NCBI RefSeq assembly: GCF_000024625.1
Contig: NC_013407.1
Span: 62,001-126,000 of the forward strand
DNA: 64,000 nt
DNA from: Methanocaldococcus vulcanius M7
GTDB taxonomy: Archaea; AGJL01; Methanococci; Methanococcales; Methanocaldococcaceae
Reading direction: 5' to 3'
Shown here: one piece after another, positions 1-64,000 of the stretch
Position numbering within the stretch: position 1 is the stretch's first letter
How the letters are laid out: the number at the start of each line of letters is the position of its first letter
Translations under genes and position numbers: made by a program
The notes under the pieces: generated by a model
Seen by the model: only the letters and a program-made list of their open reading frames with translations
The model's database searches: none
What the model was told of the DNA's origin: nothing

Positions 1-29
1 TTAAACAAAAAAGATATGGGGTAAAGATT

Positions 30-1178
30 ATGGTATCAAAACCGCATGGAGGGAAATTAATAAAGAGATTGTTATCTGAAAGAGATAAAAAAAGAATTTT
101 AGAAGAAAAGGAGGAATATCCAAAAGTTCGAATTAGAGAAGGGCTGGCAGTAGATTTAGAAAATATCGCTCATGGAGTTTATTCTCCTCTTGAAGGATTT
201 TTGATCGAAGAAGAATTTCAGTCAGTTTTAAATAATATGAGATTGCTGAATGATTTACCGTGGAGTGTTCCTATTGTTTTAGATGTTAATAAAAAAGAGC
301 TTAATTTCGGAGTGGATGATACGATTTTACTCTTTTACAAAGATATGCCAATAGCAGAAATGCATGTTGATGACATCTACAAATACGATAAAAAAGAATT
401 TGCTCAAAAGGTTTTTAAAACAACTGATTTAAACCATCCTGGTGTTGCTAAACTTATGAATATGGGGGAATATTTAATCGGAGGAGAGATTTATCTTTTA
501 AATGAACTACCAAATCCCTTTAAAAAATATACTTTAAGACCAACAGAAACAAGGTCTTTATTTAAAGAAAGAAAATTTGAGACCATTGTTGCATTTCAAA
601 CAAGAAATGTCCCTCATTTGGGGCATGAGTATTTACAAAAATTTGCTTTAACTTTTGTTGATGGGCTGTTTATAAATCCAGTTCTTGGAAAGAAAAAGAA
701 AGGTGACTATAAAGATGAAGTTATTTTAAAAGCTTATGAGACATTATTTGAACATTACTACCCAAAAGATTCAGCAGTTTTAGCAACAGTTAGGTATGAA
801 ATGAGATACGCAGGGCCAAGAGAAGCTATTCATCACGCAATCATGAGGAAGAATTTTGGATGCACACACTTCATTGTTGGAAGAGACCATGCTGGAGTTG
901 GGAATTATTATGGACCTTATGAGGCACAAGAAATATTCAAAAACTTCCCTGATTTGGGAATAACTCCAATGTTCTTTAAAGAATTTTTCTATTGCAGAAA
1001 ATGTAAGGGTATTGTTAATGAAAAGATCTGTCCTCATCCATTAGAAGATAGAAAATATTTCAGTGGAACAAAAATCAGGAATATGATTGTTAAGGGTGAA
1101 GTTCCTCCTGAATATTTTATGAGAAAAGAGGTCTATGAGGTTATAAAAAGTTTTGAAAATCCTTTTGTAGGTGATTAA
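30..1178 (+). CDS. sat: Sulfate adenylyltransferase (ATP sulfurylase)
   Basis: Makes adenosine 5'-phosphosulfate (APS) and pyrophosphate from ATP and sulfate, the first step of sulfate activation in the cytoplasm. The 382-residue protein has the family's ATP-binding signature FQTRNVPHLGHE (about residues 189-200) and GRDHAGVGNYYG (about 284-295), and the full length expected for a stand-alone archaeal Sat. A late Cys cluster (FYCRKCKG, then EKICPH, about 320-335) looks like a zinc site seen in archaeal and bacterial homologues. The ATG at 30 follows a GGGGTAAAG stretch, a moderate ribosome site. The stop abuts the ATG of the DHH gene at 1179, and APS kinase follows, so this is a PAPS operon. 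Identification is secure. Feeding of sulfation rather than sulfate reduction is inferred from the sulfotransferase at 4559; no APS or PAPS reductase is visible here. Confidence 0.95.
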   Translation: MVSKPHGGKLIKRLLSERDKKRILEEKEEYPKVRIREGLAVDLENIAHGVYSPLEGFLIEEEFQSVLNNMRLLNDLPWSVPIVLDVNKKELNFGVDDTILLFYKDMPIAEMHVDDIYKYDKKEFAQKVFKTTDLNHPGVAKLMNMGEYLIGGEIYLLNELPNPFKKYTLRPTETRSLFKERKFETIVAFQTRNVPHLGHEYLQKFALTFVDGLFINPVLGKKKKGDYKDEVILKAYETLFEHYYPKDSAVLATVRYEMRYAGPREAIHHAIMRKNFGCTHFIVGRDHAGVGNYYGPYEAQEIFKNFPDLGITPMFFKEFFYCRKCKGIVNEKICPHPLEDRKYFSGTKIRNMIVKGEVPPEYFMRKEVYEVIKSFENPFVGD

Positions 1179-2111
1179 ATGCTAATTATTCATCACTGGG
1201 ACACTGATGGGATTGTCTCAGCAGTTTTAGCTATTAAAGCTTTAAATTTGGAGGATTTTATAAATATTACTCCACCAATTGGAGAGTTTAGATTTGATAA
1301 TAGGATTTGGAAAGAGATTGAAAAAGCAGAAAAAATTTATGTTTTGGATTTAAATCTTCCTCAGGAAGTCGAAAATATAGAGAAAGAAACAATATTTATC
1401 GATCATCACATACAAAAAAGGATTAAAAACCCTTATGTTAAGCAGATAAATCCAGTTTTAGATGGGAGAGATTTTCCTTCAGCATCTTTTGTAGTTTCAG
1501 AATACTTTTCCTTATGGAATTATTTATCAGCACTTGGAGCAGTTGGAGATATTGGAGAAAGAGCATTTAGCATTAAAAAAGTTTTAGAGCTTTTAAATGA
1601 AAAAGATATTAGCAAAGAGGAAGCTTTAAAATTAGTTCAGTTAATTGATTCCAACTACATTGTTATGGAAAGAGAGTCAGTAGAGAAATCTGTAAATGTT
1701 ATTTTAGAATTAGAACCAAAAGAACTCTTAGAATATGAAAAATGGAATAAAAACGTGGAAATGATAAATAATGCAATTGAAGATGCAATATCAAATATTA
1801 AAGTAAAAGATAACATTGCCTTTATTGAATTTGAGAGTAAATTTAACATTATCTCAAAAGTTGCAAGGAAGGTTGTCTGGGAAATGAGTTATGATGGAGC
1901 AATAGTTGTAAATAAAAACTTTAATGGAAAAGGTCAGATATACTTTAGAATTTCATCTAATTTAGTGGATAAAATAAAAATGAATGAGATCATCAACACA
2001 TTAAAATCTAAGGGCTTTAATGCTGGGGGAAAGAAGGATGTTTTAGGATGCATCTGTGATAAAAAAGAGATTGATGAGGTTTTAAATGTCATTAAAAAAT
2101 ATAAATGCTAA
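1179..2111 (+). CDS. DHH-family phosphoesterase, probable PAP phosphatase
   Basis: A 310-residue DHH/DHHA1 phosphoesterase related to RecJ and NrnA. Visible metal-binding motifs in order: HHWDTDG near residues 5-11, VLDLNLP near 56-62, IDHH near 73-76 and GAVGDIGE near 120-127. The C-terminal DHHA1 region carries the glycine-rich stretch NAGGKKDVLG. The gene lies directly between sat and cysC with no spacing to sat, and its ribosome site AGGTGATT sits in the sat 3' end. Known from the family: some DHH enzymes hydrolyse 3'-phosphoadenosine 5'-phosphate (PAP), the by-product of PAPS-dependent transferases, and a DHH-type PAP phosphatase has been described in a related methanogen. Inference: this one removes PAP made by the downstream sulfotransferase. 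An oligoribonuclease or RecJ-like role cannot be excluded from sequence alone. Confidence 0.75.
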   Translation: MLIIHHWDTDGIVSAVLAIKALNLEDFINITPPIGEFRFDNRIWKEIEKAEKIYVLDLNLPQEVENIEKETIFIDHHIQKRIKNPYVKQINPVLDGRDFPSASFVVSEYFSLWNYLSALGAVGDIGERAFSIKKVLELLNEKDISKEEALKLVQLIDSNYIVMERESVEKSVNVILELEPKELLEYEKWNKNVEMINNAIEDAISNIKVKDNIAFIEFESKFNIISKVARKVVWEMSYDGAIVVNKNFNGKGQIYFRISSNLVDKIKMNEIINTLKSKGFNAGGKKDVLGCICDKKEIDEVLNVIKKYKC

Positions 2112-2140
2112 AAAATAAATATTGGAAAATAGGAGATAAT

Positions 2141-2662
2141 ATGGTAGGATTTACAATATGGCTTACTGGTCCAAGTGGAGCGGGAAAGACAACACTCGCA
2201 AGGGCATTAAAAAATAGATTTAAAGAGATGGGATATAATGTTGAAATTTTAGATGGGGATGAAATTAGAAACACTTTGTATCCTAATTTAGGATTTAGTA
2301 AAGAGGCAAGAGAAATGCATAATAAGATTGTAATACATATGGCTAAATTGCTATCAAGGAATGGAGTAATTGCTATTGTTTCTTTAATTTCCCCTTACAA
2401 ATCTGTTAGGGACTATGCAAGAAAAGAAATTGAAAGATTTATGGAAGTTTATGTTTATGCTCCTCTTGAAGTTAGAATTAAAAGAGATCCTAAAGGACTT
2501 TATGCCAAAGCATTAAAAGGAGAGATTAAAGGACTTACTGGATATGATGGTACATATGAAGAACCAGAAAATCCAGAAGTTAAAGTTGATAGTTCTAAGA
2601 TGAATGTAGATGAGGAAGTTGAGTTGATAATAAAAAAGGCAAAAGATCTTGGATATTTGTAA
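2141..2662 (+). CDS. cysC: Adenylylsulfate (APS) kinase
   Basis: Phosphorylates APS at the 3' position with ATP to give PAPS, the sulfuryl donor. The 173-residue protein has the P-loop GPSGAGKTT near residues 8-16, the ILDGDEIRN motif near 36-44, and the LISPYKSVRDYAR region near 83-95 that marks CysC. An upstream in-frame ATG at 2105 overlaps the DHH gene, but the ATG at 2141 follows AGGAGATAAT at 2131-2140 and starts the conserved domain, so it is chosen. The gene is third in the sat-DHH-cysC set, and the 3' end is overlapped by the ribosome site of the transporter. Full length for a stand-alone APS kinase, with no fused sulfurylase domain. Confidence 0.95.
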   Translation: MVGFTIWLTGPSGAGKTTLARALKNRFKEMGYNVEILDGDEIRNTLYPNLGFSKEAREMHNKIVIHMAKLLSRNGVIAIVSLISPYKSVRDYARKEIERFMEVYVYAPLEVRIKRDPKGLYAKALKGEIKGLTGYDGTYEEPENPEVKVDSSKMNVDEEVELIIKKAKDLGYL

Positions 2663-2672
2663 AGGTGATTTT

Positions 2673-3431
2673 TTGCATGAGATAATTTTTGTTATTTTAG
2701 GATTTGTGGTTGGGGTTGTTGTGGGGATTACAGGTATTGGAGGAGGCGTTTTAATGGCTCCCTCTTTAATACTTTTAGGTGTTGAGCCAATAATTGCCAT
2801 AGGAACTGATTTACTTTATGCTGCAATAACCAAGGGATTAGGTGCCTATTTTCATAATAAAAAAGGTAATGTAGATAAAAATATTGCTTTAAAATTATTT
2901 TTTGGTAGTTTTCCAGCTATTATTCTTGGTGCTATAATATTAAGAGTTGTCAATAGAGATGAAATAAACAGTTTATTAACTATAATGCTAAGTATTATAC
3001 TGATCCTTACATCAATCATAAATTTAAAAAAGGAATTTTTTTACTCTTACAGAAAGAAATGCTCGTCAAAAATCTTACTATTTTTTGGATTTATAGTGGG
3101 GTTGGTGGTTCAATTTACATCCATCGGTAGTGGGGTCTTAATTACATTTGCATTGATGAATTTTACAGACCTATCTTCAAGGGAAATTATTGGGACAAGT
3201 TTATTTTATGGACTTTTATTGACTTTTTTTAGTAGTTTAAATTATATGAGCTTAGGAAATGTGGATTATATGCTTGCCCTATTACTAATTCTTGGAACTG
3301 TACCTGGAGTATATCTCGGATCTATAATTAATTCAAAAATAAAGCCAAAAAATTTAAGAAAGATAATTTCCATTATGATCTTAATTGTTGGGATAATCAT
3401 TTTAGTTAAACAAATTGTACGCCAACTATAA
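2673..3431 (+). CDS. TauE/SafE-family membrane transporter
   Basis: A polytopic membrane protein of 252 residues in the TauE/SafE (DUF81) family, whose members move sulfite, sulfoacetate or other sulfur-containing or organic anions. About eight hydrophobic helices are visible. The family's glycine-rich repeat occurs twice: [17 protein letters not shown] near the N-terminus and [16 protein letters not shown] in the second half. The TTG at 2673 is preferred over a TTG at 2649 because AGGTGAT at 2663-2669 stands just before it. It follows cysC by about ten bases, so it is probably in the sulfation operon. Inference from context: it brings in sulfate for Sat or exports a sulfur oxyanion; direction and substrate cannot be read from sequence. 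Confidence 0.85.
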
Positions 3432-3466
3432 TTATTCAAAAAATGAAAAAACGTATTGGTGAAATC

Positions 3467-4447
3467 ATGAGAACTATTTTAGTTACTGGTGGTGCTGGTT
3501 TTATTGGCACTAATTTGATAAAAAGATTATTAGAAGATAATAACAAAGTTATTTGTATTGATAATAATTATACTGGAAGGTTAGAAAATATAAAACAGTT
3601 TTTAGACAATCCAAATTTTAAGTTTATTAAGCATGATATAACAAAACCAATTAAAATTGAGGGGGAATTGGATGAAATTTACAACTTAGCCTGTCCTGCT
3701 TCTCCTCCACACTATCAAAAAAACCCAATTTTCACATTAAATACATCTATCTTTGGTATAATTAATATCTTAGAGTTGGCAAAAAAACATAATGCAAAAA
3801 TTTTACATGCTTCAACCTCAGAGGTTTATGGAAATCCATTAGAACATCCACAAAAAGAGAGCTACTGGGGGAATGTTAATCCTATCGGTCCGAGAGCATG
3901 TTATGATGAGGGAAAGAGAGTAGCAGAGACATACTGTTATGAATACTGGAAAAACTTTGGATTGGATGTTAGGATTGTTAGGATTTTCAACACTTATGGG
4001 CCGTATATGGACCCAAATGATGGAAGGGTTGTAAGTAATTTTATAATTCAAGCGTTAAAAAATGAACCATTAACTGTCTATGGGGACGGGAAACAGACAA
4101 GAAGTTTCCAATACATTGATGATTTAATTGAAGGAATGTTGAAATATATGGAGATGGATAAAGAAGGATTAGAAAATAAATTAAAAAGCAAATTTAATTG
4201 GGATACCATTCCAGTGCTAAATATGGGCAATCCAGAAGAATTTACCATCTTAGAATTGGCTAATAAGGTTTTAGAACTAATTCCTGAAAGTAAAAGTGAA
4301 ATTGTATTTAAACCACTGCCAAAAGATGACCCTGTTAGGAGAAGACCAGACATAACAATGGCTAAGGAAGTTTTAAGTTGGAAGCCAAAGATTAGGTTGG
4401 AGGAAGGGTTAAAGAAAACTATTGAGTATTTTAGGGAGATTGTTTAA
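3467..4447 (+). CDS. NAD-dependent sugar-nucleotide epimerase/dehydratase, UDP-glucuronate decarboxylase-like
   Basis: Extended short-chain dehydrogenase of 326 residues acting on a nucleotide sugar. The NAD-binding TGGAGFIG motif is at residues 6-13. The catalytic triad is visible as STSEVYG (Ser/Thr) and YDEGKR (Tyr, Lys, about 141-146). YDEGKR, the [11 protein letters not shown] segment and [10 protein letters not shown] match UDP-xylose synthase (UDP-glucuronate decarboxylase) more closely than dTDP-glucose dehydratase or GalE. The ATG at 3467 follows GGTGA at 3458-3462 and starts right at the conserved strand, so it is preferred to the ATG at 3443. It sits between the PAPS genes and the sulfotransferase and glycosyltransferases, so it probably supplies a pentose or related sugar for the surface glycan. 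Exact product is inferred. Confidence 0.8.
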
Positions 4448-4558
4448 TTAACATTTGAAATATTTAATTATATTTATATTATAAGATTACATCATTTTTT
4501 AAATTTTTAAAAATTTCTTTATAATTTAAAGAATAATATTTAAAAGGTGAGTAAATAC

Positions 4559-5482
4559 ATGGAAAAGACCATAAATTTTATAGGCATTGGAACACCAAAA
4601 AGTGGAACTACATGGTTGGCAAAATGTCTTTCTGAACATCCAGAAATATTTATTCCTGAGAAGAAAGAGATACACTTTTTCAACAAATATGATTATTGTG
4701 AAAAATTTGAATTTGAAGAAAATTATAAAAAAGGGATAGAATGGTATTTATCTCATTTTAATTCTGAAAAGCCAATTAAGGGGGAGTTTTCACCATCTTA
4801 CTTTTCTGATCCATTGGCATATAAAAGAATAAAAGAACATTTTCCAAACATTAAGTTAATTGTAATTTTTAGAAATCCCATTGAAAGGTTATATTCAAGC
4901 TACTTTTATGTATTGCCTTCATCATTTGTATTAAGAAAGTATTTTGAAGAACTAAAAAATTTAAAATACATAACCTTTGAAGATTATCTAAAAGTGGCTA
5001 AGTGGGATATAGATATTGGATTTTATTATAAACATCTTCAAAAATGGCTGTCCGTGTTTGATAGAGAGCAAATTTTTATATGTTTTCATGACGATATTGT
5101 AAATAATCCAGAGAAATTATTAAAAGATCTCTATGAATTTTTAGGTGTTAATGAAACAAGCTATATTCCAGAATCATTAAAAAGAAAGGAAAATGTAGGA
5201 GTTCTTCCAGATACTTCTTCTAAATGGTATAAATTATTCAATAAATTTGAAATAATGTTCTCAAAAAGTTTATACAAATATCCACAAGTTTATAATGTAG
5301 TTAGAAAACTGAACTTGGGAAAAATTTATCAAAATATGTATAAAAAATTAGCATATAAAAGAGACAAAAAGCCAGAAATGAGAAAAGAAACAAAAGAATA
5401 CTTAATAAATTTATATAGAGATGATATACTCTCACTAAGCGAATTTACGGGAAGGGACTTAAGCCATTGGTTAAAAATTTAG
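4559..5482 (+). CDS. PAPS-dependent sulfotransferase
   Basis: Transfers a sulfuryl group from PAPS to a hydroxyl or amine of an acceptor. The 307-residue protein has the 5'-phosphosulfate loop GTPKSGTTWL near residues 10-19, the 3'-phosphate motif VIFRNPIERLYSSY near 101-114, and a late basic segment typical of heparan-sulfate-like or bacterial glycan sulfotransferases. The ATG at 4559 is chosen because AAGGTGA at 4544-4550 lies in front of it; a GTG inside that site at 4547 is unlikely to be the start. A roughly 110-base gap upstream may hold a promoter. With sat and cysC a few kilobases upstream and glycosyltransferases directly downstream, the acceptor is most likely a surface glycan. The acceptor is an inference; the enzyme class is clear. 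Confidence 0.9.
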   Translation: MEKTINFIGIGTPKSGTTWLAKCLSEHPEIFIPEKKEIHFFNKYDYCEKFEFEENYKKGIEWYLSHFNSEKPIKGEFSPSYFSDPLAYKRIKEHFPNIKLIVIFRNPIERLYSSYFYVLPSSFVLRKYFEELKNLKYITFEDYLKVAKWDIDIGFYYKHLQKWLSVFDREQIFICFHDDIVNNPEKLLKDLYEFLGVNETSYIPESLKRKENVGVLPDTSSKWYKLFNKFEIMFSKSLYKYPQVYNVVRKLNLGKIYQNMYKKLAYKRDKKPEMRKETKEYLINLYRDDILSLSEFTGRDLSHWLKI

Positions 5483-5490
5483 GTGAAAAT

Positions 5491-6555
5491 ATGAAGATTT
5501 TGTTTTTAAATACTCTTCATTCACATTATCTTAAAAATACACTCTATATTGGATTAAAAAAAATATTGGGAGAAGACCTTGATATTTTCCCATATCCTAA
5601 TATTGATAACGATTCTTTTACAGTGAAATATGATGAGAAAAGTTTTTTAGATTGGAAAGGAATTAAAGAAAAAATAGATAGCGATTATTATGATTATATA
5701 ATTTTAGAATGTATAAACCAACATACTGCTAAATATGTTAAATATGTGTTAAAAAATAATCATAAGAGAAAAAATATAATTGTTGTAGATTTTGGAGATT
5801 TTCCCTATATCAAAAAAATTATACTAAATAAAAAAGTCATTGCATATTTTAAGAGAGAAAAACTTATGGATAATTTGAAAGCCCACATTTATCTCAAAAA
5901 ACATTTGCCAGGGATTTTGCATTATAATTGTAATATATTATCTAAATGCTTATCAGAACCATTTATTTTAAATGAGTTATATATTTCTCCATCCAATATT
6001 TTTAAAAGCAAAAAACTACGACCTATTCCATTAGGTGTTATAAATTTAGAAGAATATTGCCCTTGGTTAAGAAATATTAAAAAGAAAGAAAAAGAATACG
6101 ATGTCTCTTTTATTGCAACTCCAAACACTAAGGAAAGAAAGATTATTTTTGACGTATTAAAAGAATTAGAAAAAGAATATGATGTAAAATGCTACACAAA
6201 TAAGGGAAGTTTAAAGTTTGAGGAGTATTTAAAAATAATATCTCTATCAAAAATTTCCATAAACACATACGGCTATGGTGTAGATACTTTTAGATATTAT
6301 GAAGTACCCTACTTAAATACGATGTTATTAACAAAGAAGCCAATAATTGAAATTCCCAACAATTTTATTGATAGAAAATCGGCTGTTTTTTATAACAATG
6401 TTAGTGAAGTTAAGAATTTAATTCTTCACTATTTGGAAAACGACAAATGGAAAAAGATAGCAAAAGAAGGAAATACTCATGTAAATAAATATTTTGTAGA
6501 TGAAAAATTAGCCAAATATCTTTTAAATATAGTTGAGGGTGAATTAAATGAATAA
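5491..6555 (+). CDS. Glycosyltransferase, CgeB-like GT-B fold
   Basis: Putative glycosyltransferase of 354 residues. The second half reads like the Glyco_trans_1_2 / CgeB C-terminal domain: DVSFIATPNTKERK, then a region with SLSKISINTYGYGVDTFRYYE and a late TKKPIIEI segment, followed by the family's closing helix (DEKLAKYLLNIV). The N-terminal half is poorly conserved. The ATG at 5491 follows AGGTGAAAAT at 5481-5490 and is preferred over an upstream start at 5467 that would overlap the sulfotransferase. The end overlaps the next gene by 8 bases, so the two are translationally coupled. Donor and acceptor sugars are unknown. Membership of the surface-glycan cluster is inferred from neighbours. 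Confidence 0.7.
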   Translation: MKILFLNTLHSHYLKNTLYIGLKKILGEDLDIFPYPNIDNDSFTVKYDEKSFLDWKGIKEKIDSDYYDYIILECINQHTAKYVKYVLKNNHKRKNIIVVDFGDFPYIKKIILNKKVIAYFKREKLMDNLKAHIYLKKHLPGILHYNCNILSKCLSEPFILNELYISPSNIFKSKKLRPIPLGVINLEEYCPWLRNIKKKEKEYDVSFIATPNTKERKIIFDVLKELEKEYDVKCYTNKGSLKFEEYLKIISLSKISINTYGYGVDTFRYYEVPYLNTMLLTKKPIIEIPNNFIDRKSAVFYNNVSEVKNLILHYLENDKWKKIAKEGNTHVNKYFVDEKLAKYLLNIVEGELNE

Positions 6556-7582
6556 TATCCTGTTATCTCTTGTGGTGGTAACAAACAATAGAAAGGAGGA
6601 TTTAGAAAATTTATTGGACAGTATTTTAAATCAAAAAGACGTTGAGAGGAGTTTGTTTGAAATAGTTATTGTAAATAACGGAGAAGATATAGGAGATTTA
6701 ATAAAAAAATACGAAAAAAAGTTAAATATAAAATATATAAAAAATAATGGAAATCTTGGGGCTTCAAAAGGTAGAAATATCGGAGTTAAAAATTCAAAGG
6801 GCAAATATATTCTATTTTTAGATGATGATAACTACTTACAAGATGAATATATTTTAAAAAATATCATAGAAAAAGACATCGAATTGTTAGAAAAAGATAA
6901 TAAAATCGGTGCTATAAGGTATGCGACTGAATATCCAATATACAAAAATGGAAAAAGGATAGGTTATGAATATACAGTTTGTGAATTAGATACAAAAACT
7001 AAAAAATCATTTGATATTCCAAATAATATAAAACTATTAAAAGAAAATTCAATATATTTTTATTTAAATCATTTTGCAACATGTGGTGTTTTAGTTAGAA
7101 AAGAAGCTTTTGAAAAAATAAATGGCTTTGATGAAAATATGTTTGTATATGCAGAAGATATTGATTTGTCCATTAGGCTTTGGATCAATAATTATAAAGT
7201 ACTTTTAAACCCATGGATAATAATAAGGCATAACGAAACTCCCAAAAAAAGAAATAACTTATGGAGAGAATATCAAATGACGAAAAATCAGATTTTAATG
7301 TTGTATAAAAATTTTCCTATGTTTTTATTTTTATTCTATACAATAAATTGGCTAACTATTCAAAGTATTTTATCGTATAAAAATTTAAAACAAAAAGAAC
7401 CAGATATTACTTTTTTACAAATGTATAGGGAATTTTTAAAAGGGACGAAGGAAGCTTTTAAATTAATATTTATACAAAGAAAAGTAAAAAGAAAACCAAT
7501 GTCATTTAAAATGTGGAAATATATAAGATTTGGAATTCCAAAGGAAAATATAAAAATATTAAAGGAAAAAGGATTATTATAA
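6548..7582 (+). CDS. Glycosyltransferase family 2
   Basis: A GT-A fold transferase of 344 residues. The N-terminal strand LLSLVVVTNNRKEDL is the nucleotide-binding start of GT2 enzymes, NLGASKGRNIGVKNSKGKYILFLDDDN holds the DXD-type metal site (LDDD near residues 94-97), and FVYAEDIDLSIRLW is the acceptor-side ED motif found in rhamnosyltransferase-like members. A hydrophobic stretch (FLFLFYTINWLTIQSIL, about residues 258-274) suggests membrane contact. The start overlaps the preceding gene and is preceded by GAGGGTGAAT. The end overlaps by 6 bases the convergent glycosyltransferase on the minus strand. Linkage and donor cannot be told. Confidence 0.85.
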   Translation: MNNILLSLVVVTNNRKEDLENLLDSILNQKDVERSLFEIVIVNNGEDIGDLIKKYEKKLNIKYIKNNGNLGASKGRNIGVKNSKGKYILFLDDDNYLQDEYILKNIIEKDIELLEKDNKIGAIRYATEYPIYKNGKRIGYEYTVCELDTKTKKSFDIPNNIKLLKENSIYFYLNHFATCGVLVRKEAFEKINGFDENMFVYAEDIDLSIRLWINNYKVLLNPWIIIRHNETPKKRNNLWREYQMTKNQILMLYKNFPMFLFLFYTINWLTIQSILSYKNLKQKEPDITFLQMYREFLKGTKEAFKLIFIQRKVKRKPMSFKMWKYIRFGIPKENIKILKEKGLL

Positions 7583-8800
7583 AATTGACTTATAAAAATC
7601 TACATGTTCTTTTGCTTTCTTTTCAGCATCAAAGTTTAGTGCCCATTTCCTTGCTTTTTTTCCAAATTCATTTCTCAAATCTTCATTTTCTATAAATTCT
7701 TTTATTTTACAATATATTTCATAAGAATCTCTTGGTTTTACTAAAAGTCCTGTTTCTCCATTTTTAACAACATTTGGAATCTCCCCCGTTAAGGAAGAAA
7801 TTACTGGCAAGCCACACATTTGGGACTCAACATAAACAAATCCATACTGCTCAAGCCAGTGGATATTTGGGTTTGGTGTTAAAACAAAAATATCTGCCAA
7901 ATTATAATAATCAGGAAGGTTAAAATAATCAAGGAATCCCAAAAATTTTATATTTTTCTTAATTCCAAAAGTTTCAGACAATTCTATTAATTTAATTTTT
8001 AAGTTTCCAGAACCTAATATTAACCAATAGATATCAATTTTATTGCTATACTCTTCAATTAATTTTTTTACAGCCCAAAACATATCAATATATCCTTTTT
8101 CATATTCAATCCTACCAATAGATAATATAAAAAATTTTTTATTATTGTTGTTTATACCTACTTTTTTAGCATATTTTTCTTTTAATTGTTCTTTTTCTTC
8201 ATCAGAATATGGTTTGAATATCTCTGAATCAACTCCATAATATATAGTTTTAATTTTATTTTTATCCCAACCTTCCAAAATTAACGCATTTTCAACAGTT
8301 TTTGATTTTGATAGTATCTTATCACAATTTGCTAATGAATATCTTTTATTTTTTTTGTGGTAGATTCTCTCTATCTTAAATAAAGAAAAAGGAGTTCCAA
8401 GGTATGAGAAATATTCCCAATTATATGGCAAATTTTCCCATGTCTCTACAATTGTTTTATAACCATATTTCTTAGAACATCTAACAATATCAACTGTATA
8501 TGGAGTAAATGGTTCTAAGGTATGGACGATATCAAAATCTCCTTTTTTTAATATTTCTTCAAAATTCATAACTTTATTTCCAATAGAAAAAAAGTAATTT
8601 AAAAAATCCAGTGCAAGAGGTATATTAGCAATATCTTTTATTCTTTTAGCATCATAGTGCTTTATTTTATATTTTTCTAAAAAATTTTTTCCTTCTATTG
8701 GTAAAACATAAAAATCAATTCCGAATTTATCATAATATTTAAAATTTTGATATAGCCATGGTGCATAATTGCCCACATACAGCACTTTAATTTTTTCCAT
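7577..8800 (-). CDS. Glycosyltransferase family 4
   Basis: A GT-B retaining glycosyltransferase of 407 residues. The C-terminal donor domain shows SIGRIEYEKGYIDMFWAV near residues 230-247, KFLGFLDYFNLPDYYNLADIFVL near 285-307, and the E-x7-E type region FVYVESQMCGLPVISSLTGEIPNVV typical of GT4. The ATG at 8800 follows GTGGGGATAT on the minus strand and is preferred to an in-frame ATG at 8821. The start lies inside the 3' end of the upstream family 9 gene, so the two are coupled. It is the last gene of a five-gene minus-strand glycan set that converges on the plus-strand set. Substrate unknown. Confidence 0.88.
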   Translation of the reverse strand: MEKIKVLYVGNYAPWLYQNFKYYDKFGIDFYVLPIEGKNFLEKYKIKHYDAKRIKDIANIPLALDFLNYFFSIGNKVMNFEEILKKGDFDIVHTLEPFTPYTVDIVRCSKKYGYKTIVETWENLPYNWEYFSYLGTPFSLFKIERIYHKKNKRYSLANCDKILSKSKTVENALILEGWDKNKIKTIYYGVDSEIFKPYSDEEKEQLKEKYAKKVGINNNNKKFFILSIGRIEYEKGYIDMFWAVKKLIEEYSNKIDIYWLILGSGNLKIKLIELSETFGIKKNIKFLGFLDYFNLPDYYNLADIFVLTPNPNIHWLEQYGFVYVESQMCGLPVISSLTGEIPNVVKNGETGLLVKPRDSYEIYCKIKEFIENEDLRNEFGKKARKWALNFDAEKKAKEHVDFYKSIL

Positions 8801-9872
8801 AATATCCCCACTCATTTTCATTTGTTGCTATGTAAAATGTTTTTATCTTTTTCTTTAATGCTGAAGCTACATGAACCACAAATGTATCAACACTATATAT
8901 GAAATCTACCAAGTTTATAAAATGAATATACTCTAACAAGTTGAAAAATCCTGCAATATTAAAAACCCTCTTATTATCTATTAAATGTCCTAAATTTTTA
9001 TCAATTATTGGTTTTTCATTTTTTGCTCCACCAATAAAAATTAAAGTATCTTTTTCTGCTAATAAATTTTTTATTATGGTTTCCCATTCTTCCCAACTAA
9101 TGTTTTTTTCTTCTCTTCCACTTATCGGATGAATTAACACAATTTTTGTATTATCTCTTTTGTCAGATGTATCTATATTAAAATCTAAATTAAATTCTTC
9201 TTTTAATTTTCTTTTTACATTACTAATAATTCTTTCATCTAATTTAATTTCAAGTTCTTTTTTTTCAATATTTAATCCAAGCTCTTCAAGAATATTTAAA
9301 TATCTATCAACTATATGTTCAACCTTTCCAAAATCCCAAAAAATTTCTTTATCAATTAAAAATCTAAACCCTTTAATACCGTAAGCAATAGTATATTTTC
9401 CAACGAATCTTGCAATAACTAAATTTCTTGGGTCAGGATGCAAATCAAAGACCAAATCATATTTTTTATAATTGTTTATTATGAATTTTAAAACATTAAA
9501 ATATCCTTTAGAATCATTTCTACTTAACCATGGTGTATTTAGAACAAGAACTTCATCAATCCATGGAATCATCTTAAACAAGTTTTTTGTCAATTCCCTA
9601 CATAATACTGTTATTTTTGCATTAGGATAGTTTCTCTTTAATTCTCTAAAAAATGAAGTGGTTAATATAACATCACCAATATGTTCAAGACGGATTATCA
9701 ATATATTTCTAACTTCTTTAGGAAATATTCTTTTTTTAAATATTGAGTTTAAAAAAATGTCTAAAAAATAAAATAACAATGCCAAATTTTTATTTACAAC
9801 TCTATAATAATATTTATTGTTAATTATCCATCCTGCAATATATCTATGTCTAATTTTTTCTATTTTAATCAC
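8787..9872 (-). CDS. Glycosyltransferase family 9 (heptosyltransferase-like)
   Basis: A 361-residue GT9 protein. Family marks are ILIIRLEHIGDVILTTSFFRELK (about residues 57-79, the acceptor-side glycine/Asp region), IVLIHPISGREEKNISWEEW near 222-241, and YSVDTFVVHVASALKKKIKTFY near 330-351, where bacterial heptosyltransferases bind ADP-heptose. The reading starts with GTG at 9872, behind GGTGATTAT. The extra N-terminal 50 residues are rich in aromatic and basic residues. It lies next to a HldD-like epimerase and is one of two GT9 genes here. In bacteria GT9 enzymes add heptose to lipopolysaccharide; the archaeal acceptor is presumably a surface glycan, which is inferred. Confidence 0.85.
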   Translation of the reverse strand: MIKIEKIRHRYIAGWIINNKYYYRVVNKNLALLFYFLDIFLNSIFKKRIFPKEVRNILIIRLEHIGDVILTTSFFRELKRNYPNAKITVLCRELTKNLFKMIPWIDEVLVLNTPWLSRNDSKGYFNVLKFIINNYKKYDLVFDLHPDPRNLVIARFVGKYTIAYGIKGFRFLIDKEIFWDFGKVEHIVDRYLNILEELGLNIEKKELEIKLDERIISNVKRKLKEEFNLDFNIDTSDKRDNTKIVLIHPISGREEKNISWEEWETIIKNLLAEKDTLIFIGGAKNEKPIIDKNLGHLIDNKRVFNIAGFFNLLEYIHFINLVDFIYSVDTFVVHVASALKKKIKTFYIATNENEWGYYGKN

Positions 9873-9906
9873 ATAATCACCATTAATTAAGTATTTAGAA
9901 GATGGC

Positions 9907-10824
9907 TTAAATATATTTATTCTCTTTCAACCACTCCATATAATCCTCAACTGCTTCTTCAAAACCCCATTTTGGTTTATAGTCTAAATATTTCTCTGCT
10001 TTACTTAAATCTGCCTCAGTGTGTTCTTGATAAAATTCTTTATATGGATTGTCAATATACTCTGGCTCATAGTCAAATCCTAAAACCTTATTCAAAACCT
10101 CTATTATATAATTAAAGCTTACAGCCCTTCCACTACCAACATTTACGATACAGCTTTTTTTAGCATCAACCGCTAATAAATTAGCCCCAACAACATCTTT
10201 AATATATACTTGGTCTCTCTTTTGCTCACCCCATTTAAAAATCCTTGGTCTTTTTCCATCAACCATTTGCTTTGCTAACTGCCAAATCATTGAAGCCATC
10301 TTTCCCTTATACTGTTCTCTCGGTCCAAAGACATTAAAGTACCTCAATCCAACTATATGAGCATCTGGATATTTTTCTATATATTTCTTTGCTATACAGT
10401 CACAAATCCACTTTGAAAAACCATAAATATTGTTTGGTTTTCCTGCATCTTCCTCTTTTTGAGGAGCAGGAGCGTTTCCATAAGTTGCAGCTGATGAAGC
10501 ATAAACAAACTTTATATTATTCTCAACTGCAAAATCTAAAAATCTCCTAAACCCTTCTGTGTTAATCTGCACCATCAACTTCTGGTCTTGAACGGTTGTG
10601 TCTGTTATCGCTGCCTGATGAAAAATAACATCCACATCCCTAAACCTACTCAAATCAACATCTAAGATACTCTCAGCTACAACATCACCCTCAAAACCAA
10701 GGAGATTCTTAAAATGTCCGGATGAAAAATCATCTAAAACTACAACATCATAACCTTTGTTTTGTAACTCTAATGCCAAATTAGAGCCGATAAAGCCAGC
10801 TCCTCCAGTAACCAAAACCTTCAT
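9907..10824 (-). CDS. NAD-dependent epimerase, ADP-glycero-manno-heptose 6-epimerase-like
   Basis: Extended SDR enzyme of 305 residues. [10 protein letters not shown] is at residues 7-16 for NAD(P), the catalytic site is SSAATYG plus YGFSKW (Tyr/Lys), and several segments match bacterial HldD/RfaD: DDFSSGHFKNL near 31-41, RYFNVFGPREQYKGKMASM near 161-179, and RDQVYIKDVVGAN near 203-215. HldD converts ADP-D-glycero- to ADP-L-glycero-D-manno-heptose. The ATG at 10824 follows GGTGAGATT. The codons are richer in G and C than those of the flanking glycosyltransferases. Two heptosyltransferase-like GT9 genes sit nearby, which supports a heptose or similar sugar. UDP-galactose/glucose 4-epimerase is the alternative. 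Confidence 0.75.
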   Translation of the reverse strand: MKVLVTGGAGFIGSNLALELQNKGYDVVVLDDFSSGHFKNLLGFEGDVVAESILDVDLSRFRDVDVIFHQAAITDTTVQDQKLMVQINTEGFRRFLDFAVENNIKFVYASSAATYGNAPAPQKEEDAGKPNNIYGFSKWICDCIAKKYIEKYPDAHIVGLRYFNVFGPREQYKGKMASMIWQLAKQMVDGKRPRIFKWGEQKRDQVYIKDVVGANLLAVDAKKSCIVNVGSGRAVSFNYIIEVLNKVLGFDYEPEYIDNPYKEFYQEHTEADLSKAEKYLDYKPKWGFEEAVEDYMEWLKENKYI

Positions 10825-10939
10825 AATCTCACCAAAACTATTTTGTGTTTTTATATCATTTCATTGAACAATAATTAAATATCGTCAGCATTTATGTCTT
10901 TCATATATTCCTGTCCTAGATTTAATTGAAATCTATATA

Positions 10940-12079
10940 TTAATTTTGATGAACTTTATACACTTTCTCAATTTCTTCAACAACCCTATCCCATACAAAC
11001 ATTCTTTCAACTTTTTTTCTTCCACATTTTCCCATTTCTTTTGCAATATTTTTATTTTTCAGCAAAAATTTTATTTTTTCACTTAGTTCATAAATATTTC
11101 TCTCCTCCATCAAAAAACCATTACAATTATTGTCAATAACTTCAATAACACCTCCTGATTTATATGCAATTACTGGTTTGTAGCAAGCATTAGCTTCCAC
11201 TAAAACCATACCAAATCCTTCTCGTGTAGATGGAAGAACCAAAACCTCAGATTTTTTTATTTCCCTAATTACATCCTTATAATCGTCTAATTTTCCAAAA
11301 AATTTGACATTATTTTCTAATTTTAATTCTTTAACTAAAGTTTCCAATTCACCCCTAACGATACCATCACCTATTATCTTTAATTTTACCTCTGGAATAT
11401 CTTTAACTATTAAAGATACAGCCTTGATTAAATCATCAACATGTTTATGTGGAATTAATCTTCCAACAAAAATTATTGAATTTGTATCAACGTCCTCAAC
11501 TTTTATAGAATCTATTAAGTTTAAATCAACACCATTATAAACTACATAGATCTTATTATTTGGAATACCATACTGTTCATTTAGAATATTCTTTATAATA
11601 TTACTAACAGTAATTATCTTTTTAAATGGTAGTTTATATAAAAATTTTTCAATGAAATATGCAATATTCCCATAATACAACCACTGACTTTTATCTTTTT
11701 TCTGACTTACATCATGTATTGTCCCAATAACATTTTTCTGAATTCTAAAAATATAACATAAAGATGCAGGAACTAATGGAATAAATGCTTGAGCATCAAC
11801 AACATCATATCTATTTTTCATTAACCATTTAAACACTGCTATAATAAATTTCAAAAAATCTAATGGAGACCTATAAGGAGGATTTTTTATTGTTGGGCCT
11901 ATATGGTAAACATTTATTCCATCAATATTTTCATAATCTGGAACATTCTTAATTTTCATGCACAAAACATCTACATCATGACCTTTTTTAACCATTCTTT
12001 TTGCTATTTCATAAAGTCTCCTTTCACCCCCACCCTGATAATGAGGAACGAAAAAATCAATGATATAGCAAATTCTCAT
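10940..12079 (-). CDS. Glycosyltransferase family 4
   Basis: A 379-residue GT-B enzyme. The N-terminal acceptor domain has the loop VPHYQGGGERRLYEIAKRMVKKG near residues 11-33, and the donor domain has FVGRLIPHKHVDDLIKAV near 206-223, KIIGDGIVRGELE near 235-247, and the EGFGMVLVEANACYKPVIAYKSGGVIEVI block near 290-318 containing the family's two acidic positions. The start ATG at 12079 follows GGTGGGAAA and overlaps by 4 bases the stop of the upstream GT9 gene, so translation is coupled. A roughly 115-base gap without a gene separates it from the epimerase at 10824. Sugar specificity unknown. Confidence 0.88.
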   Translation of the reverse strand: MRICYIIDFFVPHYQGGGERRLYEIAKRMVKKGHDVDVLCMKIKNVPDYENIDGINVYHIGPTIKNPPYRSPLDFLKFIIAVFKWLMKNRYDVVDAQAFIPLVPASLCYIFRIQKNVIGTIHDVSQKKDKSQWLYYGNIAYFIEKFLYKLPFKKIITVSNIIKNILNEQYGIPNNKIYVVYNGVDLNLIDSIKVEDVDTNSIIFVGRLIPHKHVDDLIKAVSLIVKDIPEVKLKIIGDGIVRGELETLVKELKLENNVKFFGKLDDYKDVIREIKKSEVLVLPSTREGFGMVLVEANACYKPVIAYKSGGVIEVIDNNCNGFLMEERNIYELSEKIKFLLKNKNIAKEMGKCGRKKVERMFVWDRVVEEIEKVYKVHQN

Positions 12080-13191
12080 TTTCCCACCAAATTTATAATG
12101 GCACTATAAACATCCTCTACTTCAATCAAATCCATACACTTCCCATTTAATTTACATTCTTTAAACTCTCCTTTATGAACATTTATACATGGAGAGCAAT
12201 CTAAACTATCTGCTTTATAAATAGCAATATTTCCCCTACCAAAAGGAGCAAATCTCTCTGGTAAATTCGGACCAAACAAGCCAATCGTCTTAGTTTCCAT
12301 AGCAGCACTTAGATGCATAGGTCCTGTGTCATTAGAAATAAAAACTTCAAATTTCGTCAATAAATAAGCAAACTCTCTTAAATTTGTCTTACCTGCAAAG
12401 TTAAATACTTTATCATTAAATCTATCATCAACTAAATTTAAAACTTTCTCATTTACTTTATAATCTCCCTTACTTCCAGTTAAAATAACATAAAAGCCAT
12501 CTTCAACTAATTTCTCAATCAATTTAGCAAACTTTTCTTTTTTCCAACTTCTCCATGGGGCTGTTTCAGCAGTTCCACAATGAATGCCAATTAATTTTTT
12601 ATCTTCTAAGCTATATTCTTTTAACAATTTATCAACATTCTCTCTGTCTTTTTCAGTATATTTTAAAGGAATCAACTTTTCTGGTTTATAATCAATTCCA
12701 AACGGCCTTAACATATTACAAAAATTATAGACAGCATGAGTTTTATCGATATATTCAATTTTGAGATCATACAATTTGTCTCTAAAAAGTCCTTTAAATC
12801 CTACAACCTTTTTTCCTAAAAACCATCCTAATATGGCAGATATATTAAGATACGGCTCCGTATCAATAACAACATCGTATTTTTTAAATTTTTTAATTAT
12901 TTTAAAAAAATCTCCCAAATCAATAATTTCATCAACAAAATCAACATTTTCAAAAACTCCTTTACTTCTCTTTGTTACTAAAACAGAAATATCATACCCG
13001 TTTTCTTTTAGTTTCTTTATCATTGGAAGAGTTAATAAACTCTCCCCCAAAGTCCATAATCTAATAATTAGTATTTTTGAAGTATTGAGGTTAATTTCAC
13101 TTCTGGGTTTTTTGGAAGTAGTGGGAGTTAATATTAAAATTATAAAATTACCTAAATACTTGTCTAATTTCCTTAGTATTGAGATTGCCAT
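12076..13191 (-). CDS. Glycosyltransferase family 9 (heptosyltransferase-like)
   Basis: A 371-residue GT9 family protein. Key regions are ILIIRLWTLGESLLTLPMIKKLK near residues 40-62, IGIHCGTAETAPWRSWKKEKFAKLI near 203-227, and FISNDTGPMHLSAAMETKTIGLFGP near 284-308, the latter being the classic heptosyltransferase D-T-G-P/H motif. Three late Cys residues (CSPCINVHKGEFKECKLNGKCM) resemble the C-terminal Cys cluster common in bacterial GT9 enzymes. The ATG at 13191 follows GGTGAAAAA. First gene of the five-gene minus-strand glycan set. More typical of the family than the GT9 at 8787, which lacks the full DTGPMH motif. Confidence 0.88.
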   Translation of the reverse strand: MAISILRKLDKYLGNFIILILTPTTSKKPRSEINLNTSKILIIRLWTLGESLLTLPMIKKLKENGYDISVLVTKRSKGVFENVDFVDEIIDLGDFFKIIKKFKKYDVVIDTEPYLNISAILGWFLGKKVVGFKGLFRDKLYDLKIEYIDKTHAVYNFCNMLRPFGIDYKPEKLIPLKYTEKDRENVDKLLKEYSLEDKKLIGIHCGTAETAPWRSWKKEKFAKLIEKLVEDGFYVILTGSKGDYKVNEKVLNLVDDRFNDKVFNFAGKTNLREFAYLLTKFEVFISNDTGPMHLSAAMETKTIGLFGPNLPERFAPFGRGNIAIYKADSLDCSPCINVHKGEFKECKLNGKCMDLIEVEDVYSAIINLVGK

Positions 13192-13237
13192 TTTTTCACC
13201 GACTATATCAATATCTTATAAATTATAAATTTAGATG

Positions 13238-13726
13238 TTATATTCTTCTTGATTTATAAAAGCCGATGATACACATACTCATTAAGATCAAAATGCATAG
13301 TTCTAATTTAGTGCTTATTGGTGTTTTGGTTGGTTCATTTATGTAAACATTATTCAAGACGTAGTAATTATGGTTGTTTAGATTTAGAGCATATATTTCC
13401 AATATATTTTTTCCATTTTTTAGAGTGTGGGCTATATCTATTGAGATTGTAGGATAGGGTTTGTTATTTATATTTACTTTGTTATTTTTATCTATTTTGT
13501 ATATTATTTTTCCATTTAGGAGGATGTAAATTACCCCACTTTTGTTCATGATTCCGTAGTGTGTGAATGTAAGCTTGTATGTGAAGTTTTCTACTTTTTT
13601 TAATGTAAATTCGTTTGTATAGGTTGGATTCTTTTTAGTTAGAGTTATTTTTCCAATATTATAACAGTGTCCGATATTTATAAAGAGAAATAGCAGGAGG
13701 ATTAATACATAAGTGTGTTTTTTCAT
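13238..13726 (-). CDS. Unrecognised secreted, membrane-anchored protein
   Basis: I do not recognise this 162-residue protein. It begins with a Lys-Lys start followed by a hydrophobic run (VLILLLFLFINIGHC) that looks like a signal peptide, continues with an Asn/Thr/Lys-rich region predicted as beta-strand with two N-x-T/S sites, and ends in one hydrophobic segment (LELCILILMSMCIIGFY) followed by KSRR, a stop-transfer and cytoplasmic anchor. So the middle part is probably outside the cell. The ATG overlaps the stop of the upstream gene (ATGA), with AAAGGGATC before it, so the two genes are translationally coupled. It stands between the glycan genes and the NAD kinase gene, with no clear tie to either. 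Confidence 0.7.
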   Translation of the reverse strand: MKKHTYVLILLLFLFINIGHCYNIGKITLTKKNPTYTNEFTLKKVENFTYKLTFTHYGIMNKSGVIYILLNGKIIYKIDKNNKVNINNKPYPTISIDIAHTLKNGKNILEIYALNLNNHNYYVLNNVYINEPTKTPISTKLELCILILMSMCIIGFYKSRRI

Positions 13727-14661
13727 AATGATCCCTTTTCAATTATTTTCCAAAATTTGTCTCTTTCCCAATTTCCAAAATATGTGGTTTTTCCTTTTAA
13801 TTCTAAATAATTCAGGGATAACCCATGTTTTAGATAGAGAAGTTTTGGAACTCTTGCATAAACTGAGATGTTTTTGTCAATGTCGATAAATATAAAAAAT
13901 GGCTTTAAGAAATCAATTTTTTTATTAGAGTAGGCGATATTGACTAATGTTGGGTAATATTTAAGTTCAATTCCTTCTCCAAATAAACCCAGGATTTTAT
14001 CCCACACAGTTTGTTTTATATAAATATATTGGCATTTAAAGTTTTTTCCATTAAAGTTTATGTTAAAGTTTCTTATTTCATAATCGTCCAATTTTTTATT
14101 AAAGAGATTTATTCTCTTTGCCAGTATCTTTCTGTATTTTATAACATCCTTTTCTTCTGGAATTTTTCTGTTTATGATTAATTCCATTACTTTTCTTTTA
14201 TTCCCTATTTTGTAAATCCCATTTAAGGTAGAAACATATTCTTTTAGACAAACGTCTTTAAAATAATGCTCTTTACCAAAAATTAGCTTTGGAACGTGGA
14301 TAAAATATTCCCTTGGGATTATAGTTTTACTTATGTTTAAAAATTCATTTCTAAGTTTGATTTTTTCTTCATAGGTGAGAGAGTTTAAGGTTTTTGATGG
14401 GGGTATTCCAATATCCTTTAGGAATAAGATACTATCTTCTTCTTTCCTAAATACGGGAATTTCATTAAAAAAAGTTAAAGATTTGAAAATGGGGCGGTTT
14501 TTTCCATAAAAAAGTAAATCATCTTTTTCTGTTATGTTGTATTTTTTTATGTCCTCCTCTTTAAGATGTTCAAAGTGCCCTAAATAAACGGATTTTAATA
14601 TTCTGGCAAAATCATCATTAAATCTGTGGATAATTTCATTGCATAGTGTTTCAAATGTCAT
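13723..14661 (-). CDS. Unrecognised 312-residue protein
   Basis: No family was recognised. The protein looks soluble, with no signal peptide or membrane helix, and is rich in Lys, Phe, Tyr and Ile. It has an acidic and helical N-terminal third and a probable beta-rich C-terminal third (for example FFIFIDIDKNISVYARVP). There is no P-loop, no Cys cluster and no clear catalytic signature. The stop overlaps the start of the secreted protein downstream by 4 bases, so the two are expressed together. The ATG at 14661 has only a weak GAGAG site before it. The 217 bases upstream to the NAD kinase gene are extremely AT-rich and probably hold its promoter. Confidence 0.7.
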   Translation of the reverse strand: MTFETLCNEIIHRFNDDFARILKSVYLGHFEHLKEEDIKKYNITEKDDLLFYGKNRPIFKSLTFFNEIPVFRKEEDSILFLKDIGIPPSKTLNSLTYEEKIKLRNEFLNISKTIIPREYFIHVPKLIFGKEHYFKDVCLKEYVSTLNGIYKIGNKRKVMELIINRKIPEEKDVIKYRKILAKRINLFNKKLDDYEIRNFNINFNGKNFKCQYIYIKQTVWDKILGLFGEGIELKYYPTLVNIAYSNKKIDFLKPFFIFIDIDKNISVYARVPKLLYLKHGLSLNYLELKGKTTYFGNWERDKFWKIIEKGSL

Positions 14662-14878
14662 AGTATGCTCTCTAATTTTAATGTTTATAGCAACACTTTA
14701 ACAACATTTAATATAAACATTATAATATATTTACAATTTATATTTGATATATTTATACTCTTTTTATATTTTATTTTTTATTTTTTGGTTAACTTAATTT
14801 ATTAATAGTTAATATTAAAGTTAATATTAATGGTTAATAAGTGTAGTTAAATAGTTAAGGATAATTTAAAAGGTATTT
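14662..14878. other. AT-rich spacer, probable promoter region
   Basis: No gene seen. The stretch is almost pure A and T, with TATA-like runs (TTTATATT and similar) and several TTAATATTAA-like words. It lies between the 3' end of the minus-strand NAD kinase gene and the start of the minus-strand unknown gene, so a promoter for the latter and a terminator for the former are likely. No specific box can be fixed with confidence. Confidence 0.4.
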
Positions 14879-16618
14879 TCACTTTAATCCTAAGCATCTA
14901 TCTAATTTATCATAGAAACTTTTTCCTTTTACAAAATAGGCATAATCGTCAGATTTCTCGAATATTAAGCAGTCATCTTTTCCGATTTCATATTCTACAC
15001 TTCCATCTATAACTAATAAGGCGGGTTTTTCTAATTTTAACCTTAATTTTATTTTATTGGATGCAGAAACAACCAAAGGTCTTGAAGATAGTTTAAACGG
15101 GCAAATTGGAGATATTATAAAGCAATCAACGCTTGGTTCTACTATTGGCCCTCCTGCACTTAGAGAATAGGCAGTGGATCCTGTTGGGGTAGAGATGATT
15201 ATTCCATCCGCTCTTACGTTTTCAACAAGTGTATCATTGATGTATACATCAAATTCTAATATTTTAGCTGGATTTTTGGTAATGACTACCATTTCATTTA
15301 AAGCAGATGGGGTTTTTATTGTTTCATGGGTTTTATTTGGATTGTATTGACTATTCTTTATTATTTTACATGATAATTTACTTCTTTTTTCAATTTCGTA
15401 ATTTCCAGATATAACTTGATCTATTACTTTAAAAATCTCATCCTCGTAAAATTCTGCTAAAAATCCGACTTTTCCCATATTTACGGCAATTATTGGTATT
15501 GTTTCTCCATCAACGAGTTTGGAAGCTTTTAATATAGTTCCATCTCCTCCGATGGCTATTATGTGAGATATTTCCGAAATGTTTAGTGGATTTCCTCCAA
15601 CTTTTGCTCTTAGGAAGGGTTCAACATAGTAGGGAATCCCTCTTTTATCCAAGTATTTGCATACTTCAATTGATAAATTGACGGCTTCTTTTTTATCCTC
15701 CCTAACGATAATTCCAAATTTTGTGGGCTTTATTGCCCATCTATTTCCAAATAAGGCGATTAATTTTCTGTTTAAATGTTTATTACTGACAATTAGTGAT
15801 GTTTTTTCCATTAGGTTTAATTTCATATTTAGTGGTTTTCCGTTTTTATTTGTTATCACTGCATTTCCTTCTTTACAAATAACGTATGCTCCTGCAATAT
15901 CACAGAGCCGAGAGTTTTCATTTATATTTATATAAGCATCTAAGGATCCGCTAACAACATAACACATTTCCAAAGCCATAGATCCAAATAATCTAACTCT
16001 TCTTACTTTTCTTTCTTTTAAAAACTCCAATAAATCATTTGATAATCCATAAACAAACAATCCAACAGAGGCCTCTTTTAAGTCATTCTTATTTTCAACT
16101 TTAATTTTTATTTTTTCCCCGTCTTTTTCTAAAAAGCTTCCTTCTCCTTTAACGCCGTAGTATAAATCTCCCGTAGCTAAATTTTTCACGACACCAATGT
16201 TTAGATCATTTATTGTATAATTACTGGCGATAAAATTTTTTATCCATTCTATATTTTCTAAATGCTCTCTTATTACTTTTTTATCCTTCCCTTTTATCTC
16301 TGCAAGTGCTATGGAGGTTGAATATATGGGAATAGATTTTAAAGCGTTGTATGTCCCGTCTATTGGGTCTAATATTACAATATAATCTAAGTTCCTACCA
16401 AAAGTCCTTATTCCGATCTCTTCACTTATTAAGATCCCACCACTAAACTTCTCTAATATGTTGATGGCAATGTTTTCAGCAATTAAGTCGATTCTTTTTG
16501 TTGGGGTTCCATCTGCACCGATTTTAATTATTTCATCTGCCTTTTCCCACCCAATCAGTGGTTTTATTTTTCTGTCGATTTCATTAACGACTTTTGTAGC
16601 AATTTTGAGACCTTCCAT
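14879..16618 (-). CDS. Bifunctional NADP phosphatase / NAD kinase
   Basis: A two-domain fusion of about 579 residues. The N-terminal half is an inositol-monophosphatase-like enzyme with metal motifs SEEIGI, LDPIDGTYN (about residues 80-88) and LCDIAGAY. The C-terminal half is an NAD kinase with IIAIGGDGTILKASK (GGDGT near residue 350) and the glycine-rich ADGIIISTPTGSTAYSLSAGGP block. The same fusion in M. jannaschii (MJ0917) makes NADP from NAD and also removes its 2' phosphate, so it can set the NAD/NADP balance. The ATG at 16618 is chosen because GTGGTTGAT precedes it; a GTG at 16627 would add three residues. It stands near the plus-strand aspartate dehydrogenase gene for NAD synthesis. 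Confidence 0.92.
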   Translation of the reverse strand: MEGLKIATKVVNEIDRKIKPLIGWEKADEIIKIGADGTPTKRIDLIAENIAINILEKFSGGILISEEIGIRTFGRNLDYIVILDPIDGTYNALKSIPIYSTSIALAEIKGKDKKVIREHLENIEWIKNFIASNYTINDLNIGVVKNLATGDLYYGVKGEGSFLEKDGEKIKIKVENKNDLKEASVGLFVYGLSNDLLEFLKERKVRRVRLFGSMALEMCYVVSGSLDAYININENSRLCDIAGAYVICKEGNAVITNKNGKPLNMKLNLMEKTSLIVSNKHLNRKLIALFGNRWAIKPTKFGIIVREDKKEAVNLSIEVCKYLDKRGIPYYVEPFLRAKVGGNPLNISEISHIIAIGGDGTILKASKLVDGETIPIIAVNMGKVGFLAEFYEDEIFKVIDQVISGNYEIEKRSKLSCKIIKNSQYNPNKTHETIKTPSALNEMVVITKNPAKILEFDVYINDTLVENVRADGIIISTPTGSTAYSLSAGGPIVEPSVDCFIISPICPFKLSSRPLVVSASNKIKLRLKLEKPALLVIDGSVEYEIGKDDCLIFEKSDDYAYFVKGKSFYDKLDRCLGLK

Positions 16619-16763
16619 ATCAACCACACAAAAAGATTTAAATAAACATTAATTGTAAATAAGATTTTTAATTAAAAGTATAAATTAAAAGTTATAAAAA
16701 GGTTGCAATAAACTCATTAAAAAGTTATTAAAAATTCAATAAAAGATCTTTAAGGTGAGGTTA

Positions 16764-17033
16764 ATGGCAATTAGGGTTAGTGATATTTTAGATAAGCCGA
16801 TATATACAACAACCGCAGTTTACGTTGGAAAGGTGTATGATGTGATGCTGGATTTGAATAAAGGCGTTATTGCGGGTTTGATCGTTTCAGATGTTCAAAA
16901 TGGATGTTTAAAGGACTATGTTGCAGATCCATCAAAAAAGGTAGTTTTGCCATTCAACTTAATAACTGCTATTGGAAACATAATATTGGTAAAACCACCG
17001 GCTGAAACAGGATACGGCTTTCTAAAAAAATAA
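16764..17033 (+). CDS. PRC-barrel domain protein
   Basis: Small 89-residue protein made of one PRC-barrel domain. [31 protein letters not shown] is the typical opening, with the G-K-V-x-D turn near residue 22, followed by IAGLIVSD and [17 protein letters not shown], which match the family's V-P-x2-x-I-x2-I-G-D/N pattern. PRC-barrels bind partner proteins such as ribosome maturation or cell-division factors; in archaea stand-alone members include CdpB-type division proteins. Which role applies here cannot be told. The ATG at 16764 follows AAGGTGAGG; an in-frame GTG within that site at 16755 is unlikely. Single gene with a long non-coding tail. Confidence 0.8.
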
Positions 17034-17440
17034 ACGATAAATTAACATGAAATTTTTATATAATGATAATTAAACTGCAAAATAGTTATAGATAAAATAA
17101 ACAACAAAGGAAGATTGCAAATGAGTGCAGTAAAAATAAATATTTGATAAAATCCAATAAACAAAAAATTTAGTATAGGCATGAATGTTGTTATTGTAGG
17201 TAATATGTCATTCAACATTTAAATTGGATAATTAAATTAGATAATATTATTTTATTCTTATTTTTACATAAATTGTAATACAAAGTTTTAATTTCATAAT
17301 TTTAAAGGATGGGTTTTTATTAAGTTTTTAGTAGTTAAGGAGTAGATAATTAGATACTTAATGATTTACGTTTTATTAATAAATTTGGCAAAGTAATAAA
17401 TTTAATTTATTTTTAGTTATTTTTAAGAGGTGGGTAAAAA
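17034..17440. other. 407-base spacer without a recognisable gene
   Basis: AT-rich spacer between the PRC-barrel gene and nadX. It has TATA-like words (TTTTTATATAATG near 17055) and two tiny open stretches of under 15 codons near 17120 and 17181, neither with a ribosome site. No hairpin, guide-RNA box pair or repeat was seen. The nadX promoter is probably in the last 150 bases. Confidence 0.4.
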
Positions 17441-18244
17441 ATGCTTAAAATTGGAATAGTTGGCTGTGGTGCAATTGGCACTTTTATTTCAAAAAAAGTG
17501 GCGGATGGAACTATAAAAAATACGAAAATAGTTGCTCTTTATGATAGAAACATAGAAAAAGCAATATCTCTTTCAAACATCGTTAAAGCAAAAATATGTA
17601 GGGATGTTGATGAATTGGTTAGGGGGGATTTAGATCTTGTGATTGAATCCGCTTCCGTTCATGCTGTTGAAGAGGTTGCTGAAAAATCTTTAAAAAATGG
17701 AAAAGATGTGTTAATAATGAGTGTAGGTGCCTTAGCAGATAAAGAGTTATTTTTAAAACTTAAAAAATTGGCTAAAAGTGAAAATAGAAAAATTTATCTT
17801 CCATCAGGCGCTATTGGAGGATTAGATGCAATAAAAGCGCTAAAATTAGGAGAAATTAAAGAGGTAGTGTTAAAAACTACTAAACCTGTATGTGCATTAA
17901 AAGATGCGTTAAAAAATCTCGGATATGAGCCAGAAAAAATAAAAGAAGAAGTTATGGTTTATGAAGGGGATGTTTTTGAGGCAATAAAAAATTTTCCAGC
18001 AAACATAAACGTTGCCGTAGTTCTTTCGATAGCAACTGAATATTCTGCAAAGGTGGTTATTGTAGCAGATCCAAAAATAAAATTAAACAGACATGAGATA
18101 TTTGTAAAAAGCTCTATTGGAACATTAAAAGTTTGTGTAGAGAATGTTCCATTTGAAGAAAACCCAAAAACCTCTGCACTTGCCGCCTACTCTGCTGTTA
18201 GGTTGATCATGGATCTGGCAGAGCCCATAAAAGTCGGAACGTAA
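17441..18244 (+). CDS. nadX: L-aspartate dehydrogenase
   Basis: NAD(P)-dependent oxidation of L-aspartate to iminoaspartate, the first step of de novo NAD synthesis in organisms without aspartate oxidase. The 267-residue protein has the Rossmann motif GIVGCGAIGTFI near residues 5-16, the ESASVHAVEEV segment near 69-79, the IYLPSGAIGGLDAIKA loop near 116-131, and the catalytic-region NFPANINVAVVLSIAT near 186-201. Full length for the family. The ATG follows AAGAGGTGGGTAAAAA. Its stop is 19 bases before mfnD, so they may be co-transcribed. The nearby NADP phosphatase/NAD kinase acts on the same cofactor pathway. Confidence 0.93.
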   Translation: MLKIGIVGCGAIGTFISKKVADGTIKNTKIVALYDRNIEKAISLSNIVKAKICRDVDELVRGDLDLVIESASVHAVEEVAEKSLKNGKDVLIMSVGALADKELFLKLKKLAKSENRKIYLPSGAIGGLDAIKALKLGEIKEVVLKTTKPVCALKDALKNLGYEPEKIKEEVMVYEGDVFEAIKNFPANINVAVVLSIATEYSAKVVIVADPKIKLNRHEIFVKSSIGTLKVCVENVPFEENPKTSALAAYSAVRLIMDLAEPIKVGT

Positions 18245-18263
18245 TAAAAATGGGTGGTTAAGT

Positions 18264-20209
<1,946 letters not shown>

Positions 20210-20213
20210 TATT

Positions 20214-20963
20214 ATGCTGTATGTTGTAGGTATAGGAAGCGGTAATGAAAAGCATTTCACAAAAGAGGCAGAGGAGCTTTTAAATAGAGTGGATTTAATT
20301 GTGTGCTATAAAAATTATAAGAAATTCGTTGAAAGATTTAACAAGCCAATATACACAACTGGAATGACGAAAGAGATTGATAGGGTTGATTATGCTTTAA
20401 AAGAGGCAAAAGATAAAGATGTTGCATTAGTTTCAAGTGGAGATGCGACAATTTACGGTTTAGCTTCATTAGCTTATGAAATAAATGCTGTTAAAAATTA
20501 TGGGATAGAGATAAAAGTTATTCCTGGAATAACTGCATGTTCCTTGGCTTCTGCAATTTTAGGAAGTCCATTAAATCACGACTTTGTGGTTATTAGTTTT
20601 AGCGATCTATTAACTCCGTTGGAGATCATATTAAAAAGATTTAGATATGCGTTAGAAGGGGACTTTGTTATATGCATATACAACCCTTTAAGCAAAAGGA
20701 GAAAAGAGCCCTTCTTAAAAGCCATGGAGATTTTGTCTGAATTTGCAAAAGATAATAACTATGTAGTCGGAATAGTTAAAAACGCCGGTAGAGACAACGA
20801 AAAATACTTAATAACAACTTTTAAAGAACTTTATAAAGACATAGAAAGATATTTGGAGTTTATAGATATGAATACAATATTAATCATTGGAAATTCTTCA
20901 ACAAAAATTGTCAATGGCAAGATGATAACGCCAAGGGGCTATTTAAACAAATATAAAATTTAG
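20214..20963 (+). CDS. cbiH: Cobalt-precorrin-3B C17-methyltransferase
   Basis: SAM-dependent tetrapyrrole methyltransferase that methylates C17 and drives ring contraction in anaerobic corrinoid synthesis. The 249-residue protein has the family motifs VVGIGSGNEKHFTKEAEELL near the N-terminus, LVSSGDATIYGLASLAYE near residues 75-92 (GDxxxYG, SAM site), IPGITACSLASAILGSPLNHDF near 103-124, and CIYNPLSKRRKE near 155-166 with the N-P-x-S-x-x-R sequence typical of CbiH/CobJ. Coupled to dys by a 4-base gap. Fits with the cobaltochelatase-type genes later in the window. Confidence 0.92.
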   Translation: MLYVVGIGSGNEKHFTKEAEELLNRVDLIVCYKNYKKFVERFNKPIYTTGMTKEIDRVDYALKEAKDKDVALVSSGDATIYGLASLAYEINAVKNYGIEIKVIPGITACSLASAILGSPLNHDFVVISFSDLLTPLEIILKRFRYALEGDFVICIYNPLSKRRKEPFLKAMEILSEFAKDNNYVVGIVKNAGRDNEKYLITTFKELYKDIERYLEFIDMNTILIIGNSSTKIVNGKMITPRGYLNKYKI

Positions 20964-20972
20964 GTGAAAATC

Positions 20973-22097
20973 ATGCTTGAAAAAATTAGATGGGAGTTGA
21001 ATTCTTATTTTTTGGAGAGGAGGGAGGAGGTTGATGTTGCTTTGACTTCGATTTTGGCTAATGAGCATGTTGTGTTTTTGGGAAATCCGGGGGTTGCTAA
21101 ATCTCAGTTGATTAGGGCGGTTGCTTCTCATGTTAATGCTGATTATTTTGAGAAGCTTATAACAAGATTTACTACAGAGGATGAGTTGTTTGGGCCTTTA
21201 AGCATTAAGGAGTTGAAGGATAATGATAGGTTTGTTAGAAAAACCTCTGGATATTTGCCAACTGCTGAGATTGCCTTTTTGGATGAGGTTTTTAAGGCAA
21301 ACAGTTCAATATTAAATGCTTTATTATCAATAATTAACGAGCGACTTTATCACAATGGAGACAGGATTGAAAAAGTTCCATTAATAAGCTTATTTGGAGC
21401 ATCAAACGAACTCCCAGAAGAAAACGAATTACTCGCCTTCTACGACAGATTCCTATTCAGAAAAACAATAAAAGGAATAAAAAACTACGAAAATCTTTCA
21501 AAATTAATCGATTTAGATGAAGAGTATAAACCTAAGACCATAATCAATATTGAAGACGTTAAAGAAATGCAAAAAGAAGCGTTAAAAGTAGATATTTCAG
21601 ATATAAAAGAGGATTTAATTAAAATAAAGCTATCTTTGGAAAGTGAAGGAATAAATATCTCGGACAGGAGATTTAAAAAGTCAGTTAAAGCAGTTAAATG
21701 CTTTGCCTATTTAAACGGCAAGGAAAAAGCAGATATTAATGATTTAGACATATTAAGGCACGTTTACTGGAATGAGCCAGATGAGTTCTTTAAGGTCTCA
21801 GTGGAGATTTTTAAAATATCAAATCATTTTGCTGGCTTTGCATTAGAGCAAAGAGAAATTTTAGAGAGTTTGATGAACGAGATAAAGAAACTAAACAAGG
21901 ATAAAATACCATTTGGAGGAATAGAGTATAGAAAATGTCTTGAAATTTTGGGTAAGTTAAATAGCATGTCAATAACTTTAAAAGACGTTAAAAATAAAGC
22001 AATCGAGGCAAATAAACCTTACGAGCTTGTTGAAGATGTTTTGAGGGAAGTTGAGGGATTTAAAAAGTATGTTGAAGGGTTGTTAAAGAGTAGATAG
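20973..22097 (+). CDS. MoxR/RavA-type AAA+ ATPase
   Basis: AAA+ ATPase of 374 residues. The P-loop GNPGVAKSQL is near residues 39-48, the Walker B IAFLDEVFKANSSILNALLSI near 99-119, and sensor-1 region LISLFGASNELPEENELLAFYDRF near 134-157, the pattern of RavA within the MoxR group. The C-terminal part is the RavA-like helical lid. RavA acts with a VWA protein (ViaA), and the next gene is one. The pair is probably a chaperone-like machine that assembles or remodels a protein complex; the client is unknown. The ATG at 20973 follows AGGTGAAAATC; a GTG at 20964 is inside that site. The first 300 bases use many G- and T-ending codons, unlike the A/C-ending rest. Confidence 0.88.
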   Translation: MLEKIRWELNSYFLERREEVDVALTSILANEHVVFLGNPGVAKSQLIRAVASHVNADYFEKLITRFTTEDELFGPLSIKELKDNDRFVRKTSGYLPTAEIAFLDEVFKANSSILNALLSIINERLYHNGDRIEKVPLISLFGASNELPEENELLAFYDRFLFRKTIKGIKNYENLSKLIDLDEEYKPKTIINIEDVKEMQKEALKVDISDIKEDLIKIKLSLESEGINISDRRFKKSVKAVKCFAYLNGKEKADINDLDILRHVYWNEPDEFFKVSVEIFKISNHFAGFALEQREILESLMNEIKKLNKDKIPFGGIEYRKCLEILGKLNSMSITLKDVKNKAIEANKPYELVEDVLREVEGFKKYVEGLLKSR

Positions 22098-22121
22098 TGT
22101 ATAATTTAAATCAGTGGGATT

Positions 22122-23441
22122 ATGAAAAACGTTATAAAGCACGATGCATATGACAAAAAGGCATATGAAAAATTTTTGAGAAATAGTAGATATTTACAAA
22201 AGCTTCTTAACTACTACTCTCAGTTCAGCCCTATCCATGAAAAATTAGCAGAGGATATTTTTTATGCATTTTTTAAGTATGTTGTTGAATTTAACGACGT
22301 TATTGAAGAGAAATTCGAAATAAATAAAAAGATCTTAGAAGGTGCTATAAAAAATATTGAGTATGAGAAGAGCAAACTTTTAACTGAGCTTGATGAAGTG
22401 AATGCTGGAACTGCTACAATAATGTTCTGTGAGAAGTTCTTTGAAAACCTAAAACTTGCAAAGTTAAATAAGGAGTTAAAAAAGTTTGCAATCGATGGGA
22501 AGAAAAATAAAGATCTTGAAGAAAAACTTAAAGAAATTGGAAAAAATGCAATGAAAGAAGTATCAGATGAGATCTCAGAAATTGTCCAAGGATTTAATGC
22601 AATTAATGGTCTTGGGAAAGGGCAGGGAGATAAAAAGAGATTATCTTCTGATGAAAGGATAAAGTTAGCAGACAAGATTTTAAGCAATGGTAAAGTCAGA
22701 TCTATCGTAAAAAAACTTGGAAGATTAAGATTACTCGCTATAAGTGAGTATAGATCTAAAATAAAGCATTATTCTGGGGAAATATACTCTATAAAGGTGG
22801 GTAGGGACTTAAAATACCTTTTAACAAGGGAAATTGTAAATTTCTCGGATGAAATTTTATATTATGATTTTTTAAGAAGATTTATGGATAAAAAACTTTT
22901 AGTTTATGATATAAATGAAAAGTTAGATAAGCAGAAAGGTCCAATAGTTGTTCTACTGGATCACAGTGGTTCTATGTATGGAGAAAGGGAAATATGGGGA
23001 AAAGCCGTGGCTTTATCTATTTTAGAAATTGCAAAAAGAGAAAAGAGAGATATATATTATATTGCCTTTGATGATGGAGTTAGATTTGAAAAGCGAATAG
23101 ATCCTAAAAATATAACTGTTGAGGAGATTATTGAGATTGCATCACTCTACTTTGGAGGAGGAACTAACTTTATTTTACCATTAAATAGGGCAATGGAAGT
23201 TATAAAAACCAGTGAGTTTAAAAATGCGGATATTTTACTTATAACGGATGGATACGCTGAGATAAATGATGAATTTTTAAAAAGATTTGATAAGTTTATA
23301 AAAGAAAATTCTGTTCGCGTGATCTCGGTATTTGTTGAGACATTTCCAACTGAAACATTAAAAAAGATTTCAACTGAGATAATAAAGGTTTATGATTTGG
23401 CAGATGAAGAGACAAGGAAAATATATAGGTCAATATCTTAA
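22122..23441 (+). CDS. VWA-domain protein, ViaA-like partner of the RavA-type ATPase
   Basis: A 439-residue protein with a long helical, coiled-coil-prone N-terminal part (about residues 30-230, rich in Lys and Glu) and a C-terminal von Willebrand A domain. The domain has the metal-ion site PIVVLLDHSGSMYGER (D-x-S-x-S near residues 272-276), the FGGGTNFILPL threonine near 348, and ADILLITDGYAEI near 370-382. The ATG follows GTGGGATT, about 25 bases after the ATPase stop, so the pair forms an operon. In bacteria ViaA stimulates RavA and both act on respiratory complexes; the archaeal target is not known. Confidence 0.88.
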   Translation: MKNVIKHDAYDKKAYEKFLRNSRYLQKLLNYYSQFSPIHEKLAEDIFYAFFKYVVEFNDVIEEKFEINKKILEGAIKNIEYEKSKLLTELDEVNAGTATIMFCEKFFENLKLAKLNKELKKFAIDGKKNKDLEEKLKEIGKNAMKEVSDEISEIVQGFNAINGLGKGQGDKKRLSSDERIKLADKILSNGKVRSIVKKLGRLRLLAISEYRSKIKHYSGEIYSIKVGRDLKYLLTREIVNFSDEILYYDFLRRFMDKKLLVYDINEKLDKQKGPIVVLLDHSGSMYGEREIWGKAVALSILEIAKREKRDIYYIAFDDGVRFEKRIDPKNITVEEIIEIASLYFGGGTNFILPLNRAMEVIKTSEFKNADILLITDGYAEINDEFLKRFDKFIKENSVRVISVFVETFPTETLKKISTEIIKVYDLADEETRKIYRSIS

Positions 23442-23470
23442 TCTTCAATATTTTAATATATATGTTAATG

Positions 23471-24076
23471 TTAAACAAGCTTTTTCTCAATAACCTCTCC
23501 TCTTGGCTCAACTTCCTCAAATATCTGTGCTTCAAACCTATAAATTTTAACTCCCTCAGCCAGCCACATATCTGGGGGCAAACCAGCTTTTAAGCATAAG
23601 TGTGCTAAATACTCTTCAACATCCCATCCATACTCCACTGGCACCTGTGGCAATAAAAGCCCTCTATAAAATCCATATTCGATAATTAACCCATCTCTAC
23701 CAATTTTTATTTTTTCTAAATACTCTCTTGGATGTTTAACTCTTATGAGTTCTGGAGGGGTTAGGATACTAACTTCTATTACAATACTATCCATTTCTTC
23801 CAACGTTACTGGAGGAAATCTTGGATCTTTTGTTGCAGCACTTATCGCTGCTTCTTCCAAGGCCTTTATAAGCGGCATTATCGGTTCTGGAATCCCTATA
23901 CAGCCCCTAAGTTCTTTATCTGGATATGTGTGGAGAGTGCAAAAGCATCCTCTCTTCTCGTTGAACACTTCAGGGTAGTTTTCTACTATAACTTCTCTTC
24001 CTTCTAAATAGTTTTCAATAACTGCTCTTGCATATTTAACTGCAAAGGTTCCTTCTTCCAATGTTAACAATCTCAT
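23471..24076 (-). CDS. AMMECR1-family protein
   Basis: A 201-residue AMMECR1-domain protein, widespread in archaea and eukaryotes, of unresolved biochemical role. Family marks are RGCFCTLHTYPDKELRGCIGIPEP near residues 42-65 (with LRGCIG, the most conserved motif), AATKDPRFPPVTLEEMDSIVIEVSILTPPE near 80-109, and the YRGLLLPQVPVEYGWDVEEYLAHLC segment near 137-161. Length matches the single-domain form. The ATG follows GGTGGAATT. A C/D guide RNA lies about 90 bases upstream on the same strand. Confidence 0.92.
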   Translation of the reverse strand: MRLLTLEEGTFAVKYARAVIENYLEGREVIVENYPEVFNEKRGCFCTLHTYPDKELRGCIGIPEPIMPLIKALEEAAISAATKDPRFPPVTLEEMDSIVIEVSILTPPELIRVKHPREYLEKIKIGRDGLIIEYGFYRGLLLPQVPVEYGWDVEEYLAHLCLKAGLPPDMWLAEGVKIYRFEAQIFEEVEPRGEVIEKKLV

Positions 24077-24164
24077 AATTCCACCAAATTTTTAATTTTA
24101 AATATTTTTAATTTCAACTAATAATAAATGATGTAAAAATAATTGAGATATTTAAATAAATGAT

Positions 24165-24224
24165 AACGCTCAGATGTCCCAGGTTTCATCATAGTTCAGC
24201 GAAGTCGGCACTCATCATCGCGTT
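24165..24224 (-). ncRNA. C/D box methylation guide RNA (archaeal sRNA)
   Basis: On the minus strand the order of parts is complete. Box C ATGATGA is at 24218-24212, guide GTGCCGACTTCG at 24211-24200, box D' CTGA at 24199-24196, a three-base spacer follows, box C' ATGATGA is at 24192-24186, guide AACCTGGGACAT at 24185-24174, and box D CTGA at 24173-24170. The outer bases AACGC (5') and GCGTT (3') pair as the terminal stem of the kink-turn. Both guides are exactly 12 nt and the boxes are perfect. The local GC content is far above the surrounding AT-rich gap. Such RNAs with L7Ae, Nop5 and fibrillarin direct 2'-O-methylation at the target base paired to the fifth nucleotide before box D or D'. 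The targets would contain ATGTCCCAGGTT and CGAAGTCGGCAC or close variants; I did not identify them. Confidence 0.92.
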
Positions 24225-24400
24225 GAATTTCAATCGATAAAAGTTTATCTTTAATTTCCCATTTCTGTAAATATTGTTATTATCTTTCTCAGACCCTTAT
24301 TTTCCACTAATTGCTATTTTTTTATTTTTAAGTTTTAATAATCATCATTGTTTACAATAAATTATTTTTATGTTGATTATAGTTATATTTTTTGGTTGAT
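24225..24400. other. AT-rich spacer after polB
   Basis: No gene seen. It contains the likely promoter of the guide RNA (minus strand) and the polB 3' end signals. Pyrimidine-rich on the plus strand, with T-runs that would be A-runs in the polB transcript. Confidence 0.35.
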
Positions 24401-27400
24401 TTATTTCAGGAACCTATCTAACGTTAATTGAGTTCCTTCTTTCTTTAACTCGTTTTTTGAAACCCCAACTGCCTCCATGATCCTCAAAACGGGAGGAAGG
24501 ATCTGGTTATCAATATAGTAGTTAACATCGATCTCCTCAATACTAACTTCTTCTGGTAGTTTTGCTCTTTCACTTATTGATTTAGAACCTTTAACTATTA
24601 TATATCCGATAACATCTCCAATTTTTATTTTTTTTCCCTCTCTCATCATCTTTTTTGCAATTTCTACGTGAGGGGCTGTGGTTTTATATTCGTTTGGGTT
24701 TTTAGTAAGTTGGGTGTAAATAATAAGGTCCTCTTTTTTTATTTTTTTCTCTCTTAGATCTTTTATAACGTCTTGTATAGCTTTTTTAGCTTTATTTATA
24801 TCTCCTTCTAATAATAATGCCTCTAACACTCTTCTTTGTGTAATTCTTGCAAGATTTGACCAATCTCTTCTAACGAATTCTAATCCTTTAACTATAACTC
24901 TTCCATTTTCATCGATCAACGCATATCTTTTTTTGGTGATAAAGATTCCTCTTTTGAAATAACCTTCAAATTCTAACTCCATCGTTCCGGGAAGTTTTGA
25001 ATTTATATACTTTACAAACTCCAATGCTTTTTTTATTAAATCATCTTTGCTAATCTTTTCTTTCCAAACTGCATAAAATCCATCAGTATTATGAACTAAA
25101 ATTCCGTTTGCAAAAAATCTGTGCGTGTTTTCGACCTCAATATCGTAAACATAATCAGAATATTTTATACAGTTTATTTCCTCAACACTCGCAAAATTAT
25201 ATGATTTTAGATCTTTATTTAAAATTATTAATTTAGTTTCATCATCTTTTATCTCAGTTGGTTTCAATTCAACCAATTTATTATTTTTAACTCCAATGAT
25301 TGAATGATCTTCTGTAATATCAACATATCTATCTTTTACTTTAACTCTATAAATCTTTTTATTTGTTCTGTGCCTCATTATGTAAGGAACTTTCCTCCAC
25401 ACCAACTTAGTATCCTCAATGGTTAATGTCTCCACATTATTTAAAATGCAGTATTCTTTATCTCCTATCGTATAATCAACTTTTTTAAACAGATCCTCGA
25501 TTTTTATCTCTTTTATTTTACCGTCTTCTTTAATAATAACTTTGGCATCTTTAACAACACTATCTGCATAAATTACTTTAAATCCGAATTTTTCTGCCTC
25601 TTCTATCGTCTCTAAAATATATTTTCTTCCTAAATATGTAATAACTTCTGCACATTCTCGGCTGTAAAATCTTGCTCTTGGAAATGCTAAATAACCATAT
25701 ACACTATTATGGGCGTAGATATTATTTACTAAGAAGTTTTCATTATCCTCAACACTTAAATCATAAACATAGCCATTGTAATTAAATTCCTCAATTTCTT
25801 TAACTTCATCAAGCATTAGATCGTTGATCAGTTTATAATTTGGATTTAGAGTTAGTTTGTATCCTTTATTTTTAACCGGTGTGAATCTTGTTGGAATTCC
25901 CACTAAATTAAATAGTATCATTAACTGGTTTAGATAGTCCTCATCCTTGGCCATAAATGTCGTAGTTCCCTTATGAGAGTTTTTCTTTGCCTTTAAGAAT
26001 CCGTCTAAGAAACTTTTTATAACTTTCTCATCTGCTAAAAATATCTCTTCTGGAATATGCTTTTTATTTTTATTTCCACACTTAAAGATGTATTTTAGTA
26101 TCAAATATACAATCTTATTATCCATTATAACTTTATCCTTAGAAATACAACCTGCTCCAAAAGTTTTTTTGAATATCTTAACGATCTCTTTTTGATAGTC
26201 AGGTAGGGACTTGAAGATAGCAACTTCATGGGTTGTGCCCTCTTTTGCTTTATATTTATTTAGTCCACCTCTTGTTACGAAGTATCCTAAAAATTTGGCC
26301 AAATTTTCATCTAATTTTAAAAGAGCGTTTATTTTCCCACATAATGCTCCTATTTCACAATCCTCGAACTCTTCATCTGGAATATCATTTATAAGATCCT
26401 TAATTTTCAAGTATTGAATATTAGATCGACCTCTTGCAAAATTGCCATGTTCTATGATTGTATCTATATATTTTTTGTATATCTTAAACTTCTTTTTATC
26501 TAATATCTTTATCTCTACCTTATTTATTGCTTTGATGATGTTATAATCAATTAATCCAAGTTTTTTCAAATATAAAATGCAATCATCAAAAATAACGTTA
26601 AATTTATTTCTCTCAATATCTTCAAGCGTCTTTTTTAATTTAATGAAGTGTATCTTATCTTTATGTTTTGTAATCACAAGGTTTTTTATGTCCTCTTCAT
26701 CAGCATCAACTAACCTCTTCGGAATATTTATGACAATTTTTTTATTAATATGGGCGATCTTTCGTGGGACGACTATTAAGTCGTTAATTTTTATTTCATT
26801 TCCTTTAACTTCTACAATTTCTCCATTTTCATACTTGAATAAACTATGTCCCTCTGTTACTCTTATTGTCCTTCCAGATCTTAGTTTTATTTTATATGCT
26901 TTACCTTCATACTTATGCCTAATTAATCCCTTAACTTTTTTTATCTCACATTTTTTGGTTAGTTTATTAAATGAGAATGTCTTCAAATTTTTAACTTCCA
27001 ATACTTCACTGAGTTTAATTTTATTAGGATATTTTTCCATTAATCTGTTAATATATTCCCCAATTTTTACTATTTTTACCCCATCATCTTCAATAACTGT
27101 TAAATATTCATCAGGTAAAATACTATTGGCTAAAATCTTTAATGATCTCTGTTCGTAATCTAAGAGGTTGTATTCCTCATTTATTTCTTTTTCACTTTCC
27201 ATTTTTTTCATCTTATTTTTAATGTTTATTCTTCTTTCTATAAGTCCTCTTAACGTTTTTGGAATTAACCCTTCCCGTTTTTTACAGAACCAATGTCCGA
27301 GTATCTTTTCACTAATGTCTTTACAACACTCGCAATCCAACGTCTCTGGACTGATGTTGTAGGCAATAATTATGGAAGGATAAAGAGAGTTATGCGTTAA

Positions 27401-29374
27401 AATTCCATTTGCGAAATAATAAGGTCTCCCTTCAAGAGTTAGATCATAAACATATCCTTCGTATTCTTCAATTGAGATTTTTATGTCTTCTAATTCTTTA
27501 AATTCAAGAAAACTCTTTTCTTTTATTATTTCTTTTATTTTTTCTTCATTTTTATCGTTAAATCCTATTGTTACTATATATTTTAGAAGTCCATCTATCG
27601 AGTCGATTATTATCGTTTTTTCATCTACCTGTTTGTAGAGTATGTTTAATTCTTTGAGAATGGGTATAACTGTCTTAAATATATCCTCCTTTTCATTTTT
27701 AACTTTAATTACAAGCCCTTCTCTTGGATCTATATAAGCAATCTTTTCTAATAGTCCTTTTACTTTTTTTATTTTGGTGTCTTTTTTGAATATTTTCCCA
27801 AACATTCCAATACTTTCAAAATTTTTGATCTTCAATATTTTACAACCTTTTAAGTTTAAAAGGTAAATACTACTTACATCGATTACTCTATCTTTCCCAT
27901 TTTCTTTTTTTATTACAGGGATCTTGTGATTAGGTGTAGATTTTAACCCATTTACATTTACTAAAAAGCCATTATATGGATATTTCCAAACCCTTTTTAC
28001 TTTCTGCCAGCCATCTATTCCTAAAACATAGTCCCCCACTTTTACGTTTTCAATATCTGTTAAGCCGTTATTCTTTACAATAACTTTCGTTCCTCTTGGA
28101 TGACATCGAAAGTCCATGCTTATTATATCTTCAAACATTCCTTTTTCTGGTTCTTTAACATAACCCCCTTCATAACTCGTTAGTAATCTTTTTCTGTATT
28201 CTTTTTCATCTGGTTTGTTTGGAACTATCATGTTTTCTTTGAAGGCGTTTTTCATTAGCAAGTATTCAACCATCTGTCCAGAACTCATTCTTGTAATTTC
28301 AAAAGGTGTCTGATTAACAATTCTTGAGAACATTACTTCCAATGGAAAGAAGTATTTTCCGATTTTGTGTGTGTATTTTGCATCTTGTAATGAATACTCT
28401 ATCAAAATCTTATCATTATTTGCCCAGTAATCTACGATCTTTGTATGCGGAATTTTTAATTTTTCAATTCCAAATAGATTATAAACAACATCTTCCAACG
28501 TATATTTTGTTAGTTTTAGTAATCTTCTTGATATTGGGTATAGATCTATATGCACTCTTCCGGGAATGTAGCTTCTAAATTCCATTCCTCCTCTTTTTAT
28601 TTTTAATTCTTCTCCGTCTCTTCCTAATTTTATATCAATTCCGTAAATTTTTGCTCTTGCTTTTAAGTAAGGAAAGTCGAAGTTATCTCCGTTATAGGTG
28701 AATATGACATCATACTGCCTTAACATCTCTACGATTTTCTTGATCAGGTCTTTTTCACTATTTACAACTTCTATATTTGAATGATCAAAGTGTTTATAGG
28801 TTATTACCTTCCCTCCATTATCGTCCCAAAAACTTGCCATTAAAATTGGATCTTTTTCAGGATCTGGTTCTGTATCTCTATTATAAACTTCCATATCAAA
28901 TGAAACTGTTTTTAATTTTGGGATCTCTATACTAACTTGTTTTCTGTTTTCAAAATCCCAGTATGTCATTGGAACTATATCGCTGTCTATTAAGTATCTC
29001 TTTGCAAATGGAATGTCATGTTCGTATATCTCTTTGACAATATCGCATTCTTTAATTTTTCTTAGTTTTGGCACTCTTTGAGGGTGTGTGGCGATAATTT
29101 TAACAATTTCTTTCTCTTTTTTTAGTATTGTTTTATTGACAACTTCTAAATTTTCAACAAATTTTAGTAGATCTTCTTTTAATAGAAATTCCTTTATTTT
29201 ATCGATGTCTTCTTTTTCTATTCTATCTTTTAACATTTCTACATAAAAATAAGGGGAAAATTCACGGTCTTTTAAAATATTTTCTAAAAGGTAGAGGTAG
29301 ATAACTGCTCTATTATCTTCTGTTTTGTAGGTGCAATCGATTAGTGCATCTATTTTTGGAGCTTTTTCTTTCAT
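24401..29374 (-). CDS. polB: Family B replicative DNA polymerase interrupted by three inteins
   Basis: DNA-dependent DNA polymerase with 3'-5' exonuclease. The precursor is 1657 residues, about 790 of them extein, the usual archaeal PolB length. Exonuclease motifs are SFDMEVYN (Exo I), [16 protein letters not shown] (Exo II) and YSLQDAKYT (Exo III). The polymerase motifs are each split by an intein: MDFR/SLYPSII, KILAN/SVYGY and IYAD/TDGFYA. The C-terminus ends with [10 protein letters not shown], a PCNA-binding (PIP-type) sequence. The ATG at 29374 follows GTGATTACT; a GTG at 29383 is less likely. The neighbours moeA and cofC match MJ0885-MJ0887 order. Splicing of all three inteins is needed for activity. 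M. jannaschii PolB has two inteins, so the third is a difference. Confidence 0.96.
   Translation of the reverse strand: [1657 protein letters not shown]
25088..25561 (-). mobile_element. Intein 3 in polB (pol-c site, IYAD/TDGFYA), mini-intein
   Basis: 158 residues inserted within the catalytic Y-x-D-T-D motif C. It begins with Ser ([10 protein letters not shown]), has the TEDHSIIG block B, then [23 protein letters not shown] with extein Thr following. Its length leaves no room for a homing endonuclease, so this is a mini-intein. Splicing must be precise because it divides the two catalytic aspartates. Confidence 0.93.
25706..27124 (-). mobile_element. Intein 2 in polB (pol-b site, KILAN/SVYGY) with degenerate endonuclease
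   Basis: 473 residues inserted in motif B. It begins with Ser ([10 protein letters not shown]), has VTEGHSLF as block B, and ends [10 protein letters not shown] with extein Ser next. The middle holds a LAGLIDADG-type endonuclease: block C is [13 protein letters not shown] and block E is [11 protein letters not shown]. The usual acidic catalytic residues (as in LGYFVAEG and LFDADG) are replaced by basic or neutral ones in both copies, so DNA cleavage is probably lost while splicing residues remain. Confidence 0.92.
27389..28105 (-). mobile_element. Intein 1 in polB (pol-a site, DFR/SLYPSII)
   Basis: 239 residues inserted in polymerase motif A. It begins with Cys (CHPRGTKV), has the N-terminal splicing block ([13 protein letters not shown]), a TPNHKIPV block with the TxxH of block B, and ends [11 protein letters not shown] followed by extein Ser, the normal block F and G. 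The 100-odd residues between the splicing halves show no clear LAGLIDADG motif and are too short for a full homing endonuclease, so it is a mini-intein or carries a decayed endonuclease. Splicing residues (Cys1, His-Asn end, Ser+1) are intact. Confidence 0.93.
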
Positions 29375-29539
29375 AGTAATCACATTAAAATTTTTGTTGT
29401 CAAAAGATGTAAAAAAGTATAAATGTTGAGGGATAACTTATTCAATGATTATTTTATATCTAATTATTTTCTTCTATATTTTAATTTTTATTTTATTTTT
29501 TAATTTTTACCCTATTTTGATTATTTTCGATTAAATATG

Positions 29540-31402
29540 TTAACCTTCCCAAATAACCTCTCCACAATCTTTTGGCTTTTTAAATGGAAGTTTTACAATT
29601 TTTAGAGTTTTAATGAATGTTTGGACATCTTCATCATTAAATCTATCTTTTCTAATCAAAAAATCGTAGTATTCATCTGCCAATGGAATAAATCCTAATC
29701 CATATTGATCCGCTACTGTTTTAATTCCTAATCCAATATCTGCCTTTTTCATTACTATTGCAGTTGCAACTGCTGAGTGTGTCTTTGCTTCTATTGTATA
29801 TCCTTTTATTTTGCTTGGAGATAATTTATAATCTTTCAAAAATTTGTCAAACAGTATTCTTGTTCCTGAACCACGATTTCTATTTATAAATTCTAAATTA
29901 TATATGTTTTCCAGTATATCTTTAATGGTCTTAAATCCAAGTTCTTTTCTGAAAATAAATCCCTGCTCTCTTATATACCCTCTAACTAACACTGCATCCT
30001 CGACTTTATACCTCTCTAAAAATGGAATGTTATATGTTCCAGTTTTCTCATCTAAAAGATGAGTTCCTGCAATATCTGCTTCTCCTCTTTTTATAGAAAT
30101 TAAACCCCCTAAAGAACCAACATTTATGGTTTTTGCAAATAAACCTCCCTCTTTTAGAATTATATCTACCCCTATGCAATGGCTTCCAATAATATTTAGT
30201 CCTATTTTAACATCACCAAAAACATGCACATTAACTTCTTCATCTTCTAATATCTCTTTATTTTCATCTATAACAATATACCCATCCGCCTCTGATAAAG
30301 AGGTTATTGCTCCGCTTCCCTTTGTTATTGGGTAGGCAGAAAATCCGTCTTTATACTTAACCAATATCACGGGAAGGTATTCTGTTCTTCCTCTTGCTGA
30401 AATATACCTCTGTGGAAATCTTGCTTTTATAACGTTTTTTTCATTTCCAAATAGCACATCAAATATTGTTAGGCATGATGTTGGATAGCCAGGAAGCCCT
30501 ACTATTAATTTTTCTTCAATTTTTCCAATTATGGTGGGTTTTCCGGGCTTTATTTTTATACCATGGACTAATATTTCTCCTCCAAGCTCTTTTATTTCTG
30601 TTTCAGTTAGATCTCCAACTCCTGCTGATGTTCCTCCACTTAATAGGATAATATCACATTTTAATGCCTTTTTGATTTTTTCTTTGAGATCCTCTTTATC
30701 ATCTTTCGCTATTCCAAAAAATTCAAAATCATATCCAAGCTCTTTTATGTAAGAGGCAAGTGTATATGAATTTATATCGTATATCTTTCCAAAGTCCAAT
30801 TTTTCTTCAGGACTTGTAAGTTCGTTGCCTGTCGATATAATTCCAAATTTTAGTTTTTTGTAGACCTTGATTTTTTTTCTACCAATGGCTGATAAGACCC
30901 CAATATCTCTCGGAGTTAAAGGGGTGTTTTTTCTTAGAATAAGTTCTCCTGCCATTATATCCGATCCAGCAAATTGTATATTTTCCATTGGAGGCACTGC
31001 TCTATATATCTTCACTTTTCCATTTTCTTTCTTTTCTGTGTATTCTACCATAACCACGGCATTAGCTCCTTTTGGAATCACTGCTCCTGTGGCTATTTCT
31101 ACACATTCTCCACTATTTATTTTTAAATCTTTTAATTCTCCCGCTTTTAAAGATCCAATAACTTTTAATTCCACTGGATTATCTTCCTCTGCCTCATAGG
31201 TATCTTCTGCTTTAACTGCATAACCGTCCATCTTTGCTCGATCATAGGGGGGAACATCTATATTTGAAATTATATCTTCTGCAAGTGTTCTTCCAACTGC
31301 ATTAAAGAGATCTACTTCTTCAATATCTTTTAATGTCTCTAAAAATTCTTTTACAAGATTTTTTGCCATTTCTATACTACAAAGGGTTAAATATCTCATC
31401 AT
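29540..31402 (-). CDS. moeA: MoeA-like molybdopterin molybdenumtransferase fused to a periplasmic-binding-like domain
   Basis: Inserts molybdenum or tungsten into adenylylated molybdopterin, needed for formylmethanofuran and formate dehydrogenases. The first 400 residues are Moe[18 protein letters not shown] near residues 49-65, [22 protein letters not shown] near 102-123, ISTGNEL near 190-196, [15 protein letters not shown] near 253-267, and [10 protein letters not shown] near 302-311. The last 200 residues are a PBP-like domain with [13 protein letters not shown] and [19 protein letters not shown], as in ModE or substrate-sensing regions, and may sense molybdate, tungstate or the cofactor. 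The same fusion is found in MJ0886. The ATG at 31402 overlaps the cofC stop (TGATG) with GGAGGGATT before it, so the genes are coupled. Confidence 0.92.
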
Positions 31403-32061
31403 CAATCCCTCCTTTTAACTACAAACCTTCCAGCCGATGAGTGCTTTGGCTCAACATAAATTCCTAAACTTTTTAAGTATTCTTTTGTATGAGTTTTTTC
31501 TCCGTGAATGAATATCTCTCCGAGGTCTTCTGGGGTGTTTATGTCCACAGAGACCAGAAAGGAATCATATATATAGTATTTTAAATTTTTATTTTCTGCT
31601 TCTTTCAGATGCTTTAAAAAACTAAATCCTTCATATTTCAAATCTATTAAGTTTTTCGACTTTAAATATAGCAAATTTGTTCCTCCTCCTCTTGATGGAG
31701 CGATTATCATATCATAATGATTTGAAAGATTGATAATATCTTCAATATGATGTTTTTTTATTAAAGGAATATCCGCGGGAATTATTAATATTTCCTCTTG
31801 ATTTATTTCTTCGAATGCCTGTTTTATTGCGTTGTTTAATCCCTTTTCCCTTTCTTTTATTGTCTTTGCGTTTAGTTCTTTTTTTGCAAAGTTCAGAATC
31901 TCTTCATCCCTACTTACAACCACAGTATCAAGGTTGATTAAAGCTGATTTAATATCTTTTAGCATATTTAATAAAAGATACTTTCTCTCTTCTTCACTTA
32001 AAAATTCGGATAATCTGGTTTTTAAAGAGTTTATTGGAGATACTGGAATTATTACTATCAT
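31402..32061 (-). CDS. cofC: 2-phospho-L-lactate guanylyltransferase
   Basis: Activates 2-phospho-L-lactate with GTP to make the lactyl-diphospho-guanosine used in coenzyme F420 synthesis. The 219-residue protein has the nucleotidyltransferase opening [20 protein letters not shown], the signature [18 protein letters not shown] near residues 102-119, [16 protein letters not shown] near 131-146, and [11 protein letters not shown] near 177-187, all typical of CofC. The ATG at 32061 follows GTGATAGG and is preferred to an upstream in-frame start at 32094. It is coupled to moeA downstream. The order with polB, moeA and the MBL hydrolase is the same as in M. jannaschii (MJ0885-MJ0888). Confidence 0.93.
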
Positions 32062-32142
32062 CCTATCACTTAATTTTCGATTTTTCGATGTCAAAATAAA
32101 GTAGCGATTAATAATAAAAAATTAAAAATATATTAAAAATTT

Positions 32143-32754
32143 TTATAAAAACAACTTTGCGTAATTAAAGGCCATCTTATCTCCGATCTCTCCATGTCCG
32201 GGGTATATTTTATTTATATTTCTTTCATTGGCAACGTTCTCTAACAATGATATTGATTTTCTTAAATCTATCAAACTTCCAGTTGGCAGATCCCATCGTC
32301 CAACACCATAAGCGAATAGTGTATCTCCCGTTATTAATCCATCTTCATAGATTATAGATATGGAGCCGTAAGTGTGTCCGGGCGTTCTTAAAATCTCTAA
32401 ACCGTAATTTTTTAGTTCTTCTTCAATTTCTGATAAAGGGATTATTTCTTCTGGAGGAATGAGGTTTGCCCCAAATAATGATGATACAGTAACTTTATCC
32501 CCACTTTTTAGATGTTTAACTTCTTTATCCTCAATAATTGTGGGGCAATTAAATTCTTCCTCGATTAAATGATCTGCCGATGAATGATCAAAATGACAGT
32601 GTGTATTTATTATAAAATCAATATTTTTTATTCCATTCTTTTTTAACTCTTCTAAAATTAAGTGATTAGCTCCAGGATCGACTAAAATTGTCTTTTTTCC
32701 AACTAATAAATAAGAATTTGAACTATAACCGTATCCATTGAGTTTTATTATCAC
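32143..32754 (-). CDS. Metallo-beta-lactamase-fold hydrolase
   Basis: A 203-residue glyoxalase-II-like hydrolase. The metal motif NTHCHFDHSSAD is near residues 50-61, the third histidine in ILRTPGHTYGSISI near 116-129, the bridging Asp in LITGDTLFAYGVGRWDLPTG near 135-154, and the last His in KIYPGHGEIG near 186-195. Complete binuclear zinc (or iron) site. These enzymes split thioesters or other hydrolysable bonds in the cytoplasm; the substrate cannot be told. The ATG follows GGTGAAAGTG. Its promoter should lie in the AT-rich gap upstream. Confidence 0.92.
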   Translation of the reverse strand: MIIKLNGYGYSSNSYLLVGKKTILVDPGANHLILEELKKNGIKNIDFIINTHCHFDHSSADHLIEEEFNCPTIIEDKEVKHLKSGDKVTVSSLFGANLIPPEEIIPLSEIEEELKNYGLEILRTPGHTYGSISIIYEDGLITGDTLFAYGVGRWDLPTGSLIDLRKSISLLENVANERNINKIYPGHGEIGDKMAFNYAKLFL

Positions 32755-33045
32755 ACTTTCACCATTTGTATTGGTTATTTATTTTTATTTATGTTTGTCT
32801 ATATTACCTTATTGCGTCTATTACTCTATTGATCAAGGGATTAGTTTTATTCTGACTTTTATTTTTTGTTTTTGATTAAGACCCTTATGGATAAATTGGC
32901 GGTTATGAGACGCTAACAATAAAATATAATAAATAAATAAAAATAAATAAGATAACAACAAATAAGATAAATCAAAAAATTAAATAAAAGCAAATTAATA
33001 AATGTAGAAAATAAAATAAATATTGAATAATTTTTGGTGGGTTTT
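32755..33045. other. Divergent intergenic region
   Basis: About 290 bases between the minus-strand hydrolase and the plus-strand membrane protein. It must hold promoters in both directions. The right part (32917-33030) is built of A-rich words such as AAATAAATAAAAATAAATAAG. The left part contains an interrupted inverted repeat GCGTCT (32814-32819) / AGACGC (32906-32911). No gene was found. Confidence 0.4.
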
Positions 33046-34485
33046 ATGATTGCCCTTTCTATTTCCAGCGGATATTTGATAGATAATAATTATAGCGAAC
33101 ACTCACATTATATTTTAGATAGTGAAGAAAATTTTCTTGTTTTTATTATATGTGATGAGACAGAGGATAGTTCTTTTAGTGTTGCTGAAATAGTGTCAAG
33201 AGAGTTTTGTAAATCAGTATATAACAACAGATATATTACAAATCTAAAAAATTTAATCGAAGTTGGAATACATGATGCAGTTGGGGCTGTTGAGAAATTC
33301 ATTAATCATAAAAACATTGATAAAGAGAAAGTCAATCTCTCAATCTCCGGGGGTGTATTTAGAAATGGATCGTTAATGCTATTCTCTATAGGAAACTCTC
33401 CAGTTTTTGTTATTGATAATGAGTATAAGTTATCTTGTCCGTTTGAATTATCAGAAAAATTTTCTTTATTTAATTGGAGATCTTCAATAAAATTCAAAGA
33501 GGTTAAAAATCCAATAAGTGCAATTGCTTGTAGTTGTAAATTAAATGGGAAATTATTTAAATTTAAGAATAAAAATGGAAAATTAATTGCTGAGCCGTTT
33601 AAGTATAGAATTGTCAAATTGTTAAATATGATCATCCAAAATAAAGACAAACTTAACGAAATAAAAGAAGAAATAAAGGAACAATTAAACTTAAATGATA
33701 AAATACCTCTTTTTGTGTCGTGTTTTAAAGAGGAACCAATAGAAGAAGACCTTGTTAAGGTTGGGTTATCATCAACATCAGTAGATAAAAAAACCGATCT
33801 AACTTTAAACACTGGGAAAAATCCCTCTAATAACAATTTAAGCCGAACATATTTAAATTATATAAATCATATAAACAATAAGAGCATGTTAGTCGTTATA
33901 TTATTAATTGTTTTGCTATTTGGAGCGGGATTACTTATCTTTGAAACGCTTCATAATGGAGATAAAGGAGATCTAACACCTCACACAGCTAATTTAAGTA
34001 ATATTTCTCAAAATGATTGTGGATTCAATAATAGTGGAGATGAAGGGAACTTTTCAGAAGTAGATGCCTTAAAAGATGGATGTACTGAGGTTAATAAAAA
34101 TAACAATAAAAACAATGAAAATAATGAAAATGAAAATAACGAAGGAAATAAAGCAGATGAAACAAAAGACCTCCCTCGTATTACAATTTATGCAAAATTT
34201 GACATTAAAGAACTTAAAAAAGGAAGGAATATTCTTCCAATCTCTATATCGTTCCCAGAAAGAGGAGTTTACTATATTGCTATAAACTCAAAAACCAGAA
34301 AAATAAATCTCCTCAATGTAGATGGTGGAAATGTAATATTTAAAAACGATTCCTCGATAATATTGTTAGAAGAAATCACAAATCTTAAAAGTACCTATAA
34401 TTTAATAGTAAACAGTGATTTAACCGCATCTCCAAATGATGTTTTAACTATAACCATCTCAGAAATAAAAATAGACGAGAAATAG
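33046..34485 (+). CDS. Membrane protein with PP2C-like cytoplasmic domain and external stalk
   Basis: A 479-residue protein not assigned to a named function. Residues 1-235 resemble the PP2C (PPM) phosphatase fold: NFLVFIICDETED in the place of the metal-binding strand, FSVAEIVSREFCKSV, LIEVGIHDAVGAVEKFI, and LSISGGVFRNGSLMLFSIGNSPVFVID in the place of the GDSR strand. The aspartates that bind metal appear missing or changed (GNSP for GDSR), so it may be inactive. One membrane helix, MLVVILLIVLLFGAGLLIF, is near residues 285-303. After it comes an Asn/Glu/Lys-rich stalk and a beta-rich end of about 95 residues, presumably outside. The ATG at 33046 follows GGTGGG. It precedes the archaellum operon, as an unknown gene does in M. 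jannaschii. Confidence 0.65.
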   Translation: MIALSISSGYLIDNNYSEHSHYILDSEENFLVFIICDETEDSSFSVAEIVSREFCKSVYNNRYITNLKNLIEVGIHDAVGAVEKFINHKNIDKEKVNLSISGGVFRNGSLMLFSIGNSPVFVIDNEYKLSCPFELSEKFSLFNWRSSIKFKEVKNPISAIACSCKLNGKLFKFKNKNGKLIAEPFKYRIVKLLNMIIQNKDKLNEIKEEIKEQLNLNDKIPLFVSCFKEEPIEEDLVKVGLSSTSVDKKTDLTLNTGKNPSNNNLSRTYLNYINHINNKSMLVVILLIVLLFGAGLLIFETLHNGDKGDLTPHTANLSNISQNDCGFNNSGDEGNFSEVDALKDGCTEVNKNNNKNNENNENENNEGNKADETKDLPRITIYAKFDIKELKKGRNILPISISFPERGVYYIAINSKTRKINLLNVDGGNVIFKNDSSIILLEEITNLKSTYNLIVNSDLTASPNDVLTITISEIKIDEK

Positions 34486-34541
34486 AGTCAAGATCGATCA
34501 AACCTAAAAAATGAAAAATAAAATAAAAAATGAACTGGCCA

Positions 34542-34895
34542 TTAATTTTTTGAATTTGAGAGTTTTTCTTTTATTTTAATTAAAACAGATAGGGCTTCTG
34601 CTATTTCTTTTATCCTAATAACTTCCTCTTCGTCCTCTAACTTTTTAGATAAATAGGATATTTTAGAGATAATTACCTTATCCAAGTTCAGCTCATCTTT
34701 AAAGTGCAGATTTTCTTCATTTTTGTTTTCTTTTTTATATCTTTTAGTATTTAATGATTTTTCACATATTGGGCAGTAGATTTTACCGTTTTTTTCTAAT
34801 AGTGGAGATCCACATTTTGAACAATGGGTTGATAGCATTTTAGCCCCTTTTAGCAACTCAACTGAGAGCGTTTTTATTATTTCATCATTGTCCAT
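34542..34895 (-). CDS. Zinc-ribbon protein, SSSCA1 (p27)-like
   Basis: A 117-residue protein with one four-Cys zinc ribbon, HCSKCGSPLLEKNGKIYCPIC near residues 25-45, preceded by a helix ending in LKGAKMLS and followed by a charged linker and a helical C-terminus. This matches the archaeal Sjogren-syndrome/scleroderma autoantigen 1 family (a single ribbon with the C-G-S/T-P-L signature). The molecular function is not known. The ATG at 34895 follows GGTGATGTT and is preferred to an upstream in-frame ATG at 34916. It is convergent with the membrane protein and divergent from flaB1, so it shares the regulatory spacer with the archaellum operon. Confidence 0.8.
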   Translation of the reverse strand: MDNDEIIKTLSVELLKGAKMLSTHCSKCGSPLLEKNGKIYCPICEKSLNTKRYKKENKNEENLHFKDELNLDKVIISKISYLSKKLEDEEEVIRIKEIAEALSVLIKIKEKLSNSKN

Positions 34896-34976
34896 AACAT
34901 CACCTAATGCTAACATACATTTATATATAATTATATTTACAAATAACTCTTATAATCTTAGTTAAATATATAATAT

Positions 34977-35025
34977 TACATATTAACATATTTCGTTATA
35001 ACTATAATAAATCTACATATATATA
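34977..35025 (+). promoter_or_regulatory. Putative flaB1 upstream activator sites (TACATA) and TATA region
   Basis: TACATA occurs at 34977-34982 and 35014-35019, the second running directly into a TATATATA stretch. TACATA is the short repeated word I recall as the binding site of the EarA activator upstream of fla promoters in Methanococcus. An EarA-like winged-helix gene is present downstream of this operon at 48242. The sites are clear in sequence; their use is inferred. If this TATA is used, the transcript start would be near 35045-35055, leaving a leader of about 270 bases. Confidence 0.45.
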
Positions 35026-35125
35026 CTTCCATATTCGCATATATGCTTATTTTGTGTCGGATAAAATTTATACAAATGACGAATTTTTTACAAATTTTAC
35101 GTTAATTGTCTATTTAAGGTTCGTT

Positions 35126-35271
35126 TATCCCCCACCTACACAAACCGCTACACATACACCGATAAAATTGGCTACCAAACGAATTACGCAAAAAGAATAT
35201 ATTTTAAAAGAATTACAGTATATACTGAACTGGATTGAGGGAAGTAAGGGGAAATTGTGTGGGGGAGGATA
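35126..35271 (+). promoter_or_regulatory. Long inverted repeat in the flaB1 leader
   Basis: The arm TATCCCCC...ACACAA (35126-35143) can pair with TTGTGTGGGGGAGGATA (35255-35271), giving 5 + 3 + 6 base pairs with small interruptions, around a loop of about 110 bases. It lies in the 300 bases before flaB1 and has more C and G than the surroundings. It could be an RNA structure in the archaellin leader or a DNA feature. No known riboswitch is recognised. Confidence 0.4.
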
Positions 35272-35308
35272 CGTGAATACATTTTTTAGGTAAGGTAAGA
35301 TGAGATGA

Positions 35309-35508
35309 TAAGGTGATAGGGAATGAGAGTTTTTGAGTTTTTGAGGGGTAAGAAGGGGGCTATGGGTATTGGAACCCTGATAATATTCATAGCCATGGTG
35401 TTAGTGGCTGCGGTTGCAGCAGCTGTCTTAATTAACACAAGCGGATTCTTACAACAGAAAGCAATGGCAACAGGTAAAGAAAGCACAGAACAAGTAGCAA
35501 GCGGATTA
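35309..35508 (+). repeat. 200-bp perfect direct repeat, copy 1 (flaB1 5' end)
   Basis: Identical at every base to 36019-36218 (offset 710). It covers the ribosome site, the start, the signal peptide, the core helix and the start of the outer domain. The sequences diverge sharply at both ends. Confidence 0.97.
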
Positions 35509-35964
35509 ATGTGTTTGGGGGTTACAGGACACAATAATGGATCTGGAATAGACCAACTTGCAATCTATATAACTCCAAACGCTGGAAGTGCACCAATCGA
35601 CTTAAAGAATACAAAGTTGTTCTTAACTTATGATGGTCAATCTCATGTATTAACTTATGGAGGCTACACTGAAAATACATCAAATGCAACAAATATATTC
35701 GACTACTCTGTTGGTTGGAGTGCTGCAAACAGTAAGAGCTATGTTGTGGGGATCATCCAAGATGCAGATACTTCTTTAAAGAATGGAGTTATTAACAAAG
35801 GAGATATTGCTGTCTTACTCGTAAATGCAAGTGCAGTATTCAACACCACAATCCCAACAAGAGCTGAGGTTTCAGGAGAAGTTCAGCCAGAGTTCGGAGC
35901 TCCTGCAGTTATTGACTTTACAACACCACCAGCATTCACTCAAACTATAATAGAGCTACAATAA
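35323..35964 (+). CDS. flaB1: Archaellin FlaB1 (ArlB)
   Basis: Structural filament protein of the archaellum, 213 residues. The class III signal peptide [12 protein letters not shown] is cut by FlaK after Gly12, exposing [25 protein letters not shown], the hydrophobic helix that packs the filament core. The rest is the outer beta domain, with N-x-S/T sites (NTS, NAT, NAS, NTT) that may be N-glycosylated. The C-terminus ends QTIIELQ. The ATG follows AGGTGATAGGGA. First gene of the fla operon. The first 186 coding bases plus 14 bases upstream are identical to flaB2. Confidence 0.96.
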
Positions 35965-36018
35965 ATTGTCCTAACCTAATTCCTAACTAATATATCTTGT
36001 GATATTTAAAACTATCTG

Positions 36019-36218
36019 TAAGGTGATAGGGAATGAGAGTTTTTGAGTTTTTGAGGGGTAAGAAGGGGGCTATGGGTATTGGAACCCTGATAATATTCAT
36101 AGCCATGGTGTTAGTGGCTGCGGTTGCAGCAGCTGTCTTAATTAACACAAGCGGATTCTTACAACAGAAAGCAATGGCAACAGGTAAAGAAAGCACAGAA
36201 CAAGTAGCAAGCGGATTA
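36019..36218 (+). repeat. 200-bp perfect direct repeat, copy 2 (flaB2 5' end)
   Basis: Second copy of the repeat at 35309-35508. Perfect identity including third codon positions suggests recent gene conversion or duplication rather than only protein-level selection. Confidence 0.97.
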
Positions 36219-36689
36219 TCAGCCCTTAGAGTCATCGGAATCCACGATGGATCACAAATAAACTATCTTGCAATCTACATTTCTCCAAACGCTGGAAGTG
36301 CACCAATCGACTTAAACCAAACCAAGATATTAATAACTGACGGTAAAGAAAAGGCAGTATTGAAATATGGAGGATCAGATAAGTATTATAATTTATCCGC
36401 TGGAGGAGAAGTTACTAACCTCTCACTTGCAGCATGGAATTTAAGTGCAGGACAGTTCGGAATCATTGTATTGCAAGATGCAGATCACTCATGTCAGCCA
36501 TCAACCCCAGTTATTGACAAGGGAGACATCGTTGCTTTAACAATAAACGCATCAGCAGTTGGACTCGACTTAGCTCCAAGAACCACAGTAACTGGTTCAG
36601 TAATCCCAGAGTTCGGAGCTCCTGCAGTTATTGAATTCACAACACCAGCTTCCTACTTAGATACTCAGAAGATAATACAACTACAATAA
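36033..36689 (+). CDS. flaB2: Archaellin FlaB2 (ArlB)
   Basis: Archaellum filament protein of 218 residues. Signal peptide [12 protein letters not shown] with FlaK cleavage after Gly12 and the same core helix as FlaB1; residues 1-62 are identical to FlaB1. The outer domain differs (for example SALRVIGIHDGSQINYLAIY and several N-L-S sites), while the end [20 protein letters not shown] again resembles FlaB1. In methanogens FlaB2 is commonly the most abundant filament subunit; this is known of the family, not shown here. A T-run follows the gene, which may reduce reading into flaB3. Confidence 0.96.
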   Translation: MRVFEFLRGKKGAMGIGTLIIFIAMVLVAAVAAAVLINTSGFLQQKAMATGKESTEQVASGLSALRVIGIHDGSQINYLAIYISPNAGSAPIDLNQTKILITDGKEKAVLKYGGSDKYYNLSAGGEVTNLSLAAWNLSAGQFGIIVLQDADHSCQPSTPVIDKGDIVALTINASAVGLDLAPRTTVTGSVIPEFGAPAVIEFTTPASYLDTQKIIQLQ

Positions 36690-36702
36690 GCCCCTAACTT
36701 AA

Positions 36703-36710
36703 TTTTTTTT
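36703..36710 (+). terminator. T8 tract after flaB2
   Basis: Eight consecutive T on the coding strand, about 14 bases after the flaB2 stop. Oligo-T tracts end archaeal transcription, often only in part. Partial stopping here would give more flaB1-flaB2 than downstream message. Inferred from sequence only. Confidence 0.35.
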
Positions 36711-36788
36711 ATCGAACAATTTGACAAAGTATGTTGTTCTATAAATATTTACTTTAGAAATATTTTCACAATTCTGAGGTGGCAGAAT

Positions 36789-37439
36789 ATGCTAATGAAA
36801 TACGTTGGAAGTCGCCGAGGGGCAATTGGAATAGGGACTTTAATAATATTCATTGCATTGGTTTTAGTAGCTGCCGTGGCAGCTGCTGTAATTATAAATA
36901 CCGCAGCCAACCTTCAGCACAAAGCTGCAAGGGTTGGTGAGGAGAGTACAAAACAGGTAGCAAGTGGAATACAGGTTTTGAAAATTACAGGTTATGCACC
37001 AAATAGCAATAATATAACAAAACTTGCAATACTTGTATCTCCAAATATTGGGGATGAGATCGATCTATCTTCAACAATAATTACCATATCGAATGGTCAA
37101 CAGAAAGCTTCTCTGGTTTATGGAGGTGTCTTAAATCATGCTGAAACAAATGGAACCAAAGATATATTTAATGAATCATGGCCAAAGGTAAATGATACCT
37201 CCACAGAATTTGGAATTATCGTATTGCAAGATGCAGATGGCTCAATGAACAATACAGAACATCCAACCATGAACTTTGGAGATAAAGTTTTACTTACCGT
37301 AGACGTGGGGGATGTATTTGGAGGAATTGCTCCAAGAGAGAAGGTTTATGGAGAAGTTATTCCAGAATTTGGATCACCCGGAATTATAGAGTTCATAGCA
37401 CCATCTACATTTACTCAACACGTGGTTCCATTACAATAA
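36789..37439 (+). CDS. flaB3: Archaellin FlaB3 (ArlB)
   Basis: Third archaellin, 216 residues. The signal peptide MLMKYVGSRRG is cut after Gly11 before [25 protein letters not shown]. The core helix is similar to FlaB1/B2 in protein but its DNA differs at many third positions, so it has not joined their gene conversion. The outer domain has several N-x-S/T sites. In methanogens a divergent third archaellin often forms the hook-like part near the cell; that role is inferred. The start ATG at 36789 follows GAGGTGGCAG; a second ATG at 36795 is possible. Confidence 0.95.
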   Translation: MLMKYVGSRRGAIGIGTLIIFIALVLVAAVAAAVIINTAANLQHKAARVGEESTKQVASGIQVLKITGYAPNSNNITKLAILVSPNIGDEIDLSSTIITISNGQQKASLVYGGVLNHAETNGTKDIFNESWPKVNDTSTEFGIIVLQDADGSMNNTEHPTMNFGDKVLLTVDVGDVFGGIAPREKVYGEVIPEFGSPGIIEFIAPSTFTQHVVPLQ

Positions 37440-37499
37440 GAATTTAGGATATGGGAGGGTTTTAACCTAATAAATTTATTTTTTGAAAGGTGGGTCCTT

Positions 37500-38089
37500 A
37501 TGGGGGTAAAAGATATAATTGAATCTATAAAAAATAAACTATCTAATTTAAAATTAAAAAAAAACAAGTAGATACTGATGAACTTTCTATTGATGAAGAG
37601 GCCCTTGAAGATTTTGAGGATGTGGATAGATATGAGGAGCTTGAGAGAACTGTTAAGGACTTAATGGAAACAACAGAGGGGTTAATGGCTAAGGTTAGTG
37701 ATATTGAGTCAAAATTACCAAGATTTGAGTCATCCTTAAATAATCTGAGAAAAGAAAATGAAATGTTAAGGATAGAACTCAATAAAATTAATGAGAACTT
37801 ACAGGATATAATGGCTCTTTATGAAGTGGTTTCAAATCAGATAAACCCGTTCATTGGGGTCTCAAAAATAACAGCAACAAGTTTGGAAAAACTTGAAAGA
37901 TTGGAAACAAGTTATAAACGACTTAAAAAAACAGTTGAAGAGCTAACAAACGATTTGATAATACTTGGATCACTTTATCTATCACAACTTGACATCGATC
38001 TCAATGAGATAATTGAAGATGTATTGGAGGAAGAGATTATAAAGTCAGTGTCCGGGGAGGATACCCATGATACAAAAAACAATGAATGA
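37500..38089 (+). CDS. flaC: Archaellum protein FlaC (ArlC), reading frame broken at an A9 run
   Basis: Cytosolic coiled-coil component of the archaellum switch complex that links chemotaxis to the motor. Translation from ATG 37500 (behind AAAGGTGGGTCC) gives MGVKDIIESIKNK and reaches TAG at 37569. The rest of FlaC, from about 37566 (QVDTDELSIDEEALEDF) through the heptad-rich coiled coil RYEELERTVKDLMETTE and onwards, is in the -1 frame. The two frames join at A9 (37556-37564); one more A would give a continuous protein of about 196 residues. Either the run was undercounted in sequencing, or slippage makes the full protein, or the gene is damaged. The intact remainder, with good codon use, argues for a functional gene. 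Overlaps flaD by 23 bases. Confidence 0.85.
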
Positions 38090-38999
38090 GATGTCATCAC
38101 TGTCTATACTTTCTGATGAAGAAATATTAACTGAAGATGAAATTGAAGAATATCTGGAAAATTTAAAGTCCAAACTGCCGTCCTTTGTTATAATCCTCTT
38201 AAAGAATAATCTAAGAGGAAAAAGAGTTACTAAACGTCAGTTGGATAAAATTATAGAGAGAATTAGCGAGGTCTTATCTAAGGGGAGGGGCGACAAAACG
38301 GAGGAACTTAATAAAAAGCTTCATACACTTGAACAAAAACTTGACACTATTATGAAGCTTACTACAATGGCAGCATCAACCAAACTTTCAGAAGAATTAG
38401 AAAAAGAAAAACCTCCTAATATAACAATAGAAAACACGGAAGAAAAAGAAGATCATAAACAGAAAGGTATCGATACTTTGAAAAAGGAAAATGTAGAAGA
38501 TATAAAATTTGAAGAAGATAAAGATAAAGAAGACAACAAAAAAATTGAAGAGGAACGTGAAAATGTAGGAGGGGTTAAGAGTGAGGAATCTCCAGAGGAG
38601 GGAAGTATTATGAAACCTGTTGAAGAAGAAACCCAGTATCGGTTAAGTGATATTCCTGAAGATGCTGTTTCCATGACATTGGTGTTTAAATGGCTGGAAT
38701 TTTTGGTTAGTAGGGTTGGAGTGTCTAATCTTCCAGACATACTGGACTACTACAATAAAATTGGATGGATTTCAAATAAAGTAATACTAAAAGTTTTGAG
38801 ATTTGCCAAAAATATGAAAATTGCGTTTGATGATGAAGCTTTAAGGCCAAGAGATAAACTTTCTCCAAGTGATCATATTGTATCACTTCTGTATATTGAA
38901 AAACTTGCAGGTAGGCCAGTCGATCCTGAAGTGCTCGAAATGCTTGAAATCGAAATTAGAAGAATAAAAAAATGGGCATTAGAGTTGCAAATGCTTTAA
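38067..38999 (+). CDS. flaD: Archaellum protein FlaD (ArlD)
   Basis: Cytosolic switch-complex protein of 310 residues. It has a helical N-terminus, a long charged Glu/Lys-rich middle (about residues 90-190), and a conserved C-terminal FlaD/E domain beginning IPEDAVSMTLVFKWLEFLVSRVG (about 198-220) and ending EIRRIKKWALELQML. FlaC, FlaD and FlaE form the ring that receives CheF/CheY signals. The ATG at 38067 follows GGGGAGGATACCC and overlaps flaC. The C-terminal domain is repeated as the stand-alone FlaE. Confidence 0.92.
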   Translation: MIQKTMNEMSSLSILSDEEILTEDEIEEYLENLKSKLPSFVIILLKNNLRGKRVTKRQLDKIIERISEVLSKGRGDKTEELNKKLHTLEQKLDTIMKLTTMAASTKLSEELEKEKPPNITIENTEEKEDHKQKGIDTLKKENVEDIKFEEDKDKEDNKKIEEERENVGGVKSEESPEEGSIMKPVEEETQYRLSDIPEDAVSMTLVFKWLEFLVSRVGVSNLPDILDYYNKIGWISNKVILKVLRFAKNMKIAFDDEALRPRDKLSPSDHIVSLLYIEKLAGRPVDPEVLEMLEIEIRRIKKWALELQML

Positions 39000-39134
39000 A
39001 GTCCCTATATTACAATTAAGAAACAGAATAAAAGAATAAAGATTATAGAAAGATATATCAATTCAAAATTAACACAGTTAAAATTGACTAAAAAACTTAT
39101 AAAGACCTTATAGTTAAGGGGGGAGGTGCTTAAA

Positions 39135-39536
39135 ATGGATGCACTCGCTTCGACAATATTAGAAGTTCATAAACCTGCGAAATTAGATAACATTCCTGAC
39201 GATCCTATTGCAGTAATTTTAGCTTTAAAATGGCTTGAATATCTATGTGAGAGAGTGGGACCTGAAAACGTCCCGGATGTTTTAGAGTTTTATTACATGC
39301 TCGGATGGTTAGGAGATAAAGCACTTGCAAAATTATTAAAGTTCTTAAAAGGAATAAAAGTTGATGAGGAAAATGTAGTAGAAGGTTCAGGAAAACTTAA
39401 CATCACAGATCATATAATTTCACTACTGTTCATAGAAAGATTAAACGGAAAAAAGATCTCTCCAGAATTACTGGATAAGATAGAATGGGAACTTAGAAAA
39501 ATAAAGAAGGGGGCTGAACAGTTCTATGGGATTTAG
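39135..39536 (+). CDS. flaE: Archaellum protein FlaE (ArlE)
   Basis: A 133-residue protein consisting of the FlaD/E domain: IPDDPIAVILALKWLEYLCERVG near residues 21-43, then GWLGDKALAKLLKFLKGI, NITDHIISLLFIERLNGKKI, and a final IEWELRKIKKGAEQF. Clear paralogue of the FlaD end. Cytosolic, part of the switch complex. The ATG at 39135 follows GGGGGGAGGTGC; an in-frame GTG at 39126 lies within that site. A 135-base gap separates it from flaD and may contain an internal promoter. Overlaps flaF by 11 bases. Confidence 0.92.
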   Translation: MDALASTILEVHKPAKLDNIPDDPIAVILALKWLEYLCERVGPENVPDVLEFYYMLGWLGDKALAKLLKFLKGIKVDEENVVEGSGKLNITDHIISLLFIERLNGKKISPELLDKIEWELRKIKKGAEQFYGI

Positions 39537-39942
39537 TTCAGTTGTGGGAACGACGGTTATGGTAGTTGCATTGCTCATATGTGGAGCTTACCTCTACACT
39601 ACAATGGATAACTACTATGAGGATGTTAATCATGCTTACTCCGTATATTATGAACACATGCATAACAAATTAGATGAAAAACTAATAATAACAAACGTAA
39701 TTGCTACTGCAACTCAGACCAATATAACGATCTATAATAACGGTTCAGTAGTGGTAGAGCCAGATAAATTTACAATACTGTTTGATGGAACAGTGGTTCC
39801 TGAAGAGAACATATCATACTACCCACAAAAAAAGTATCTTGTTCCGTTAGATAGTATTACAATAGTGGTTAATTGGACAAGACCATTTAGAATATGTGTT
39901 GTTTCAGATAATGGAAACAAATACTTCTACTCAGTTCCATAA
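39526..39942 (+). CDS. flaF: Archaellum protein FlaF (ArlF)
   Basis: A 138-residue protein with one N-terminal membrane helix (VVGTTVMVVALLICGAYLYT, about residues 6-25) and an external beta-sandwich domain (about 55-138), the layout of FlaF, which binds the S-layer and serves as a stator for the archaellum motor. N-I-T, N-G-S and N-W-T sites are present in the external part. The start overlaps flaE and is preceded by GGGGGCTGAACAGTTCT. Short for the family but complete. Confidence 0.9.
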   Translation: MGFSSVVGTTVMVVALLICGAYLYTTMDNYYEDVNHAYSVYYEHMHNKLDEKLIITNVIATATQTNITIYNNGSVVVEPDKFTILFDGTVVPEENISYYPQKKYLVPLDSITIVVNWTRPFRICVVSDNGNKYFYSVP

Positions 39943-40168
39943 ACTTGGCGACCCCTGCATGATTTATTATAAAAAATAAAAAATGATGCTGGAATATTGA
40001 AATATTAAAATGATGTATTGTAGGATATTGGGATAGATATATGGCATAGATATTCATGTATTTGAGATATGAACTGGAAATCTTTACGAACGCTCCTCTA
40101 TTAAAATTTATACAAATTTTAAAGATTTTAGAGGGCTTTGATTTAAGTTTTAGAGAAGGTGATGTGTT
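39943..40168. other. 226-base spacer between flaF and flaG
   Basis: No gene seen. It contains a TATA-like AAATTTATACAAATTTTA near 40108-40125, which could be an internal promoter for flaG onward. No guide-RNA boxes or strong hairpins found. Confidence 0.35.
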
Positions 40169-40624
40169 TTGGCATCAAGTGCAATGTCTGAGATAATTAT
40201 GTTCGTTGCGGTATTGTTGATTGCTGCATTTGTAGCAGGGATCTTAACAACATCAACGTATAAAATTTCCCTAAATATCGATAAGAAAAGTGATGCATTA
40301 TCTACAAAACTATCTCAGGACTTTGAGATCATAAACGATCCCGGAGAGATAATCAGAAATCCCTCCGCAGGGGTTATATACCTCTATATAAAAAACACTG
40401 GAAAAGATCCTATTGTCTTTACAAACACATCCTTTACAGTTATAGTGGACGGTAATATAGTGGGGATTAATAACACTTACGATTTGACAGATCCGGGAGA
40501 TAATGTTCTCTCTCCGGGAGATGTGGGGGAGATAGTGGCAAAATATAATGAGACAGGATACCATAGAATAAGGGTTGTTTCTGAATCAGGAATATCTCGA
40601 ACCATTAAAGGATATATTTCCTAA
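40169..40624 (+). CDS. flaG: Archaellum protein FlaG (ArlG)
   Basis: A 151-residue protein with one N-terminal membrane helix (SEIIMFVAVLLIAAFVAGILT, about residues 6-26) and an external immunoglobulin-like beta domain containing NTGKDPIVFTNTSFTVIVDG. FlaG forms filaments capped by FlaF and ties the motor to the S-layer. The TTG at 40169 follows AAGGTGATG and is the most likely start; an ATG at 40184 would still include the whole helix. Several N-x-S/T sites are in the outer domain. Confidence 0.9.
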   Translation: MASSAMSEIIMFVAVLLIAAFVAGILTTSTYKISLNIDKKSDALSTKLSQDFEIINDPGEIIRNPSAGVIYLYIKNTGKDPIVFTNTSFTVIVDGNIVGINNTYDLTDPGDNVLSPGDVGEIVAKYNETGYHRIRVVSESGISRTIKGYIS

Positions 40625-40644
40625 TCTCATTGTAGGTGGGGGTT

Positions 40645-41337
40645 ATGGAATTAGCAAAAATCGAACTTAGTAGAGATGATCTGGATAAAAGAATTGGGGG
40701 AGGTGTTCCACATGGGAGTTTGATAGTAATTGAGGGAGAGGAGAGTACAGGAAAATCGGTCTTGTGTCAAAGATTGGCTTATGGGTTTCTGCAAAATAGA
40801 CATTCTGTAACTTATGTTTCTACCCAACTTACTACTTTGGAATTTATAAAGCAGATGAACTCTTTAAATTACACAATTAATAAGAAATTGTTGTCTGGGG
40901 CTTTGTTATACATTCCTGTTTATCCTCTGATTGCTGATAATAAAAAAAAGGATGGGTTTTTAAAAAAAGTTATGGAAACACGAGCTTTTTATGAGAAAGA
41001 TGTTATTATCTTTGATTCTCTATCCGCATTGATAGCTAATGATGCGAGTGAAGTTAATGTTAATGATTTAATGGCTTTTTTTAAGAGAATAACTGCTTTA
41101 AAGAAGATTATAATTTGCACCATAAATCCAAAGGAGTTATCTGAGCCAACACTCACTATTATAAGGACTTCTGCGACTATGTTGATTAGAACAGAACTCT
41201 TTACGTTTGGGGGAGATCTGAAAAACTTGGCTAAAATATTGAAATATAATATGGCTCCGGGACCATATCAAAAGAACATTGTCTTCAGAGTAGAGCCAAA
41301 AATTGGAATCGCTGTTGAGATTGCTTCCGTTGCATAA
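40645..41337 (+). CDS. flaH: Archaellum ATPase FlaH (ArlH)
   Basis: RecA-like protein of 230 residues that docks on the FlaI motor and switches its state by ATP binding. The P-loop IEGEESTGKSVLCQRLAYG is near residues 28-46, Walker B-like KDVIIFDSLSALI near 119-131, and TINPKELSEPTLTIIRTSATMLIRT near 157-181. The ATG at 40645 follows AGGTGGGGGTT; an upstream GTG at 40636 is inside that site. Followed by flaI after 18 bases. Related to KaiC by fold. Confidence 0.95.
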   Translation: MELAKIELSRDDLDKRIGGGVPHGSLIVIEGEESTGKSVLCQRLAYGFLQNRHSVTYVSTQLTTLEFIKQMNSLNYTINKKLLSGALLYIPVYPLIADNKKKDGFLKKVMETRAFYEKDVIIFDSLSALIANDASEVNVNDLMAFFKRITALKKIIICTINPKELSEPTLTIIRTSATMLIRTELFTFGGDLKNLAKILKYNMAPGPYQKNIVFRVEPKIGIAVEIASVA

Positions 41338-41355
41338 TTTGATCTTGGTGATAAT

Positions 41356-42999
41356 ATGAGTGAAGCGGAACTAAAAGAAGCAATGAATAGAAATCCGCAT
41401 TTACGAAAATATATTGAGAACTTTAAAAGGGCATACATGCGACTTCCTGATTTTATGGCGGCACTATCCCGAGAATTAAAAGAACTTAAATATCCAAATA
41501 TACTATATCCAATTGGAGATCCAATCTTCATTCACATCTTTGGAACTCCAGAGACAAGAACTAAATACATCGTTATAGAGCCAAAATTAGAAACACCCGA
41601 AGAAAAAATGAAATATAAAATTATATTAAATAGAATATTGGAATTAGCTCCCTACGAGGAGACACCAAAAAGCGTGGAAGAATTTGAAGAGGTCTTAACA
41701 AGATTATTCAATGCTTGCACGAGAGTTACTGAGGATACAAAAAATGAAGGATTTTTACAAAGAATCTTTAAATTTGCAGACAATAAAGTGAACATTACAC
41801 CCGAAGAGAAAAATAAATTTTTATATCTATTAAAGAGGGACTTAATTGGATTGGGAAATTTAGAACCTATCGCAAGAGATCCATATTTAGAAGATATACA
41901 CGTTATAGGCCCAAAAAACTGCCATATTGTTCATAAAATATTTGGAATGTTGCCAACGAACATAACTTGGGAAGATGAATTAGAACTTGCAGATTATTTA
42001 AAAAATATTGGAGAACGAATGGGAAGACCTGTTTCAGACGCTAACCCCATAGTTGACGGTGCACTACCAGACGGATCAAGGATCAACATTGTCTACTCAA
42101 CAGATGTTTCTCCAAAAGGGCCATCATTTACTATAAGGAAATTTACAGATGTTCCAATAAGTGTAACTCAACTTATCAGCTGGGGAACCTTTTCAACACA
42201 GGTGGCAGCATACTTGTGGTTATGTTTAGAGTATGGTATGAGTATCTTCATCTGTGGAGAGACAGCATCAGGTAAAACAACAACATTAAACGCAATTCTT
42301 CCATTTATAAAGCCAGAATCGAAAATATTTTCATGTGAAGACACTCCAGAGGTCAAACCCCCACATCCTGTTTGGCAGCAATTGATTACAAGAGAAAGGG
42401 GGCCAGAAGAGAGTAGAGTTACATTGTTTGATCTGTTAAGGGCAGCACTGAGATCAAGACCTAACTATATTATTGTTGGAGAGATTAGGAGTGTTGAAGC
42501 AGCAGTTGCATTCCAAGCTATGCAGACAGGACACCCTGTTCTCTCAACATTCCACGCAGCTAATGTTAGAAAGATGATACAGAGATTAAATGGAGATCCA
42601 ATCAACGTCCCTTTAACATTCATGGATAACTTAAACGTTGCTCTCTTCCAGCTGGCTGTCTATCAAAGAGGTAAGGTGTTAAGGAGGGTAGTTTCGATAG
42701 AAGAAATCGAGGGGTATTATAAAGAGGTTGATGGGGTTGTTACAAGGGCAGTTTTCCAATGGGAGCCAGATAAAGATAGACATGTGTTTACTGGAAGAAA
42801 TAATAGTTATGTTTTGGAAGAGAAGATTGCAAAAGCAGCAGGTTATGAAGATCCAAGAGACATTTATAACGAGTTAGAGTTAAGAGCAAGAATTTTGGAG
42901 GAGATGATTGCAAGGGAAATTTTCGACTATTATCAAGTTAGGGATATTATATGGTCATTTTACGAAAAAGGTTTGGAGGGGCTTCCATTCCCGATCTGA
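41356..42999 (+). CDS. flaI: Archaellum motor ATPase FlaI (ArlI)
   Basis: Type II/IV secretion-type hexameric ATPase of 547 residues that powers both assembly and rotation. The P-loop FICGETASGKTTTLNAI is near residues 298-314, the Asp box and Walker B in RPNYIIVGEIRSVEAAVAFQAMQTGHP near 369-395, and the His box STFHAANVRKMIQRL near 398-412. The N-terminal domain with the archaeal FlaI layout precedes it. The ATG follows GGTGATAAT. Intact, and coupled closely to flaJ. Confidence 0.96.
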   Translation: MSEAELKEAMNRNPHLRKYIENFKRAYMRLPDFMAALSRELKELKYPNILYPIGDPIFIHIFGTPETRTKYIVIEPKLETPEEKMKYKIILNRILELAPYEETPKSVEEFEEVLTRLFNACTRVTEDTKNEGFLQRIFKFADNKVNITPEEKNKFLYLLKRDLIGLGNLEPIARDPYLEDIHVIGPKNCHIVHKIFGMLPTNITWEDELELADYLKNIGERMGRPVSDANPIVDGALPDGSRINIVYSTDVSPKGPSFTIRKFTDVPISVTQLISWGTFSTQVAAYLWLCLEYGMSIFICGETASGKTTTLNAILPFIKPESKIFSCEDTPEVKPPHPVWQQLITRERGPEESRVTLFDLLRAALRSRPNYIIVGEIRSVEAAVAFQAMQTGHPVLSTFHAANVRKMIQRLNGDPINVPLTFMDNLNVALFQLAVYQRGKVLRRVVSIEEIEGYYKEVDGVVTRAVFQWEPDKDRHVFTGRNNSYVLEEKIAKAAGYEDPRDIYNELELRARILEEMIAREIFDYYQVRDIIWSFYEKGLEGLPFPI

Positions 43000-43009
43000 G
43001 GTGGTTATT

Positions 43010-44689
43010 GTGGTATTTAATTTACTGCTTAGAATTGGTTTAAAACCAAGGGACTATTTCTTAAAAATTGTATTGCCTGCATTTATTGTGTCGATTTTAT
43101 TAATGATAGTGGGATCTATCTTATTTAAAGGAATAGTTCTTTATATCTTCCTACTTCTACCCATTGTAATAATAGTTAGTGCGATCTGCTATCCCTACAT
43201 AGTTTTGGATTCTCAGAAAAATAAGATAAATGAGCGACTGCATATTTTTATAACAAAATTTGGAACACTATCCATCACAGATTTAAACAGAAAAGATCTG
43301 TTAAAGATTCTCTCAGAAGAAAGGGAAGAACTTGGAGAGTTGGCAAAACAGGCAGAGAAGTTGTATGTTTTAACAGACAAGTGGGGAAGATCGTTAGCAG
43401 AAGCATGTAGATTTTTAGCTCAGAGAACACCAAGTAGTGAGTTTGCAGATTTTTTAGATAGATTGGCTTATGCATTAGATAGTGGAGAGGAACTTAAAGA
43501 ATTTTTAATGAAAGAGCAAGATATTGTAATGGATGACTATGCTGCGTTTTATAAGAGGATGCTATATTCTCTTGATCTATATAAAGAGTTATATGTCAGT
43601 GCAATGACTTCTGTTGCGTTTTTCTTAGCGTTTTCCATATTGGTGCCATTCTTACTACCTTTCAACTTCGTATTTATGGCAACAATAGCATTGTTTGCAT
43701 TTTTTGCAATAGAAATTTTGATAGTTATTGTTATAAGAAATCGATTGCCTTTTGATAGATTATGGCATACTGGTAAAAATCCAACTGAAACCGATAAAAA
43801 ACTGAAAAAATGGACGATAATCTCTTTTATTCTTACAGCAATTTTACTGGCCTTTTTACTTGTAGCTAAGTATGTTTTAAGTATATCTCCATTTGCAGAT
43901 ATTCCCTATATGATACTAATAGCCATAGGTTTCAGTCCTCTCGCCATTGGAGGATTGATTTCATTAAGAGAAGAAGAGAGAGTTAAAAGAAAGGAATTTG
44001 TATTTCCAGAGTTTTTAAGATCTCTTGGGGACTCTGTCAGTGCCAAAGGGGGAGGAATGGTTAGTTCGTTGGAATATTTATCAAATCATGATTTTGGTCC
44101 ACTAACTAATGATATTAAACGACTCTATAAAAGATTAGCATTGGGGATAGATTCAAATAAATCTTGGAGATTTTTTGGATTTGATTCTTGTAGTTATCTG
44201 ATACAGTTATTCTCAGATATATTTTCAAGATGCATATACTTTGGAGGAGATCCAAAAACAGCAGCTGAGATCATTAGTAAAAACTTTCGTAAGATAGTTC
44301 AACTAAGAAAATCAAAATATCAAAATATACAACAATTTGTTGGTGTGGTTTATGGCCTTGGAGGGGGTTTAAGTTTGGCATTATTTGCTTCACTTGGAGT
44401 TGCTAAGATGATAAACGATCTCTACTCTTCTTTAAATATTCCAGAGACAGTTATACACATCTTGAATATTGCTCCAATCACAAACGTGGATGTTGTGGAA
44501 TATATTATCTTTGGATCGCTGATTGTTTATTCTGCAATTTCAGCTGTCTTAATAAAAATTATGGATGGGGGACATAAGTTTGTTTCCTTGTTTCACTTTG
44601 TAGTTATACTGTGGATCTGCTCAATAGTTGCATATGCAACAAAACTTCTCGTATCCCAGATACTTGGGCTTTCAGTTCCTTTATACTAA
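43010..44689 (+). CDS. flaJ: Archaellum membrane platform FlaJ (ArlJ)
   Basis: Polytopic membrane core of the archaellum, 559 residues, on which FlaI acts. Hydrophobic helices are clustered near residues 20-65, 205-240, 265-305 and 440-555, with two cytoplasmic T2SF-type helical domains between them. The GTG at 43010 follows GAGGTGGTTATT at 42998-43009, gives the family's length, and starts just after the flaI stop. A longer reading from 42908 would overlap flaI by over 90 bases and has no ribosome site, so it is rejected. Confidence 0.94.
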   Translation: MVFNLLLRIGLKPRDYFLKIVLPAFIVSILLMIVGSILFKGIVLYIFLLLPIVIIVSAICYPYIVLDSQKNKINERLHIFITKFGTLSITDLNRKDLLKILSEEREELGELAKQAEKLYVLTDKWGRSLAEACRFLAQRTPSSEFADFLDRLAYALDSGEELKEFLMKEQDIVMDDYAAFYKRMLYSLDLYKELYVSAMTSVAFFLAFSILVPFLLPFNFVFMATIALFAFFAIEILIVIVIRNRLPFDRLWHTGKNPTETDKKLKKWTIISFILTAILLAFLLVAKYVLSISPFADIPYMILIAIGFSPLAIGGLISLREEERVKRKEFVFPEFLRSLGDSVSAKGGGMVSSLEYLSNHDFGPLTNDIKRLYKRLALGIDSNKSWRFFGFDSCSYLIQLFSDIFSRCIYFGGDPKTAAEIISKNFRKIVQLRKSKYQNIQQFVGVVYGLGGGLSLALFASLGVAKMINDLYSSLNIPETVIHILNIAPITNVDVVEYIIFGSLIVYSAISAVLIKIMDGGHKFVSLFHFVVILWICSIVAYATKLLVSQILGLSVPLY

Positions 44690-44730
44690 AAATTATTTCA
44701 AAATTAGAATCAAGTAAAAGGGGTTAAACA

Positions 44731-45444
44731 ATGGAGATAAACTATTTAATCGGATTAGTGGGGCTTATAATTGCATCAATCTGCGATCTGAAAGATAGAG
44801 AGATTAATGATTGTATCTGGATCTTTATAACAATCTTCGGTTTTTTGTATTGGGGGTATTTTTCCTTTTTAATGCATAATTTTATCTATATTGGTTATTC
44901 AGTAGTAGGTTTTTTAATATGTTTTGCAATAGGATATATAATGTTTTTATTTGGTGTAGGAGGAGGAGATGGAAAGCTTTTGATGGGATTGGGAGCTTTA
45001 ATCCCTAAATATAAAATGCCAATATTTACACCATTTGGGAATTTGTTAAATATCTCCCTTATTCCATCTTTTCCATTAATGGTTTTGATAAATGCGATAT
45101 TCTTATCAATATTTTTACCAATAATCATATTTCTAAAAAATGTAGCAAAGGGTGTTAAACCAGAAACAAAAAAAGAATTTATATGCATGTTTATTGGAGA
45201 GAAAATGAAAGTTGCTACTGCAAAAGAAAAGGAGCGGTTAATTATGGGAACTCAAGATAATATAAACTTTCTACCCAGTGCAGAAGATGCATGCAATTTT
45301 TTAAAGTTTGATGATAATGAAGAGGTCTGGGCAACGCCTGCAATACCTTTTGCAATTCCTCTTCTCGTCTCTTATATTTTAACACCATATATTGGTGATA
45401 AAATTATATATATGTTTCTATCGATGTTAGGATTATCTCTTTAA
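44731..45444 (+). CDS. flaK: Prepilin/prearchaellin peptidase FlaK (ArlK)
   Basis: Membrane aspartic protease of 237 residues that removes the class III signal peptide of archaellins. The two catalytic aspartates are visible: Asp19 in ASICDLKDREI and Asp80 in the GVGGGDGKLLMG motif (GxGD family). About six membrane helices, with a larger cytoplasmic insert between helices 4 and 5. The ATG follows AAAGGGGTTAAACA. Last gene of the operon after flaJ. Its substrates are the three FlaB proteins. Confidence 0.95.
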   Translation: MEINYLIGLVGLIIASICDLKDREINDCIWIFITIFGFLYWGYFSFLMHNFIYIGYSVVGFLICFAIGYIMFLFGVGGGDGKLLMGLGALIPKYKMPIFTPFGNLLNISLIPSFPLMVLINAIFLSIFLPIIIFLKNVAKGVKPETKKEFICMFIGEKMKVATAKEKERLIMGTQDNINFLPSAEDACNFLKFDDNEEVWATPAIPFAIPLLVSYILTPYIGDKIIYMFLSMLGLSL

Positions 45445-45635
45445 AAAAGCGTTTCGATAACTGTTGAAATTATTTCGGGCTGAATATTTTATATAATGAG
45501 AAAATAAACCTTAATTATTGATCATAATCTTTAAAATAGATGTGGGTATAAAAGATCATAATTGGGTCTTACTGCCATCACAAATCCAAAATTACAAATC
45601 ATAACAACAACTTATAATCAGGGGGGAGGGTTTTA

Positions 45636-48200
45636 ATGAAAAAGATCACAATAATTATCTTAATGATGATGCTATCCATAGCAGTTGGGGAGGGCGTTAG
45701 TGTATACAAAATATGGTCTCCATATGATAGCCCAAACTCTCCAATCATGCACGTTGATTTAAGTGAACAAGTTCTCTACATCGGAATTGTAAATAAAGAC
45801 AGTTATGAACATGATGTTATTGTAGAAGCGAATTGTGATGGAAAAACATGGAAAACGGGAGTAATATCTCTACCACCCAATAGCCATATAGAGAAGATAG
45901 TAGAAGTTAGAGTTCCAATAAGTGATGATAAAGAACATGACGTAAAAATATCATTAATAGAAAATGGAAAAACAATCGCCTCAACAACAGTTAAAGTTAG
46001 GCAGTATTTTCCAATAGATGTGAAAAATATAACATGCGAAACATCCTACAAAACAGGAGATTCAGAAGTATGTTATTCAAACTGGTTTGATATAACTTTA
46101 AAAAGCAATCCAACAGCAAAAAGCGATTATATTGCCAACGTTTGGATAGTTGCAAAAGATGGAAATAACATTTTATACGATGGAAAAAACGATAACAAGA
46201 CAGTTTATATTCCATTAGGGGGAGAAGTAAAGATTCCATTTAAAATTCCAAAGATCGTTTTAGATAAAGATCGATTTACGATAGAGACCCACGTTGAAGT
46301 GATGAACGTTAGTCATTCCGTTGAGGGGATTGAAGAAACAACACAAAAACGAGATAATAATGGAGAGATCTATTACGAATACAAGAGTAGCCCAAAATAC
46401 TACTATCTTCCAGTCATCGTAAAGAACGTCGAACTCTACAATAAAATCGATGAAAATACATCAAAAATGATAAGGGACTTTTATAGATCTGCTCAAATAG
46501 AAGATGAAGACATAGAAACTGCACTTTCAGACCCATATTTTCAAAAAACTACATCTTTCCCAAGATATTACGTAAAAGATGATCCGATTTTGGCAGTTTT
46601 AAAAATAACACTTGAAAACAAATACAACAGAGATGTTAATGCAGATCTAACAGTGAAATATAAAAACACCACAATCAGACGAGTGGTTGGGATAGATAAA
46701 GAGGATGAAAAAGTTATATACCTCCCAATATACGTGAAAAAAGGATCCTATCCTATAAACGTTAGTGTTTACCCATCCGACTTAACAACATTGGAGTTTA
46801 ACAAAATCTATACCGTGAATGTTGATCCTCAGCCGATCTCTCCGATAACTGTTAAAAAAATAATTCTTCCAAAAGATAAAAACATTGAAAGTTTAAATAA
46901 ACTTGGAGGATGTGTGATAATTGGAAAAACTTATAACATGACCATATGTCTTAAAAATATTTACAACAAAACACTCCTTGGAGAGGTTATATTAAGCGAT
47001 AAATTCGGAAAAGGAGTGGTAAACTATACAAGAAAAGTTTCATTTACTGCACCACCTCACAAGATCGTCAATATAACCCTCCCAATAACCTTCCACAAAG
47101 AGGTAAATGGAGATATAAAAATTGAAGTAAAATCTAATAATGCAGTTAAGGATTATATAACCTCAGTCCACTTTTATGCAGTGTCTCCGATAAGCATTGT
47201 TCGAGTTTACTATAATAACACACTCCTTCTTGGAAGAGTAAATATAATAAATGGAAGTGGAGGGGTTTATACAAACAAACCCGTAGCTGGATTTAACAAC
47301 ACTTGCATTGTGATCTTAAGAAATGATTTAAATTCAAATATAACATGTCAAGTTTGGGTAGAGGTTATAGATAAACATGGAAAAGTTAGGGCTAAAAGTT
47401 GTGTTAAGACCATAACATTAAAAAAAGATTCTGAAGGGGAGGTATCATTTCCGATATTCTTTAATGAGGGGTTTGAAGGATATACCATAGTCCACGTTAT
47501 CCCTTCATACGATCAACATATCGATCTTCTATACACAGAAGGTTACGGAATTCATCCCGTAGAAATTCCTCAGTATTATGAAGTAGGAAGATACTCAGCA
47601 GTAGATATTTTAGGAAATGAAATTCCAACAGGCACACATGTAGTTACTGAGGTAATCGCTCCAATAACAATAACTCATTTAACTTATGATAAGGAGAGAA
47701 GTGCAATTTTAGCAGAACTTAAAAATGAGAAATTTCCGGTTAATTTGACTGTTTATTATTGGATAATTACTAAAAATAGGAGTAGCCCAATGTATTGCGT
47801 AAATTTATATCCAAAAAGCGGTAAAGAAGTTTCGATTCCAATAAATTTGAGTAGTGGAGAGTATAATATAACCCTCTATGCAAAGGTTGATAACTTTGCC
47901 CTATACAACAACACACCGATCCCAGTAGTATTAAAAAAGTCAATTGTTGTGAATATAAGTTCTAAAAATATAAATAAAAATAATGAAAATAACACTAAAA
48001 TAGGAACTACTAAGAGGACTGTGGAGGTAAAAAGTGTAAAACTTGAGAATAATATTAACGAAAAACAAACCAAAAAGGAAGAAAAAAATAACACAATCCT
48101 CGAAAAACCAAATACTGAAAGTAAAAAAGAGGGATCAATATTTGACACGATAGGGGATTTCTTTAAAGGAATTGTATCAATAATTACGGGGTTTTTCTAA
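45636..48200 (+). CDS. Large secreted multi-domain protein of unknown function
   Basis: An 854-residue secreted protein. It begins with a signal peptide (KKITIIILMMMLSIAVGEG), followed by about 750 residues of repeated beta-sandwich (CARDB/Ig-like) segments, such as VLYIGIVNKDSYEHDVIVEANCDG, DPILAVLKITLENKYNRDVNADLTV and NLTVYYWIITK, each discussing a hydrophobic strand pair of similar rhythm. N-x-S/T sites are numerous. Near the end there is a Lys/Asn/Glu-rich stalk (about residues 780-835) and a hydrophobic tail (IFDTIGDFFKGIVSIITGFF) that may anchor or dock it. The ATG follows GGGGGGAGGG. It stands directly after flaK, as an unknown gene does in M. jannaschii, so a cell-surface role connected with the archaellum is possible but unproven. 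Confidence 0.75.
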   Translation: MKKITIIILMMMLSIAVGEGVSVYKIWSPYDSPNSPIMHVDLSEQVLYIGIVNKDSYEHDVIVEANCDGKTWKTGVISLPPNSHIEKIVEVRVPISDDKEHDVKISLIENGKTIASTTVKVRQYFPIDVKNITCETSYKTGDSEVCYSNWFDITLKSNPTAKSDYIANVWIVAKDGNNILYDGKNDNKTVYIPLGGEVKIPFKIPKIVLDKDRFTIETHVEVMNVSHSVEGIEETTQKRDNNGEIYYEYKSSPKYYYLPVIVKNVELYNKIDENTSKMIRDFYRSAQIEDEDIETALSDPYFQKTTSFPRYYVKDDPILAVLKITLENKYNRDVNADLTVKYKNTTIRRVVGIDKEDEKVIYLPIYVKKGSYPINVSVYPSDLTTLEFNKIYTVNVDPQPISPITVKKIILPKDKNIESLNKLGGCVIIGKTYNMTICLKNIYNKTLLGEVILSDKFGKGVVNYTRKVSFTAPPHKIVNITLPITFHKEVNGDIKIEVKSNNAVKDYITSVHFYAVSPISIVRVYYNNTLLLGRVNIINGSGGVYTNKPVAGFNNTCIVILRNDLNSNITCQVWVEVIDKHGKVRAKSCVKTITLKKDSEGEVSFPIFFNEGFEGYTIVHVIPSYDQHIDLLYTEGYGIHPVEIPQYYEVGRYSAVDILGNEIPTGTHVVTEVIAPITITHLTYDKERSAILAELKNEKFPVNLTVYYWIITKNRSSPMYCVNLYPKSGKEVSIPINLSSGEYNITLYAKVDNFALYNNTPIPVVLKKSIVVNISSKNINKNNENNTKIGTTKRTVEVKSVKLENNINEKQTKKEEKNNTILEKPNTESKKEGSIFDTIGDFFKGIVSIITGFF

Positions 48201-48241
48201 ATTATCATAAAATTAGTCCCTAAATGGGGGGAGGGATTATC

Positions 48242-48577
48242 ATGAGTTTAGCATTTATAGATCCAATGATCATTCGATCGTTAAATAAAAGCAAACTGAG
48301 AAAAAAGATTCTCTATCTTCTCTATAAAATGTATCCCCACGGGATCTACCTATCGGAGATCTCGAGAAGGGTAAAATCAGATCCAAGTAACGTTCTCGGA
48401 TGTTTAAAAGGGATGAACGGGAGATACAATGGGCACTTTTCACTTATAGAACTTGGATTAGTAGAATGTGTTGAAAAAGGGGGAATAAAAATATATAAAC
48501 TAACAGATTATGGAAAGAAAATTGTCGAAATATTAAAAGATCAAGATAGTGATTTCATCGACTCATTAAGGTGGTAA
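48242..48577 (+). CDS. Winged-helix regulator, candidate archaellum activator EarA
   Basis: A 111-residue winged helix-turn-helix protein: RKKILYLLYKMYPHGIYLSEISRRVKSDPSNVLGCLKG (about residues 16-53) holds the helix-turn-helix, followed by the wing LVECVEKGGIKIYKLTDYGKKIV. EarA of Methanococcus is a small winged-helix activator of the fla operon, and homologues lie near fla genes in other euryarchaea; size, fold and position fit, but sequence identity was not computed. TACATA words occur upstream of flaB1. The ATG at 48242 follows GGGGGGAGGGATTAT. An earlier start at 48224 is less likely. Confidence 0.6.
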   Translation: MSLAFIDPMIIRSLNKSKLRKKILYLLYKMYPHGIYLSEISRRVKSDPSNVLGCLKGMNGRYNGHFSLIELGLVECVEKGGIKIYKLTDYGKKIVEILKDQDSDFIDSLRW

Positions 48578-48578
48578 T

Positions 48579-49676
48579 ATGAAGTTTGATTCAACAAACA
48601 TAGATGTTATTGGGGGAGGGGCGTTTGATATTGGAGATAATGACTCAAAAGTGTTAGAAGAGATAATAAGTGAAGTTATAAACGAGATCATTCCTTCAGA
48701 AATCAAATTAAAGAAAAAAATTGAAATGATAGATAATACGATAGAGTATCTAAGTTATGATTTATTATCTAACTTTATAAAGCAAGGAGTAGAGTTTGGT
48801 ATATTTCCAATCATTGCCAAATATTCTCCAAGAATAGAAGACATACCTGCCCTCGTTAGATACCCTAACAAAAAATTTATTTACGAATATATAAAAACAG
48901 CATTAAAGTTGAAGATACTAAAATACGAAGATGAAAAGGTTAAAATAAATGAAGAATTCGAGTTAAACATAAAAATGCCAAAATTTGACAAAATTATCAG
49001 CGACTATGTTATGAAATACAACTTTATAACTCACATATCAAGATACGCGTTAATAAGCTACAACCATCCAAAAATTGCAATAAGTTTCAAAAAAGATCCT
49101 GACATATGGGACATGATCCTCAGCAGTCCATACTACTCACTATGTAGAGAGATCGCTAACGACTGCTTAAAAATCGATAAAGGAAATTATCTCCTCGACG
49201 TTGGATGTGGTTCAAGATCACCAAAATACTTTTTAGAGAAAGTGTTTCCAAAAGGTTATTATATGGGAGTGGATATTTCAAAGGGATTATTACAGATAGC
49301 CGAGTGTAGAGTAAAAAAATCCTACTGCGATTCTTACGAGTTAAAAAATATGGATTTCTCAGATATAATTCCAAAAGAAAAATACGATTACGTTATTTGC
49401 TCCCATACATTAAAATATGCCCCATCTTTAAAACACTTTCTTGGTAAGATGATGTCGTCCATATACAAAGGAGGAAAGATATTTATAGCCGAGGAGTTCA
49501 TCTTAGGAAAAAATAAAAACATATGTAAAGAGGTATTTGAATTTTATAACAAACTAAATAAAAGATTTAGAGGATATTATTCAGAAGAAGATGTAAAAAA
49601 TGCATTAGAGTTATTAGGATATGACTTTAAAATAGAAGGTATCGGAAATGGCATCCTCGTTATAGAGAAATTATAA
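48579..49676 (+). CDS. SAM-dependent methyltransferase with N-terminal helical domain
   Basis: A 365-residue protein. The C-terminal half is a class I methyltransferase: NYLLDVGCGSRSPKYFLE near residues 204-221 (motif I), YYMGVDISKGLLQIAECR near 228-245 (motif II), KYDYVICSHTLKYAPSLKHFL near 268-288, and the post-motif strand KIFIAEEFILG. The N-terminal 190 residues are helical, with a winged-helix-like stretch (FIYEYIKTALKLKILKYEDEKVKINEEF). The substrate is unknown. It starts one base after the regulator's stop, behind AAGGTGGTAAT, so the two genes are one transcript. Confidence 0.82.
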   Translation: MKFDSTNIDVIGGGAFDIGDNDSKVLEEIISEVINEIIPSEIKLKKKIEMIDNTIEYLSYDLLSNFIKQGVEFGIFPIIAKYSPRIEDIPALVRYPNKKFIYEYIKTALKLKILKYEDEKVKINEEFELNIKMPKFDKIISDYVMKYNFITHISRYALISYNHPKIAISFKKDPDIWDMILSSPYYSLCREIANDCLKIDKGNYLLDVGCGSRSPKYFLEKVFPKGYYMGVDISKGLLQIAECRVKKSYCDSYELKNMDFSDIIPKEKYDYVICSHTLKYAPSLKHFLGKMMSSIYKGGKIFIAEEFILGKNKNICKEVFEFYNKLNKRFRGYYSEEDVKNALELLGYDFKIEGIGNGILVIEKL

Positions 49677-49682
49677 AAATAA

Positions 49683-50546
49683 TTATCTCTTTTTTATTCT
49701 ATCACTTTTATTCCACATTGACATTAAAAACTCCCTTGCATAGCATTTATTACACTCAATCTTCGGTAATTTTATCTCCTCACTTACATTACCAACGTAA
49801 AAGAAACCCTCTAATGTAGGACATGGATAAATATCCCCATATTCATTGACAAATAACATATCTCCAAAATTTAAATAGCAGTATCCTCTATTAGGTCTTT
49901 TTTGTAGATTTTTTATAAATATAGGGTAGTTTTTTAATTCATCTAATATTTTTTTAAATTCTCCAAGATTTGGTAATAATTTTAAGTGATCCTCTTTTTT
50001 TGGTTTTAATAGATCGAAACTTACGCTTCTTACACCAACCGCTAATAAATATTCAACAAAATCCTTCAAATAAGGTAAATTATAGGATGTAATTACAGAC
50101 GTGATTCCAAATTTTATATTATAAGAGTTTAACAAATATATCCCCTTTAAAGTATCTAAGGTTGAAGATTTTCCATCTTTATAAGGCCTTAAATGATCAT
50201 TTACCTCTAAACCGTCAATGCTTACTCCAACATTTAAATTTAGATCTTTAATCCTTTCAACCAACTTTTTATCCAAAAGTGTTGCATTGGTTTGTATTGC
50301 ATATGTTATTGTTTTGTTGGGATATGTTTTATTGCAATATTTAACTACCTTCTCTATAAGTTTAAAATTTAATAACGGCTCCCCTCCTGTGAACTGTATT
50401 TTTAACTTATCATCTAAATTTAAAAGATAATCAATACTTCTTTTGGCTGTTTTAAAATCCATATCTTTATCATTTTTGTTATTTGCATAGCAGTAAATAC
50501 AGTTTAAATTACACCTATTGGTTATTTTTAATATTAAATACTTCAT
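49683..50546 (-). CDS. Radical SAM protein
   Basis: A 287-residue radical SAM enzyme. The iron-sulfur motif TNRCNLNCIYCYA (CxxxCxxC) is near residues 10-22, the SAM-binding GGE in KIQFTGGEPLLNFKLIE near 49-65, and a later VGVSIDGLEVNDHLRPY near 132-148. The C-terminus has further Cys residues (GYCYLNFGDMLFVNEYGDIYPCPTLEGFFYVGNVSE and IECNKCYAREF), a short SPASM-like cluster, as in peptide-modifying enzymes. No precursor peptide was seen nearby. The ATG follows GGGGATTTT. Substrate unknown. Confidence 0.88.
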   Translation of the reverse strand: MKYLILKITNRCNLNCIYCYANNKNDKDMDFKTAKRSIDYLLNLDDKLKIQFTGGEPLLNFKLIEKVVKYCNKTYPNKTITYAIQTNATLLDKKLVERIKDLNLNVGVSIDGLEVNDHLRPYKDGKSSTLDTLKGIYLLNSYNIKFGITSVITSYNLPYLKDFVEYLLAVGVRSVSFDLLKPKKEDHLKLLPNLGEFKKILDELKNYPIFIKNLQKRPNRGYCYLNFGDMLFVNEYGDIYPCPTLEGFFYVGNVSEEIKLPKIECNKCYAREFLMSMWNKSDRIKKR

Positions 50547-50898
50547 AAAATCCCCATGATCTTGCTGTTATCTTTTATTATTTATTCTAAACGTTTTTAT
50601 TTAGTTATTGCGATCACGTAAATAAAAATAAAAAGCAAGATTTTTATACTTTGGAAATAAAGTTATTATTCATAAAGGTATGTTAAAATAAACTAAAATT
50701 AAGTTAAATAATATCAAATACACTGCCCATTTAAATAAATATTTTTCCCCATGCTAATTTTACATATATTCTAATACTTATTATAATAAATCTATGATAA
50801 TATCATGAGGCAACAACGTACTAAAATTCAATTATTTAAATTAACCGTTTAAGGATTACCGATAATAAACTCTTGAATATATATCTGATGGTGATAAA
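50547..50898. promoter_or_regulatory. Divergent intergenic region before cobN
   Basis: About 350 bases without a gene, between the minus-strand radical SAM gene and cobN. It has a perfect palindrome ATGATA-A-TATCAT at 50794-50806, about 95 bases before the cobN start, and TATA-like words (TTTAAATAAATATTT near 50730, GAATATATATC near 50874). The palindrome could be an operator for cobN. No cobalamin riboswitch-like structure was recognised. Confidence 0.4.
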
Positions 50899-53800
50899 AT
50901 GGTAAAGATTGGCTTTGTTTCAACAATAGACAATGATGATTTGGTCTTTGAGGAGGCATATAAAGAAGTTAAAAAATATGGAATAGAATTTAAAATATTG
51001 GATTATAAATGCTCTAAAAAGGAGTTTGAGGAGTTTTTAAAATATATTAAAGATGCAAATATTGTCTTCACAAAACTCATGGGAGGAAAGGATGCATTTA
51101 AATATTATGATGAGTTGGCAAAATTTTGTAAAGAACATGATATTCCCTTCCTACCTCTTCCAACATTAAACGAATTTCATCCAGATTTAGAGAAAGATAG
51201 AACAGTAGAGGATAATATAAAAGAAAAAGTCGTAAAATATTTGGGATATGAGGGAGTTTATAATTATAAAAACCTCCTTATATATTTGGCAAATAAATTT
51301 GGAAACTTAGATGTAAGTTATGAAGAACCAAAGCCAATGCCATGGCAAGGAATTTATTACAGAGGAAGATACTTTGAAACTCTCGAAGATTACCTTAAAT
51401 ATTTAAAAAAATTAAATAAAGATTTAAACAAACCAATAATAGGGATTTTATTTTATAGAAACTGGTTTATAGCAAATAATATTGACTATATAAACGATTT
51501 AATTGATATGATTGAAAAAAAAGGAGCAATTCCAATAGCTGTTTTTTGCTCTCATCTAAAAAATGAACTTGGTTCAATAGGAACAGTTGAAACATTTAAA
51601 AGATTTTTTTATAAAGATGGAAAACCAATCATATCTGCTTTAATAAACACCACAATGTTTACTTTAACAATGGGGACAAAACCAGAACTCTTAAAAGATG
51701 AACCTGAGTTTTTAAAACATCTAAATACACCACTTCTTCAGGGAATCATTTCCACAGGATTTATAGAAGAGTGGAAAAACTCAATTGCTGGCTTAAATCC
51801 AATTGATTTAATTATCGGAATGGCAATGCCAGAGTTTGATGGGGCTATAATTCACTTTCCAATAGGAGGAAAGGAAAAGGTTAAGGATGGAGAAATAGGC
51901 GTTCCAATAATTAAGTATAGAGCAATAAAGGATAGGGCTGAAAAGATCGTCGATTTGTCTATAAAATATGCTAACTTAAAGCTTAAAGAAAATAAAGACA
52001 AAAAAATAGCCATAATTTTCCACAACTATCCACCAAGAAACGATAAGATAGCGAGTGCATTTGGTTTGGATAGCCCAGAAAGTGTTATCAACATTTTAAA
52101 AGAGATGAAAAAAAGGGGATTTATAGTTGATGAAATCCCAAAGAATGGGACTGAATTAATAAAGAAGATGTTAAATTACGCTACGAACGATAAAAGATTT
52201 TTAACAGAAGAGATGATCAAAAAGGCAGTTGGGAAGATAAAAAAAGAGGATTATGAGAAGTGGTTTAACTCTCTGCCCGAAAAAGTTAAAAAAAAGCTGA
52301 TAAAAAACTGGGGAGAAATTCCAGGAGAGGTTATGAACTTTGATAATAACTTGATCATTCCCGGAATAATCAATGGGAATATATTCATCTCAGTTCAGCC
52401 ACCAAGGGGCTTCGGAGAAAATCCCTCAGCAATTTATCACTCTCCAGATCTTCCTCCAACTCATTATTACATTGCCTTTTATAAATGGATTAAGGAGGTT
52501 TTCAAAGCAGATGTAGTTATGCATATAGGAAAGCATGGAAACTTAGAATGGCTTCCCGGAAAGTGTGTTGGTTTATCTAATGAATGCTATCCAGATGTAT
52601 GTATGGAATTGCCGAATATCTATCCCTACATAGTAAATAATCCAGGAGAGGGGACACAGGCAAAGAGGAGAAGTTATGCAACAATTATAAGCCATTTAAT
52701 CCCACCAATGACAACATCCGATCTTTATGGAGAACTTGCAGAATTGGAGAAGGAGATAGATGACTACTATGAAACAGACAACAAGGAAAAGAAAGAGTTT
52801 CTAAAAAATGAGATAATTAAAAAAATTAAGGACTTAAAATTAGATGAAGACCTGTTAGATGGAAAAACAGTTGATGAAGGGATAACAAAAGACAACTTTG
52901 AAAAACTTCTGAATAAAATTCATGACTACTTAGAAACGTTAAAAAATAGGCAGATAAATGAAGGACTGCATATAATGGGCGTTTCTTTGGAAGGAGAGAA
53001 GTTGATAAATATGATTTTTATGATAATAAGATACCAATTTGAATATTTGGAAAACTTGGCTAATGCATTAAACTACAACTGGAAAGAATTAAACGAAGAC
53101 AAAGGCAAAAACCATAAGATAATAGACGAAATTTATAAAATCGGGTTAGAATTATTGAAGGAGTATATGGAACACAACTTTGATGAGAAAGAAATCAACA
53201 ACCTAAAAACCATCGATTTAACAAAAAATGAAAAATTGAAAGAAATTTTAAAAATTGTCTCAACAATCTATAAAAATCTTATGAGAGTTGATGAGGAAAT
53301 AATAAATGCAGTTAATGCCTTAGAGGGCTCTTACATTCCTCCAAGAGTTGCAGGAGCTCCAACTAAGGATATAAATTGCCTTCCAACTGGAAGAAATTTT
53401 TACTCGTGTAATCCACAAGAGATTCCAACGAAATCTGCCTATGAGATGGGTAAAAAATTGGCTGAGGACTTAATTAGCAAATATCTAAAAGAAGAAGGGA
53501 AATATCCTGAATATATAGGCGTTATCGTCTGGGGATCTCCAACTATGAGAACAAAAGGAGATGATATAGGAGAGATTTTGTATTTATTGGGAGTTAAGCC
53601 AGTTTGGAATAAGATGGGAAGAGTGGTTGGTTTAGAAGTTATTCCATTGGAAGAGTTAGGGAGACCAAGGATCGATGTAACTTTGAGAATCTCCGGGCTA
53701 TTTAGAGACACTTTTCCAAACGTTGTTGAACTTATAGATGAAGCAATAAGAATGGTTGCTAATTTAGATGAGCCAGACGAGATGAATTATATAAAAAAGC

Positions 53801-54591
53801 ACTATAAAAAAGAAATAGAAGAAAAAATAAAAAATGGAATAGATGAAGAAACAGCTAAAAGAACCTCTCTATATAGAATATTCAGCGACAAACCGGGCTG
53901 TTATGGAGCTGGTGTTTCTCATTTAATAGATGAGAAGAATTGGAAATCAATAGAGGACTTTGCAAAGGTTTATGTTGAGTGGGGGGGCTATGCCTATGGA
54001 AAGGGCTATTATGGAGTTGAAGCAAAAGAAGAGTTTATAAATCGTCTATCAAAGATTGAATTAACGGTTAAAAATGAAGATAGCCAAGAATGGGATATAT
54101 TTGAGGGAGATGACTTTAACAGTTATCATGGTGGTTTAATTGCCTCTGTAACCTATTACTCTGGCAAAAAACCAGTAAGTTATGTAGGGGATACATCAAA
54201 TCCAAATGATATAAGAACAAAACATCTAAAAGAAGAAGGAAAAGAAATATTTAGAACAAAAATCATGAATCCAAAATGGATCGAGGGATTAAAAAAACAT
54301 GGATATAAAGGAGCCGCTGACTTTTCAAAGTATGTTGATCATATGTTTGCATGGGATGCAACCTCTGGCATAATAGATGATTGGATGTATGAGAAGATTG
54401 CTGAGAAGTATGTGTTTGATAAAGATATGGAAGAGTTTTTTAAAGAAAATAATCCTTATGCTCTGCTAAATATAACTGAAAGGTTGTTGGAGGCAATAGA
54501 GAGAGGAATGTGGAAGGCAGATGAAGAGATGAAAGAGAAGCTGAGAAAGAAGTATTTAGAGATAGAGGGAATGATTGAAGAAAAACTATAA
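50899..54591 (+). CDS. cobN: CobN/BchH-type large chelatase subunit
   Basis: Large porphyrin-binding subunit of a class I (CobNST/ChlIDH) metal chelatase, 1230 residues. Family segments are IHFPIGGKEKV near residues 315-325, ISVQPPRGFGENPSAIYHSPDLPPTHYYIAFYKW near 495-528, VMHIGKHGNLEWLPGKCVGLS near 538-558 (the most conserved motif), GAPTKDINCLPTGRNFYSCNPQEIPT near 819-844, IGVIVWGSPTMRTKGDDIGEIL near 872-893, and CYGAGVSHLIDEKNW near 1001-1015. Works with AAA+ and VWA subunits; these are encoded in the chlI/chlD locus at 54825-56872. Most likely inserts cobalt for corrinoid synthesis. The ATG follows GGTGATAAA. Confidence 0.93.
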   Translation: MVKIGFVSTIDNDDLVFEEAYKEVKKYGIEFKILDYKCSKKEFEEFLKYIKDANIVFTKLMGGKDAFKYYDELAKFCKEHDIPFLPLPTLNEFHPDLEKDRTVEDNIKEKVVKYLGYEGVYNYKNLLIYLANKFGNLDVSYEEPKPMPWQGIYYRGRYFETLEDYLKYLKKLNKDLNKPIIGILFYRNWFIANNIDYINDLIDMIEKKGAIPIAVFCSHLKNELGSIGTVETFKRFFYKDGKPIISALINTTMFTLTMGTKPELLKDEPEFLKHLNTPLLQGIISTGFIEEWKNSIAGLNPIDLIIGMAMPEFDGAIIHFPIGGKEKVKDGEIGVPIIKYRAIKDRAEKIVDLSIKYANLKLKENKDKKIAIIFHNYPPRNDKIASAFGLDSPESVINILKEMKKRGFIVDEIPKNGTELIKKMLNYATNDKRFLTEEMIKKAVGKIKKEDYEKWFNSLPEKVKKKLIKNWGEIPGEVMNFDNNLIIPGIINGNIFISVQPPRGFGENPSAIYHSPDLPPTHYYIAFYKWIKEVFKADVVMHIGKHGNLEWLPGKCVGLSNECYPDVCMELPNIYPYIVNNPGEGTQAKRRSYATIISHLIPPMTTSDLYGELAELEKEIDDYYETDNKEKKEFLKNEIIKKIKDLKLDEDLLDGKTVDEGITKDNFEKLLNKIHDYLETLKNRQINEGLHIMGVSLEGEKLINMIFMIIRYQFEYLENLANALNYNWKELNEDKGKNHKIIDEIYKIGLELLKEYMEHNFDEKEINNLKTIDLTKNEKLKEILKIVSTIYKNLMRVDEEIINAVNALEGSYIPPRVAGAPTKDINCLPTGRNFYSCNPQEIPTKSAYEMGKKLAEDLISKYLKEEGKYPEYIGVIVWGSPTMRTKGDDIGEILYLLGVKPVWNKMGRVVGLEVIPLEELGRPRIDVTLRISGLFRDTFPNVVELIDEAIRMVANLDEPDEMNYIKKHYKKEIEEKIKNGIDEETAKRTSLYRIFSDKPGCYGAGVSHLIDEKNWKSIEDFAKVYVEWGGYAYGKGYYGVEAKEEFINRLSKIELTVKNEDSQEWDIFEGDDFNSYHGGLIASVTYYSGKKPVSYVGDTSNPNDIRTKHLKEEGKEIFRTKIMNPKWIEGLKKHGYKGAADFSKYVDHMFAWDATSGIIDDWMYEKIAEKYVFDKDMEEFFKENNPYALLNITERLLEAIERGMWKADEEMKEKLRKKYLEIEGMIEEKL

Positions 54592-54646
54592 GTTTTTTAT
54601 ATTTTTATTTTGTCAAATAACATTAGTCAAAATTTTGGTGGTTTAA

Positions 54647-54835
54647 ATGTCAGAAATTATTGAGGTTATTTATGAGGATGGTGTTTTAAAGCCATTAAAA
54701 CCATTAAAAATAAAGGATAAAAAGAGATTAAAAATTAAAATTGTTGATGAGAGTGTTGAAGAGTTCTTAAAATCCATGATAATAAAAAGTGTAAATTATA
54801 AAAAATCAAAAGAGGCATGCTACATTAGAAGGTAA
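54647..54835 (+). CDS. AF2212-type (DUF104) antitoxin, apparently orphan
   Basis: A 62-residue protein with the DUF104 signature IIEVIYEDGVLKPLKPLKIKDKKRLKIKIV at residues 3-32, the beta-hairpin DNA-binding antitoxin family usually paired with a VapC/PIN toxin just downstream. Here no PIN-domain gene follows: the chlD 3' end lies on the opposite strand and overlaps the last 11 bases. So the partner is elsewhere or lost. The ATG follows TGGTGGTTTAA. A family match with good length, function inferred. Confidence 0.82.
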   Translation: MSEIIEVIYEDGVLKPLKPLKIKDKKRLKIKIVDESVEEFLKSMIIKSVNYKKSKEACYIRR

Positions 54836-55799
54836 TTTCTAAGCCCTTACAAATATCTAAGATTTTATCTTTACTCAACTCCTCTATTTTATAATACTTA
54901 AATCCAAATCTATTAGCAATCTCTCTCCCAATCCCAATTTTTATAAATGATTGTGGCTCTGTATCAATTAATATAACGTTAATTCCCTTCTCAGCTATCT
55001 TCTCACATGCATCGAAAACCTCTTTAACATAATCCTCTTTAACAGCCACATTTGGTTTGAAATCACTAATTACAATCATTATTGGGATAATATTTGGATT
55101 TTTTCTAATCTCTCTGTCAAAGACCTCATAACTCTTAATAAAAGCATCAGCTAATGGAGTTTTTCCTCCTGTTGGTAAATCTTTTAATAGTTTTTCTCCA
55201 AGCTCTACTGAGGATGTGAATGGCAAGATTAACTCTGCCTTATCCTTTCTAAATGCAATCATTCCAATTTTATTCCTCTTTTGATATGCATCTAAGAGTA
55301 GAGAGATTATTGCTCCCTTAGCTGCCTCCATCCTTCTCATTGCTCCCATTGAACCACTTGCATCAACAACAAATAATATATGGGAGGATATCTTCCTCTG
55401 TCTAACTTTCTCAACAATATCCTCTTTTTCTAAATATATGGCTAATTTTTTATCTGCCTTTTCTCTTCTCTTTTTTTGATGAATAGCAGATCTTCTAAAT
55501 GTTGCGTCAAAGGCAATATCGTTGGTTTTATCCTTTGGTAATCTAAATTTTACATATCTTCCTCTTCTACTAAAACTTTTAATATGCCTTCCAGAACTAT
55601 ATCTATGGATATTATCTTTAAGTTTAAACTGTATAAAGTTGGGATTTACTTTAAAACTCTCATCTATACCAAAGGTTTGCTCAAAATCTCCATTTTTATC
55701 GTTTTTATTTTGATCATCATTATGATCATTTTGATCATTTGAGTTATTGTCTGATTCTTCCTCAGATCTATTATTTATTTCATCATGTTTTTTTTTACG
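54825..55799 (-). CDS. chlD: Chelatase VWA subunit (ChlD C-terminal half), read by frame change from the chlI frame
   Basis: Open frame of about 324 codons with no ATG, GTG or TTG before its conserved part; it is bounded upstream by TGA at 55802-55800, and the first ATG is inside the metal site. It encodes an acidic/Asn-rich linker (with runs such as [14 protein letters not shown]), a conserved basic segment ([16 protein letters not shown]), and the VWA domain [23 protein letters not shown] (D-x-S-x-S), [16 protein letters not shown], and [16 protein letters not shown]. This is the C-terminal half of ChlD/CobT-like medium subunits. Without its own start it must be translated by a -1 shift (or an added A) at the A9 run at 55788-55796. 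Confidence 0.88.
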
Positions 55800-56872
55800 T
55801 CATCATCTTTTTGATCTTCTTTTTCTTTATTCTCATTTTCATTTTTATCATTTTCCTGTTTAAATTCATTAATCATCTGCTCCAACTTCTCCTTATTTAA
55901 TTGTGGTGGTTCAAACGGCTTTCTTCTCATTCTATGTGGGAGAGCCAACTCCATTGCCTCTTTAACATCCTCTAAAATAACTTCTGTTCTTCCATTATAA
56001 GCAGATAACGCCTTAGCTGTTCTAACAACAGTTATATCTGCCCTATTTGTCTGAATTCCTAACTCAATACAAACCTTTGATATAAATTCTAAGAGATCAT
56101 CACTTATCTCAACATCTTTTAAAAGTTCTCTTGCTTTAATTATTCTATCTCTTAATTTGTTCTGCTCTTCCTCAAATTTCTTATAAAATGCCTCTGGATT
56201 TTCGTTGAATTCCTCAACTCTCTTTATAACCTCTACTCTTTCCTTAACATCATTCAGCCCTTCAACATCGACCATTAAACCAAATCTATCTAAGATTTGG
56301 GGTCTCAACTCCCCTTCCTCTGGGTTCATAGTCCCTACTAATATAAATCTTGAAGGATGCTTTATCTTAACTCCTTCCCTCTCAATGATATTCCAGCCCA
56401 TCGCTGCAGCATCCAACAACACATCAATTATATGGTCATCCAGTAAATTAACTTCATCAATGTATAGGATATTTCTATTTGCCTCTGCTAAAATTCCTGG
56501 CTCTAATGCTTTAATTCCTTCTTTTATTGCCTTCTCTATATCCAATGTTCCGATAACCCTATCTTCCGTAGCTCCAATTGGGAGATTAACAACTTTCATC
56601 TTCTTTTTTATAGTTCTTAGTTCTCCTCTCTCTTTCTTTTCTTTGCAAATATCGCATAGGTCTCCATTTGGATCGCAGTTGAATGGACAGTTTTCAACAA
56701 CCTCAATCTCTGGCAACAGATCAGCCAAAGCTCTAACAGCGGTGGATTTCGCAGTCCCTTTCTCTCCTCTAATTAAGACACCGCCGATCTTAGGATTTAT
56801 TGCATTTAAGATTAATGCCTTCTTCATCTTTTCCTGTCCAACTATTGCTGTAAATGGATAAATATACTGCAT
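55775..56872 (-). CDS. chlI: Chelatase AAA+ subunit (ChlI-like), N-terminal frame of chlD
   Basis: AAA+ ATPase of 365 residues that drives the metal chelatase. The P-loop [20 protein letters not shown] is near residues 34-53, a four-Cys insert ([18 protein letters not shown]), Walker [22 protein letters not shown] near 132-152, the [20 protein letters not shown] sensor/arginine region near 179-198, and the sensor-2 segment. The end is a Glu/Lys/Asn-rich tail (about 325-365). The ATG at 56872 follows GTGATGATT; ATG 56878 is the alternative. It ends at TAA 55775, but the -1 frame remains open straight into the VWA domain. Shift at A9 (55796-55788, minus strand) would give a ChlD of about 682 residues. 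So one gene may make both ChlI and ChlD. Confidence 0.9.
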
Positions 56873-57070
56873 AATCATCACACTTTTTAATATTAATTTT
56901 TTATTTTTATGAGTAGTATAATACTTTTTATGTTATCTTAGGTAGGCATTAACTTATATTTAAAAGTTAATGTTGCTGAGATAAAATTAATTTTAATAAT
57001 GGTTGAGATGGAAAGATAAATACCTAAAGGTTTGTTAATAAAATTATGTGTCAAATTTATGGTGGAGATA

Positions 57071-57790
57071 ATGATCGCTATAATAAGTGATATACATTCT
57101 AATTTAGAGGCATTAAATGCAGTTTTGAATGATATAAAAAATAGAGGCATTAAAAAAATCTTTTGTTTGGGAGATATTGTTGGTTATGGAGCTAATCCAA
57201 ATGAATGCGTAGAATTAATAAGAGAGATTAACTGCAAAAGTGTAGTTGGAAATCACGATTATGGTGTCTTAGGAAAGGAAAGTTTGGATTACTTTAATAA
57301 ATATGGAGTTATAGCAATACTATGGACTAAGAAGGTAATAAAAAATGAAAATTTAAAATTCTTAGAGTCCCTTCCTTTAATTATTGAGGAAAAGATAAAA
57401 GATAAAAAGGTTATCTTCTCTCATGCAAATCCTAAATCTCCTGAGTTATGGGAATATCTATTTCCAGATTATGTTGATGATGCCTTTGATTGTGGAGATA
57501 TAATATTTGTTGGACACTCCCACATACCATTTGTAAAGTCCGAAGAAGGCAATTTATTGCTTCATGAAGGTAGGATATACTTAGATGAGGATAAAAAACA
57601 TCTAATAAATCCGGGAAGTGTGGGACAGCCAAGAGATGGAATAAATAAAGCAAGTTATTGTATATTTGATGAAAAAGATTTTAAAATAGAGATTGTTAGA
57701 GTTGAATATGACATTAAAAAGGCATATGAAAAGATCATTAAAAATGGATTACCAGAATGGTTGGGAGAAAGGTTATTTTTAGGAAGATAA
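57071..57790 (+). CDS. Metallophosphoesterase (YfcE/MJ-type)
   Basis: Calcineurin-like phosphoesterase of 239 residues. Metal motifs in order: IISDIHSNLEAL (D-x-H near residues 6-8), FCLGDIVGYGANPNE (GD near 37-38), VVGNHDYGVLG (GNHD near 65-68), VIFSHANPKSPELWEYL (about 116-132) and FVGHSHIPFV (GHxH near 156-159), then HLINPGSVGQPRDG. The complete set means an active enzyme on phosphodiesters or phosphomonoesters. The ATG at 57071 follows GGTGGAGATA; an upstream in-frame ATG at 57032 has no ribosome site. The stop is one base from the convergent Sec61-beta gene's stop. Confidence 0.9.
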   Translation: MIAIISDIHSNLEALNAVLNDIKNRGIKKIFCLGDIVGYGANPNECVELIREINCKSVVGNHDYGVLGKESLDYFNKYGVIAILWTKKVIKNENLKFLESLPLIIEEKIKDKKVIFSHANPKSPELWEYLFPDYVDDAFDCGDIIFVGHSHIPFVKSEEGNLLLHEGRIYLDEDKKHLINPGSVGQPRDGINKASYCIFDEKDFKIEIVRVEYDIKKAYEKIIKNGLPEWLGERLFLGR

Positions 57791-57791
57791 G

Positions 57792-57953
57792 TTAAAAGAA
57801 TCTTCCATAAGTTAAAATTGCTTCAATAATAATAAACGCAGTTGTAATTCCAATAACATGCTCTGGCTTAACTTTAACTTTTGAGAATGTCTCATCCATA
57901 TATCTTATTAAACCAGCACTTGTTGCCAAACCTGTCTCTTCTCTTTTACTCAT
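57792..57953 (-). CDS. secG: Protein translocase subunit Sec61-beta (SecG-type)
   Basis: A 53-residue tail-anchored membrane protein. It starts [20 protein letters not shown], followed by [16 protein letters not shown]-like basic linker and one membrane helix ([17 protein letters not shown], about residues 34-50) ending RFF. It is nearly the same as the Sec-beta subunit of the M. jannaschii SecYEbeta channel that I know from its structure. It supports protein export through the SecY pore. The ATG at 57953 follows TAGGTGAAATT. It sits right after the DUF3226 gene on the same strand (4 bases between) and ends beside the phosphoesterase gene. Confidence 0.95.
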
Positions 57954-57957
57954 AATT

Positions 57958-58644
57958 TCACCTAAAATTCTCTAAAAACTTCCTTAATTCATTAAGTTCT
58001 TCTGATTCAAAATTCCAATAACCTTTTTCCGCCCCAATTCCAACAGAATTAACGATTTCTGGCATTATGGATAAATAAGCTAATGCTCTTGCCTTTGCGA
58101 TATTTTTAATTTTACCATTAGAATTTAAAAAATTATTCCTATAAAACCTTCTACTTTTAAAGTAATCATACTTTCCAAAAAATTCTTTTACCTTTCCTTC
58201 TTTATATAGTTTGTTAGCACATTCAATTAAATCATCTACACAACTAATTAAGGGATTATCTTTAACCGTTTTTAAACATAAATCTTCTAACATTCCTTCT
58301 TTGAAATTACCGGGCATAACATAAATACCAATTTTTGGAATTCCTTCTGAAAAAATATACATCTCTTGTGGTGAGTTTAGCCCTACATTTTTTAAAATAT
58401 CACAAACACTTTGAAAAGTTGTATAAGGATTATTATCAGCATCAATAATGATTCCAAAAGCAATAATGTTTTTAAAATTAGAATCTCTAATCCAAACTTT
58501 CAATTTATTTTTAAGATTGTTTTTTCCATCATATTTTAAAATTTGGACATCATATATGCCTAAAAAAATCAGAAATTCTTTAAAAAATCTTTTTTCATCT
58601 TCGCCCTCTACAATTAGTATTTTGTTTTTTGTTAAGGTTTCCAT
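57958..58644 (-). CDS. DUF3226 TOPRIM-like protein, partner of the AAA ATPase
   Basis: A 228-residue protein with a TOPRIM-type core at its start: [17 protein letters not shown] (Glu13 region, V-E-G-x-D-E) and [15 protein letters not shown] (D-A-D at residues 68-70), the acidic residues that bind metal in TOPRIM nucleases. The rest is helical, with [14 protein letters not shown] and [15 protein letters not shown]. It fits the DUF3226 family. TOPRIM proteins paired with an ABC-type AAA ATPase act as defence nucleases (OLD, Gabija, PARIS). The ATG immediately follows the ATPase stop (TAAATG), with GAGGT inside that gene's last codons, so the two are tightly coupled. Nuclease or defence function is inferred. 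Confidence 0.75.
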
Positions 58645-59754
58645 TTACCTCATCTCCCATTCCATATTAATAGCTTCTTTTAATGTTTCTTTATCATAAT
58701 CAATGGCTTTAAATTCATTGTTGTATCGTTCAATCCTATATAGCATAATATCAATATCTTTACTCTTCATATTTTCATAAACATCTATATATGCTTTTAT
58801 ACATTCCCATGAATGTGTTGTTGCGAATAATTGGACATTAAATTTCTTTGATGCTTCAAAAATTCCTCTCCACAAAATTTCTAATGATGTGTAATGCAAA
58901 CCATTCTCAATTTCATCTATAAAAACAAATCCATCTTTTGCATTGTATATTGCTGACAAAATAATTAATAATTTTAAAATTCCATCTCCCATAACGTTTA
59001 TCGGTATGAGTTTTTCAGCTTCTATATCACAATATATAATTCCCTCCGCCCCAATTCTCAGATCTTTTATAGAAGGTTCTATTTTTTGCAATATTTCTAT
59101 TATTTTGTCAATTTCTTTTGAAATTTGAAGTTTATTTATCCATTCTACCATATTACTTATATCTATCTTTGGTGATAAATATATTGATTTTTGTTCTTTT
59201 GCTAACCCCATTATTCGAGAAATTCTAACTCCAGTAGGTAGGGGAACAACAGATTTTATATTGTTATTCTCTTTAATTACAACTTTTTTTAATCTTCCTT
59301 CCCATATAGATATTTCATAAACTTTTACATTTTTTATATCTGAAACTTTAAAGGTTGTATAGTTTAAACGCAATCCTCCAATTGGAAATCCCCCAATATT
59401 TTCATCATACTTAATCTCACTTCCATCCATGTAATTTATAATAAGTTCTTTCATCTCATGTGAATTTATATAACCGCTAATTTTAATTGGAATGTTGGTA
59501 TTTATTTTATTAAAAATAGTTAATAATGCGTTATTAAAAACTTCTGAATCTTTATATATTTCCTTAAAGTTTTCAAAATTTCTAATATCAATTAAATTTA
59601 AAATAGTAAGTGGATTGCTTAGTAAATAGATTCCTTCAAGAACAGATGTCTTACCACAATTATTTTTTCCAACAAATAAATTAATTCTTTTTAAATCATC
59701 AATTTCAAGATTATTTATGCCTCTAAATGAATTAATTATAACTTTTTTAAACAT
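58645..59754 (-). CDS. AAA15/AAA21-type ABC ATPase of a two-gene TOPRIM system
   Basis: A 369-residue ABC-type ATPase of the OLD/RecF-like group. The P-loop FVGKNNCGKTSVLEG is at residues 28-42, a signature-like NVMGDGILKLLIILSAI at 253-269, Walker B GFVFIDEIENGLHY at 275-288, and the H-loop LFATTHSWECI at 309-319. The short middle replaces the long coiled coil of SMC proteins, as in AriA of PARIS and similar proteins. The ATG overlaps the end of coaBC by 8 bases, and the stop touches the TOPRIM gene. Best reading: sensor ATPase of a PARIS- or OLD-like anti-invader module. A general RecF/OLD-like repair role is the alternative. Confidence 0.82.
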   Translation of the reverse strand: MFKKVIINSFRGINNLEIDDLKRINLFVGKNNCGKTSVLEGIYLLSNPLTILNLIDIRNFENFKEIYKDSEVFNNALLTIFNKINTNIPIKISGYINSHEMKELIINYMDGSEIKYDENIGGFPIGGLRLNYTTFKVSDIKNVKVYEISIWEGRLKKVVIKENNNIKSVVPLPTGVRISRIMGLAKEQKSIYLSPKIDISNMVEWINKLQISKEIDKIIEILQKIEPSIKDLRIGAEGIIYCDIEAEKLIPINVMGDGILKLLIILSAIYNAKDGFVFIDEIENGLHYTSLEILWRGIFEASKKFNVQLFATTHSWECIKAYIDVYENMKSKDIDIMLYRIERYNNEFKAIDYDKETLKEAINMEWEMR

Positions 59755-60949
59755 GGCATTTCACCAACTCTTTAACTTTTTCCACGATCTTTTCAGCAAC
59801 ATATTTCTTAGATCCAGAGATTTTCTCAATATCATTTTTTGTTATAATATAAACCTCAATATAATCATCTCCGAAGTAGTGCTCACTTAAATCATTGGCT
59901 ATAATCATATTTAAATTGTATTTATTTAGTCGCTCCTTAGCCCTATTTATAAGTTCCTTTTCATCTAAATTGTATTCTGCTTTAAATCCAATAATTATCT
60001 TGTCCTTATAAATCCTTCTTAACTCTTCTAAAACCTTAGGATTTCTCTTTAACTTTAATATTAGCTCTTCTTCAGAACTCAACTTTCCTTCAAACCTCTC
60101 AACTGTAAAATCAGATATAGCTGCTGATGAAATAATTATATCAAAATCCTTAGCCAACTCAATAGCTTTATTTAACATCTCCTTAGCTGTTAAAACCTTA
60201 TGATTCTTTATATAATAAGGTGGCTCTAATCCCATGGCTGTTATAACCTCGACATAAAAGCCCTCTTTGCAAAAAGCTTCTGCTAAGGCAACTCCCATTT
60301 TTCCAGATGATAAATTAGATATAACTCTAACTTTATCTATAAACTCAATAGTCCCTCCGTTTAATATTAAAACTCTATTACCTTCTTTTTTTAAGTTATT
60401 TCCTATTTTTTCAATAACTACTTTAACAACATCCTCAATACTTGCAACTTTTGCCTTCCCTTCTTCAAACTTTGGAGATATGATATAAATGTTATCTTTC
60501 TCTTTAAGCTCATCTATATGTCTTTTAATTGCCTTAAACATATTTTCATGCATTGCTGGGACAATAAATATTGGTTTATTTCCAATAAACATTAAAGCAG
60601 TGGTATTTATAATATTATCTGCAATTCCTAAGTTTATCTTTGAGATTATATTGGCAGTTGCTGGATATATTAAAAGGCAGTCGCATTCATTGTATAAAAG
60701 GATATGCTCTATATCTCCAGTTATCTCTTCATAAACCTCATTTCCACATCCAAATTTTAATGCCTCTTTGCCTATAATCTTTTTGGTTTCTTCTGTAATG
60801 ATGCAATAAACCTCTGCTCCATGCCTTATTAACTCTCTCATCAATTTAGGAGTTTCAATAGCCGCTATTGATGAAGTTACAGCAACTAAAATTTTTTTAC
60901 CTTCTAAGAGTTTTGATTTTGTTCCTTTTAATAGTTTAGTTGGATGCAT
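59747..60949 (-). CDS. coaBC: Bifunctional phosphopantothenoylcysteine decarboxylase/ligase
   Basis: Makes 4'-phosphopantetheine for coenzyme A: CoaB joins phosphopantothenate and cysteine (CTP), and CoaC decarboxylates the product with FMN. The 400-residue protein has the CoaC half with KKILVAVTSSIAAIETPKLMREL near residues 18-40, LLIYPATANIISKINLGIADN near 93-113, and IFIVPAMHENMF near 126-137, and the CoaB half with VLILNGGTIEFID near 193-205, ISNLSSGKMGVALAEAFCKEG near 210-230, and IIGFKAEYNLDEKELI near 321-336. The ATG follows TAGTGAGATT. The AAA ATPase starts within its last codons. Confidence 0.95.
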   Translation of the reverse strand: MHPTKLLKGTKSKLLEGKKILVAVTSSIAAIETPKLMRELIRHGAEVYCIITEETKKIIGKEALKFGCGNEVYEEITGDIEHILLYNECDCLLIYPATANIISKINLGIADNIINTTALMFIGNKPIFIVPAMHENMFKAIKRHIDELKEKDNIYIISPKFEEGKAKVASIEDVVKVVIEKIGNNLKKEGNRVLILNGGTIEFIDKVRVISNLSSGKMGVALAEAFCKEGFYVEVITAMGLEPPYYIKNHKVLTAKEMLNKAIELAKDFDIIISSAAISDFTVERFEGKLSSEEELILKLKRNPKVLEELRRIYKDKIIIGFKAEYNLDEKELINRAKERLNKYNLNMIIANDLSEHYFGDDYIEVYIITKNDIEKISGSKKYVAEKIVEKVKELVKCHV

Positions 60950-60956
60950 AATCTCA

Positions 60957-61115
60957 CTATTTTTCCTTTAAATTTATAATTATTTTACATTTTGGGCAGA
61001 TAACTCTATCTCCAACACATTTAAATTCATATGAACAATTTGGGCATCTAACTACTTTTATAAAATTATCTAAGCTATTTAAGTCAATAATTGTAAATTT
61101 TTCTATCTCTTCCAA
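60957..61115 (-). CDS. Small zinc-ribbon protein
   Basis: A 52-residue protein starting with TTG at 61115, behind GGTGAAAAC, overlapping by 13 bases the end of the KH-domain gene. It holds one zinc ribbon with the pattern RCPNC (residues 23-27) and ICPKC (39-43), in the order C-P-N-C-x12-C-P-K-C, preceded by an acidic N-terminus ([16 protein letters not shown]). The role is not known; such ribbons are common in archaeal nucleic-acid or ribosome proteins. The ribosome site, the four well-placed Cys pairs and the close packing support a real gene. It ends 8 bases before coaBC starts. Confidence 0.75.
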
Positions 61116-62011
61116 GTTTTCACCATTGATAAGATCTCCTCAGTGGCGTCAGTTGGCTCTTTGAATCCAACATACACTTCTTCAACAATCTTTTTTATAA
61201 ATCTCTCAGAATTTTGTCTAAATTTACAACTTTGAATGCACAGTGGGCAGTAGTTTAGGTATTTCTCATCCTTTCTCATTTTTAGAGGAAATAATTTAAA
61301 GAAATTTATTAGTATTCCCTTTTTATGTTTAAAGATTCTACAATTTAAACAACTTGTAAATATGACTCCCTCAAAATCGTCTATTATCTTATCTTTTAAA
61401 AATCCATATGGAAAATTTTTTATAATATCAGTAAGTTCTTCTTTAGAAATATTAAGGGATATGAACTCATGATCTATGTTGTTCTCATTTATAAAGGTTG
61501 TTATTTTATTTTTTGTCCTCTTTGGAACGAGAGCTGGAAAATCATAGGTTATAGCTTTAACATTAAAGATTTTTGATAATATGGAAAGAGAATAGAGATC
61601 GTATTGACATTGAACTATACAAACAACTTTATTATCTGTTTTTAAAACATTATCGGATAAGAAATAATCACAAATTATCTGTATTTCCTTATCACTAAAA
61701 AAAGATTTTATAAGTTTAACCCTCTCTCTGAATAATAATATATCGCTATAATCTTCAACCCTTATTATATTAAATTTATCTTTTAACTTTTCTCTTAGTT
61801 TACCAACCACCCAACCTCCCGGGCCAATGATTATGGATTTATCGGTTCTATTTTTTGTATATATTGTTAAAATTTTCCCATCAATATTAATATCTACAAT
61901 CTCAAATTGTGTGGGAGTTAAACCAATCTCCTCCCGAATTTTTAAAATGTCTTTTTTAAGATTGTTAATTATTTTCTCCTTTTTTGATTGCAACAATGCT
62001 TTCTCCGGCAT
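61103..62011 (-). CDS. KH-domain protein with Cys clusters, possibly a PP-loop-like enzyme
   Basis: Up to 302 residues. A KH-like RNA-binding motif is seen near residues 60-75 ([17 protein letters not shown]). The middle (about 125-220) looks like a Rossmann/PP-loop type fold ([30 protein letters not shown]). The C-terminal part has two Cys pairs plus a further Cys (SCLNCRIF and [11 protein letters not shown]), likely a zinc or iron-sulfur site. The combination suggests an RNA-modifying or tRNA-thiolation type enzyme; no SGGxDS P-loop was found, so that is uncertain. The start at 62011 overlaps the decarboxylase gene by 47 bases; a TTG about 18 to 21 bases later is an alternative, and no ribosome site decides. 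Confidence 0.65.
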
Positions 62012-62585
62012 ATAACTTCTCTCCTACTTTAACTTTTAGATTATAATCTGATGGAATTATTAAAGCAGTTTGAGATCCAAGTTTTATCATGCCTATTCTT
62101 TCTCCCATGTCGACATGTTCTCCTTCATGTATTTTAAGCCAACATCTTCTTGCTACAAATCCAGCAATTTGAACAACCCCGACATATTCACTACCGTTCT
62201 TTATAATCACAATATTTCTCTCATTTATTTTTTGAACTCCACTTAGAAATGCAGGATAAAATGCCCCATTTATATGTTTTATGTAAACAACATCTCCTCC
62301 AATTGGTGCTCTATTTACATGAACATCCAGTGGAGACATAAATATTCCGATAACATAGCATCCATTTGGGAAGTATTTGGATACATTTACAACATAGCAA
62401 TTTCCATCTTTAAAGACCTCAGGATTTCCTGATTTATAAAAATTTATATACTCAATAGTCCCATCCGCGGGAGATAATATTATATTATTCCCTTTTGTTA
62501 TTGGTCTGTCGGGATCTCTATAAAAGTAAACAGTAAACAACAATAGAGAGCATACCGTTATCGCAAAAAACTTCTTATGCTTCAT
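61965..62585 (-). CDS. asd: Archaetidylserine decarboxylase proenzyme (PSD-like)
   Basis: Decarboxylates archaetidylserine to archaetidylethanolamine in membrane lipid synthesis. The 206-residue protein has a membrane helix at the N-terminus ([17 protein letters not shown]), followed by [12 protein letters not shown] near residues 36-47, [21 protein letters not shown] near 79-99 (the conserved His), and [13 protein letters not shown], where Gly-Ser (Ser near 171) is the self-cleavage site that creates the pyruvoyl group. Fits the short PSD-A family. The ATG at 62585 follows GGTGATGGAT; earlier in-frame ATGs at 62591 and 62597 are less well placed. Confidence 0.92.
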
Positions 62586-62690
62586 ATCCATCACCATCTA
62601 TTAAAGAGAAAATTCAATATTTTCAGAACTTTTTTGATTTTATGTTATAATGGTTATATATTATTTTCCCACTTTAAAAACTTTTTCTTT

Positions 62691-63302
62691 TTAATTTTCA
62701 TGTTCTTTGCACCATTTACATTTTTCATAACCAAGTGCTTTCGCATCTTCCTCTGAGTAGAAGTATATAATATTTTCCTTTTTTAATCTTTTCCCATATG
62801 GGCAATTATCGAGGGTGTGATACTTTTTACCATAGATAGAGGCGTAAATGCTCGTTGGAGTTGGAGATAAGAAAATATCTCTATCGAAGTTATTCTTTTT
62901 AAGTAGTTTAAAATCATCTGCTTTATCTAAAATCACTTCATACAGCCCCCTATAAACGGACACCTTACCTCTGACTTCAACATAGTCCCCTTCCTTTATC
63001 ATTGGAGTATATTGCAGTATGTAATTTAAAAGTTCTGTTTTTGTTTTACCAAAGGCAACAACGTCTATATTTCCAGTTCCATCGTTTATAACAAGTCGTG
63101 AGAGTCCAATAACATGGCGATACTTATCTCTTTTAACATCCATCTCTTGGATGTATCCCTTTATAATAACGTAATCCCCTTCCTTAACATCAGAAACATG
63201 CTTTTCTATTGGTTGAATAGGGTTTAAAAATAACCAAACAGTAGAAACAACGATAAAACACGTTAACGCAAATAACATAACATTTTTTTCATTTAGTTTC
63301 AT
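62691..63302 (-). CDS. Membrane-anchored OB-fold protein with Ada-type metal-binding end
   Basis: A 203-residue protein. Residues 8-26 (VMLFALTCFIVVSTVWLFL) form a signal anchor. Residues 40-135 read as an OB-fold nucleic-acid-binding domain (GDYVIIKGYIQEMDV, GLSRLVINDGTGNIDVVAFGK, GDYVEVRGKVSVYRGLYEVIL), similar to NfeD/tRNA-anticodon-type OB folds. The C-terminus (KKYHTLDNCPYGKRL, then FYSEEDAKALGYEKCKWCK) matches the short Cys-rich Ada-type metal-binding motif seen after secreted nucleases. The domain is probably on the outer side. Possible role in external nucleic acid handling; inferred. The ATG follows GGTGTTAAA. Confidence 0.8.
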   Translation of the reverse strand: MKLNEKNVMLFALTCFIVVSTVWLFLNPIQPIEKHVSDVKEGDYVIIKGYIQEMDVKRDKYRHVIGLSRLVINDGTGNIDVVAFGKTKTELLNYILQYTPMIKEGDYVEVRGKVSVYRGLYEVILDKADDFKLLKKNNFDRDIFLSPTPTSIYASIYGKKYHTLDNCPYGKRLKKENIIYFYSEEDAKALGYEKCKWCKEHEN

Positions 63303-63380
63303 TTTAACACCATATTAAATCAATCAAATTTACAAATTAATTTATCTAAAAAAAGAAAAAATAAAAGGATTTTGGGGAAT

Positions 63381-64000
63381 TTATAGGTTTTTGATTAATT
63401 CTAAAGCTGCCTCTCTTGTTTTCTCTCTATCTCCACCAGCTACGACTATAACATCGTGTCCGTTTGCTACTCCTGGAATTAATGCAATTGTTGGTGGGCT
63501 TGTATTGTTTAATTCTAATTTGCCTTCTTCAACTAATTCTTTTGTTAATTTGTTTGCAACAGGTCCTCCAACTAAGACCAAGTTCTTGTCAGCAGTGTCT
63601 AAGCTAACTTCACTGTCTAACTTAGCGATTGGAGCTGTTAATGAGCATGGCTCAACTGCAGTACCTTCTATGTTATTTAGTGTTATTTTTGCATTTAATA
63701 TTGAAGCGGTTTCTCCTGTTTGAAGCTCCAACGGCTCCTCTTTATCCATTGAGAAATAAACATATAATCTATCCTGCTTATTTTCATCATCAAATTTGAA
63801 TGAAACGTAATCTGCAATGTTAAGACTATCTCCATCTTCTAAAGAAGTTAGATCATCTCCTTCATACCTTAAAGCAATACCTACTATATTGTCACTGTCT
63901 TTTATATCGGATTCTAAGTTTAAGACATCTGAAAATGGATTTCTAACAACGGCGTATGCTTTATAATCTCCAATATATTTCTTACCAAGATCTATTTCCT
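63381..64000 (-). CDS. S-layer protein, C-terminal part (runs off the window)
   Basis: Open on the minus strand from 63998 to the stop at 63381 with no break; the start lies beyond the window. The visible 205 residues are acidic and end with LVLVGGPVANKLTKELVEEGKLEL and a final VIVVAGGDREKTREAALELIKNL, the closing domain typical of methanococcal S-layer proteins. The S-layer is the sole wall of these cells and is the likely carrier of N-glycans. An internal Met at 63749 is not the start: the upstream sequence (IDLGKKYIGDYKAYAVVRNPFSD) is coding and of the same type. Strong Glu/Asp bias and good codon use fit a very highly expressed gene. Confidence 0.9.
   Translation of the reverse strand, partial: EIDLGKKYIGDYKAYAVVRNPFSDVLNLESDIKDSDNIVGIALRYEGDDLTSLEDGDSLNIADYVSFKFDDENKQDRLYVYFSMDKEEPLELQTGETASILNAKITLNNIEGTAVEPCSLTAPIAKLDSEVSLDTADKNLVLVGGPVANKLTKELVEEGKLELNNTSPPTIALIPGVANGHDVIVVAGGDREKTREAALELIKNL

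Follow-up and report, generated by a model that had tools for sequence, protein, structure and literature searches.

The analyzed window, a stretch of 64,000 nucleotides from Methanocaldococcus vulcanius M7 (NC_013407.1, positions 62,001 to 126,000), carries on its minus strand a chlD gene divided between two reading frames. Direct reading and translation of positions 54825–56881 on this strand revealed that AAA+ and VWA halves are encoded in frames with a -1 relation that overlap by 22 nt (Table 1). The 0 frame passes through a run of exactly nine A nucleotides (A9) as GAT GAC GTA AAA AAA AAC ATG ATG AAA TAA, while the -1 frame reads TGA CGT AAA AAA AAA CAT GAT GAA and then stays open for 324 residues to its stop at 54825. 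The first ATG/GTG/TTG codon of the -1 frame is ATG 55349, coding for the Met of the DASGSM motif inside the VWA domain, and scanning of this frame in the M. vulcanius gene identified no ATG, GTG, or TTG ahead of the MIDAS motif. A -1 slip at the run fuses both frames into 682 residues counted from ATG 56872, compared to 365 for the short form; ATG 56878 and GTG 56881 lie in the same frame and are possible alternative starts. A preliminary description of this DNA had reported the A9 frame change with the TAA and TGA codons that bound it, the VWA half lacking a start codon of its own, and the 365- and 682-residue products obtained by reading one A twice, and all of these were reproduced.

Table 1. 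Features of the chlD locus of M. vulcanius M7 and its cobN neighbor (positions of the window).
Feature	Coordinates	Strand	Description and evidence
cobN-type large chelatase subunit	50899..54591	+	Convergent neighbor of chlD; family matches
-1 frame, acidic linker and VWA/MIDAS domain	54825..55799	-	VWA_2 4.5e-12; TIGR02442 positions 347–641
0-frame stop TAA	55775..55777	-	4 codons past AAC; direct reading
A9 slippery run	55788..55796	-	Frame nTA AAA AAA AAC; includes A_AAA_AAA and A_AAA_AAC; A9C conserved
TGA closing the -1 frame upstream of A9	55800..55802	-	Direct reading
ChlI-like AAA+ 0-frame ORF	55775..56872	-	365 aa from ATG 56872; translation, TIGR02442/TIGR02030 matches, ChlI/BchI structures

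Protein family analysis assigned both halves to the chelatases. The AAA half corresponded to positions 1–354 of TIGR02442 (putative cobaltochelatase), scored 452.7 bits against TIGR02030 (BchI-ChlI), slightly below the cut-off of 466.95, and matched solved ChlI/BchI structures with E ≤ 9e-98. The order of domains, a ChlI-type AAA+ with Walker A/B followed by a VWA domain with MIDAS (DASGSM), is that of the I and D subunits of cobaltochelatases and Mg-chelatases. The preliminary description had also placed cobN next to chlD, and the adjacency was found both here and in many relatives, with cobN lying directly beside chlD not only in M. vulcanius but also in at least 13 relatives. The two genes were convergent in G001, G004, G006, G008, and G012, divergent in G011, G015, G017, G020, G024, and G028, and on the same strand in G022 and G042; adjacency in all three layouts makes the functional tie between cobN and chlD stronger than a single shared position would. 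The M. vulcanius genome contains two full-length cobN genes (PF02514), the second of them away from chlD. In five other Methanococcales genomes (G018, G019, G029, G030, and G032), cobN-family genes were present but chlD searches gave only weak AAA matches, such that CobN may work without ChlID in these taxa.

A separate ChlI-like small-subunit gene was not found in the whole genome by family and protein searches, which returned only the chlD locus and weak AAA proteins of differing size; the lack of another chlI, first noticed within the window, therefore extends to the genome. Frameshifted chlD genes (fs-chlD) share this combination of cobN present and small-subunit gene absent. The archaea with a continuous chlD in G037, G042, and G059 likewise displayed no separate ORF of small-subunit size, so that a missing chlI does not by itself show that frameshifting is needed, and two chlD products may not be obligatory. 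The strong match to the fs-chlD scheme proposed beforehand stands with regard to conservation, chlI absence, and the published genus, with the qualification that a missing chlI carries less weight than it first seems to. Two side observations were made elsewhere in the window and genome. An AAA_15 ATPase (58645–59754) and a DUF3226 protein (57958–58644) are encoded by abutting genes at 57958–59754 on the minus strand of the window, and their matches to the PADLOC profiles AbiLi (3.5e-63) and PDC-M38A/PDC-M38B make them a candidate anti-phage defense pair. In addition, a small replicon of the genome (G000:C2, 10,704 bp; L199) is, over part of its length, 88% identical in DNA to a plasmid of Thermococcus sp. 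AMT7.

The homologue survey covered 61 genomes and included 25 Methanococcales chlD genes readable through both halves, 23 of which had the identical -1 frame break at a run of six to eleven A. The run was A9C in 19 of the broken genes, two of which (L034 and L035) represent a divergent copy with the run in another codon phase. L015 alone had A11C, and the remaining three had A6C or A6T directly followed by a 0-frame TAG. The last group (L028 in G025, L029 in G021, and L030 in G026) has a shortened shift site TCA AAA AAY TAG, equivalent to A_AAA_AAC/T plus an instant 0-frame stop. Codon invariance was evaluated in 20 Methanococcales chlD genes from the four other genera, where both Lys codons of the run were AAA in 20/20 and AAC came next in 19/20. 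Among the other invariant Lys columns of the same genes just 1 of 16 was all AAA, and none of the invariant Asn columns was all AAC, though AAT and AAC occur across these genes in a ratio of 713:254. The A9C codons are invariant inside an otherwise variable linker, and the A-rich slippery site in the overlap is conserved among relatives, both within the genus and across the Methanococcales, as the check proposed with the original observation called for. Compared to close congeners, dN/dS was 0.025–0.10 for the AAA half and 0.095–0.17 for the VWA half, values that indicate purifying selection on both. Runs of nine or more A occur 15 times in the 1.76-Mb genome (10 intergenic, one antisense in an ORF, and four sense in an ORF), and the chlD run was the only one joining two long ORFs in different frames; these counts and the codon invariance speak against a chance occurrence of the site. 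Beyond the Methanococcales, one continuous protein was encoded by most of the archaeal homologues retrieved (Methanosarcinales, Methanophagales, and others), and two bacterial MAG loci (L075 and L112) had their own frame breaks at A9 or A10. A runs are common in the Lys/Glu-rich linkers of continuous chlD genes outside the Methanococcales, so no conclusion on slip-prone sites was drawn for them.

With high probability, the gene is an fs-chlD in which normal decoding yields the small subunit and a slip yields the medium subunit, as the preliminary description had suggested; run conservation, dN/dS, the lack of chlI, cobN linkage, and the literature all support a programmed -1 frameshift making two chelatase subunits. 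Normal decoding would produce the 365-residue ChlI-like AAA+ small subunit, ending just past the run, while in a fraction of decoding events a one-A slip at the run (net -1) would lead on into the VWA half and give the 682-residue ChlD-like medium subunit. Joined by the CobN-type large subunit, the two products would assemble into a metal chelatase of three subunits that is probably cobaltochelatase-like. The analysis demonstrated the two frames, conservation of the run, purifying selection acting on each half, the lack of any other small-subunit gene, and linkage to cobN, whereas the synthesis of both proteins, the ratio between them, the complex they would form, and the metal it would insert are inferred. 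The 22-nt overlap is a layout common in coupled genes and might instead reflect two proteins initiated separately, either from an internal start or by re-initiation coupled at the overlap, with no fusion made. An independently initiated VWA half was rejected as its start codon is missing: ATG/GTG/TTG are absent ahead of the MIDAS motif from the M. vulcanius gene, L009, L019, and L025 and only scattered in others. As the protein is also continuous in two close relatives and in the majority of other archaea, this alternative is very improbable. Homopolymer runs are prone to sequencing error, but 23 species-level genomes that were assembled independently share the break and both halves have low dN/dS, which rules out an error or a decaying pseudogene with near certainty.

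The slip itself may occur in translation or in transcription, and ribosomal slippage of tRNA-Lys on A_AAA_AAA is modestly favored over RNA polymerase slippage on A9. The A6 variants with their instant 0-frame TAG in three relatives fit a ribosomal event and are too short for efficient slippage by the polymerase. A tRNA scan of the M. vulcanius genome identified one tRNA-Lys (UUU) and no CUU among 36 tRNA loci, one of them without an ARAGORN call and one without an anticodon. If the RNA polymerase slipped, mRNAs with 10 A would encode the fusion and those with 9 A the short form, ribosomes would read normally, and the protein outcome would be unchanged. This alternative is rather unlikely, and several features are nevertheless in its favor. 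Nine A is the classic length for strong bacterial RNA polymerase slippage, with a precedent in Thermus thermophilus dnaX, which qualifies the term ribosomal for chlD. The published efficiency climbs with run length, as cassettes from the magnesium-chelatase family in E. coli gave 63% (A11), 40% (A9), and 10% (A7) frameshifting (PMC3711429), and runs of at least nine A are depleted in the ORFs of the M. vulcanius genome. No stimulatory RNA structure is conserved either: many relatives had no predicted structure over 60–90 nt, the M. vulcanius gene had only a weak local fold (z of approximately -3 for both 40 and 90 nt), and neither a structure common to the Methanococcales relatives, such as the downstream stimulatory structure usual but not obligatory in fs-chlD, nor a conserved internal Shine-Dalgarno-like element was identified across relatives. 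Against polymerase slippage, heterogeneous slippage would favor stops that come early in the third, unused frame, and those observed came no earlier than codon shuffles predict (mean p 0.44). A literature search also yielded no report of an archaeal RNA polymerase slipping productively. On balance, slippage on the ribosome is the preferred route to the medium subunit.

The two continuous Methanococcales genes, L022 (G017) and L027 (G027) from the Methanococcaceae, owe their single frame to a 1-nt difference beside the run and retain A9C in frame at the same codon positions. With an extra A, decoding would reach a stop after 5 or 11 codons, and with two extra (or one lost) after 8 or 7 codons, such that slippage in these genes would make a short product instead of the fusion. 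The tree separates them by pairing the broken L021 with L027 (90/73, weak), while dS places L021 nearest to L022; under both arrangements, A9C was kept through two or more changes of the frame relation. Selection in the Methanococcales might accordingly maintain the slippery A9C rather than the frame break, with the pair of products kept and the slip-dependent one swapped, possibly by polymerase slippage, although we put this forward tentatively and judge it somewhat less probable than its contrary. The reversed polarity is only suggestive, as these genes have diverged only moderately (dS 0.5–1.1) and 2 of the 25 other runs of nine or more A checked in G017 also sit in ORFs in sense, which weakens the retained A9 of this genome as proof of selection. 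Continuous genes that retain A9C are apparently a new but modest observation. A continuous chlD with in-frame A9C at codon 444 was also found in two Thermodesulfobacteriota/Deltaproteobacteria loci (L113 and L116), where the frame reached by one added A stops 4 codons on, possibly the same reversed layout as in L022 and L027.

The frameshift interpretation of Methanocaldococcus chlD is already published. Programmed frameshifting of chlD in bacteria and archaea, mentioned in the preliminary description, is documented for a 23-gene magnesium-chelatase cluster with -1 frameshifts that explicitly includes Methanocaldococcus and Methanococcus (Antonov et al., 2013; PMC3711429). The chelatase frameshift was repeated with M. 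fervens named (Kuznetsov et al., 2022; PMC9227772) and the magnesium-chelatase -1 frameshift in a 2016 review (PMC5009743), and a 2021 review of archaeal recoding (PMC8211752) counts a single proven -1 case in archaea (Saccharolobus fucA1) and classes chlD as presumed. Very few chromosomal genes of archaea are candidates for programmed frameshifting, chlD among them, and detection of both products in a Methanocaldococcus would provide the second proven archaeal -1 case. The remaining interest lies in the level of slippage in archaea and in the relatives whose continuous gene keeps A9C. Naturally occurring variants (A9, A11, A6 plus instant stop, and continuous with A9C) constitute a ready set to separate ribosomal from polymerase slippage in hyperthermophiles.

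Compared to known systems, the M. vulcanius locus shares with the published fs-chlD (PMC3711429, PMC9227772) the gene, the genus, the -1 direction, the A-run site between the AAA and VWA halves, the presence of cobN, and the absence of a small-subunit gene. The shift site given in reviews is A_AAA_AAR, whereas L028–L030 have A_AAA_AAC/T directly before TAG, and the strong downstream stem-loop potential described for fs-chlD of Pseudomonas (PMC5009743) has no conserved counterpart in the Methanococcales. The two halves combined span the whole TIGR02442 model of the ChlID type (1–354 and 347–641 of 641), the difference being their encoding in two frames, with neither half alone reaching the curated cut-off. 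In T. thermophilus dnaX, transcriptional slippage at A9 likewise gives a long and a short product from one gene with a bare A9 run. The template frame of dnaX encodes the long product, a layout shared by L022 and L027, whereas that of M. vulcanius chlD encodes the short one.

Follow-up and report, generated by a model that had tools for sequence, protein, structure and literature searches.

What is a gene pair for an ATPase and a TOPRIM protein doing inside a housekeeping operon of Methanocaldococcus vulcanius M7? The cassette consists of two abutting minus-strand genes (57958–59754), and it lies in a window of 64,000 nucleotides, the whole stretch of DNA analysed here, from a genome of 1.76 Mb. 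A sequence-only reading of the window had viewed it as an AAA ATPase plus TOPRIM module resembling anti-phage systems, and perhaps as a distinct archaeal branch of these. The analysis reported below leads us to regard the pair as a likely abortive-infection module of the split OLD type, composed of two genes and acquired by horizontal transfer.

Anatomy of the Cassette

Both open reading frames were recovered as the sequence-only reading had placed them. The junction between them reads ...GAGATGAGGTAAATGGAA..., so that the TAA of the ATPase gene is followed without a gap by the ATG of the TOPRIM gene (Table 1), a sequence arrangement that suggests translational coupling.

Table 1. Coordinates of the cassette, its sequence motifs and the flanking genes within the window.
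Feature	Position	Strand	Remarks
coaBC (dfp), upstream flanking housekeeping gene	59747..60949	-	stop overlaps ATPase start
Direct repeat GGTGAAAT, 5' end of insert	59758..59765	-	end of coaBC; ribosome-binding site of ATPase
OLD/Rad50-type ABC ATPase (predicted)	58645..59754	-	369 aa; PADLOC AbiLi 3.5e-63, PDC-M38A 7.5e-58, full length
Walker A GKNNCGKT, ATPase residues 29-36	59647..59670	-	ORF and homologue alignment
Walker B D280-E281 of ATPase	58912..58917	-	ORF and homologue alignment
TAA/ATG junction, ATPase stop abutting TOPRIM start	58642..58647	-	sequence reading
DUF3226 TOPRIM protein, predicted nuclease	57958..58644	-	228 aa; DUF3226 7e-32, PDC-M38B 5.3e-18
TOPRIM catalytic Glu E13, VEG motif	58606..58608	-	invariant
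TOPRIM DxD motif D68-A69-D70	58435..58443	-	D68 invariant in both alignments; D70 invariant or at least 90%
Lys K184 of TOPRIM protein	58093..58095	-	invariant in both alignments
Direct repeat GGTGAAAT, 3' end of insert	57955..57962	-	sec61beta ribosome-binding site; contains TOPRIM stop TGA
sec61beta, downstream flanking housekeeping gene	57792..57953	-	53 aa; translation and NCBIfam; below ORF-listing length limit

The ATPase matches the Pfam families AAA_15 (E=6.7e-21) and AAA_21 (E=2e-19). Its Walker A motif (G29-KNNCGK35-T), the signature-like segment MGDG (M255-G256-D-G258), the Walker B residues D280-E281 and the H-loop (H314), all noticed in the sequence-only reading, are invariant or near-invariant among the aligned homologues, and a C-terminal E-x-R tail is conserved as well. 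An AlphaFold2 model of the protein (pLDDT 70, weak in the central insert and disordered at residues 111-165) matches Retron-Eco8, PtuA, Rad50 and GajA in Foldseek, which points to an ABC ATPase of the OLD/Rad50 kind. Judged by this model, the class is ABC/OLD and not AAA+, so that the ABC-type designation of the sequence-only reading stands and its "AAA" label, merely the name used by Pfam, does not. A profile search of the PDB led to PtuA, OLD and, weakly, AriA; searches of the PDB with the single sequences of the cassette proteins returned no match.

The Second Protein Has a Predicted TOPRIM Core

The second protein scores 111 bits where the cut-off is 27 and is a clear member of DUF3226. 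The acidic motifs VEGED and DAD that had been recognised by eye are present, and V12-E13-G14 and D68-A-D70 are conserved; neither of the two alignments shows any variation at E13, G14, D68, P111, G117, E120, K184 and L191, and D70 is invariant in alignment A1 and kept in at least 90% of the sequences of A3. The residues of the E…DxD…E…K pattern are retained across bacterial, phage and archaeal DUF3226 homologues.

A confident AlphaFold2 model (mean pLDDT 87, from a 15-sequence alignment) has its best PDB matches in 6njx, 6njv, 6njw and 6nk8 (Foldseek E 2e-4 to 4e-3, probability 1.00), the TOPRIM domains of the Class 2 OLD proteins of Xanthomonas and Burkholderia, while a chain of the PARIS complex is matched weakly (E=0.056). 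The full-length TM-scores of these matches are only 0.4-0.5, and the common part is therefore the core. The model thus assigns a TOPRIM core to DUF3226, with the Class 2 OLD TOPRIM domains as its nearest relatives, and the protein has the features expected of an OLD-superfamily TOPRIM, namely the fold with E, DxD and Lys. A profile search of the PDB matched the TOPRIM core to PH0156 (2p62), a solved relative. This links a Pfam family of "unknown function" to the TOPRIM nucleases that are part of mobile ATPase–TOPRIM modules in archaea and bacteria.

Relation to Known Defence Systems

Profile searches (PADLOC, Pfam), which the sequence-only reading had proposed as a check, returned strong matches to AbiLi and PDC-M38A/B, a weak one to AriA and none to AriB. 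PDC-M38 is a PADLOC candidate composed of an ATPase (A) and a DUF3226-type TOPRIM protein (B), and the adjacent window genes match both models. Residues 1-369 of the ATPase align with positions 1-383 of PDC-M38A; the match of PDC-M38B is partial (residues 5-144, 63 bits), compared with a strong 263 bits for a Citrobacter copy. Homologues from bacterial plasmids and phages match the same models. PDCs derive from guilt-by-embedding, and most of them are unvalidated (PMC12988326). Literature searches for DUF3226, PDC-M38 and PH0156 yielded no paper and no experimental work on a DUF3226 pair.

The best PADLOC match of the ATPase, over its full length and with 212 bits, is AbiLi of the lactococcal AbiL system (AbiLi + AbiLii), which the cassette also resembles in its two-gene, plasmid-borne layout. 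The second protein, however, is DUF3226 and did not match RloB/AbiLii at E<=1 in Pfam or PADLOC (the AbiLii model had no positive control), and AbiL proper was rejected for this reason. PARIS (AriA + AriB) has the same split OLD architecture of an ABC ATPase and a separate TOPRIM nuclease, but its AriA models give the window ATPase 84-86 bits, far under AbiLi and PDC-M38A. Since AriB/DUF4435 was not matched at E<=1 in Pfam or PADLOC, identity with PARIS was rejected, and the earlier assignment of the partner to DUF3226 rather than to the DUF4435 of PARIS proved correct. Class 1 and Class 2 OLD proteins and GajA of Gabija likewise combine an ABC ATPase with a TOPRIM fold, and the nearest solved TOPRIM is that of Class 2 OLD; in the window, in contrast, the two domains reside on separate proteins. 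These two separate reading frames, and the fact that neither the GajB helicase nor any other Gabija component was matched among ten nearby proteins scanned, led us to reject Gabija. Cran1 (archaeal OLD class 5) is also an archaeal OLD-type ATPase with a TOPRIM domain, but it is a single fused protein that is conserved in the Sulfolobales and essential (PMC12796447), whereas the window pair is split, patchy and mobile.

Because both PDC-M38 models and AbiLi are matched, and AriB, AbiLii/RloB and GajB are not, we file the pair under a known, unvalidated candidate kind, PDC-M38, as far as profile matches define it. By analogy, it most probably works like AbiL and PARIS, with an ATPase sensor that controls a TOPRIM nuclease.

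An Insertion between coaBC and sec61beta

The cassette is inserted into an otherwise intact housekeeping operon. It forms a 1.8 kb insert between coaBC and sec61beta that is flanked by the 8 bp direct repeat GGTGAAAT, and the coaBC reading frame extends into the ATG of the ATPase gene (the sec61beta model match, E=2.3e-14 and 52.8 bits, lies slightly under the 55-bit cut-off of NCBIfam). Four sister species (G001, G002, G004, G007) possess the empty site, in which the coaBC stop leads straight into sec61beta with a single GGTGAAAT; G008 shares the filled state of the window, the pair lying between the two genes with a copy of GGTGAAAT at each end. The flanking genes are 89-98% identical between the window and G004, which we take to be M. 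jannaschii. The presence of both occupied and empty sites among sister species of Methanocaldococcus amounts to a clean natural experiment. A full-length ATPase of the window group is found in three of the 14 genomes of the genus, most of which are without it; DUF3226 is also encoded in G004 on an extrachromosomal contig of 58 kb, where the neighbouring ATPase is split and more distant. The sole match of a contig scan with one protein was a near-identical MAG (L009).

GGTGAAAT was considered as the target-site duplication of a transposon. Neither a transposase nor a clear terminal inverted repeat was seen, and the repeat doubles as a ribosome-binding site; transposition is therefore not claimed. 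No promoter or terminator belonging to the cassette itself is visible (sigma-70 and terminator scans are uninformative for an archaeon); its genes are probably transcribed together with coaBC and sec61beta.

Homologous Pairs on Plasmids, on Phages and in a Defence Island

The contexts of homologous pairs vary widely, and a single constant housekeeping setting, which would have spoken against a defence role, is not what is seen. Among bacterial plasmid records, 142 match the TOPRIM protein (134 of them from Klebsiella), and 19 of the best 20 of these 142 are plasmids of 3.8-4.2 kb; in the one small plasmid of this type that was examined, the annotation lists an HTH gene, a Rop gene and nothing else besides the pair. 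Further copies are present on plasmids of Citrobacter (6.4 kb) and Acinetobacter (13 kb) and in a region of a Plesiomonas plasmid that resembles a prophage; among 5,426 E. coli genomes, eight have the pair on plasmids of 4.7 kb. On these E. coli plasmids, as on those of Klebsiella, Citrobacter and Acinetobacter (4-13 kb), no obvious cargo is present other than the pair.

Thirteen IMG/VR contigs carry the ATPase and DUF3226 with strong profile scores (in this count, the handles L101 and L102 denote one contig). In one of them (L105), the pair occupies precisely the interval from gpA to the portal gene gpQ of P2, which is the P2 defence hotspot that holds old and tin (PMC9122126); other phage copies follow an endolysin gene, lie near baseplate genes, or are found in contigs with Zot genes. 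A tblastn search of a phage collection with the window TOPRIM protein gave no match, whereas the IMG/VR profile searches did find phage copies. In G006, the pair is located between HmaB (DUF1156 methylase) with an OLD/GajA-like gene on one side and HmaC (DUF499) on the other, and an HmaA-like helicase fragment is close by; DUF499-centred systems with OLD-ABC/TOPRIM auxiliaries have been described (PMC12839542). The TOPRIM gene of this locus (L046 9584-10389) is frameshifted and its partner ATPase intact, reflecting either real decay or a sequencing error.

Trees of both proteins were built from 29 pairs. In each, the window groups with G035, a member of another family (77-79% identity), amid phage and plasmid copies, and a second group is archaeal-only and includes the Thermococcales pairs. 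Archaeal, plasmid and phage copies interleave, and the combination is already listed by PADLOC as PDC-M38, so that the notion of a distinct archaeal branch had to be abandoned. As the main groupings of the ATPase and TOPRIM trees agree, the genes travel together. The pair found after gatA in G035 is missing from G034, which belongs to the same genus. The cassette is mobile and inherited as a pair, and was probably acquired horizontally.

Recurrent Locations in Archaeal Housekeeping Operons

In five Thermococcales loci (L078, L080, L081, L082, L087), a distant pair separates wtpB from wtpC in the tungstate operon wtpABC, which encodes a transporter. Across 30 wtpC loci (L135-L164), the gene directly before wtpC is the TOPRIM gene in seven and wtpB in 23, one of the latter having an orphan ATPase after wtpC; ATPase–TOPRIM pairs at the wtpB–wtpC junction are found in a minority of the Thermococcales, most of which are without them. 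At another locus (L093 7551-9319), the pair separates the 2-oxoacid ferredoxin oxidoreductase subunit genes korB and korC. The Thermococcales ATPases read LIDSAEAFHH where the close group has FIDEIENGLHY (Walker B DSAE versus DEIE), a sequence difference on account of which this branch may work differently. Repeated location in housekeeping operons weakens location alone as a mark of defence; presence or absence at each site marks mobility.

One could envision the archaeal cassette as a promoterless, transposase-free "operon rider" that repeatedly enters the coaBC–sec61beta, wtpB–wtpC, korB–korC and after-gatA junctions, recreates the flanking ribosome-binding sites and borrows the expression of the host operon, making its loss or silencing costly. 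We consider this idea doubtful. If true, operon riding would be a distinct and unrecognised route by which defence genes spread and persist outside of defence islands, and the habit of embedding in operons may explain the under-detection of archaeal defence genes by island-based searches.

Many Thermococcus genomes encode standalone DUF3226 proteins of about 340 aa next to a HAD-like gene (L079 7267-8280, L089 7443-8459, L090 7571-8608), whose N-terminal part may perhaps derive from an ATPase tail; a check of such a fusion gave one modest BLAST similarity (E~2e-6 versus five sequences), and two HMM comparisons not above shuffles.

Proposed Mode of Action and Competing Interpretations

Given relatives on phages, on small bacterial plasmids and in a defence island, the pair is very probably an anti-virus (abortive-infection) module. 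The defence part of the sequence-only reading is supported to the extent that distribution speaks for it, through the Hma island, the copies carried by phages and plasmids, the P2 hotspot and patchy presence. Against defence count the window locus itself, which is not a defence island as judged from the ten nearby proteins scanned, and the recurrence of the distant Thermococcales branch in one housekeeping operon. In the mechanism that we infer from related systems, the ATPase, like AriA or AbiLi, would sense an invader or its counter-defence; in the ATP-bound state, it would restrain the TOPRIM protein in an inactive form; and upon triggering, the latter would work as a nuclease of the two-metal type, cleaving nucleic acid of the invader, the host or both, and the infection would stop. 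The structural model slightly favours DNA as the target, as in OLD and Gabija, with tRNA, as in PARIS, being possible.

A variant of this explanation differs in target and outcome: DNA-targeting defence against plasmids and other mobile elements by OLD/Gabija-like nicking, rather than abortive killing of the host. Among solved structures, the TOPRIM domains of Class 2 OLD DNA nucleases (E about 2e-4) match the fold better than the AriB-containing PARIS complex does, and small-plasmid carriage fits competition between elements. The Foldseek difference is modest, however, with TM-scores in the low range noted above, and the two-gene layout is that of PARIS and AbiL, in which a released effector shuts the host down; we regard the variant as a real possibility with a less than even chance. 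Main-cargo status on very small plasmids would also suit an addiction cassette that maintains itself or its plasmid, the ATPase neutralising a toxic TOPRIM nuclease and defence being secondary or absent. In E. coli, the AAA proteins of related pairs neutralised their toxic TOPRIM_OLD partners (PMC10440598), and the frameshifted nuclease gene beside an intact ATPase in G006 agrees with this (an ATPase that remains without its TOPRIM partner in G246 is uninformative either way). Yet deletion of either PARIS gene was non-toxic (PMC9122126), and the copies found in the P2 old/tin hotspot and the Hma island speak for defence, which makes addiction unlikely as the main function.

The operon location in the window, the standalone DUF3226 branch of Thermococcus without a neighbouring ATPase gene, and the archaeal OLD clade of Cran1, which functions in the cell cycle and not in antiviral defence (PMC12796447), could in turn point to a housekeeping enzyme of DNA metabolism or the cell cycle. 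This is very improbable in view of the four sisters with empty sites, the scarcity of the pair within Methanocaldococcus, and the copies on phages and plasmids. For the preferred abortive-infection module, the very small enterobacterial plasmids with the pair as their main cargo make candidate PDC-M38 easy to test.

Additional Observations

Elsewhere in the window (49683-50546), a radical SAM protein gives a weak PADLOC match to viperin; it is probably not a viperin, since NCBIfam indicates peptide-maturase-like radical SAM proteins. G012 carries a different insert of ~0.8 kb at the same coaBC–sec61beta site (L035, around 6848-7785), which encodes a predicted membrane protein and has AATTTTAGGTGAAAT in common with the 3' junction of the window; the site in this genome is possibly a hotspot or the scar of a lost pair.
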